From Cryomorphaceae bacterium (lineage in GTDB: Bacteria > Bacteroidota > Bacteroidia > Flavobacteriales > Schleiferiaceae): a stretch of 36,305 bases of DNA. Numbering within the stretch: position 1 is the first letter of the stretch; every line of letters begins with the position of its first letter. The notes under the pieces are model-generated. The model was not told the DNA's origin. It made no database searches and was given only the letters and a program-made list of their open reading frames with translations. Shown in pieces: positions 1 to 36,305 of the stretch. The stretch covers positions 1-36,305 of the forward strand of contig SKIJ01000147.1 in NCBI GenBank assembly GCA_007116495.1, read 5' to 3'. The position numbers were made by a program, and so were the translations under genes.

Positions 1-603
1 AAACCAGGCGATGTTGCTGCTGGAGGGCTTGGCCCACTCTTCGGTGCTGAGTTCCGTTTCGTTGATGCTCAGACGGTCTCTGCCGTGAATGACAGCCTGC
101 TGAGAGGCGAAGACGGCTACGACGGACTGTGCATCATCACTGGGGACGCCGCTCAGTAACATCTCGGCCATGGAGCCCGCGCCGGGCAGGGTACGCAGGT
201 AAATAAAGGGGTTGTCGGTATAGAACGGCGTGCGGTAATAGTGGATGCTGCGGCTGTCTTCCTCTTTGGGGCTGACCACAAATTCGTAGGCGATGCCTTG
301 CTTTGCCGTAAACGGTCCCCAATGCCCGTGGTCGTCCACCGTGAATTCGGCAGCAGGGGTTTCTTGTTGGCGTTCCCCGCTGTTGGTACGCAGCCCATAC
401 ACGGCCATTTTGGCGCCCGCTTGAATCTGGTTTTCTCCCAGACTTAAGACCTTGCCGGAGAGTTGGATGTGTTTGTTTTCGGCATGGGGTACGGTTAATC
501 GCTGGGGTTTTTCTCCGGTGAAAAATGCAAACATCGCGGCAAAGGTTTTCTCGGAAGTAGCCACTTTGACCCCTAATGATATAGGTTGCCTTCGGCCATG
601 GAT
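1..603 (-). pseudogene. 5'-truncated lipase-like gene, C-terminal domain only, runs off left edge
   Basis: One minus-strand frame is open for 201 codons from just after an in-frame TAA (604-606) to the window edge. Its product contains VATSEKTFAAMFAFFTGEKP, then a beta-rich stretch with KVLSLGENQIQAGAKMAVYG, HGHWGPFTAKQGIAYEF and HYYRTPF. I recognise this pattern as the end of the alpha/beta-hydrolase domain plus the C-terminal domain of AFL-type (Archaeoglobus lipase-like) hydrolases; this is recall, not a search. No alpha/beta-hydrolase body with a GxSxG nucleophile lies upstream: stops and an RND gene end follow within 65 bases. The only in-frame starts are GTG at 564 and ATG at 534, so it is either a decayed remnant or a stand-alone domain. 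GC is about 58% in the first 120 bases against about 47% in 661-720 (hand counts), which hints at separate origin. Confidence 0.5.
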
Positions 604-613
604 TTATGAACGG

Positions 614-645
614 CTCAACGACTAAACACCTCAACGTCTCAACAA
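614..645. repeat. degenerate 8-bp tandem repeat, four units
   Basis: The plus strand reads CTCAACGA, CTAAACAC, CTCAACGT, CTCAACAA in phase, followed by a partial TCAA. It lies between the RND stop codon (668) and the truncated lipase frame. The period matches the perfect 8-bp array at 15347-15434, although the unit sequence differs. Confidence 0.55.
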
Positions 646-667
646 TCAAGTTTTCAATTCGCCATCC

Positions 668-3600
668 TTAAACCACCTTCATGCCCAACTTGTGTTTCGC
701 AACGCTTAGCAGATAAAGCATCACGGGCACCATTACCAAGGTGAGGAACGTGGCAAAGGTAAGACCAAAAATTACCGTCCAAGCCATGGGCCCCCAGAAC
801 GCAGCGTTGTCGCCACCGAAGTAGATTTGTGGGTCGTATGCGCTGAAAAGGGTGAAGAAGTTGATGTTCATCCCAGTAGCCAGGGGAAGTAAGCCAAGTA
901 CAGTGGTGATGGCGGTTAGCAGTACCGGACGCAAGCGCTTTTCACCACCTTCAACAATGGCATCATAAATCTCAGAGATGCCAATGCGGTCATCCGGATC
1001 AAGTCCCAAATCTTGTTTGCGGCGTTTGATGAGTAGGTTGGTGTAATCGACCAATACAATGGCGTTGTTAACCACGATTCCCGCAAGGGAAATCACACCT
1101 ACGCTGGTGATGATAACGACGAAGTCCATGCCGCTAACAACCAAACCCAGCAATACGCCAATCAAACTCAACAATACTGAGGTCATAATGATGAAAGGGG
1201 TGGTGGCTGAGTTGAACTGCCCGACCATAATGAGGAATATTAAAAAGACGGCAATCAACAAAGCATTGATCAAAAAGGCTAATTCTTTGGCTTGATTCTC
1301 TTGTTCCCCGGTAAATTTAAAGGTCATATCGGGTGGTAACTCGTAGTCGCTCAGTCGTTCCTTTATGGCATTTACCGTTTCGGTAGGATTGTACCCTTCC
1401 AGCACGTTGGAGGAAATGGTAATTACACGATCTAAGTCTTTGCGATTGACAGCATTAAACGTAGAAGATGTTTTAACATCTGCTACAGCCGAAATAGGTA
1501 CTTGTTTTATTTGTCCGGTTCCGGCATCGCGGAAGGTAATTTTAGTATCCATCAGTCTGCTGAGATTGTAGCGATCGCGGTCTTGGAAGCGCAAATTGAT
1601 GGGGTAATCTTCTCGCACTTCTCTAAATGTTGAGACTTCTTTTCCAAACAACGCAGTTCGCATGGCATCGCCAATCTGGGCGGTAGACACACCCAATGCT
1701 CTGGCCTTGCGCCTATCGATGATGATGGGGAGTTCGGGTTTGCCCATTTGCACATCCAACTTGAGCTCTTCAACACCAGCGATTCCCGCAAGGTTGATGT
1801 ATCGCCTCAACGCCTCAGCTTCCACCAACATTTCTTCGTAGTCTTCGCCAATGAGTTCTATGTTAATGGGAGCGCCTGCGGGTGGGCCAACGGCATCTTT
1901 CGATACGCGTATTTGTGCGCCAGGGTAATCGCGTAAGGCGTTGCGGATATCTTCTAGAACTTGCGCTGTAGACACCCCACGTCGATCGGCATAGTCGACA
2001 AAAGATACTTCTACACGTGCTTTGTGAGGGGTAGGGGCGCTGCTTGCACCTTCATTGGGGTCAGAGGCACCCATACCTACTTGTGTAATGATGGAATTCA
2101 CCAAGAATGAGCGATAGGAATAGGCGACCTCGTTGGTGTCGATGTCGTCGTCGATGTATTCCGATAATAGATCTTTAATGCGCAGTTCGATATCGTAAGC
2201 AGCCCGGTTGCTCACTTCAATGTCTGTACCGATGGGTAATTCGACGTAAATGTCGGCTTTTTTGGGTGGATTGTCGGGGAAGAAAAGCGTATTTGGAGAA
2301 GCGACCTTTACGAGATACATGCTTAAGCCAAGGAGTACAAATGAGCCGACCAAGAAAACCACGGGGTTTTTACCTTTAAGGGCAAATGTCAACGTGTTTC
2401 GATAAACCTTCTCGAGTTTAGGTAAAAATACTTTTTGAAACCAATCGGTAGCAGGTGTGATGAAAAAGGTATTGATCGGTCGGAGTAGGGCGGCGAATAT
2501 CAAAAGATTTCCTGCCCAGTAAACACCCATTACGATGAATACAGAGCCAACTAAAATCATGGCAAGAGAAAAAATGAAGATGCGCTTGATGTTGGGTTTA
2601 TCTTCTTTGATTTTCATGTAAACCGACGTCAATACAGGGTTGATTACCAACGCTACAAAGAGCGATGACCCAAGAACAATCATCAAAGTAATGGGGAGGT
2701 ATTTCATAAACTCCCCAAAGATACCCGGCCATAGAGCCAACGGAACAAACGCGGCTAATGTAGTGGCCGTAGAGGCAATGATTGCCCAAGCCACTTCACC
2801 TACCCCTTGCTTTGCCGCCGCAATGGGATGCTTGCCTTCGTCCATTAGGCGGTAGATGTTTTCCACCACCACAATACCGTTATCTACAAGCATACCCAAG
2901 GCCAGTACCAGAGAAAACAACACGATGGTGTTTAGGGTAACACCAATGCTGCTGAGAATTAAGAACGATAACAGCATCGACAGCGGTATGGCAATCCCAA
3001 CAAATAGGGCATTGCGCAAACCGAGGAAGAACATGAGTACAACGATGACGAGTATCACCCCAAAAATGATGGAGTTTTCCAGTTCGTCGATCTGTGCTTT
3101 GCTCGAATCACTCTGATCGTTTGTGATGGAAATGTCGAGGTTTTCGGGGAGGTATTCCTCCTTTGCCTTGGCGAGAATGTCATTGATTTTTTCCGAAACA
3201 ATGATCAGATTTTCCCCGCTGCGTTTTTTGACGTCTAACATTACCACCGGGCGGAAAAATTCGCGGGCGTAGGATTCTTTTTCTACTTCGCCAAATGTGA
3301 TTTCAGCAATATCGCGGAGGTAAACGATGTCGCCACCCTCGTGCTTAACCACGATGTCGCCAATTTCATCCATGTTTGTGAAATCACCCGATATGCGAAC
3401 GTTTTTTCTGAAACCATCTATTAGGAGGTCGCCACCGGAGATGGAAAGGTTTTCACGCTGAATGGCATTTCCAATATCGTCGAAGCTCAGTTTTACAAGT
3501 TCCAACTCGCGTTGATTGATGGATATGCGAACTTCCTTTTGATCCATTCCGCGAATGTCTACTTCAGATATTTCTTGCAGTCCCTCAATTTTATCCTGTA

Positions 3601-4126
3601 AATACTCGGCGTAAAATTTGAGTTGCTCAGCCGAGAATTCTCCCGAGAGGTTGATGTTGAGAATGGGCACTAGCTCGGCAAAATTCAGGGCAAACACGTT
3701 TGGGTCTGCGGGAAGATCAGAGGGGAAGTCCGGGTCGCTTTTTGCGATATCCACCTTGTCCTTTACACGCTGCAAGGCTGTTTCGGGACTAACAGAAAAG
3801 TCGAACTTGACGCGAATGGAGCTGAAGCCTTGAATGGAGGATGAGGTGATTTCATCCAAACCACTAGCAGAATTAATTTCTTTTTCCAGTGGTCTGGTTA
3901 CGAGTTTTTCGATGTCGAGAGGCGCATTACCAGGATAGGGTGTGCTCACGTAAACCTCCGGTGCTACAATTTCCGGGAAGGCCTCCGACGGCATAGAGCG
4001 GTAAGCGAGAAGTCCGGCAAAGAAAATGATAACCGTCAATACAAAAACGGTGTTCTTATTTTCAATGGATTTGCTGGAGAGATTGAACTCTTTTTTAACC
4101 TCTTTGTCGAGTGTGTTGTCCTTCAT
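668..4126 (-). CDS. RND-family multidrug efflux permease (HAE1/AcrB type)
   Basis: Inner-membrane proton-driven pump subunit of a tripartite efflux system, 1152 aa against about 1050 for AcrB. An N-terminal transmembrane helix is followed by PGNAPLDIEKLVTRPLE, typical of the first periplasmic porter loop. The TM4 motif is GMLVDNGIVVVENIYR and the TM10 motif GIVVNNAIVLVDY. In AcrB the TM4 pair is Asp-Asp; here the second position is Asn, as I recall for many Bacteroidota members, so one proton-relay Asp is kept. Extra hydrophobic segments near residues 530-590 account for part of the added length. Its ATG lies one base after the adaptor stop codon, so the two are translationally close. It is the last gene of the tetR-tolC-adaptor-pump operon; its substrate cannot be read from sequence. 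Confidence 0.93.
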   Translation of the reverse strand: MKDNTLDKEVKKEFNLSSKSIENKNTVFVLTVIIFFAGLLAYRSMPSEAFPEIVAPEVYVSTPYPGNAPLDIEKLVTRPLEKEINSASGLDEITSSSIQGFSSIRVKFDFSVSPETALQRVKDKVDIAKSDPDFPSDLPADPNVFALNFAELVPILNINLSGEFSAEQLKFYAEYLQDKIEGLQEISEVDIRGMDQKEVRISINQRELELVKLSFDDIGNAIQRENLSISGGDLLIDGFRKNVRISGDFTNMDEIGDIVVKHEGGDIVYLRDIAEITFGEVEKESYAREFFRPVVMLDVKKRSGENLIIVSEKINDILAKAKEEYLPENLDISITNDQSDSSKAQIDELENSIIFGVILVIVVLMFFLGLRNALFVGIAIPLSMLLSFLILSSIGVTLNTIVLFSLVLALGMLVDNGIVVVENIYRLMDEGKHPIAAAKQGVGEVAWAIIASTATTLAAFVPLALWPGIFGEFMKYLPITLMIVLGSSLFVALVINPVLTSVYMKIKEDKPNIKRIFIFSLAMILVGSVFIVMGVYWAGNLLIFAALLRPINTFFITPATDWFQKVFLPKLEKVYRNTLTFALKGKNPVVFLVGSFVLLGLSMYLVKVASPNTLFFPDNPPKKADIYVELPIGTDIEVSNRAAYDIELRIKDLLSEYIDDDIDTNEVAYSYRSFLVNSIITQVGMGASDPNEGASSAPTPHKARVEVSFVDYADRRGVSTAQVLEDIRNALRDYPGAQIRVSKDAVGPPAGAPINIELIGEDYEEMLVEAEALRRYINLAGIAGVEELKLDVQMGKPELPIIIDRRKARALGVSTAQIGDAMRTALFGKEVSTFREVREDYPINLRFQDRDRYNLSRLMDTKITFRDAGTGQIKQVPISAVADVKTSSTFNAVNRKDLDRVITISSNVLEGYNPTETVNAIKERLSDYELPPDMTFKFTGEQENQAKELAFLINALLIAVFLIFLIMVGQFNSATTPFIIMTSVLLSLIGVLLGLVVSGMDFVVIITSVGVISLAGIVVNNAIVLVDYTNLLIKRRKQDLGLDPDDRIGISEIYDAIVEGGEKRLRPVLLTAITTVLGLLPLATGMNINFFTLFSAYDPQIYFGGDNAAFWGPMAWTVIFGLTFATFLTLVMVPVMLYLLSVAKHKLGMKVV

Positions 4127-4127
4127 A

Positions 4128-5285
4128 TCAATCGTTGTCGGAAATTTCTTCGGTGATGCGTACGCTCTGCCCGCTTTTAATGCTGCGCGAGCCCTTATCT
4201 ACGATGAGTTCGTTTGCGGTAATTCCTTCGATGATTTCGGTGCGCCCTTGGTAGGTCATTCCGGTAGTCACAAATCGTTGTTTTGCCTTAGAAATCATTT
4301 CTTCATCTTCAGAAAACTGAATGACGTATACAAAGTCTTTGCCTTCAGCATTTTGTTGAATAAGTCGGTTGGGAATGCTGATAGTGCTGTCTTGAGCATA
4401 GTCTAGAATATACACATTAGCCATCAAATTGGGCTTGAAGTACTCATTGGCATTTTCCAATCGAAACACCACTCTAAATGTTCGGTTGTTGGGGTTGATG
4501 ATATTGCCGGTTTGGTTTACGGTTGTGTATACAATTTCGTCTAATGATGGAAATTCTAGGCGTGCCTTACTGCCCTCGCGTATTTTGGTCACGTAGCGTT
4601 CGCTAACATCAGCATTGAGGTACACTTCTTTGAGGTTTACCAAGCGGAGCATGGGAGCTTGTGGTGAGGCAAGTTGTCCAATTTTAACGAAAATCTCGTC
4701 CACTTTACCGTCGAATGGGGCGGTAATTCTGGTCTGTTTGAATTGAGCACGCAGTGTTTCCAATCGTGACTCAAGATTCTCGACGTTGTTTTTGCTTTCT
4801 AAATATTGAAGCTCCGAACCAATTTTTTGATCCCATAGTCGTTTTTGTTTATCAAATACGGTTTTGGCAAAGCGCAGTTGTGTTTCCGCTTCTTTGATGT
4901 TGTTTTGAATGATGGAGCCATCCAATTCTACGAGTAATGTGCCTTTTTTCACATATTGGCCTTCGTTTACGCGAATGGAGGAAATGGTTCCTTGTGTTTC
5001 GGCGGTTATTTGTGCATTTTTATCGGCTTCTAGTGTTCCGTAAATTTCCACATAGTGTTCAAATTTACCAACCGAGCTTTTAAATGCTGTAACGGGAGTT
5101 TTAGATTTACCGCCACTCTGCGCCAACAAGTCGCGCTCTACGTCTTTGAGTAATTCTGTAAGAGAATCAATTTGCTGCGTAAGTTCGGTTTGACGTGCTT
5201 CGAGTTTGTCTTCAGGGATGTCTGTAGAAGAGTCACAAGCATATAAAAAGGCACTAACGACGGTGATTATAAGTAATCGATTCAT
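4128..5285 (-). CDS. RND periplasmic adaptor subunit (HlyD/MFP family lipoprotein)
   Basis: Periplasmic adaptor joining the RND pump to the TolC-like channel, 385 aa. The N-terminus has a short hydrophobic stretch ending in the lipobox LYAC (Cys17), so it should be a lipoprotein. A coiled coil (about residues 25-50) precedes the first lipoyl half with INEGQ-like VNEGQYVKKGTLLVELD. An alpha-helical hairpin follows (about 110-180), then the second lipoyl half with ITAPFDGKVDEIFVKIGQ, and beta-barrel and membrane-proximal parts ending in GLTANEL-type sequence (GITANELIVDKGS). It sits between tolC (9-bp gap) and the RND gene (1-bp gap), as usual for such operons. Confidence 0.92.
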   Translation of the reverse strand: MNRLLIITVVSAFLYACDSSTDIPEDKLEARQTELTQQIDSLTELLKDVERDLLAQSGGKSKTPVTAFKSSVGKFEHYVEIYGTLEADKNAQITAETQGTISSIRVNEGQYVKKGTLLVELDGSIIQNNIKEAETQLRFAKTVFDKQKRLWDQKIGSELQYLESKNNVENLESRLETLRAQFKQTRITAPFDGKVDEIFVKIGQLASPQAPMLRLVNLKEVYLNADVSERYVTKIREGSKARLEFPSLDEIVYTTVNQTGNIINPNNRTFRVVFRLENANEYFKPNLMANVYILDYAQDSTISIPNRLIQQNAEGKDFVYVIQFSEDEEMISKAKQRFVTTGMTYQGRTEIIEGITANELIVDKGSRSIKSGQSVRITEEISDND

Positions 5286-5294
5286 TGTTTGTAT

Positions 5295-6662
5295 TTAATA
5301 GGTGTTGTATTTGCCGATTAAGCGTTCCAGTTTTGCGCGCGCGCTAACGAGTTGTAAAAGTGCATTGATGTAGTTTCTTTCCGTTTCGAGAAACTGGTTT
5401 TCTGCCTGAGAAAGATCTAAGCTGCCACTGAGTCCTTCGCGGTATTTGACGCGGGTGTTTTCGAGGATTCTTTTCGCCAAATCGCGGTTTCGCTTGTTGG
5501 TCTGCATGCTCTTGATCGCTACGTTCAGGTCTCCCTTTGCTTGTTGGTAGTCAATGTGTGCTTGCTCTTCCACGCGCTTCTTGTTCATTTGAGCGCGATC
5601 GAGATCAATGCGTGCTTGTTGTGTGCGCGCATTCCTGCGCAGACCTGTGAAGATGTCCCACTGTAAGTTCAGTCCCAGTATGGAAAATGGAACCCAGGCG
5701 TTATCATCGGAAAAGTTGTTGAGGTTAAACAGGTTGAAATCGTCGGAAAAGTTGTTTCGGCTGTAGTTTAAGGAGCCACTAAGTTTTGGGAGATAACTCA
5801 TTTGCTCGTTGCGAAGAGCCAAATAGGCGGCTCTCTCAGATGTTTCAGCACTTCGATATGGAACATAGGTGTCTAAGTCAAAACGCGTCTCCAAAATTTC
5901 TCCGGCAAATTCATTCAGTTCGGTAAATGTATTGATGTCATCGGTTAGTGTAAGAGCCTCATTTTGCGGATAGCCGATGATGAGTTTCAGCGTCATCATT
6001 GCGATGCGACTCTGATTTTTTACGTCTTCAATGTTGTTCTCCAAGTTGGCAACGGTTATTTCCAACTGGTCAACGTCTTGCTCTTCCAAAAACCCTTCTT
6101 CAAAAAGTGAGCGGTTTTCTTTGAGGATTTTACGCGACGATTCAAGATTGTCTTCTAAAAGGGAAATAAGCTCTTTAGAGATTACAACATTGCCATACGC
6201 GTTGTATACCTGTTCGGTGATTTCGGTTTTACTTTCTTCCAAATCCAAACGAGAGATGTCTTTGAACACTCTACTTGCCATTAGCGCCACAAAATAGGAG
6301 CCGTCGAATATCAGTTGATTGAGGTTTGCTCGGTAAGACGATTGGTAGGGGACACCAAAAGCCAATAAAACAAACTCCCCTTCTGCTGCTGTAGGGTCAA
6401 TAAACTGAGCAGGAACCGGCTGCTGAGGAATGTCTATGTTGTAGTTCATTTCGGCACCAACGCCAATTTGCGGCAGTCCCGAAGCTGCGGTTTCTTTCAC
6501 CGTTTTTTTAGAAATTTCGTAATCAAACGCTTTGTTGCGAACAGAATAGCCATTCTCAACAGCGTAGTCAACTGCTTGCTGTAAGGTGAAGCCAACAGGT
6601 TGTGCAAAACCGGTAACCACGCTGGTTACGAGTAAAAGAGTTAGGTAGCGAATTGTGCGCAT
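5295..6662 (-). CDS. TolC-family outer membrane efflux channel
   Basis: Outer-membrane exit duct of the efflux system, 455 aa, close to the usual 430-480. A signal peptide (about 1-20, ending SVVTGFAQ) is followed by the first repeat with FTLQQAVDYAVENGYSVRNK. Long amphipathic helices follow, with a second repeat of the same kind near the C-terminus (VKYREGLSGSLDLSQAENQFLETERNYINALLQ, read as the conserved end motif). This duplicated coiled-coil and beta-strand layout is typical of OEP proteins. The ATG lies one base after the tetR stop codon, which indicates tight co-expression with the regulator. Confidence 0.92.
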   Translation of the reverse strand: MRTIRYLTLLLVTSVVTGFAQPVGFTLQQAVDYAVENGYSVRNKAFDYEISKKTVKETAASGLPQIGVGAEMNYNIDIPQQPVPAQFIDPTAAEGEFVLLAFGVPYQSSYRANLNQLIFDGSYFVALMASRVFKDISRLDLEESKTEITEQVYNAYGNVVISKELISLLEDNLESSRKILKENRSLFEEGFLEEQDVDQLEITVANLENNIEDVKNQSRIAMMTLKLIIGYPQNEALTLTDDINTFTELNEFAGEILETRFDLDTYVPYRSAETSERAAYLALRNEQMSYLPKLSGSLNYSRNNFSDDFNLFNLNNFSDDNAWVPFSILGLNLQWDIFTGLRRNARTQQARIDLDRAQMNKKRVEEQAHIDYQQAKGDLNVAIKSMQTNKRNRDLAKRILENTRVKYREGLSGSLDLSQAENQFLETERNYINALLQLVSARAKLERLIGKYNTY

Positions 6663-6663
6663 A

Positions 6664-7272
6664 TTATTCTTGGTACTTGTTTTTTAAGTGATCGCGTCCT
6701 TTGTCGGAAACAATGCCATGAAGGTGGTATAACAGTGCCTGTTTGCGAAGACGTCTCTTATCTAAATCGGGTTTCCAAAAAAAGTCGTCGTTCATAATCA
6801 TATTGGCTTGCCCCAGATATAAGCGTGCAATGACTTGTGCATCAAAGTCATTGCGGTACACCCCTTCTTTCATGCCTCGTTCAAGGTTTTCAACTGTCAT
6901 ATTCACCATCTCAGTACGCTTGATGTTCTCAAGATGACTGTACGTTTCCGGATAATACTTTTTGAGTTGAAATAACATCCGCTCGTGTGTGGTGGTAAAA
7001 TATTCCTGCATGGCGTCGTCCATAGCAAATAATTCGTCAATCGGATTGCTGGCCTTGTCGTGTATGCTCTTGGTAAAACACGCCACCTCTTCCGTCATGC
7101 GCATGATGCCTTCGTGTACGAGTGTGCTTTTGTTTTCAAAGTGACGATAAATGGTCTTTTTGGAAATCCCCAATTCACTGGCTATTTGATCCATAGACAC
7201 AGATCGAAGACCAAATTGAAGGTACAACGACATTGCTTTTTCGAGAATGGTTTCGCGTTGATTGTGTGACAC
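6664..7272 (-). CDS. TetR/AcrR-family regulator, first gene of the efflux operon
   Basis: DNA-binding repressor of 202 aa. The N-terminal helix-turn-helix reads VSMDQIASELGISKKTIYRHFENKS, typical of TetR proteins; the C-terminal two thirds is helical and should bind a ligand and dimerise. I chose the GTG at 7270-7272. A frame reaching up to a TTG at 7299 overlaps the predicted -7 box (7297-7304), so it cannot be translated from that promoter. The GTG also lies exactly 24 bases past the -7 box, the same distance as in the related TonB receptor promoter. The operator-like element 7320-7352 implies autoregulation. The same element upstream of the receptor at 21942 suggests a second target. Confidence 0.9.
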   Translation of the reverse strand: MSHNQRETILEKAMSLYLQFGLRSVSMDQIASELGISKKTIYRHFENKSTLVHEGIMRMTEEVACFTKSIHDKASNPIDELFAMDDAMQEYFTTTHERMLFQLKKYYPETYSHLENIKRTEMVNMTVENLERGMKEGVYRNDFDAQVIARLYLGQANMIMNDDFFWKPDLDKRRLRKQALLYHLHGIVSDKGRDHLKNKYQE

Positions 7273-7296
7273 GTGTGATTGTTTGAAAAGGGGATG

Positions 7297-7352
7297 CAAA
7301 AATATATGTAGAGAACCTACGGAAACGAAAGTTGTTCCGTTAGTTTCCTTAA
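7297..7352 (-). promoter_or_regulatory. tetR operon promoter with shared TetR-like operator
   Basis: Read on the minus strand, 7352-7320 is TTAA GGAAACT A ACGGAACAA CTT TCGTTTCCG, then 15 bases, then the -7 box TATTTTTG (7304-7297). The element has arms GGAAAC and GTTTCC plus an inner CGGAA/TTCCG pair. A TTTC inside GTTTCC lies 17 bases before the -7 box and may serve as a poor -33 element, so bound regulator would block polymerase. Aligned with 21861-21894 it matches at 29 of 33 positions with one gap. Confidence 0.7.
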
Positions 7353-7391
7353 TATGATGTTAAAAGGCTTAGATTGATTTGATGTAAAAAC

Positions 7392-7424
7392 AAAAGGCCA
7401 CACTCTTTGTGAATGTGGCCTTTT
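7392..7424 (-). terminator. intrinsic terminator of rpsT (works on both strands)
   Basis: Arms AAAAGGCCACA (7392-7402) and TGTGGCCTTTT (7414-7424) are perfectly complementary around an 11-base loop. On the minus strand an A-run precedes it and TTTTGTTTTT follows. It closes the tRNA-Glu/rpsT unit and separates it from tetR. Confidence 0.85.
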
Positions 7425-7445
7425 TAAAAAAAAAATGGACGCTCG

Positions 7446-7706
7446 TTACGAAGCAGCAAGCTTGTTTACATGCTTGGACAGCTTGGACTTTAAATTTGCA
7501 GCTTTGTTGTTATGAATGATGTTGCGTTTAGCTAAACGGTCTATCATGGATACGATGGATGGCAATACCGTAGTTGCCTCTTTCGCATCTGTAGTGCTGC
7601 GTAAACGACGAATAGCGTTACGTGCTGTTTTCGCATAGTAGCGGTTGTGAACACGACGCTTTTCGTTTCTTCTAATGCGCTTTAGCGCTGACTTGTGATT
7701 TGCCAT
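7446..7706 (-). CDS. rpsT: 30S ribosomal protein S20
   Basis: Primary 16S rRNA-binding protein of the small subunit, 86 aa, the usual size for the family. The sequence is highly basic and begins [18 protein letters not shown], the family's signature start, followed by [18 protein letters not shown]. The C-terminus carries the conserved [14 protein letters not shown] segment. The ATG (7704-7706) lies 17 bases downstream of the encoded CCA end of tRNA-Glu with no promoter between them, so both are probably made from one transcript that ends at the hairpin 7392-7424. Confidence 0.97.
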
Positions 7707-7723
7707 ATCGTTTTTAACGTATT

Positions 7724-7798
7724 TGGTAGCCCATAGGGGAATCGAACCCCTCTTTCCAGAATGAAAATCTGGCGTCCTAACCGATAGACGAATGGGCC
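7724..7798 (-). tRNA. tRNA-Glu (anticodon TTC)
   Basis: On the minus strand the gene starts GGCCCATTCG at 7798. The anticodon stem CCAGA/TCTGG encloses the loop TTTTCAT, giving anticodon TTC. The T arm is AGGGGTTCGATTCCCCT, and the acceptor 3' strand ATGGGCT is followed by discriminator A and an encoded CCA (7724-7726). The first acceptor pair is a G-U wobble; all other acceptor pairs are canonical. Confidence 0.96.
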
Positions 7799-7838
7799 AT
7801 ATAATTTTTCGTTATCAGTCGTTTCTCATAACGGGCTG

Positions 7839-7869
7839 CAAAGATACATCGGTTTTTATTTTCTGCAAC
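7839..7869 (-). promoter_or_regulatory. promoter of tRNA-Glu/rpsT
   Basis: On the minus strand GTTG (7869-7866), 19 bases, TATCTTTG (7846-7839) fits the Bacteroidota -33/-7 pattern, with GTTG in place of TTTG. Transcription would start near 7832, about 34 bases before the tRNA. An A/T-rich run (7877-7896) between this site and the heme A synthase stop could act as a weak terminator. Confidence 0.6.
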
Positions 7870-7910
7870 ACTTTGGAAAAAAAATCCCCTTTTTTTCAAT
7901 GAAAGACGAA

Positions 7911-9026
7911 TTATTTCTTTTCGTCCTGATTCATAGATGATTGAAAGCTTGGGGTTGAGTTTAAAAGTCCACGTTTTGCTAAAAAGGTTTCGCTTTCGGG
8001 GTCTTTTACCCGTGCTAATTGGTTGTGGAACCATAAAAAATATTGCAATCCAAATATTATTATGGCCAATACCAAGTGCATTGGTTGGGCTGCGGGCGGG
8101 AAGTCGGCATACACTAACGTAACGCCGGTAATGAGCTCCAATAAGAGTAAAACCATGATTAATGATATGTACGTTACCGGTTCATCTGATTTTCGGTTGC
8201 GCTGCCACAAAAACCCGTTAACAGCAAGTAACGCAATACTGAATGATCGGTGAATGTAAAAGGTTATGTCGAGTTCGCCAAGCCAAGCGCTGCGATTGCC
8301 GCCGTCAAATTGCTTGTAGAGCTCGTCTACTTGCTCGCGCACTTGCGTACCCATTATTATTTGAACTACGGTGAGAACTAGTGCTATGGAAAGCAATGTT
8401 TTTAATGGTCTGCTCTGCAATTGATATTTTTGCACGTTTTGCTGCAACAAGGCCATCATGGTGAATAGCAATGCGATGATGATCATTGCGCCCAGCATGT
8501 GGAGGGTTATTTGTCCGGGAATCAAATGACCGTCAACCACTAATTTACCCAACCATGCAACAAAGCCGAGCATAAACAATCCCGATGCCCCGATGAGGGT
8601 TATGATTGTAAACGATCGGAGGTAGTAAAGCGAAGCAAAAAAGATCAAAAGCATGGGGATGCCGGCGAGGGCACCTAACAGACGATTGATGTATTCAATC
8701 CAGGTGTGCACGGGATTGAAGATGCTGTAGTCGTGTTTTGTATATGCAGACCAATAATTGCGATCCCAATCACCTGAGGTTTGAAAATCGTTTTGAGCAA
8801 CCCACAGGGTGTCGTTTACCACGATCATTTGTCCCTTTTTGTAATCGCTGTAAGGGTGAAACTCAACCTGCTCATGCTGTGTAGGTGGGATGAGCAAACC
8901 AAAACACTTAGGCCAGTCTGGACACCCCATACCCGATCCACTCATGCGAACCACGCTTCCTGCAACGATTACTAGGTAAACAAGTACGAGTTCAATGCGC
9001 AGCAAACGCAAAAGCAATCTCCTCAT
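7911..9026 (-). CDS. ctaA: heme A synthase (COX15/CtaA family)
   Basis: Inner-membrane enzyme that oxidises the C8 methyl group of heme O to give heme A for aa3-type cytochrome oxidases; 371 aa from the chosen start. About eight transmembrane segments are visible. Family histidines occur in HTWIEYINRLLGALAG, LHMLGAMII, YIHRSFSIALL and MHLVLAIIIF, the heme-ligand positions of the two four-helix halves. The first extracytoplasmic loop contains GMGCPDWPKCFG, a Cys pair like that of CtaA proteins. I start at ATG 9024-9026 (MRRLLLRLL), 16 bases past the HMA stop; the longer frame to 9089 would overlap that gene and adds a charged tail. Probably co-transcribed with the HMA lipoprotein. Confidence 0.93.
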   Translation of the reverse strand: MRRLLLRLLRIELVLVYLVIVAGSVVRMSGSGMGCPDWPKCFGLLIPPTQHEQVEFHPYSDYKKGQMIVVNDTLWVAQNDFQTSGDWDRNYWSAYTKHDYSIFNPVHTWIEYINRLLGALAGIPMLLIFFASLYYLRSFTIITLIGASGLFMLGFVAWLGKLVVDGHLIPGQITLHMLGAMIIIALLFTMMALLQQNVQKYQLQSRPLKTLLSIALVLTVVQIIMGTQVREQVDELYKQFDGGNRSAWLGELDITFYIHRSFSIALLAVNGFLWQRNRKSDEPVTYISLIMVLLLLELITGVTLVYADFPPAAQPMHLVLAIIIFGLQYFLWFHNQLARVKDPESETFLAKRGLLNSTPSFQSSMNQDEKK

Positions 9027-9042
9027 GGGATGCGTGTTTTTC

Positions 9043-9375
9043 TTATTTTTTTTCGAACGATTCAGCCAAACCCGATGCGCTGTAAGCACCGTTGTTTATT
9101 TCCGCAATGGCCATGCGAAGCGATGTGGTGTCGGTCATGCTGTCGTCGAACGTGACATTTGCAATGGCTTCGTCAAAATTTATGGAAAAAGAGACAACAC
9201 CCGGGTGCTTGGCCATCTTTGTTTCAATTAGTTTTTTACAACCACTTTGGCACGTCATTCCCTCAACTTGAAGTGCATATTTGGTATTTGCTTCTGGCTC
9301 TTTAGCGGTTGTTTCAGATTGATTATTACATCCAACGAATAGTATAGCGCAAATGGAAAGAAATAGAGAACGCAT
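9043..9375 (-). CDS. HMA-domain lipoprotein, probable periplasmic copper binder
   Basis: A 110-aa protein with a signal sequence ending in the lipobox LFVGC (Cys16), then a heavy-metal-associated domain (about residues 33-100) with the metal loop GMTCQSGC. In the family the two Cys of MTCxxC bind Cu(I) or another soft metal. Here Cys-Gln-Ser-Gly-Cys has three residues between them, as in many periplasmic HMA proteins I have seen. Being a lipoprotein, it should act outside the inner membrane. Its position directly before heme A synthase suggests a role in cytochrome oxidase copper or heme assembly, but that is inference. A general copper-handling role is equally possible. Confidence 0.85.
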   Translation of the reverse strand: MRSLFLSICAILFVGCNNQSETTAKEPEANTKYALQVEGMTCQSGCKKLIETKMAKHPGVVSFSINFDEAIANVTFDDSMTDTTSLRMAIAEINNGAYSASGLAESFEKK

Positions 9376-9400
9376 AATTCTTATGTTTTACTAGATTGTA

Positions 9401-9441
9401 ACAATTAGAAATTGTCTTTAGTTTGCAGTGATACAAAGATA
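9401..9441 (-). promoter_or_regulatory. -7 box and leader palindrome of the HMA gene
   Basis: The minus strand has TATCTTTG at 9441-9434, matching TAnnTTTG, 58 bases before the ATG; no good -33 box is seen. The leader contains the palindrome ACAATT-AGA-AATTGT (9401-9415), which could be an operator or a small hairpin. Confidence 0.4.
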
Positions 9442-9625
9442 CAACAACGGTCGTCGTAAGGCTCCGTTTTTTGCTGTAATTAACTGTCACATCCGCATAA
9501 TTTCTACGCTCTATTCTCGGTAAGCCTATTTCGTTGACAACACTTGTGATTCAATATGTCCGTCGTGCTTCGGCGTGCAGCCTGTCGTTGATTGTTTTGT
9601 CTCTCTAAGCCTTGTCGCCAACGCA

Positions 9626-12600
9626 TTACACATAAATCAACTCTCCTTTTACGCTTTTGTGTCCCATTTCTTCCAGCACGTTAATATACCGATCTAGCTG
9701 TTGCTTGTGTTGAGGCATAGGATCGCCGGTTTTATAGTCGATGACGTATGTTTGGCCATTAGGGGTAATGGCGATGAGGTCGGGACGAAGAATGTCACCG
9801 CCGGGAAGAAGTATGGTTTGCTCGGCACGAATGTCGGTGGCGTTTGCGCGGATGTGTGCGCAGAAGGGGTGCGCTATTACAGTCTCTATGGCGTTGCGGA
9901 TATCTGTTCGCTCGTATTCCGTAATGCGTTGGCTGCGTGTCATTACGTCGAGAGTTGGGTCGATTTTATCGGGGTCTAAGGCAATTGATTGTAGAGCGTC
10001 GTGGATGGTGTTACCGCGCGCAATGGCGGGGAGATCGTTGATGCCCGGACTGTATTTACGGCCTACGCGCAATATGGGTGCTGCGCCACCGGTGTCGATG
10101 TGTCGAATGTGATGTTCGGTCATCCCGCTGTTGGCTTTTTCTTCTATTTTGGGGTGTTTTTCACCGCGCGACAGTTCGTAGTAGTGGTCGGAGAAAGCAA
10201 CGTCGAGTTTGTTCGTAAGGTAGCTGTAAACGGTGTTGTTGGCACTACGAGGTTCGAAACTAAGGGCGTACAAGCGCTGAGCGGCACGTGTAAACGCAAC
10301 ATAGAGCATGTTGATGTTGTCGAATTGATCTTCGCTGCGTTTTGCCTCCACGTGTTTGTTGTAAACGTCGGGGTAGGGGATGCGTTCTTTTTCTTCTTTG
10401 ACGTCGACCTGCGTTTTGCCCAACGGTGAGCGTGTATCGTCGTCGATCCACATAGTAGACTGTTTGGCGTGAAATGCCCAGTCGGTATAGGGCATTATTA
10501 CCACAGGCCATTCTAGTCCCTTTGCTTTGTGCACGGTGGTGATGTTGATGGCGTTGAGGTTTTCGGGTACGTCGATGCTGATGATTTCCCGTTGACTGTC
10601 GGCCCACCACTGTAAAAACTCATGTTTATCAATGGGGCTATCTTGAGCGCGGGTACGAACAGCCTGAATAAAGGCTTGTAAGTAAACGTCTTCGCCGTAA
10701 TGGAGGTGAAACATCTGCATCAAACGTATGCAGGTTTCAACCAGCGGTAAAGAGCGTAATGCATCGGTACTAAACGCGGGAAATGTCCTTTGAATGGCGG
10801 TTTCAAACGATGCTTGGTCAAGCTGAACGTAATGATCTATCTGTGGGTGCACATCCTCGGTATGCCAGTCAAACGTGCCCATTTCGTAGAATGCTTGCAG
10901 CAGGTCGAAACGGTACCCTTTGAGATGCGGAAACAATGCGTACCCCACGGCTGCTACCACGCATCTAATGCTTGACTGGTTGTCAAGAATAAAGGATTCG
11001 TTGGAGATCACATTCAGTGCCGGGGTGTAATCGTTACGGCATTCATTGATCCACTGAGCAACTTTTTTCCCGTCTTTATTGCTGCGGGTAAGAATGCAGA
11101 TATCGCGCAATTCATAGCCGTCATTTAGGGCTTCTTCGATGTATTTTAGTGTTCGCTCGCGTAAAACATCCTCTTTGTCGTCGCTGTATTTTTTTTGAAA
11201 AAAAGCCAACTCCAAATACCCGGAGTAGTGTTTGTGCGCTTTTTGGGTCACCTCGCTGTACGCAATCTCAGCCGGAGTGCTGCTTTCTCCTCGGTGTATA
11301 AAAAGGTCGTAAACAAAATCTACAATGGCTTTCCCTGATCGGTAGTTGGTGTCTAGGGTTTGATTGTTAAGGCCGTAACAGGCTATTTTTTTATTGTCGG
11401 GGAGTATGGAGAATCGCTCTGGATCGTTGTCGTTGTAGATGTTGATGAAGAGTTCCGGGTTACTGCCACGCCAGCGGTAGATACTTTGCTTTGGGTCGCC
11501 TACGAGCATGCTGCCGCCGTTGTTGGCCATGGCGTGCTGTGCTAGGGTCTTTAGGTTGTTCCATTGCAAATTGGAGGTGTCTTGAAATTCATCGATAAAA
11601 AACCATTGGTAGCGATCGCCAAGTCGTTCAAACATGTAGTCGGGCGTGTCGCTTCCGGTGAGTTCTTGTACAAGTGTTTGGAACTCGCCGATGTTGATGA
11701 AATTCTCTTCGTCGCGGAGCTGATTGTAGGCGGTTTGTAATTCACCCATCAAGGCGACGGCGTCGAAGTGTTTCTCAATTTCCTTAAGGATGTTGTAGGT
11801 GGGGAGCCACTTGCTGTAAATGGCTACCAATTCATCGAAGGCATCGGTAAGTGGCTGCATGTCGGCTGGGCTGGTCTTAGACCTAGCTCGGAGAAACGCA
11901 TTTTCGCGATTTTTTAATGGGCGAGGGCTTGGCAGTACATAGTGGTTTTTTTTGAATAGTCCTGTCAAATCTTTAATGTAAGACATATCTGCATGGTGCG
12001 CTGCCACGGCTTCAAAGGCTTTTTCCAAGTTCTGCGCTGCTGTAGCCAGTTTCTTGTCGACGTCTTTCTTTTCCTTTGTGAGTGCAGACCGTGCGCGATT
12101 GAATTCGTCTAAGTCGTGCTCGGAGAGTTGATGAACGGCTTCGCGGTCGTTTTCGTGATGAAGGCGTTTGACCATTGACTGGAGTTGGGTGACGACAAAC
12201 CAGCTTTTGTCGTTTTTCATTTGGTCGTGCACGTAGTTGGTCAGGTAGCGGTTGAGCAGTTTGTTTCCTGGCTCCGCCGCCATTTCCAAAAGATTGTCAA
12301 CAGTTTGTCGCGCTATGGCGTCGGCGTCCATACGCAGGCGTGCACCGGTGTTGATGTTGAGTTCAAAAGAAAAGGTGCGCAGCAGTCGGTAGGTAAAGCG
12401 GTCGATGGTGGAAATGCTTACCGACGCCATGTCGTGTATGATGGCTGATACCACATTGCGGGCTCGCTGTTGCAGCTCTTCGGGCTGTATGTTAAGTGAT
12501 TGCATTAAGTCGCTGCTGATGTCGCGTTCCGAGCCAACGGCTAGTTCTCGCAGTTTTTGAAGAATGCGGGTGCGCATTTCCGCGGCGGCTTTATTGGTAA

Positions 12601-12739
12601 AGGTGAGCGCTAGTATGTCGCGGAATCGGTAGGGATTATCGCTCTCAAGGCAAAGTCGAACGTATTCACGGGTCAGTGTAAAGGTTTTACCGGTTCCGGC
12701 AGAGGCATTAAATATGGTAAGAGTGGCGTTTGGAAGCAC
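9626..12739 (-). CDS. AddA/RecB-like UvrD helicase with C-terminal PD-(D/E)xK nuclease
   Basis: Superfamily 1 helicase-nuclease for double-strand-break end processing, 1037 aa, starting at GTG 12737-12739. Visible motifs in order: Walker A NASAGTGKTFTL (about 10-21), motif Ia ALTFTNKAAAEMR, Walker B FIDEFQDTSNLQW, motif III VGDPKQSIYRWRG, motif IV LDTNYRSGKAIV, motif V TVHKAKGLEWPVV and motif VI MLYVAFTRAAQRLY. The C-terminus holds a RecB-type nuclease: GNTIHDAL, RAEQTI, RPDLIAI, VIDYKTG and QLDRY, with Asp, Asp-x-Lys and Gln positions intact. In Bacteroidota such proteins usually work with an AddB-like partner. None adjoins it here: the flanks are the HMA lipoprotein and a divergent kinase gene. 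Confidence 0.9.
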   Translation of the reverse strand: MLPNATLTIFNASAGTGKTFTLTREYVRLCLESDNPYRFRDILALTFTNKAAAEMRTRILQKLRELAVGSERDISSDLMQSLNIQPEELQQRARNVVSAIIHDMASVSISTIDRFTYRLLRTFSFELNINTGARLRMDADAIARQTVDNLLEMAAEPGNKLLNRYLTNYVHDQMKNDKSWFVVTQLQSMVKRLHHENDREAVHQLSEHDLDEFNRARSALTKEKKDVDKKLATAAQNLEKAFEAVAAHHADMSYIKDLTGLFKKNHYVLPSPRPLKNRENAFLRARSKTSPADMQPLTDAFDELVAIYSKWLPTYNILKEIEKHFDAVALMGELQTAYNQLRDEENFINIGEFQTLVQELTGSDTPDYMFERLGDRYQWFFIDEFQDTSNLQWNNLKTLAQHAMANNGGSMLVGDPKQSIYRWRGSNPELFINIYNDNDPERFSILPDNKKIACYGLNNQTLDTNYRSGKAIVDFVYDLFIHRGESSTPAEIAYSEVTQKAHKHYSGYLELAFFQKKYSDDKEDVLRERTLKYIEEALNDGYELRDICILTRSNKDGKKVAQWINECRNDYTPALNVISNESFILDNQSSIRCVVAAVGYALFPHLKGYRFDLLQAFYEMGTFDWHTEDVHPQIDHYVQLDQASFETAIQRTFPAFSTDALRSLPLVETCIRLMQMFHLHYGEDVYLQAFIQAVRTRAQDSPIDKHEFLQWWADSQREIISIDVPENLNAINITTVHKAKGLEWPVVIMPYTDWAFHAKQSTMWIDDDTRSPLGKTQVDVKEEKERIPYPDVYNKHVEAKRSEDQFDNINMLYVAFTRAAQRLYALSFEPRSANNTVYSYLTNKLDVAFSDHYYELSRGEKHPKIEEKANSGMTEHHIRHIDTGGAAPILRVGRKYSPGINDLPAIARGNTIHDALQSIALDPDKIDPTLDVMTRSQRITEYERTDIRNAIETVIAHPFCAHIRANATDIRAEQTILLPGGDILRPDLIAITPNGQTYVIDYKTGDPMPQHKQQLDRYINVLEEMGHKSVKGELIYV

Positions 12740-12897
12740 GTTTTTTTTTGAGCTAAGATAGGGCTTGGAGTTTAGATGTCAACACACCTGCATGGACTCA
12801 CTTGAGTCTTGGAAATGCGTGTAATGTACTCTCTTACTAAAAAACGAACTACGCTAATCTATGTGATGCGTTATCCTTATTTGTCCAAAGTTTGGAT

Positions 12898-12928
12898 TTT
12901 GATACTAGTAAGACATATAGTACATTTG
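12898..12928 (+). promoter_or_regulatory. promoter of the histidine kinase gene
   Basis: TTTG (12898-12901), 19 bases, TACATTTG (12921-12928) is an exact match to the Bacteroidota consensus. The ATG at 12960 is 31 bases past the -7 box. An in-frame TAG at 12918-12920 rules out a longer protein. Confidence 0.75.
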
Positions 12929-12959
12929 CCAAGCGATTACAAAAACCACATTAACGTAT

Positions 12960-13667
12960 ATGGCTTTAAAAGAAAAAAAACGAAGCGAGCTAGAAAGGCT
13001 TCGCGAGTATGCATCATTGTTGTCACACAATCTCAAGACGCCCATTACCGGCATAAAAATGATGACGGCCATCCTTGAAAGTTCCAACGACATGGAAGAG
13101 ATGCGCAAAGGGATAAAGGATCTGCATAAAGCAACCGTTTCTTTAGAGGTATTTTATCGAGACATGGAGCAGGTGTACAAACAGATTCACATGCCGCCGG
13201 ATCCTCCGCAAAAAGTATTGTTGTCCGACGAGTTGAAGAAAGTAAAAGACCACTTGCAGGGGCATATCTTGGCGTCCGAGGCTAAGATTGAGGTGGATCT
13301 TTCAGGCGGTGACGCCATAGTATTTCGTCCTACCAGCATCAACAGTATTTTGTTAAATCTTCTTTCCAACGCCATTAAATACGCAAAGCCCGATACCGCG
13401 CCCGAGATTACCGTGAAAACCGCTCCGCACTCGTCGTCGTTTATTCTGCTGGAGGTTTCCGATAATGGCATAGGCATTAATCTCGACAAATACGGCGATA
13501 AGGTTTTTGGCTTGTTCGAGAAATTCACCGACCACCCCGACGCAACGGGTATGGGGTTGTATATCACCAAAAATCAAGTAGAATCTATGGGGGGAGAAAT
13601 TTGGTTGAATTCAACACCGGGAGAAGGAAGTACGTTTTCGTTGACCTTGCCGAGTGCTGATGATTAA
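12960..13667 (+). CDS. soluble orphan histidine kinase without a sensor domain
   Basis: A 235-aa kinase consisting only of the transmitter core. The phospho-acceptor motif is LLSHNLKTPITGI with His23; a dimerisation helix pair follows. The HATPase_c domain has N box NLLSNAIKYA (Asn137), G1 box DNGIGI (Asp168) and G2 box ATGMGLYITKN. No transmembrane helix, PAS or GAF domain precedes the H box, so it should be cytosolic and take its signal from a partner protein. The H box has Asn-Leu-Lys after His, a variant I associate with Bacteroidota kinases. No response regulator lies nearby. Expression is from its own consensus promoter and ends at the hairpin 13720-13746. Confidence 0.87.
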   Translation: MALKEKKRSELERLREYASLLSHNLKTPITGIKMMTAILESSNDMEEMRKGIKDLHKATVSLEVFYRDMEQVYKQIHMPPDPPQKVLLSDELKKVKDHLQGHILASEAKIEVDLSGGDAIVFRPTSINSILLNLLSNAIKYAKPDTAPEITVKTAPHSSSFILLEVSDNGIGINLDKYGDKVFGLFEKFTDHPDATGMGLYITKNQVESMGGEIWLNSTPGEGSTFSLTLPSADD

Positions 13668-13719
13668 TTTGTGATTATTGCAAGCAGAAGCCATGTCGAT
13701 GGTTATGTGATAAAATGAA

Positions 13720-13746
13720 AAGAGACGTGGCAGCACCACGTCTCTT
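13720..13746. terminator. bidirectional intrinsic terminator between convergent genes
   Basis: Perfect 11-bp arms AAGAGACGTGG and CCACGTCTCTT around the loop CAGCA. On the plus strand TCGTCTTTT follows; on the minus strand TCATTTTA follows. It separates the histidine kinase from the C10 peptidase gene. Confidence 0.8.
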
Positions 13747-13817
13747 CGTCTTTTGCTTCCAAATGTGTGCTCGTTAACATTTCTTCAGCATTTTTCCAGG
13801 TTGTGATAATGCATTAG

Positions 13818-15116
13818 TTACGGTGATATTCCGTGAATGATTTGTCGATTTTCATCGTAGCGCCCCTCTTTTTTCATATACTGGCCATCGTGGTTGCCGC
13901 CCCAGCCCCAATTCATATGAATTTGATAATCGTTTTCTCTAAATCCCACTCGGCAGTCGTGGTATTGCGCATAGCCGTCGGCAACCCAGCCGTGGCCGGG
14001 GTAAGAGACTTCAATCTCTCCTTCTAGGTTTTCTTCTTTTTTCTCCTCATTGCCGCGCATGTAAACGGGAAGGTTGTTTTTGATGTCGCTGATTACCGTC
14101 GAGTAATCACTTGCGCTGGTCAAATCCTTTTTAATACCGCTGAAGTTAAAATCTTCGGTGATGGTTTCGTAAGCTTTTTTGTAGTTTGTTCCTGATCCGT
14201 CGCAGCCGTAACCCATACTTAAGAATATACCCAAATCTTCCATCAGCTCAGGAATATCTCCGGGATTATGTGAAAACGAAGGGTGCATACTTAACGGCAT
14301 ATTTTCCCAGTCGAGCAACTTGGGGTTTCCTTGATTTCCGCCGGAGCCGTTTGTCATGTAGGCGCCACTCCAACTGCCATCTGCGTGGTATTTTAAAATT
14401 TGTCCAATGGCCGTAGCAACGCATCCTACAGGCGGACGATTGCATAGCCACCAATGGTTTTGTTGGCAGCTGTCTGATAAAGCTGCATTGAAATAACAAC
14501 CTTGGCTCCATTTTGTATCGAGTAAAATCTTCTTTTCCACATATTCCCCAAAATCAATGGAACCGTCATCACATTCAAACATTTCTAAGAAATCGATATT
14601 AATTTGCATATCCAATACGCGTTCCCACATCAACGATGTCCTGTCGGGTGCTTTGATGTCTTCTTTGCGTATGTTAGCAATCATTGTAGCGTAATCCTCC
14701 AACCAGTGCGCTAACGCGGGAGGTAAGGACGTTTTGCTTTCCAATGGAAACGCATTGTACTTTGAGTAGGCGAGAACCGGTTGGATGCGCTTGTCTGCTG
14801 CAATGATGGCAAATCCACTATCGGCGTAGTTGACAATGTAGAAAAGGTTTTTATTTCCTCGTCCGGAGATTTCGTCAATGGTAGAAACAAACTTTCGCGT
14901 GTTGTAGTCGTCTTTAAAAAGAATAATTGTAGACGTGTCAGTTGGGTCGATATCCGGAAAGAGAAGGTTTTCTGCTGCTTTCTCAGCATCTTGTTTGCTC
15001 ACATAATTTGGATCATCTTCATCGCCCATCAGGTCATCTAATTCACAAGATTGGTGGACCAAGATCAATGTAAAAGCCAATAATAGAAGTCTGAGTAGTC
15101 GTTTTGAAAACATCAT
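13818..15116 (-). CDS. C10-family (streptopain-like) cysteine peptidase lipoprotein
   Basis: Secreted cysteine protease of 432 aa. The signal peptide ends in LVHQSC, so Cys24 should be lipidated. The propeptide contains GFAIIAADKRIQPVLAYS, the inhibitor-region motif of SpeB relatives. The catalytic domain shows the oxyanion Gln in TKWSQGCYFN, the nucleophile in PPVGCVATAIGQILKYH (Cys232), the catalytic His in GHGWVADGY (His375) and the active-site Trp in HMNWGWGG. It ends shortly after these motifs: no T9SS sorting domain is present, so it is probably membrane-anchored. I start at ATG 15114-15116, since the frame up to 15170 runs through the promoter. The adjacent ATG at 15113 is equally possible. 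Confidence 0.9.
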   Translation of the reverse strand: MMFSKRLLRLLLLAFTLILVHQSCELDDLMGDEDDPNYVSKQDAEKAAENLLFPDIDPTDTSTIILFKDDYNTRKFVSTIDEISGRGNKNLFYIVNYADSGFAIIAADKRIQPVLAYSKYNAFPLESKTSLPPALAHWLEDYATMIANIRKEDIKAPDRTSLMWERVLDMQINIDFLEMFECDDGSIDFGEYVEKKILLDTKWSQGCYFNAALSDSCQQNHWWLCNRPPVGCVATAIGQILKYHADGSWSGAYMTNGSGGNQGNPKLLDWENMPLSMHPSFSHNPGDIPELMEDLGIFLSMGYGCDGSGTNYKKAYETITEDFNFSGIKKDLTSASDYSTVISDIKNNLPVYMRGNEEKKEENLEGEIEVSYPGHGWVADGYAQYHDCRVGFRENDYQIHMNWGWGGNHDGQYMKKEGRYDENRQIIHGISP

Positions 15117-15141
15117 TGCTGTTTGATTTTTTTGGTTTATG

Positions 15142-15173
15142 CAAATGTATAAAAAAATAACAAAAACCACAAA
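15142..15173 (-). promoter_or_regulatory. promoter of the C10 peptidase gene
   Basis: On the minus strand TTTG (15173-15170), 20 bases, TACATTTG (15149-15142) matches the Bacteroidota consensus exactly. The ATG at 15116 follows 25 bases after the -7 box, which fixes the gene start downstream of it. Confidence 0.75.
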
Positions 15174-15346
15174 ATCAAAATTTTATAGAAAAACTATAGA
15201 GACAAAACGTTAGCTTTTGAAAATAAAAGAAACGCGAATGCTAATGTTGTTTTTCATATTGACTCTAGGCAATGATCTCACATCCTAAATGTTCACCCTT
15301 GTTTTTTCAATAATATTCGCATAATTATTTGGTTTATTGAAACTTT

Positions 15347-15434
15347 CACCCAAACACCCAAACACCCAAACACCCAAACACCCAAACACCCAAACACCCA
15401 AACACCCAAACACCCAAACACCCAAACACCCAAA
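15347..15434. repeat. perfect 8-bp microsatellite, 11 copies of CACCCAAA
   Basis: Eleven identical units fill 88 bp with no mismatch. The array starts 4 bases beyond the amidohydrolase stop codon (15439-15441). The minus strand, which is the mRNA sense here, reads GGGTGTTT repeatedly: eleven GGG runs with 5-base loops, able in principle to fold as a G-quadruplex. The unit has no spacers, so it is not a CRISPR array. Confidence 0.97.
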
Positions 15435-15438
15435 CGTC

Positions 15439-16680
15439 TTATTTCCATTTTTCAAACAGCTCCTCTTGCCAGTTGGTCATGTCTACTGTTTTGCCGTCGA
15501 TGAATGCCTCTTTGACGTGTAAGGTTTTCATATTAAGAGCGTCGCCTTCGGAGATGAAGAAGGTTGCAGATTTTCCGGCTTCCAATGTTCCGTAACGGTC
15601 GTCAATGCCCATAATACGGGCAGGGTTTGCGGTAATGCAGGCAACGGCTTGCTCGTATTCCAATCCGTAGGTAACAGCAGTGCCAGCCATAAAGGGAAGG
15701 TTGCGGTTTCCCATCACCGGCATGCGTCCGATGTTGCTCAAGGCAACGGTGACGCCTTCATTATGTAAAAGTGCAGCGCTTTTGAAGGGTAAATCGATGG
15801 GGTCGTCGCTGTGCATGGGGAGTTCATGGGGGCGACTGAGTATTACGGGTACGTTGTGTTCCACGAGATACGACGCGATTAAGTGGGCGTCCATTGCGCC
15901 TACCAAAACGGGATACGATACGCTTCTTTTTTTGAATGCGTCAATGGCTTCCAGCATTGCGCCGGGTTTGTTGGTATAAATGTAGGCGCGTTTTTGTCCG
16001 TCAAATAGGCCTGTAAATGCCTCTAGTTTGAGATTTATGGGTTGACGACTGCCACTGAGGTATGCCTTTGCATCGTCTAGGGTTTTTAAAATGTGTTGCA
16101 CGGTCTCGTGGTACGTTTCGTTGACAACGAGTTTGCCTTTTTTTCGGTCAAAGCGCATGGGGTTAGGCCAATGAATGTGAATGCCGTCGTCTAGGCGAAT
16201 GACAGCTTCTTCCCAGTTGCGCTCTTGCATGCGCATCACCGATGACATACCGGAAAAAATTCCCGTTTGCGGACTGCTCTGTGCAATGAGAACGCCGTTG
16301 TAAATCAACGTGGGTAAGATGCGCGAATCCGTGTTGAAGGCAATGGCAGCTCGCGCGTTTGGGTTGTCGTTCCCTACTTCGCGAAAGTCAACGGTGGCGC
16401 GAACAGCTTCTACTTCAACCAGTCCGGTGGAGGTGGCTGGGGCAATAAATCCGGGGTATACGTGTTTGTTGCTAAGTGTTACAACGCTATCGGGCGTTTC
16501 TGGTCGCGCATCGTTTTCCGTGCCAACCCAGACAATGTCGCTGCCTTTAACCAGCATTTGTCCGTTTTCAATGGCATTCCCGTTTCCTATATGGAGGTGG
16601 GCATTGGTATAAAGCGTAGAGGTTTGTCCGTAGAGAACACTTCCTATGCTTAGTAAAGTAATGATAATGCTATTTTTCAT
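15439..16680 (-). CDS. secreted amidohydrolase-like protein with degenerate metal site
   Basis: A 413-aa protein of the imidazolonepropionase/amidohydrolase superfamily. A signal peptide (about 1-19, ending LYGQ) is followed by the beta-sandwich start LYTNAHLHIGNGNAIENGQMLVKGSDI. The strand that normally carries the first metal ligands as PGxIDxHxH reads HVYPGFIAPATSTGLVEV, so both histidines are missing. The C-terminal return ITANPARIMGIDDRYGTLEAGKSATF is typical of the fold. It is probably a non-catalytic or altered partner of the larger protein upstream; the genes overlap by 11 bp. The pair may form one enzyme with catalysis supplied by the intact domain of the neighbour, which is inference. 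Confidence 0.82.
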   Translation of the reverse strand: MKNSIIITLLSIGSVLYGQTSTLYTNAHLHIGNGNAIENGQMLVKGSDIVWVGTENDARPETPDSVVTLSNKHVYPGFIAPATSTGLVEVEAVRATVDFREVGNDNPNARAAIAFNTDSRILPTLIYNGVLIAQSSPQTGIFSGMSSVMRMQERNWEEAVIRLDDGIHIHWPNPMRFDRKKGKLVVNETYHETVQHILKTLDDAKAYLSGSRQPINLKLEAFTGLFDGQKRAYIYTNKPGAMLEAIDAFKKRSVSYPVLVGAMDAHLIASYLVEHNVPVILSRPHELPMHSDDPIDLPFKSAALLHNEGVTVALSNIGRMPVMGNRNLPFMAGTAVTYGLEYEQAVACITANPARIMGIDDRYGTLEAGKSATFFISEGDALNMKTLHVKEAFIDGKTVDMTNWQEELFEKWK

Positions 16681-19633
16681 GATGATGGATTTCGTCTAAG
16701 GTGTCGCAGTGGTATTCGTTGTTGACCTCTGATTCAGGTTGGGCGAGCTTGGCGCCATTACCGGCTGCTTTACGGGCTTTATTGATGAGTCTACTGCGCT
16801 CTGCCCGCATAGCAGCTACTTCACTATCGTGTGCATCGCGATCAAAGTAAAGGATTCCGTCAACAAAGGTTTTTTCGGCCTTGGCGTAAATGGAAAGTGG
16901 GTGGTTGTTCCAGAGTACTACGTCGGCATCGTATCCTTTTTGTATGCGTCCCATGCGGTGGTCGAGGTGCAGCATTTTCGCCGGATTAAACGTCACCATT
17001 TTTAGGGCTTCCACTTCATCGTTGCCCCCATAGCGTAGAACTTTCCCGGCTTCCTGATTTAGGCGACGCCCCATTTCGGCGTCATCGGAGTTGATGGCGG
17101 TGGTTACGCCGGCTTGCGCCATCGCCGCTGCATTGAAGGGGATGGCCTCATTCACCTCCATCTTATAGGCCCACCAGTCGGAAAAGGTGCTGCCTGCCGC
17201 TCCGTGCGTTTTCATTTTATCTGCCAACTTGTACCCTTCCAACACGTGCGTAAATGTGTTCACTTTAAAACGCATGCTGTCGGCAACGGTCATCAACATA
17301 TTGATTTCGGATTGTATGTAAGAATGACAGCTGATGTGGCGGTCGCTGCGTAGGATTTCCGCGAGTGCCTCGAGTTCAAGGTCGACGCGTTTGTTTTTGT
17401 CGCTGTTTTGTGCGTAGGCTTGTGCGCGGTGAAAGTGTTCGTACAGTATTTGCTCAACGCCCATGCGGCTTTGGGGGTAGCGAACCTTCATGCGGTCGCC
17501 CCAGTTTGATTGCTTAACATTTTCTCCTAAGGCGAATTTGATGAATTCGGGTGCGTCATTAATCTTCATGGCTTCGGCAGAAGCTCCCCACCGGAGTTTG
17601 ACAATGGCCGATTGCCCTCCGATGGTATTGGCAGAGCCATGGAGCAGTTGGGATGCCGTTGTACCTCCGGAGAGTTGCCGGTAGATGTTGATATCTTCCG
17701 GGTTGATGACATCACCGATGCGCACCTCCGAGCTGATGGATGAGCCGGCTTCGTTAACTCCTCGCGAAATGGCAATATGACTGTGTTCGTCGATCATCCC
17801 GGGCGTAAGGTGTTTGTCGGTGCCGTCGATAACGATGCTGTTGTTTGGCGCTTTTAATGTGCTGCCAACGGCTTTAATGCGTCCTTTTTCTATGATGACG
17901 TCGCAGCCTTCGCACACGGGATTGTCGTCTTGTAATGTCCAAATCGTAGCATTTTGAACGAGGTAAGTTGCAGGTTCGCGACTTTTAGAGGTTCCAAAGG
18001 CTTGAAATGGCTTCCACAATGCACTGCGGTAGTCAAAATCATCGCTTAAGTGGGTGGCTGAATCAACGGTTTCTGCGGTGTCTGCCGCGTGTAATGTAAG
18101 GTTGATTGGCGTCAGTGCCGTGCCTTGTTCCGGTTTCCATATGGTGGCGTTCTCAAGCCTGTTTGAGCCTGTTGCGGTAGATTGAATCACTACGTGCTCA
18201 TCGTCGAGACGATATTGTATGCTTATGCGGTTGTTGTTGCGGTTGTATTTTCCATGTATCACAACACTGTCGAGCGTTACGTAGGTGAATGTATTTTTCG
18301 TTTTAAGACGGAGGGTGTCGCGTTGATTGACGAGATAGTGTCCGTCTATTTTGAATTCACCGGGGTCGCTAATGCGATGTCGCACGCCCAATACCCAATG
18401 TTCGTAGATTTGATTTTTTGCTGCAGATAGACTGTCTTTGCAAACAAAGAAATTAGCCAACATGCCTGTTTTAAGTTTGCCTAGTTCAGAATTCACGCCA
18501 ATGAGTTCCGCCGGAGTAGAGGTCAATGATGCCAGTAATACATCGTTGGATACTCCGGTTTTTCGGATGCTGTGAAGGGCTTCAAATGGTTTATCTGTAG
18601 AGGCAGCCGATAGGGCAAACGGCACCTTGTGGTCGTGTAAAATGCGCGCATTGTATGGGGCGAGCTCCCAGTGCTTGAGGTCGCGAAGCCCCACTTCACG
18701 CGCCATAAAGGGGTCGCTTATGTCCGGCACATCCGGAAAGTTCATGGGCAACACAAACACGCCCTTGGTGCCAGCAATGTCATCAATGCGTTGGTATTCG
18801 TCACCTTTGCCTAAAACGATGTATTGTTCGTTGAACTCGTCGCCAATTTTCAGCGCTCTCAGGGCCGATAGCTTGTCTTGAACAACAAAAAAGGCAGGTA
18901 GAGATTGTTGGTTTTGCAGTGCTTCTAAATGAAGATGGCGTTCTTTGAGATCTTTTTGTTTTTCGTACCATTTTAGGTCGTAGTACGTTTGCCGCAAAAG
19001 AGCAATGGCCCCCATTTGTGAGCTGGGGTATTGCTGGGTACTACTTCCTTTTTCCAGCGAATAAAAACGGGCAGCTTTGTCGCGCAGTAAGGTGTACTGT
19101 TCGTCCATGTCTGCTAAGGCAACCAAACTGCCGGTTCCGCGTATTATGCCGTCTTGAAGGTGTGTCAGAACCACCCCTACGCCTTGTTTGCGGAGTGCTT
19201 TTGCGCGTTTTTCGTCGTTTTGGTAATGCGCTTCAGCTTGCTGGCTGGGGCGTATGGCTCGGTTCCATCCAAACGCGCTTTTGCCGTCTTGTCGCTCGTA
19301 TTCCGGAGTCGATTTTGGTTTTTTGTCGGAGGGCTTATCCAAACCATAATCGCTGTTGAGTTCAATGAATGACGGGTAGATGTATTTGCCATTCAAATCT
19401 ACCACCACCGCTTCTTTAGGTATGGTGATGTTGTTGCCGATGTCAATGACATGACCATGTTTAACCAACATGCTGTTTGCCTGCTTGCCAGCTTCGGGTA
19501 TGATGATAGCGTTGGTGATGGCGTAGGTGATTTCCCTTCGGTCGTCGCGGATGCCTTCTCGTTTGTAAAGCGATTGAGCAAAAGCACTCGCTGTTAGGGT
19601 AACACAAACGGCAGTTATGATAAGGGTACGCAT
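16670..19633 (-). CDS. two-domain secreted amidohydrolase
   Basis: A 987-aa protein with a signal peptide (about 1-20, ending ASAFAQ) and two tandem amidohydrolase-like halves. In the first half the metal-motif strand reads KYIYPSFIELNSDYGLD, without HxH. In the second half it reads HLTPGMIDEHSHIAISRG, with HSH intact; later ligand positions are visible in ISCHSYIQSEI and FTHVLEGY, and an Asp in AINSDDAEMG. So one catalytic and one degenerate domain are fused. The tail is His-rich (DEIHHHEK). I start at ATG 19631-19633 because the frame up to 19717 lacks a signal peptide at its beginning and would cross the divergent recN promoter. Substrate unknown; the family hydrolyses amide or cyclic C-N bonds. 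Confidence 0.86.
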   Translation of the reverse strand: MRTLIITAVCVTLTASAFAQSLYKREGIRDDRREITYAITNAIIIPEAGKQANSMLVKHGHVIDIGNNITIPKEAVVVDLNGKYIYPSFIELNSDYGLDKPSDKKPKSTPEYERQDGKSAFGWNRAIRPSQQAEAHYQNDEKRAKALRKQGVGVVLTHLQDGIIRGTGSLVALADMDEQYTLLRDKAARFYSLEKGSSTQQYPSSQMGAIALLRQTYYDLKWYEKQKDLKERHLHLEALQNQQSLPAFFVVQDKLSALRALKIGDEFNEQYIVLGKGDEYQRIDDIAGTKGVFVLPMNFPDVPDISDPFMAREVGLRDLKHWELAPYNARILHDHKVPFALSAASTDKPFEALHSIRKTGVSNDVLLASLTSTPAELIGVNSELGKLKTGMLANFFVCKDSLSAAKNQIYEHWVLGVRHRISDPGEFKIDGHYLVNQRDTLRLKTKNTFTYVTLDSVVIHGKYNRNNNRISIQYRLDDEHVVIQSTATGSNRLENATIWKPEQGTALTPINLTLHAADTAETVDSATHLSDDFDYRSALWKPFQAFGTSKSREPATYLVQNATIWTLQDDNPVCEGCDVIIEKGRIKAVGSTLKAPNNSIVIDGTDKHLTPGMIDEHSHIAISRGVNEAGSSISSEVRIGDVINPEDINIYRQLSGGTTASQLLHGSANTIGGQSAIVKLRWGASAEAMKINDAPEFIKFALGENVKQSNWGDRMKVRYPQSRMGVEQILYEHFHRAQAYAQNSDKNKRVDLELEALAEILRSDRHISCHSYIQSEINMLMTVADSMRFKVNTFTHVLEGYKLADKMKTHGAAGSTFSDWWAYKMEVNEAIPFNAAAMAQAGVTTAINSDDAEMGRRLNQEAGKVLRYGGNDEVEALKMVTFNPAKMLHLDHRMGRIQKGYDADVVLWNNHPLSIYAKAEKTFVDGILYFDRDAHDSEVAAMRAERSRLINKARKAAGNGAKLAQPESEVNNEYHCDTLDEIHHHEK

Positions 19634-19693
19634 TGCTGTAAAAATTTTGGTAAAAATAAAACCACGGTGCCAAGTAACAAGTTTCATGTTACA

Positions 19694-19701
19694 TACATTT
19701 G
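19694..19701 (+). promoter_or_regulatory. possible -7 box of recN
   Basis: TACATTTG fits TAnnTTTG but ends only 5 bases before the ATG, so a transcript starting 6-7 bases on would be leaderless or nearly so. No -33 box is seen at the right distance. Confidence 0.3.
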
Positions 19702-19706
19702 TGCCT

Positions 19707-21350
19707 ATGTTATTCAAACTCGATATTCAAAACTTTGCGTTGATTGAGCGATTAGAGCTCGATTGGAAAGACAAACTTACAGTGATAACCGGAGAAACCG
19801 GTTCGGGGAAGTCCATTATGCTTGGTGCATTGGGGTTGATTCTCGGACAGCGCGCAGACCTTCAGGCTGTAAAGGATGCCGGTAAAAAGTGCGTCGTTGA
19901 AGGCCACTTCAAATTGGCAGAAAACGCATTTTTGAGTGTCTTTGAGAAAATTGACCACGATTTTGATGCGCACACGATTTTGCGTCGTGAGATTTTGCCC
20001 GGCGGAAAATCTCGTGCGTTCATCAACGATGTGCCGGCCACCCTCGAACAATTGCGTTTCTTGGGTGCTCAGTTGATCGACATCCACTCTCAACACGATA
20101 CTCGGCTGCTTACCAGCACGTCGTATCAGTTAACTCTTATTGATTTATACGGTAAGCATAAAGCACAATTAGATGCATGTGCAAACGCCGTGAAACATTG
20201 GCATGATTGCAAACGACAGTTGGATGCTATGCGAGAGGAGTATGGGGGGGCTGAAGACCGCGATTATCTCGCCTTTTTGCTCCAAGAACTGGAAGAACTT
20301 CAGCCCAAACAAGGTGAGCTAGAAGCCTTGGAAGCTGAGTGGCGCTCTTTGGATGCCGCAGCGGAAATCAAATCGGCTGCGGGAAATTTATCGGATTTGT
20401 TGGATAATGACGACGTGGGTATGTTGGAGCAAATGCGGCGTGTGATTACGGAGTTGTCCACGCTTTCTGAAGTAAGCGCATCTATGCGAGAACTGCACGA
20501 TCGCTCACAATCAGCATACATAGAATTAAAAGATATAGCAGCCGAGGCTTACCGCTACGCCGACGCCACAGAACACGACCCTGCACGTTTGTTGGAGGTG
20601 GAAACCCGCATGAATCGCATCAATCAGTTGGCTCAAAAACACCAATGTTCTGCCGAGGAATTGCCGGAAAAGTGGGAGGCGTTGGCAGACAAATTAAGCG
20701 GCATTGACGCGTTTGCCGATAGAGAAGAAGCTGCCGTAAAAGCGGTTGATGAAGCATACCGCCACGCTTGCAAGCAAGCTGAAACTCTGCGAAAAGCGCG
20801 ACTGAAGACCATACCTAATCTTGAAAAAGCAATCAATAACGTGTTGACGGAACTCAATTTTTCGGGGGCAACGTTCGCCATTGGTCTAGAGGAGAAAGAA
20901 ATAACGGCCGATGGCATTGACAAGCCCTCGTTGTTGTTTTCTGCCAACAAAGGTCACCAGCCACGACCGTTGGAGAAAGTGGCGTCCGGTGGTGAATTGT
21001 CCCGTATTATGTTGGCACTTAAAGCATCTTTAGCAGACACGCAGGGACTCCCAACACTGATATTCGATGAAATAGACACCGGAATCAGTGGGCAAACAGC
21101 AGCACGCGTTGCTACACTTTTACGCGATATGAGCGCCAATGTTCAATTGGTGGCCATCACGCATTTGCCACAAATTGCCGCTGCGGGCCATCAGCATTTT
21201 CGCGTAGAAAAAGATCAGCAAATGGGTAAAACCCATACACGTGTTCGCGTGCTGTCTAAGGCAGACCGCACCGAAGAAATTGCGCGTATGCTCAGTGGAG
21301 ACAAGGTTACGGACGTTTCGAGAAAAGCGGCAAATGAGTTGCTGGCTTAA
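19707..21350 (+). CDS. recN: DNA repair protein RecN
   Basis: SMC-like ATPase acting in recombinational repair of double-strand breaks, 547 aa, the usual length. The N-terminal ABC half begins LFKLDIQNFALIERLELDW and carries Walker A GETGSGKS (about 31-38) and the family's QLIDIHSQHD. A coiled-coil middle (about 150-360) follows, and the C-terminal half has the signature VASGGELSRIMLALK and Walker B TLIFDEIDTGISG, then AITHLPQIAAAGHQHF. I start at ATG 19707-19709, as the family begins at MLFKLDI; 29 upstream codons in frame do not resemble RecN. It is divergent from the amidohydrolase with 73 bp between the starts. Confidence 0.96.
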   Translation: MLFKLDIQNFALIERLELDWKDKLTVITGETGSGKSIMLGALGLILGQRADLQAVKDAGKKCVVEGHFKLAENAFLSVFEKIDHDFDAHTILRREILPGGKSRAFINDVPATLEQLRFLGAQLIDIHSQHDTRLLTSTSYQLTLIDLYGKHKAQLDACANAVKHWHDCKRQLDAMREEYGGAEDRDYLAFLLQELEELQPKQGELEALEAEWRSLDAAAEIKSAAGNLSDLLDNDDVGMLEQMRRVITELSTLSEVSASMRELHDRSQSAYIELKDIAAEAYRYADATEHDPARLLEVETRMNRINQLAQKHQCSAEELPEKWEALADKLSGIDAFADREEAAVKAVDEAYRHACKQAETLRKARLKTIPNLEKAINNVLTELNFSGATFAIGLEEKEITADGIDKPSLLFSANKGHQPRPLEKVASGGELSRIMLALKASLADTQGLPTLIFDEIDTGISGQTAARVATLLRDMSANVQLVAITHLPQIAAAGHQHFRVEKDQQMGKTHTRVRVLSKADRTEEIARMLSGDKVTDVSRKAANELLA

Positions 21351-21390
21351 TGCACTTCGATCATTGATGTCGCTTAAGTAAGTGAAAATC

Positions 21391-21741
21391 CTATAATTCG
21401 TCAAAGTCCGGTCCGGAGAAATCGGTGGCCGGCTCGGCACGCTGAAAGTTTGGGTCGTGACGATCAGAAATAACTTCTTCACCTTTTTCGTTGATGATGA
21501 AATCGGTGGCGTCTTTTAGCATGTCGATGAACCCTTGAAAATCTTCTTTGTAGAGATATATTTTGTGTTTTTTGAAATAAGGTTCACCGTTGTCGTTGAA
21601 AAACTTCTTGCTCTCGGTTATCGTGAGGTAGTAGTCGTCGGCACGGGTAGATCGAACGTCAAAAAAATAGGTGCGTCGTCCGGCGCGGAGTACATTCGCG
21701 TAAATCTCATCCTGGCCATTGTTGTTGTCAAAATCACTCAT
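21391..21741 (-). CDS. PUR-family nucleic-acid-binding protein (DUF3276)
   Basis: A 116-aa protein of the DUF3276/PUR group, small single-stranded nucleic-acid-binding proteins related to eukaryotic Pur-alpha and Borrelia BpuR. Key features are IYANVLRAGRRTYFFDVR, then DDYYLTITESKKFF and KHKIYLYKEDFQGFIDML, which give the beta-beta-beta-alpha PUR fold. The N-terminus is Asn/Asp-rich (MSDFDNNNG) and the C-terminus acidic. I start at ATG 21739-21741: a consensus promoter at 21777-21807 lies inside the longer open frame and excludes a start at 21801. Convergent with recN, 40 bp apart, with no clear terminator. Confidence 0.87.
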   Translation of the reverse strand: MSDFDNNNGQDEIYANVLRAGRRTYFFDVRSTRADDYYLTITESKKFFNDNGEPYFKKHKIYLYKEDFQGFIDMLKDATDFIINEKGEEVISDRHDPNFQRAEPATDFSGPDFDEL

Positions 21742-21776
21742 TGTTCGCAAATAGTTGGTTGATTCAATTGGTCTCG

Positions 21777-21807
21777 CAAAAGTATATCTTTTACATTCCA
21801 CCGCAAA
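21777..21807 (-). promoter_or_regulatory. promoter of the PUR-family gene
   Basis: On the minus strand TTTG (21807-21804), 19 bases, TACTTTTG (21784-21777) fits the Bacteroidota consensus. The ATG at 21741 is 35 bases past the -7 box. Confidence 0.72.
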
Positions 21808-21860
21808 ATATATTTATCTCGGTCATTTTAAGTGCCCAGGCAAAAACCTTTAATTTTTCT

Positions 21861-21917
21861 TTAACGGAAACTTACGGAACAATAATCGTTTCCGCGGGTC
21901 TTATGTACATATTTTTG
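21861..21917 (+). promoter_or_regulatory. TonB receptor promoter with the same operator as tetR
   Basis: The element 21861-21894 reads TTAACGGAAACT T ACGGAACAA TAA TCGTTTCCG, with 7-bp arms CGGAAAC and GTTTCCG. It is followed by 15 bases and the -7 box TATTTTTG (21910-21917); the ATG comes 24 bases after. The tetR promoter has the same element, -7 box and both spacings. Confidence 0.7.
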
Positions 21918-21941
21918 CCACACTTTTCACATCACACACTC

Positions 21942-24317
21942 ATGCGATTACTACCTCATATTTTCCTGATGTTTTTCCCATTGCTGATTACAGCTCAAAA
22001 GGTCGTTATCAGCGGAGAAATCACCGATGCTGCCAACGGCGAATCGCTTATTGGTGTTAATGTTTACGCAGAAGGAACCCAGATGGGGACTGCGTCCAAT
22101 GCGTATGGGTTTTATTCTTTGCGATTGGATCCGGGTGAATACACCATTATTTATCAATATTTGGGGTATGATGTGCAACGCAAAAAGGTCAACATTAAAA
22201 AGGACTTAGAGATTGACGTGGTGCTCAAGGAAGAGGGACAAGCACTCGATGCCGTTGAGGTTACCACAAGAGGCGTTGATGCCAATGTAAAAAGTGTGGA
22301 AATGAGCGTTACGGAGGTGACCACTAAAGAGATTGAAAAAGTACCGCAGCTGCTCGGCGAGGTGGATGTTATTCGTACGCTTACCCTGCTTCCGGGTGTG
22401 TCAACGGTGGGAGAAGGGGCAAATGGATTCAATGTACGAGGAGGTAATGTTGATCAAAACCTGATTTTGTTAGATGGTGCTCCGGTATTTAATTCATCCC
22501 ATTTGTTCGGTTTTTTCTCGGTGTTTAATGCTGATGCCGTACAGTCGTTTAAATTATACAAGGGTGGCATTCCTGCATTTTACGGTGGTCGATTGTCTTC
22601 GGTGCTCGATGTGCGACAACGCGAGGGAAACAGCAAGCGGTTCAGTGGTCAAGGAGGATTGGGGCTTTTGTCCAGCAGGTTAACGCTCGAGGGCCCAATC
22701 GTTAAGGATAAGTTGAGTTTTTTGGTATCCGGTCGTCGTTCGTACGGCGATGTGTTTACGGCGTTTTCTCCCGACGAAGCGATTAATTCCAGTATTCTTT
22801 ATTTTTACGATTTTAACACAAAAATCAATTACCGCATCAACAAAAAACACCGCGTATACCTTTCGGGCTATTTTGGTCGTGACGCTTTGGGAATTCGCGA
22901 TTTCGTGAACTTTAATTGGGGAAACGCCACCGCTACAGTACGATGGAATTGGACCATCAACAATCGTATGTTTAGTAATCTAACGGCGGTTTACAGCGAT
23001 TACGATTACACCATTGGATCGGGTGATACCGATAATCCAGATGACGGAGGATTTGGGTTTACATTGGATTCACGCTTGCGCAACTATAAACTTGAACAAA
23101 AATTTACTTGGTTTGCCTCATCTGATTATCAATTGGACTTCGGATACGATGCAACGTTTTACGATATTTTGCCGGGGCGATCAACCTTCAACGACGGAAG
23201 CAGTGTGACGCAGACCACGTTGCAAAGCGAATACGGACTAGAGCCATCGCTGTTTGTGAGCGCGGAGCAGAAAGTCAATGCCAATCTCACTCTACAGTAC
23301 GGCATTCGCTACAGTTCGTTCTATAATTTTGGTCCTCGTACGATTCAGTTGTACGACGGTATTCCTTCAGATGAGAATGTTATTGGAGTAGAGGAGTTTG
23401 CAAGAGGAGAAGTTGTGCAGTCGTATACGGGGCTTCAAGGTATTGAACCACGCTTCAGTGCTAATTACTCCATCGACGATTACCAATCGGTAAAAGCCAG
23501 CTTTAACCGAACACGCCAGTACATCCAATTGGTTTCCAATACAACATCGCCTACTCCGGTCGATATTTGGCGACCTGCCGGCCGCTACATTGAACCGGCA
23601 ACCGCCAACCAAGTTGCTGGAGGATACTTCCGCAACTTCAACGATAACACTTGGGAGTTTTCGGCTGAATTATTCTATAAGTATTTTTATGACATTATTG
23701 ACTACCGCGATGGTGCAGAATTATTCGTGAATGATAACATTGAAACAGCATTGCTCTCCGGGGAAGCGCGTGCATACGGGATGGAATTGCTTATTCGCAA
23801 GCAGAGAGGTAAATTACAAGGATGGATCGGATATACGCAATCCAGAGCTGAGCTAATTGTACGTGGTGATGATCCTTTCACCAGCATCAGTAACGGTGAG
23901 TGGTATCCATCAAATTGGGATCGTTTGCACGATTTATCGGTGGTGGTTTCTTACGAAATATCCGAAAAATGGGACGTTGGAGGTAGCTTTATATACCAAA
24001 CCGGACGCCCGGTAACGTTCCCCGTAGGGCGTGCCGAAGTTGAAGGTTTGGTGGTGCCGGTCAACTCAGAGCGAAACTCCAGTCGCATTCCCGATTTTCA
24101 CCGCTTAGATCTCAATGCCAATTACAATCCATCTGCTGGTAAAAATAAACGTTGGGAATCGTCGTGGTCGTTTGGTCTGTTTAACGTGTACGCTCGTCGA
24201 AATCCATTTTCTGTGTTTTTCCAAAACGACCCCCAAAATCCACAGGTCAATCAAGCCATACGCTTGGCTATTTTTGGAACCATTATCCCTTCTGTTACTT
24301 ACAACTTTAAATTTTAG
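21942..24317 (+). CDS. TonB-dependent outer membrane receptor with N-terminal carboxypeptidase-like domain
   Basis: Outer-membrane importer of 791 aa. A signal peptide (about 1-19, ending LLITAQ) leads into a CarboxypepD_reg-like domain with GEITDAANGESLIGVNVY and GTASNAYGFYSLRL (about 20-105). The plug domain has GFNVRGGNVDQNLILLDGAPVFNSSHLFGFFS and KGGIPAFYGGRLSSVLDV, and the rest is a 22-strand-type barrel ending in an aromatic residue (YNFKF). I chose the ATG at 21942, which puts a signal peptide at the N-terminus and matches promoter spacing; 67 upstream in-frame codons cross the operator. No SusD gene follows; instead a DUF4249 lipoprotein starts 2 bases later, a common pairing in Bacteroidota. 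Ligand unknown. Confidence 0.92.
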   Translation: MRLLPHIFLMFFPLLITAQKVVISGEITDAANGESLIGVNVYAEGTQMGTASNAYGFYSLRLDPGEYTIIYQYLGYDVQRKKVNIKKDLEIDVVLKEEGQALDAVEVTTRGVDANVKSVEMSVTEVTTKEIEKVPQLLGEVDVIRTLTLLPGVSTVGEGANGFNVRGGNVDQNLILLDGAPVFNSSHLFGFFSVFNADAVQSFKLYKGGIPAFYGGRLSSVLDVRQREGNSKRFSGQGGLGLLSSRLTLEGPIVKDKLSFLVSGRRSYGDVFTAFSPDEAINSSILYFYDFNTKINYRINKKHRVYLSGYFGRDALGIRDFVNFNWGNATATVRWNWTINNRMFSNLTAVYSDYDYTIGSGDTDNPDDGGFGFTLDSRLRNYKLEQKFTWFASSDYQLDFGYDATFYDILPGRSTFNDGSSVTQTTLQSEYGLEPSLFVSAEQKVNANLTLQYGIRYSSFYNFGPRTIQLYDGIPSDENVIGVEEFARGEVVQSYTGLQGIEPRFSANYSIDDYQSVKASFNRTRQYIQLVSNTTSPTPVDIWRPAGRYIEPATANQVAGGYFRNFNDNTWEFSAELFYKYFYDIIDYRDGAELFVNDNIETALLSGEARAYGMELLIRKQRGKLQGWIGYTQSRAELIVRGDDPFTSISNGEWYPSNWDRLHDLSVVVSYEISEKWDVGGSFIYQTGRPVTFPVGRAEVEGLVVPVNSERNSSRIPDFHRLDLNANYNPSAGKNKRWESSWSFGLFNVYARRNPFSVFFQNDPQNPQVNQAIRLAIFGTIIPSVTYNFKF

Positions 24318-24319
24318 TC

Positions 24320-25165
24320 ATGCGAATCGTCAATCTACTTTTACCTGCGCTGTTGAGCGTTTTTCTTATCTCGTGTGAAGACCCCATAGATGTAGAACTT
24401 GAAGAGGGGCCTGTGCAATTGGTTGTGGATGGTGAGGTTACCACGATCATTCCGGTGCGGGTTCGTTTGTCTACCACAGCTGCGTACTTCAATACAGCTG
24501 CTACCCCGGTGGTGTCAAACGCCAGTGTTCGGTTGTTGGAAGATGGCAATACGGTAGATGTGTTGATTGAAAACGATACCGTGCCGGGACAGTACATAGG
24601 GAGCTATGTTGGAGAAGTGGGGAAAACATACCAAATAGAAATTGATATACCCGATGGAGAGGCCTTCGAGGCAAGTACTTGGAAAAGTCGGCCGGAAACA
24701 TTGCGGCCTATTTTTGAATTGGATAGTATTTACACGACGTTATTTCAGCAGCCACCGCTACCCTTTGGTAACTACTTAAACTTTCGCGTGCAATCTGATT
24801 TTGTGTTTCCGCAAAATACAGCCTATCGCATACGCCGAAAACTCAACGACAGTCTCTTTTTTCAGGACTTTTTATTTGCAAATACGCTCGAAGATTTGTT
24901 GAGCTTTCAGTTTCGCCCCGTTATAAATAGTTTGCTAGACTCGGGTGATGTTGTGGATTTACAGTTTAGTTCATTGTCTTTGCGCTACCGGGAGTTTCTC
25001 CAAGTGTTGGCCGAGCAAATCAATCCAGGAGGACTATTCGCTCCACCGCCAGCCCCCATTCGCGGAAACGTTCAAGAGCAGGGCGGAGACGAGCGCGTTG
25101 CTTTGGGGTATTTTAATGCTTCGGCCTTACTGCGCGTGCGGTATATTGAGACGGAAGATAGTTGA
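24320..25165 (+). CDS. DUF4249 lipoprotein, partner of the TonB receptor
   Basis: A 281-aa lipoprotein with a signal peptide ending in FLISC (Cys19), followed by EDPIDVELEEGPVQLVVDGEVTT, the start I associate with DUF4249 proteins. An Ig-like beta segment (about 40-105) with ASVRLLEDG and YIGSYVGEVGKTYQIEI follows. The C-terminal part has LSLRYREFLQVLAEQINPGG and NVQEQGGDERVALGYF, family-typical positions. It starts 2 bases after the receptor stop and will be co-transcribed. By analogy with SusD/SusC it may sit at the cell surface and help capture the receptor's ligand; the family's function is not established. Confidence 0.85.
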   Translation: MRIVNLLLPALLSVFLISCEDPIDVELEEGPVQLVVDGEVTTIIPVRVRLSTTAAYFNTAATPVVSNASVRLLEDGNTVDVLIENDTVPGQYIGSYVGEVGKTYQIEIDIPDGEAFEASTWKSRPETLRPIFELDSIYTTLFQQPPLPFGNYLNFRVQSDFVFPQNTAYRIRRKLNDSLFFQDFLFANTLEDLLSFQFRPVINSLLDSGDVVDLQFSSLSLRYREFLQVLAEQINPGGLFAPPPAPIRGNVQEQGGDERVALGYFNASALLRVRYIETEDS

Positions 25166-25209
25166 GCCGGGTCTATGTGGAGCGTCCCTTTAAAAATATT
25201 ACGATTGAC

Positions 25210-25797
25210 TTAGGATTTTACTTCTTCGTCTGATTCGGTACCATCCTCGTGTTTGGCTTCAACGATTTCTAAGGGAACGTCTTTTGTTTTGCTTCGCATT
25301 CTATAAGCTAAGAGAACCAAATAGCTACCAAGTAGTGCGCTGTATATTCCCAGAATAATGCTGTCAAACCGCTTCTCTTCTCCAAAAGGGTCAACGATGA
25401 TCAGTACGCCCAGCGCTGTAGAAACCATGCCATTGATTTGCAGCAGCCATTTTTGTTTTGAGGATTTTAGCGCCATATAAATCAAAACGAACCCTATTCC
25501 TACTGCCCATCCACCAACGATTAGTCTAAAAACCTTGACAACCTGATCGGTGTAAATGAGCACCAAAACGCCAAGAACTATGTCGATAACGGCTATAAGA
25601 ACGGAATAGATCCAAGGTTTATCTTTCTTTTTTCGTTGAATGCCGTAGTACAACGTGCCCCCTCCAAGAGCAATCATCGCTACGCCCCAAGATCTGAATA
25701 CCAATTGAGTGTCTTTGATGCCAAAAATAAATAGCGATAAAGCGACAAGGATGGCGCCGCGAAGTGCAAGCATCCACCAGTTTTTCTTTATTTCCAT
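25210..25797 (-). CDS. HdeD/DUF308-family membrane protein
   Basis: A 195-aa integral membrane protein with six hydrophobic segments arranged as three helical pairs, as in HdeD of E. coli. Typical features are GAILVALSLFIFGI near residue 14, VLIAVIDIVLGVLVLI, RLIVGGWAVGIGFVLIYMAL and NGMVSTALGVLIIVDPFG. The cytosolic C-terminus is acidic (DGTESDEEVKS). HdeD is linked to acid resistance in E. coli; here the role is unknown. The next minus-strand gene upstream is a small membrane protein 97 bp away, and no separate promoter is obvious, so they may share a transcript. Confidence 0.82.
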   Translation of the reverse strand: MEIKKNWWMLALRGAILVALSLFIFGIKDTQLVFRSWGVAMIALGGGTLYYGIQRKKKDKPWIYSVLIAVIDIVLGVLVLIYTDQVVKVFRLIVGGWAVGIGFVLIYMALKSSKQKWLLQINGMVSTALGVLIIVDPFGEEKRFDSIILGIYSALLGSYLVLLAYRMRSKTKDVPLEIVEAKHEDGTESDEEVKS

Positions 25798-25894
25798 AGT
25801 GTGGTTGTTTTGAGTTTGAGTCGTGAATTGATTTTTATTTTGCTGATGATTTTTTCTGAGGCTTCATTAGCGGGCTCAATTTTCGGTATACCAC

Positions 25895-26125
25895 CTATTT
25901 GTTTTTTTTGTCTTTGTTCTTGCGTTCTTCCTCGCGCTCTTTGCGCTTATTTTTCGACCAATTGATATAGAAAATCGTAAGTAGTATGGGGAAAATAATG
26001 TAAAGGATGATGTTCCAAGGATTGCTGAAGTCAACTTTTTCGCTGTCTAATTTAACTAAATCCTGACTTTGAGCTGTCATTGCAAAAGCTAAGAAAGTAA
26101 ACAATAAGGTTATGTGTTTGCGCAT
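25895..26125 (-). CDS. small signal-peptide membrane protein of unknown function
   Basis: A 76-aa protein I cannot assign to a family. A cleavable signal peptide (MRKHITLLFTFLAFAMTAQSQ) is followed by about 15 polar residues, one transmembrane segment (IILYIIFPILLTIFYINW) and a highly charged C-terminal tail of about 22 residues, mostly Lys, Arg and Glu. With the signal peptide removed it would be a single-span protein with its charged tail in the cytosol. I start at ATG 26123-26125; the frame up to 26167 overlaps the predicted -7 box (26157-26164, TATGTTTG on the minus strand). Downstream is the HdeD-like gene. Confidence 0.65.
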   Translation of the reverse strand: MRKHITLLFTFLAFAMTAQSQDLVKLDSEKVDFSNPWNIILYIIFPILLTIFYINWSKNKRKEREEERKNKDKKNK

Positions 26126-26332
26126 CTGATGTGTAGTTAGCGTTAATGATGATACACAAACATACAAACGCGCCCGAGTTTTTTAAAATCAATTTCGTTT
26201 ATTTTAACGTCTTTGTTTTTAAAGTCTGATACGATGGTGAAGATTATTACAGCGCAAACAATCTGAATTTTTTGCTGTAATCCTTACGTTGGTGCGAATG
26301 TTAATATTTTGACTATTGGTTTGCGAACCTTA

Positions 26333-26401
26333 ATTGTTTAATTTTAATCGATATAAATTGAACAATATTTGTTGAAATGCATTCTTATATATGTAACTTT
26401 G
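26333..26401 (+). promoter_or_regulatory. long palindrome and promoter of the MerR-family gene
   Basis: Arms ATTGTTTAATTT (26333-26344) and AAATTGAACAAT (26355-26366) match at 11 of 12 positions around a 10-base centre that holds ATCGAT on the same axis. Two bases later comes TTTG (26368-26371), then TAACTTTG (26394-26401) after 22 bases, which fits the -33/-7 pattern with a long spacer. The ATG is 19 bases past the -7 box. The palindrome is a candidate autoregulatory operator. Confidence 0.6.
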
Positions 26402-26420
26402 CATCTTCACAATTCAATAC

Positions 26421-27332
26421 ATGGTAACTAAGTATTCAATAAAGGATCTCGAACACCTTTCGGGCATTAAAGCACATACCTTGCGTATGTGGGAGCAGCG
26501 CTATGGCGTTATTGAACCGCATCGAACAGACACCAACATTCGTTATTATCTAGATGAGGACTTGAAGAGGCTTCTGAATATCTCCATTCTGGTGAAGCAC
26601 GGCATTAGGATTAGCAAGGTAAGCAAAATGTCGTCTAAAGAAATGCACGAGAAGGTTTTAGAGCTTTCTTCGTATAAAGGCGATTATGATTCGCAAATCA
26701 ACAGCTTAAAGGTAGCCATGCTCGACTTCGATCAGGAGTTGTTTGAAAAGGTATTGAATACAGCAATTTTTCAAATGGGAGCTGAAGAGGCGTTTAAAAA
26801 CATCATTGGCTCTTTTATTTGTGAAATGGGCGTGTTGTGGCAAACCAATGCCATCAATGTTGCGCACGAGCATTTTATATCTAATCTCATTCGCCAAAAG
26901 CTCTTTTCAGCCATCGATCAGCTTATGGTTAGTAGCAATACCAACGAAGAGGTGTTTGTTCTATACTTACCCGACCAAGAAATGCATGAGTTGAGTTTGC
27001 TTTATCTCTACTATTATCTTCGAAAAAATGGCCGTAAAGTCATATATTTAGGTCAGTCCGTGCCGCATCATTATCTGTACTCTGTGTTTAAGACCACCGG
27101 AGCACGTAATTTTATCTCTATTTTTACCACGAGGCCGTTTAGTGAGGAAATTCGTGATTATTACAAAGATCTTGACGAATTATTCGGAAAAGAAGATTGT
27201 TGGTTTCACTTTACGGGTTTTCAAACGAGGGAAGAAACATACGTTTCTGATACCGATGAGGATCGTTTTCGTTTTTTTGCCAACGTGGAAGCCCTCAAGA
27301 ACACCGTTTTGCATAGAGAAGCCGAAGCCTAA
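26421..27332 (+). CDS. CarH/LitR-like MerR regulator with B12-binding-type C-terminus
   Basis: A 303-aa regulator. Residues 4-70 form a MerR winged helix (YSIKDLEHLSGIKAHTLRMWEQRYG). The middle has the cobalamin-cap motif W-x9-EH: Trp140, Glu150, His151. The next domain has E-M-H at 187-189, matching ExH with the lower-axial His of CarH. Known in the family: AdoB12 bound in the dark makes a DNA-binding tetramer that light breaks. Here three features are weaker: the Gly of ExHxxG is Ser192, the SxL motif reads SIF, and the GG near the end is TG. The residue after the cap Trp, His in Thermus CarH, is Gln141. Context (crt genes, sigma factor, photolyase) supports light control. Confidence 0.83.
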   Translation: MVTKYSIKDLEHLSGIKAHTLRMWEQRYGVIEPHRTDTNIRYYLDEDLKRLLNISILVKHGIRISKVSKMSSKEMHEKVLELSSYKGDYDSQINSLKVAMLDFDQELFEKVLNTAIFQMGAEEAFKNIIGSFICEMGVLWQTNAINVAHEHFISNLIRQKLFSAIDQLMVSSNTNEEVFVLYLPDQEMHELSLLYLYYYLRKNGRKVIYLGQSVPHHYLYSVFKTTGARNFISIFTTRPFSEEIRDYYKDLDELFGKEDCWFHFTGFQTREETYVSDTDEDRFRFFANVEALKNTVLHREAEA

Positions 27333-27724
27333 ACCACCCATTCCTTTACAGCGTCTGTCTTTAACGTATGCTGACGTCGCTATTGCAGTCCTACCGAAGA
27401 TTTTAAGGCTCTGCTAAAATCTTGTCATTCATCTAGATTCACTAGCGTGTATGACACGTCTTTTTATTGCGCAATGGTTCTATATCGTATTACTGCTGGC
27501 TAACGTCTTAATGTTTTATCGAATGATTTCTGTGTAATCTCAGTATTCTTGTCCAGCACCTATATTTGTTCCGTTATTTGTTATTCGGTAGCTGCATGTA
27601 AAATGTCATGAATACTGGGTTTAAGGATGAATCTGTTCTTTAGCGCAACGTTTGTGTTTACTCCGTAGAGATCTGCCATGTTAAGCGTTCGAAAAAAGCA
27701 TAAATAAGTACGATAAGGTGTTTG
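27333..27724. other. 392-bp intergenic stretch before the SulP gene
   Basis: It contains a 9-bp inverted repeat AAGATTTTA-N9-TAAAATCTT (27397-27423), a smaller repeat CGTGT-ATG-ACACG (27446-27458), and a TATATTTG box (27561-27568) overlapping TTGTTCCGTTA (27566-27576). A 28-codon frame (27451-27537) would encode a hydrophobic peptide. None is firmly a gene; the stretch looks regulatory. Confidence 0.45.
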
Positions 27725-29254
27725 ATGCGTATGCGAGAAACCATCCGTCATATAAAAAGCGATTTACCGGCGTCAGTCGTCGTATTCTTTGTGGCACTTC
27801 CACTTTGTTTAGGGATTGCCATGGCCTCTGGGGCGCCATTGTTTTCCGGAATCATTGCGGGAGTTGTTGGCGGTGTTGTAGTTGGAGCGTTAAGTGGCTC
27901 GCCATTGGGAGTTAGTGGTCCTGCTGCCGGTTTAACGGTTGTGGTGCTCGATGCTACGGTGTCCTTGGGGTCTTGGGAGTCGTTATTGCTCGCTGTAGTG
28001 TTGGCGGGATTGCTGCAAATTTTAATGGGCTATCTCAAACTTGGCATTATTGGCTACTACTTTCCGTCATCGGTCATAAAAGGAATGCTCACAGGTATAG
28101 GTCTGGTCATTATTATAAAGCAAATACCACAAGCTTTAGGCTACGAGCCAGACGCAATGGTCTCAATGGCGCAGCGCGACGGTTTATCCACCATTGCTGC
28201 GTTTGAGGGGTTCGTTTCTTCGATTACTCCGGCGGCAGTGATTAGCACTATTGTTGGGCTGGTAATTTTAATTGTATGGGACGTTTATCTTACGCGCTTC
28301 AATGTGTTCCGCTTTATTCAGGGACCTATGGTAACGGTATTTTCCGGTATATTGCTCTACACGTACTTGCCTGTATACACCCCGTATTCATTTTCCGAGG
28401 GTCAGGTTGTTCGTATCCCTGAATTCAGCGGGATTAGGGATTTTTTTTCCAGTCTTTCTCAGCCATCCTTTTCAACTGATCTGCTCTTTAATTCTAACTT
28501 ATACCTTGTCGCTGTAGTGATTGCTGTTGTGGCCAGTTTGGAAACGCTTTTGTGTGCTGAGGCTACGGATAAGCTCGATCCACTTAAGCGGACAACTCCA
28601 ACCAATCGGGAATTAAAGGCCCAGGGTGTAGGTAATGTTGTGTCTGGTCTTTTCGGTGGACTACCTGTTACGCAGGTTATCGTTCGTAGTTCGGCTAATA
28701 TTTCATTTGGCGGTAAAACCAAAGCATCGACCATTATGCACGGGGTGTTTTTACTACTTTGTGTACTTACCGTTCCGCATGTTCTCAATCTCATACCCCT
28801 TTCTTCTTTGGCGGCAATATTGTTTGTGGTGGGGTATAAGTTGGCAAAACCGTCGCTTTTTAAAATCATGTATAAGAGCGGAACGGAACAGTTTGTTCCG
28901 TTTATTGCCACCATCATAGGAATATTGATTACCGATCTGTTGAACGGAATTGCCATCGGTATGGCGGTAGGAGTATTTTACATATTGAGAAATAATTACA
29001 AGAACCCCTATGTCTTTGATAAAGTTGAGCACGAAGAGGAAGGGGTCTATACCATTGTTTTATCAGAAGAGGTGAGCTTCCTCAACAAGGGACGTATATT
29101 GTCTTATCTTAATTCCATACCAGATAACGCTTCGGTTAGCATCGATATTCGAAGGGCTCGATACATTGATTACGATGTGCAGGAGATAATCAGTGACTTT
29201 GCAAGCAGCGCTAAAGAACGTAACATCAATGTAAACATTCTATCGGAAAAGTAA
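27725..29254 (+). CDS. SulP-family anion transporter with STAS domain
   Basis: Inner-membrane anion carrier or exchanger of 509 aa. The N-terminal sequence DLPASVVVFFVALPLCLGIAMASGA, the SGPAAGLTVVV loop and SLETLLCAEATDKLDP are family hallmarks, as is GGLPVTQVIVRSSANI. About 11-14 transmembrane segments fill residues 15-415; a short STAS domain (about 430-509) ends the protein with VSIDIRRARYIDYDVQEIISDFA. Members carry sulfate, bicarbonate or other anions, and the substrate cannot be told here. I use the ATG at 27725; a TTG precedes it directly. It lies between the MerR regulator and the sigma factor, so it may belong to the light regulon. Confidence 0.9.
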   Translation: MRMRETIRHIKSDLPASVVVFFVALPLCLGIAMASGAPLFSGIIAGVVGGVVVGALSGSPLGVSGPAAGLTVVVLDATVSLGSWESLLLAVVLAGLLQILMGYLKLGIIGYYFPSSVIKGMLTGIGLVIIIKQIPQALGYEPDAMVSMAQRDGLSTIAAFEGFVSSITPAAVISTIVGLVILIVWDVYLTRFNVFRFIQGPMVTVFSGILLYTYLPVYTPYSFSEGQVVRIPEFSGIRDFFSSLSQPSFSTDLLFNSNLYLVAVVIAVVASLETLLCAEATDKLDPLKRTTPTNRELKAQGVGNVVSGLFGGLPVTQVIVRSSANISFGGKTKASTIMHGVFLLLCVLTVPHVLNLIPLSSLAAILFVVGYKLAKPSLFKIMYKSGTEQFVPFIATIIGILITDLLNGIAIGMAVGVFYILRNNYKNPYVFDKVEHEEEGVYTIVLSEEVSFLNKGRILSYLNSIPDNASVSIDIRRARYIDYDVQEIISDFASSAKERNINVNILSEK

Positions 29255-29381
29255 CTTACACACGCTGTTTCACAGGTTACTTATTTGAAATTCAACACAT
29301 TAATGGTTTAGGTTAATCATTCAGGTATTTTTGTTATACTTTTTAATAAAATATTTAAACAAAAATGCGTTTCGTATGGGT

Positions 29382-29419
29382 TTTTTGTTTACCTTTGTGG
29401 AGTAACAATTAAACAAAAA
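29382..29419 (+). promoter_or_regulatory. sigma-factor promoter within an inverted repeat
   Basis: Perfect 10-bp arms TTTTTGTTTA (29382-29391) and TAAACAAAAA (29410-29419) are 18 bases apart and enclose the -7 box TACCTTTG (29390-29397). The ATG at 29429 follows 9 bases after the right arm. The core TTGTTTA-N18-TAAACAA has the same half-site and spacing as the MerR palindrome (TTGTTTA-N18-TGAACAA). Confidence 0.5.
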
Positions 29420-29428
29420 CACATCACT

Positions 29429-29935
29429 ATGTCAACTGCAGAATTTGGAAACATGATCAGCACTCACCAACAATTTCTACAAACCTTGGCGCTTAAGCTA
29501 ACCAAGAGTGGTGATGATGCAAATGATTTGATGCAAGAAACCTTCTTTAAGGCCATCAAAAACCGCGAAAAGTATCAGGAAGGTACCAATATTAAAGGTT
29601 GGTTGTACACCATCATGAAAAATACCTTCATCAATAACTACCGTAAAAAGAAAAATCAAAATACGTTTGTTGACGAAACAGAGAATAAGTATTTTATCAA
29701 TAGTAGGCAAGCGGAAAAAGATGTGCGCACCGACCGATTGGTTGACCAGTCTTATCTTATGCGTCAGCTCGAAACAGTAGATCGTACATACCTCGATACC
29801 TTTATGATGCACTATAATGGTTATAAATATGAGGAAATCGCCGAAATTTTAGACATTCCTTTGGGAACTGTGAAAAGTCGCATCTTCCTTGCACGTAGAA
29901 AAATGATGGAAAAGTTGCAGGACTACCGATATTAG
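29429..29935 (+). CDS. ECF-type RNA polymerase sigma factor
   Basis: A 168-aa sigma-70 family factor of the extracytoplasmic-function size class. Region 2 is visible as ANDLMQETFFKAIKNREKY and NIKGWLYTIMKNTFINNYRKKK (about 30-80); region 4 is YKYEEIAEILDIPLGTVKSRIFLARRKM (about 130-160), with a proper helix-turn-helix. No anti-sigma factor gene adjoins it. It lies 65 bp before crtI, in the same direction, and downstream of a CarH-like regulator, so it probably drives carotenoid and photoprotection genes as CarQ does in Myxococcus; here control by an anti-sigma factor seems replaced by control of its own promoter (inference). Confidence 0.9.
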   Translation: MSTAEFGNMISTHQQFLQTLALKLTKSGDDANDLMQETFFKAIKNREKYQEGTNIKGWLYTIMKNTFINNYRKKKNQNTFVDETENKYFINSRQAEKDVRTDRLVDQSYLMRQLETVDRTYLDTFMMHYNGYKYEEIAEILDIPLGTVKSRIFLARRKMMEKLQDYRY

Positions 29936-30000
29936 TCGGAAAAATCATTTATATTTACCACACAACCCAGCACTGATTTTTTGCTGAACACTATACAATC

Positions 30001-31503
30001 ATGAATGCATCACACGCTGTCGTAATCGGTGGTGGCTTTGCCGGTCTCTCTACCGCCATAAATCTTGCCCACAAAGGAATAAGCGTCACGCTCTTGGAGA
30101 AGAATGACCATGTCGGAGGGCGTGCAAGAATATGGGAATCCAAAGGCTTTACATTTGATATGGGTCCGAGTTGGTACTGGATGCCTGATGTTTTTGAAGA
30201 CTTTTTTGGTCGATTTGGAAAAAAAGTTTCTGACTACTATGAGTTGCATCGACTGGATCCCGGTTATGATGTGTTTTTCCCGGATGATGAAAGAGTCTCT
30301 GTTGATGCTTCAATGGAACGGCTGAAGGCGTGGATGGAGAAGCTTGAGCCCGGTAGTTTTGCCAAGCTTACTAAATTTTTAGATGAAGCCGAGTACAAGT
30401 ACAAGGTAGGTATCAACGATCTTGTCTACAAACCGTCTCGCTCTATCACTGAATTTATAGATATTAGGTTGCTAAAGGGCTTAATACGTATGGACGTGTT
30501 TAGTTCTATGCGCAATCATGTCAATACATATTTTACGCACCCCTACCTTCGTCAGTTGATGGAATTTCCGATCCTCTTTTTAGGTGCGGTACCGTCCAAT
30601 ACACCCGCTCTATACTCCTTGATGAATTATGCCGATTTAAAATTGGGAACTTGGTATCCCAAGGGTGGTATGTATTCGGTTGTGCGAGCCATGGAATCAC
30701 TAGCCATTGAAAAAGGTGTGACCATTAGATGTAATGCTGAAGTTACTGGATTTACCTACGATGGCAAATCAATTAATGGTGTGTGTGTAGGTGAAGAGAT
30801 TTTAGATGCCGACGTGGTTGTTGCCGGTGCAGACTATCATCACGTCGATCGACAATTGTTGCCGGAAGATAAATCAAATTATTCTGAGCGTTATTGGGAC
30901 AAGCGCAAACTGGCACCATCTAGTCTGTTGTTTTACATTGGTATAGATAAAAAAATTGAAAACATGGAGCATCATTCGCTTTATTTTGATGCCCCATTCG
31001 ACCAACATGCTGATGCCATCTACACCAACCCCAGATGGCCCGAAACACCTTTATATTACGTGTCAAATACGTCCAAAACCGATCCAAATGCGGCTCCGAA
31101 GGGATGCGAGGCCTTGACCTTTTTAATACCTTTAGCTCCTAATCTGGAGGATTCGGAAGACATGAGAGAACAATATTTTCACAAAATAATGGATCGGTTT
31201 GAAGCTACCATGGGTCAGAATATTCGCGATCATATCGTGTTAAAACGGTCGTATGCAATGAACGATTTTGTCAACGACTACCATGCGTACAAAGGAAATG
31301 CTTACGGATTGGCGAATACCTTAGATCAAACTGCGATATTGAAACCTGGCCTGAAAAATAAACACCTTAAAAATTTGTATTATACCGGACAGCTAACCGT
31401 GCCGGGACCCGGTGTTCCGCCGTCAATTATTTCAGGAATTGTTGTCGCTGAAGAGATTAGCAAGGATTTTAAAACCTTGAAGAAAAAGCCGCAGACAGTT
31501 TAA
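30001..31503 (+). CDS. crtI: phytoene desaturase (CrtI family)
   Basis: FAD-dependent desaturase that converts phytoene towards lycopene, 500 aa, normal for the family. The N-terminal dinucleotide-binding site reads VVIGGGFAGLSTAINLAHKG, followed by LLEKNDHVGGRARIWESKGFTFDMGPSWYWMPD. The C-terminus has the CrtI signature YYTGQLTVPGPGVPPSIISGIVVAEEI. It is the first gene of crtI-crtB-idi, with 19 bp to crtB. The leader (29936-30000) has no strong -7 box, so transcription may come from the sigma-factor promoter or from an ECF-type promoter that I cannot recognise. Confidence 0.95.
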   Translation: MNASHAVVIGGGFAGLSTAINLAHKGISVTLLEKNDHVGGRARIWESKGFTFDMGPSWYWMPDVFEDFFGRFGKKVSDYYELHRLDPGYDVFFPDDERVSVDASMERLKAWMEKLEPGSFAKLTKFLDEAEYKYKVGINDLVYKPSRSITEFIDIRLLKGLIRMDVFSSMRNHVNTYFTHPYLRQLMEFPILFLGAVPSNTPALYSLMNYADLKLGTWYPKGGMYSVVRAMESLAIEKGVTIRCNAEVTGFTYDGKSINGVCVGEEILDADVVVAGADYHHVDRQLLPEDKSNYSERYWDKRKLAPSSLLFYIGIDKKIENMEHHSLYFDAPFDQHADAIYTNPRWPETPLYYVSNTSKTDPNAAPKGCEALTFLIPLAPNLEDSEDMREQYFHKIMDRFEATMGQNIRDHIVLKRSYAMNDFVNDYHAYKGNAYGLANTLDQTAILKPGLKNKHLKNLYYTGQLTVPGPGVPPSIISGIVVAEEISKDFKTLKKKPQTV

Positions 31504-31522
31504 CAAGACACACCTCGCTACC

Positions 31523-32359
31523 ATGATTGAATTATACGACAAAGTCAGCAAAAAAGCCGGTAAGATGATTACCAATGCGTACTCGACTTCCTTTTCGTTG
31601 GGCATCTATTGTCTTGACCGAAAGTACCATGAAGGCATCTACGCCATCTACGGGTTTGTTCGTGTGGCCGACGAGATAGTTGATACCTTTCACGGTTATC
31701 CAAAGGCAGATCTGCTCGACGAATTTGAGCGCGACACCTTTCAGGCTATTGAGCGTAAAATCAGCACCAATCCCACGCTGCACGCCTTTCAATGGGCGGT
31801 GAATACGTATAACATCGATCACGAAAACATTCGTGCTTTTCTTAAAAGTATGCGCATGGATTTGACGCAAAACGATCACGACCTTGCCAGTTACGAAGAC
31901 TATATTCTCGGTTCGGCGGAGGTGGTCGGACTGATGTGTCTGCGCGTATTCCTCGATGGCGACGATAAGCGCTACCACGAATTGAAAGAGTCTGCCATGA
32001 AGCTGGGAAGCGCCTTTCAAAAAATTAATTTCTTACGCGATCTGCATGCCGACTATTACCAGCTTGGCAGAGTGTATTTCCCAGGTGTTGATATGAATGA
32101 ATTCAATGCCGAAACCAAAAAGGCCATTGAAGCCGATATCGATATCGATTTTAAAGCAGGCTTTGAGGGTATCAAACAATTGCCGCGTGGTGTGCGCTTT
32201 GGCGTCTACGTAGCGTATGTGTACTACTATGCTTTGTTTCAGCGTATTCGCGGCTTGGAGCCCAGCGTTATTCTCGAGCAGCGCGTTCGCATACCCAACC
32301 GAAAAAAATACAGACTCCTTCTGAGTTCATACTTCCGTCACAGTTTTAATATCCTTTAA
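31523..32359 (+). CDS. crtB: phytoene synthase
   Basis: Condenses two geranylgeranyl diphosphates to phytoene, the first committed carotenoid step; 278 aa. Both Asp-rich substrate motifs are present: VRVADEIVDTF (DxxxD, about residues 49-55) and FLRDLHADYYQLGRVYFP (DxxxD, about 170-185). The start YSTSFSLGIYCLDRKYHEGIYAIYGFVR is typical of the squalene/phytoene synthase fold. It ends 9 bp before idi. The gene order crtI-crtB is the usual Flavobacteriia arrangement. Confidence 0.95.
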   Translation: MIELYDKVSKKAGKMITNAYSTSFSLGIYCLDRKYHEGIYAIYGFVRVADEIVDTFHGYPKADLLDEFERDTFQAIERKISTNPTLHAFQWAVNTYNIDHENIRAFLKSMRMDLTQNDHDLASYEDYILGSAEVVGLMCLRVFLDGDDKRYHELKESAMKLGSAFQKINFLRDLHADYYQLGRVYFPGVDMNEFNAETKKAIEADIDIDFKAGFEGIKQLPRGVRFGVYVAYVYYYALFQRIRGLEPSVILEQRVRIPNRKKYRLLLSSYFRHSFNIL

Positions 32360-32368
32360 ACAACACAC

Positions 32369-32887
32369 ATGTCCGAATACGTTATCCTGGTCAATGAGCG
32401 CGACGAGCAGCTCGGACTGATGGAGAAAATCGAAGCCCACGAAAAAGGCCTTCTTCATCGCGCCTTTAGTGTTTTTGTCATCAATTCCGATGGTGAATTA
32501 CTTCTTCAAAAACGTGCTTCTCACAAGTATCACAGCGGAGGGCTGTGGTCCAATACGTGCTGTTCACATCCACGAGATGGTGAAGATATAGAAGACGCTG
32601 CTCACAGAAGAATGCAAGAAGAAATAGGCTACGACTGTCACCTTGAGAAACTCTTTACATTTATCTATAAGGCGGACTTCGACAACAATATGACCGAACA
32701 CGAATACGACCATGTATTCGTTGGTTACGACAACCAAAATCCTGTGCCCAATCCAGATGAAGTCGAAGATTACAAGTGGATGTCTTTGGATGATGTAAAA
32801 CGCGATATAAGCGAAAAACCTGAGCGCTACACGGCCTGGTTTATCATTGTATTTGAACGCTTTTACAAAACCGTACTTACGCGTTAA
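32369..32887 (+). CDS. idi: isopentenyl-diphosphate delta-isomerase, type 1
   Basis: Interconverts isopentenyl and dimethylallyl diphosphate, supplying the starter unit for carotenoids; 172 aa. A Nudix fold is seen with HEKGLLHRAFSVFVIN, the active-site Cys in WSNTCCSHPRDGE and the helix RRMQEEIGYDC. Metal-binding His and Glu positions appear in LLHRAF and TEHEYDHVF; Trp in YTAWFIIVFERFY fits the family end. It is the last gene of the crt unit; a 187-bp gap follows. Its place here instead of a cyclase or hydroxylase gene is unusual, so later carotenoid steps must be coded elsewhere. Confidence 0.93.
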   Translation: MSEYVILVNERDEQLGLMEKIEAHEKGLLHRAFSVFVINSDGELLLQKRASHKYHSGGLWSNTCCSHPRDGEDIEDAAHRRMQEEIGYDCHLEKLFTFIYKADFDNNMTEHEYDHVFVGYDNQNPVPNPDEVEDYKWMSLDDVKRDISEKPERYTAWFIIVFERFYKTVLTR

Positions 32888-33000
32888 ATGCAGTTGAGTG
32901 TTTCACCCACCTCAACGTTCAGCTCTTGCGAAAATTTATCGTTTTTACCATATCAATCTATCGAATGATTAGAAGGTGATTGAGTAATTTTTTTCAATAG

Positions 33001-33056
33001 TTGTTTACAAAAAAAATGTTGATTAATTCAAATCAATTAGCTGTAATTTTTGTTAG
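33001..33056 (+). promoter_or_regulatory. promoter region of the pterin-photolyase operon with inverted repeat
   Basis: TTGTTTA (33001-33007), also seen upstream of the MerR and sigma genes, is followed by the inverted repeat TTGATT-N6-AATCAA (33019-33036) and a near-consensus TA-N3-TTTG (33044-33052). The repeat lies where a regulator would block polymerase. The ATG is at 33075. Confidence 0.4.
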
Positions 33057-33074
33057 TTAAAAAAACAAACAATC

Positions 33075-33482
33075 ATGCAAGTCACTGTTAGCCGAAAGGC
33101 TCATTTTAATGCCGCACATCGTTTGCACAATCCGGAGCTTTCCGCCAGCGAAAACGAGGAATTATTTGGTTTGTGTAACAACGAAATGTACCACGGTCAC
33201 AATTACGAACTAATCGTTTCGGTGAAGGGAGACATCGATCCCAAAACCGGATATGTGGTCGATATGAAATGGCTTAAAGATCTCATCAAAAAAGAGGTAG
33301 AAAGTCGTTACGATCACAAAAACCTCAACCTACAAACCGAAGACTTCAAATCATTTAACCCGACCGCCGAGAATATCGCCGTGGTAATATGGAATCGCCT
33401 GCGCGAACATATCCCATCTTCATTAACACTTAAAGTAACATTATATGAAACCCCAAGAAATTTCGTCGAAGTCGGTGCTTAA
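33075..33482 (+). CDS. 6-pyruvoyl-tetrahydropterin synthase (PTPS, animal-type signature)
   Basis: Converts dihydroneopterin triphosphate to 6-pyruvoyl-tetrahydropterin in the tetrahydrobiopterin pathway; 135 aa. Zinc ligands are His15 (FNAAHRL), His40 and His42 (YHGHNYEL). The catalytic Cys34 lies in CNNEMYHGH, i.e. C-x5-HGH as in animal PTPS; QueD enzymes have C-x3-HGH. Asp80-His81 (YDHKNLN) completes the triad and Glu125 (YETPRN) is the pterin anchor. The overall sequence also resembles animal PTPS closely (ENEELFGLCNN, GDIDPKTGYVVDM). It is the first gene of the cassette and overlaps folE by 38 bp, which fits coupled synthesis of successive enzymes. Confidence 0.9.
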   Translation: MQVTVSRKAHFNAAHRLHNPELSASENEELFGLCNNEMYHGHNYELIVSVKGDIDPKTGYVVDMKWLKDLIKKEVESRYDHKNLNLQTEDFKSFNPTAENIAVVIWNRLREHIPSSLTLKVTLYETPRNFVEVGA

Positions 33483-34167
33483 CGGTAACGGCCAGCTCAA
33501 TGGACACGTAAACAGTAACGGCCACCTTCACGTCGAAGACGACCACATATTCAATGGAAAAATAGACACACCGATGGTGGAAGGCGCCTTCGATATGAGC
33601 GATGAAGAAAAAATGGATCGCATCGCCGATAAAGTAGCCGATATCTTATCCATTTTAGGTCTTGACCTTACCGACGATAGCCTGCGTGATACGCCGCATC
33701 GCGTTGCAAAAATGTACGTAAAAGAGGTGTTTTCCGGTTTGAACCCGGCCAATAAACCCAACGTGCAGATGTTTGCCAATTCTTACGGCTACAAGCGCAT
33801 GCTGGTTGAGCGCGACATCACACTTCACTCTTATTGTGAACACCACTTAGTCCCCATTATCGGTAAAGTCCACGTATCTTACATCAGCAACGGACACGTG
33901 ATCGGTTTGAGTAAAATCAACCGTATTGTGCGTCACTTCGCGAAACGTCCCCAAGTTCAGGAGCGACTTACCGAGCAAATCGCCCGCGAACTCAAAAACG
34001 TGCTTCAAACCGAAGATGTGGCCGTAGTCGTCGATGCCGAACACTTCTGCGTGATTACCAGAGGGATTGAAGACGGGCAATCTTCCACCGTTACCTCTCA
34101 TTTCTCCGGAGCATTCTCCGATCAAAAAACCAGAGAGGAGTTCTATCGCCAATTGGATTTAAAATAA
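33445..34167 (+). CDS. folE: GTP cyclohydrolase I with Asn/Gly/His-rich N-terminal extension
   Basis: Converts GTP to 7,8-dihydroneopterin triphosphate, first step of folate and biopterin synthesis; 240 aa from the chosen start. Zinc ligands are Cys131 and His134 in YCEHHLVP and Cys202 in HFCVITRG, at the spacing of E. coli FolE. Other landmarks are DTPHRVAKMYVKEVFSGL and GLSKINRIVRHFAKRPQVQERLT. The first 43 residues are low-complexity (NGNGQLNGHVNSNGHLH) and not part of the usual fold; a start at ATG 33574 would omit them and the 38-bp overlap with PTPS. It may be a second FolE beside a housekeeping one elsewhere. Confidence 0.94.
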   Translation: MKPQEISSKSVLNGNGQLNGHVNSNGHLHVEDDHIFNGKIDTPMVEGAFDMSDEEKMDRIADKVADILSILGLDLTDDSLRDTPHRVAKMYVKEVFSGLNPANKPNVQMFANSYGYKRMLVERDITLHSYCEHHLVPIIGKVHVSYISNGHVIGLSKINRIVRHFAKRPQVQERLTEQIARELKNVLQTEDVAVVVDAEHFCVITRGIEDGQSSTVTSHFSGAFSDQKTREEFYRQLDLK

Positions 34168-34178
34168 AAAATACTGTC

Positions 34179-34877
34179 ATGAAAGATAAGAATATATTGA
34201 TTATCGGAGGAAACTCCGGTATAGGTGAAAAATTAGTAAAACGATTGTCCGAAAAAGGCGCCAACATATACGCTGCCAATCGCAATGGTTTTAGCAGTCT
34301 GCCGTCCGGTATTCACATTCAAGAAGTGGATGTAACTGCTGATGAATTTACCCTAAACTTACCCGATGAATTGCACGGGCTCGTCTACTGCCCGGGAAGC
34401 ATCAATCTAAAACCCTTTGATCGCATCAAACTTGACACCTACATGGATGACATGAATGTCAACGTTTACGGTGCGGTAAAGGTGTTGCAACAAGCGCTTC
34501 CCGTGATGCGTAAAACCGGCAATGCGTCTGTCATCGGATTTTCAACCGTAGCGGTCAATACCGGTATGCCTTTTCACGCATCGGTAGCTGCCGCAAAAGG
34601 GGCTCTGGAAGGACTCTTTCGTTCACTGGCCGCGGAATATGCACCGAAAGTACGTTTCAACATCATAGCGCCTTCGCTTACCGATACCCCCATGGCTAAA
34701 GGTCTGCTTGGTAGCGACCGTAAAAAAGAAGCTTCCGCCGAACGACATCCGTTGAAGGCAGTGGGAGAGGCCGATCAAATGGCTGCCATGGCACAGCTGT
34801 TACTCTCCGACGAAGGGGCGTGGATCAGCGGGCAAACCATGCACATCGACGGCGGAATGTCCAACCTAAAACCCTAA
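34179..34877 (+). CDS. SDR-family oxidoreductase without the catalytic tyrosine
   Basis: A 232-aa short-chain dehydrogenase fold. The cofactor motif is IGGNSGIG (Gly10-Gly16), the NNAG-like strand reads YCPGSI, and Asn95-type helix (MNVNVYGAV) is present. In the catalytic region Ser122 (FSTVAV) and Lys140 are kept, but the YxxxK position reads V-A-A-A-K, with Val136 in place of Tyr. The sequence PFHASVAAAKGALEGL resembles a group of SDRs that I recall beside photolyase genes. The end is GQTMHIDGGMS. By position it could do the sepiapterin-reductase step on the PTPS product, but the missing Tyr makes ordinary SDR chemistry doubtful. Confidence 0.87.
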   Translation: MKDKNILIIGGNSGIGEKLVKRLSEKGANIYAANRNGFSSLPSGIHIQEVDVTADEFTLNLPDELHGLVYCPGSINLKPFDRIKLDTYMDDMNVNVYGAVKVLQQALPVMRKTGNASVIGFSTVAVNTGMPFHASVAAAKGALEGLFRSLAAEYAPKVRFNIIAPSLTDTPMAKGLLGSDRKKEASAERHPLKAVGEADQMAAMAQLLLSDEGAWISGQTMHIDGGMSNLKP

Positions 34878-34883
34878 TCCATA

Positions 34884-35489
34884 GTGCGACACATCCAACC
34901 AACCGATCTCTCTGCCAACGATCGCTTCTATAAAGTTGCGTTTTTTAATACCATGTCCGGCATTCGCACACCGTTTATGGTCGGCACAAAAGGCAACGTA
35001 GCCAACTTAGGACTTTTTAACTCCATTGTACATATTGGAGCCAATCCACCACTGTTGGGTATGGTGTTTCGTCCACCTACCGTTCCCCGTCACACCTTGG
35101 AAAACATCCTCAACAACGGATGGTACACGCTCAATAGTGTCACGGAATCGTTAATTGAAAAAGCCCACCAAACGTCGGCGAAGTACGATCGTGACGCATC
35201 CGAGTTTGAGGCTGTTGGTTGGAAACCGCACTACGAAAAAGAAATTCCGGCGCCTTTTGTCGAGCAGAGCCCATTGAGGATGGCCTTGCAATTTGTCGAA
35301 AAACACCACATCACCGCCAACGATACCATTTTTTTGGTGGGTGAGGTCAAGCATATTTGGATTGACGAACAAGCCATCGACGAATCGGGTGAAATCCTCC
35401 ATGACGTCTTAGACACTATATTGGTTAGCGGTCTTGACGCCTATTACTCGCGTAAAAAAATCAGCAATCAACCCTATGCCCGTCCATGA
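34884..35489 (+). CDS. flavin reductase-like FMN-binding protein
   Basis: A 201-aa protein of the flavin reductase-like (DIM6/NTAB) split-barrel family, starting at GTG 34884-34886, 6 bp after the SDR stop; no ATG fits better. Features are MSGIRTPFMVGTKGNVANLGLFNSIVHIGANPPLLGMVFRPP near the start (FMN-binding loop) and TLENILNNGWYTLN. Members bind FMN and reduce flavins or act as monooxygenase partners. Its stop codon overlaps the photolyase start as ATGA, so it is tightly coupled to it. It could supply reduced flavin to photolyase or reduce a pterin; both are inference. Confidence 0.82.
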   Translation: MRHIQPTDLSANDRFYKVAFFNTMSGIRTPFMVGTKGNVANLGLFNSIVHIGANPPLLGMVFRPPTVPRHTLENILNNGWYTLNSVTESLIEKAHQTSAKYDRDASEFEAVGWKPHYEKEIPAPFVEQSPLRMALQFVEKHHITANDTIFLVGEVKHIWIDEQAIDESGEILHDVLDTILVSGLDAYYSRKKISNQPYARP

Positions 35490-36305
35490 ACGTTCACGTA
35501 CACTGGTTTCGAAGAGATTTACGGCTAAAAGACCACCGCGCGTTGGCAAAAGCAACCAATGAAGGTGAGAGTCCGGTGTTGCCGTTGTTTATTTTTGATA
35601 CCAACATCCTCGATGCTTTAGAAAACAAAAAAGATCAGCGGGTGCATTTTATCCATTGTACCTTGGAAGATATGCGCAAAAGGCTCCATGAGCTTGGGTC
35701 GAGCATGCTGATTCGTTACGGTAATCCCATAGACATTTGGAAATCGATCGTGGAAGAATACGATATAACCTCCGTTTCAGTGGTACGCGATTACGAACCG
35801 TACGCACACGAACGCGACAAGGAGGTTTACGATTTCCTTGAGTCCAGAAATATCCGTTTTACCGGGTGTAAAGACCAAGTCATTTTTGAAAAGTCGGAAA
35901 TTACCAAAAACGATGGGGGATATTATTCGGTGTTTACCCCATACAGCAAGTCGTGGAAAGACGCTTTAACCAAAGATCACTATGCAGAGGCCAAGGTTAA
36001 TATGGACGGTTTTTTTAAGACCAAGCCGTTGCCAATGCCCACTTTAAAAGACATGGGTTTTGAGGAAACCGACGTACGCTTGTTTCCCTCCAAAGATGTA
36101 TCCGACGACATATTAAATCACTATCACGAAAAGCGCGATATTCCGTCGGTAAAAGGGACATCTCGTATGAGCGTACACCTGCGCTTCGGAACGGTATCCA
36201 TTCGTGAATTGGTGAGACGTGCCTTGTCGACCAACGAGACTTTTCTCAATGAACTCATATGGCGCGATTTTTATCAAATGACGCTGTATCACAACCCGGA
36301 ATCTC
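35486..36305 (+). CDS. deoxyribodipyrimidine photolyase, class I type, cut by right edge
   Basis: Light-driven repair enzyme for pyrimidine dimers or a related cryptochrome; 273 residues present, C-terminus missing. It begins MNVHVHWFRRDLRLKDHRAL, the family's signature, followed by the alpha/beta antenna domain to about residue 130. The FAD domain starts near 205, with GTSRMSVHLRFGTVSIREL (223-241) and NELIWRDFYQM (255-265). Glu256 and Trp259 correspond to E. coli Glu274 and Trp277, which contact the dimer, so CPD photolyase is more likely than a sensory cryptochrome. The ATG overlaps the flavin reductase stop by four bases. Confidence 0.93.
   Translation, partial: MNVHVHWFRRDLRLKDHRALAKATNEGESPVLPLFIFDTNILDALENKKDQRVHFIHCTLEDMRKRLHELGSSMLIRYGNPIDIWKSIVEEYDITSVSVVRDYEPYAHERDKEVYDFLESRNIRFTGCKDQVIFEKSEITKNDGGYYSVFTPYSKSWKDALTKDHYAEAKVNMDGFFKTKPLPMPTLKDMGFEETDVRLFPSKDVSDDILNHYHEKRDIPSVKGTSRMSVHLRFGTVSIRELVRRALSTNETFLNELIWRDFYQMTLYHNPES

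Follow-up and report, generated by a model that had tools for sequence, protein, structure and literature searches.

The window, i.e. the complete stretch of 36,305 nucleotides analysed here from a Cryomorphaceae bacterium (contig SKIJ01000147.1), harbours two operons lying 14.5 kb apart, both of which are preceded by a 28-bp palindrome and a -7 box (Table 1). The first operon contains the gene of a TetR-family repressor followed by genes for a TolC-family protein, a periplasmic adaptor and an RND permease, all in one orientation, which is the arrangement of a tripartite RND efflux operon. The second operon encodes a TonB-dependent receptor and a DUF4249 lipoprotein.

Table 1. Position of genes and regulatory elements of the pump and importer operons in the window.
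Feature	Position	Strand	Remarks
RND efflux permease, multidrug-type	668..4126	minus	best NCBIfam subfamily match below its cut-off
RND periplasmic adaptor subunit (MFP)	4128..5285	minus	TIGR01730; lipoprotein-type signal by direct reading
TolC-family outer membrane efflux protein	5295..6662	minus	
tetR, TetR-family repressor	6664..7272	minus	PF00440; GTG start; first pump operon gene
-7 box TATTTTTG, tetR promoter	7297..7304	minus	16 bp from operator
Operator at tetR promoter	7348-7321	minus	28 bp, GGAAAC-N16-GTTTCC; GGAAACTAACGGAACAACTTTCGTTTCC
Intrinsic-terminator-like hairpin after rpsT	7392..7424	minus	between tetR promoter and upstream transcription
Operator at TonB receptor promoter	21866-21893	plus	28 bp, GGAAAC-N16-GTTTCC; GGAAACTTACGGAACAATAATCGTTTCC
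-7 box TATTTTTG, receptor promoter	21910..21917	plus	16 bp from operator
TonB-dependent receptor	21942..24317	plus	CarboxypepD_reg + Plug; 791 aa
DUF4249 lipoprotein	24320..25165	plus	Pfam DUF4249, E=7.7e-20

The N-terminus of the repressor revealed a TetR_N helix-turn-helix (PF00440, E=3.1e-13, 49.7 bits compared to a cut-off of 24). Its AlphaFold model (pLDDT 88) is all-helical and shows the classical TetR fold with a C-terminal ligand/dimer domain. The Foldseek matches listed for this model were TetR-type regulators, SmeT, NalD and QacR among them, with TM values of about 0.5-0.73. The recognition region SKKT.Y was invariant in the 20 TetR proteins of the family that were compared, and tolC adjoins tetR at those loci of the family and of the order that were inspected. 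For the tetR open reading frame, the program had listed a TTG start at 7299. Because this codon sits inside the -7 box of the gene's own promoter it was ruled out, and the GTG at 7272 is probably the true start.

The receptor gene and the DUF4249 gene are separated by only 2 bp, so that the lipoprotein is the immediate neighbour of the receptor. The predicted model of the DUF4249 protein (pLDDT 88) consists of tandem immunoglobulin/fibronectin-like beta domains, and its fold matches were cytokine-receptor folds with TM values of about 0.3, which reflect a generic beta-sandwich likeness. In line with a published DUF4249-transporter link (PMC11003636), the protein probably serves the receptor as a lid or as a partner. 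A SusC/SusD uptake pair was considered and rejected, as the receptor reached only 80 bits with TIGR04056 (cut-off 368) and its partner is a DUF4249 protein, not SusD. Sequence and fold searches of the PDB yielded no function for either the receptor or the DUF4249 protein. Elsewhere in the window (26421-32887), a gene for a CarH/LitR-like MerR-B12-binding regulator was found close to carotenoid genes of the crtI-crtB-idi type and to a sigma factor gene, suggesting light or B12 control of these pigment genes.

The sequence-only reading of this DNA had described the two promoters as alike in operator, spacing and start codon distance, and its coordinates and letters were confirmed. Including TTAA/TTAAC and the final G, the two elements can be aligned with a single gap, 29 of 33 positions being identical, and both possess the inverted arms GGAAAC/GTTTCC. 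At each promoter, exactly 15 bases separate GTTTCCG from TATTTTTG, and 24 bases separate TATTTTTG from the start codon (GTG 7272 and ATG 21942, respectively). Since TATTTTTG conforms to TAnnTTTG, the ordinary -7 box of Bacteroidota at positions -12 to -5 (PMC9723704), finding it at both promoters does not by itself indicate copying. From the position of this box and the transcription start thus predicted (PMC9723704), the operators span about -56 to -29, with the right arm (about -34 to -29) covering the -33 region. The palindromes themselves are far from expected by chance: GGAAAC-N14..20-GTTTCC occurs twice in the window where 0.04 occurrences are expected, and two were reached in none of 100 shuffled sequences. 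The genome scan that had been proposed, carried out with a 29-bp pattern allowing up to three mismatches, returned only the two operators in the 2,334,581 bases (2.33 Mb) of the assembly, which is 94% complete; the reversed pattern gave no match.

A comparison with related genomes, many of them draft assemblies, had also been suggested. The element was detected at the tetR and receptor promoters of all five genomes of the genus. The extended pattern TTTAANGGAAACN6AACN5TMGTTTCCN3GGT (up to three mismatches) matched exactly ten times in these genomes, once at tetR and once at the receptor gene in each, and the control pattern did not match at all. Occurrence at many unrelated genes, which would have spoken against a dedicated operator, is thereby refuted, as each genus genome holds two sites at only these two operons. 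By reading, each of the five receptor promoters has 16 bp between operator and -7 box. Within these promoters the arms are invariant. Identity is 65% in the inner 16 bp and 36% in the DNA upstream, both figures having been obtained without one pair of very close genomes. The operons are 27 kb apart in one other genome of the genus (G098) and lie on separate contigs in the remaining ones, and the genes around them differ in every genome. Linkage was therefore rejected as the cause of the joint retention of both sites.

Of the 88 family genomes searched, 80 contain a tetR homologue. A perfect palindrome directly upstream of tetR, i.e. the operator at its own promoter that is expected of a TetR regulator, was present in 41 of them. 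Other families of the order carry GGAAAC-N15..17-GTTTC before tetR-tolC. Because the palindrome is kept upstream of tetR across family and order, it is the putative autoregulatory operator of the adjacent TetR order-wide. At the receptor gene, the perfect palindrome is restricted within the family to the five genus genomes; 25 other receptor promoters of the family that were fetched lacked the operator. Recruitment of the receptor operon into the TetR regulon probably dates back to the genus ancestor. Six additional perfect palindromes in six family genomes were all located inside open reading frames and were rejected as candidate sites.

The pairing of pump and receptor was encountered again in a distant order of Bacteroidota. 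A receptor search of named genomes yielded 80 Bacteroidota loci, and among the 79 promoters examined, five exact palindromes and one near version were found at the right place, most promoters being without a site. In genomes with a palindromic receptor promoter, the tetR-tolC promoter has the palindrome too. The operator of the distant order has a lineage-specific form, about GGAAACTTGCAAGAC-N4-AAAGTTTCC. It ends one base before TAGTTTTG, compared to 16 in the window, and spans about -41 to -14. A scan with this operator matched in 83 of 87 genomes, compared to a single control match in all of them. Both the tetR-tolC and the receptor promoter bear the operator in 37 of the 87 genomes, i.e. 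in G334-G338 and in 32 further genomes that were found by fetching the sites from genomes with several matches. Wherever the contig permitted a check, the regulated receptor gene was followed by a DUF4249 gene. The regulated receptors of this order match the receptor in the window at 44-46%, compared to 35-38% for the paralogue of the latter (G000:C88). When the presence of the operator is mapped on a tree of 122 receptors, exactly two changes are needed, each imposed by branches with good support, and the TetR tree consists of two clades split by lineage. Hence, the link was either made twice, or it is ancestral and has been lost in many lines; the differing operator-to-promoter distances would favour separate wiring.

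Some genomes of the distant order contain further sites. Two genomes possess an additional tetR-tolC operon (L314, G699:C4; L335, G716:C68) that likewise carries an operator of this type, and the two TetR copies form their own branch. Additional operator-plus-TAGTTTTG-like sites were noted at L364 (G746:C9), L362 (G741:C32), L350 (G727:C8), L297/L298 (G689:C1), L366 (G746:C115) and L368 (G757:C64). Judged by eye from the translations, they precede genes for an ABC exporter-like protein, a START-domain-like protein, an AraC-like regulator and a secreted protein, the last of these genes lying upstream of a recF-like one. These sites may be local additions to the regulon or may have arisen by chance.

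Taken together, it is very likely that both elements are operators of one TetR protein (7272-6664) that represses both operons, and that one inducer releases both. The proposed control of the receptor-DUF4249 operon by the same TetR thus gains support from the genome scan, the comparison of relatives and the pairing in the second lineage, and for a case built on sequence the confidence in direct control of the receptor operon is high. Counting against it, the link to the receptor is not universal, as seen from the 25 family promoters and from most of the 79 named promoters, and the inner 16 bp of the two operators do not co-vary significantly within genomes. It is conceivable that a different protein, a second TetR-type regulator or another one, recognizes the palindrome and controls tetR and the receptor gene while the adjacent TetR is not the binder. 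The genome does encode further weak TetR candidates, but the palindrome stays with tetR in the order and in the distant order and occurs nowhere else in most genomes. Moreover, one homologue with an E value below 1e-15 is listed per matching family genome, and TetR repressors usually regulate their own promoters. A different binder is accordingly improbable.

The two elements had also been called copies of one operator-promoter module, and literal copying is a possible origin of the receptor promoter. If the receptor promoter were a recombined copy of the tetR promoter, the likeness might stem from duplication and not from selection for shared control. This would agree with the equal orientation and spacing and with the asymmetric flanks (TTTAA on the left, GG on the right) that both promoters have in common in the same orientation; such flanks are compatible with copying of a module and with a wider footprint. 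On the other hand, the arms remained invariant in the five genus genomes despite the divergence of the upstream DNA, which implies selection, and the inner 16 bp of the two operators resemble each other no more closely within a genome than between genomes, their co-variation being not significant (30 of 120 permutations reached the observed value). Duplication is compatible with control by one TetR as the origin of the second site but fails as a replacement for it, and in that role it is very improbable. A general promoter or structural motif, or a chance likeness atop the common TAnnTTTG box (PMC9723704), can practically be dismissed, given the excess of palindromes in the window, the restriction to two operons in the genus and the location of the other perfect family copies inside genes.

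Under control of both operons by one TetR, the repressor would bind the operator as one dimer or as two, cover the -33 region and block the housekeeping RNA polymerase. Two dimers are considered because of the operator length of 28 bp; QacR-type regulators bind long operators as two dimers. Repression by polymerase blocking would fit the operator positions in the window (about -56 to -29) and in the distant order (about -41 to -14). Autorepression would hold the tetR-tolC-adaptor-RND operon low, and the same TetR would act in trans to hold the receptor-DUF4249 importer low. A small molecule entering the TetR pocket would free both operons, and pump and importer would rise together. We infer both the blocking of polymerase and the sense of the regulation; some members of the TetR family are activators. 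As pump and receptor are also paired in the distant order, there with a different spacing between operator and promoter, a single physiological signal or compound probably links the pump to receptors of this type. The pairing hints at a shared compound that pump and importer might handle or answer to. A conserved export-retrieval circuit, in which one repressor and operator jointly switch on an RND exporter and a TonB receptor-DUF4249 importer that both handle one compound or a complex of it, the circuit having been wired twice in evolution, is a tentative and rather doubtful extension.

The repressor shares the TetR fold with the regulators of the AcrR-AcrAB, NalD-MexAB-OprM and SmeT-SmeDEF systems, of which NalD and SmeT belong to the structural matches. 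Like autoregulated TetR/AcrR-type repressors of RND pumps, it heads a tolC-adaptor-RND operon and has a palindrome in its own promoter. Unlike in the AcrR, NalD and SmeT systems, the operator sequence is the Bacteroidota group's own and the repressor probably acts in trans on a TonB receptor-DUF4249 operon as well. AcrR resembles the repressor mainly in the DNA-binding domain, and the match to the AcrR model was far below its cut-off. The likeness to QacR concerns the length of the 28-bp palindrome, the TetR fold and the Foldseek match. For the importer, BT2172-BT2173 of Bacteroides thetaiotaomicron is comparable by gene pairing, as a receptor gene adjoins a DUF4249 gene there as well. A study of lids for TonB transporters has proposed that BT2173 cooperates with the adjacent transporter; the accessible part of that study names no regulator for the pair (PMC11003636). 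In the same species, the BT2792-2795 RND pump is part of a bile-salt efflux iModulon, being expressed jointly with further operons in response to a small molecule. For this iModulon, the accessible part of the report mentions neither a TonB receptor-DUF4249 member nor a shared operator (PMC12596196). A description of the operator or regulon was not found in the open-access literature, subscription papers and preprints lying outside the search.

What is unusual about this otherwise ordinary regulator is its probable, conserved second target. Pairs of a TonB receptor and a DUF4249 protein occur widely among Bacteroidota, and the searchable literature yielded no substrate for them. The proposed regulon ties one orthologous group of these pairs to a specific efflux pump in two distant lineages. 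The ligand releasing TetR is a candidate for the compound that importer and pump handle, and the operator sequence can be used to find further targets in draft genomes.
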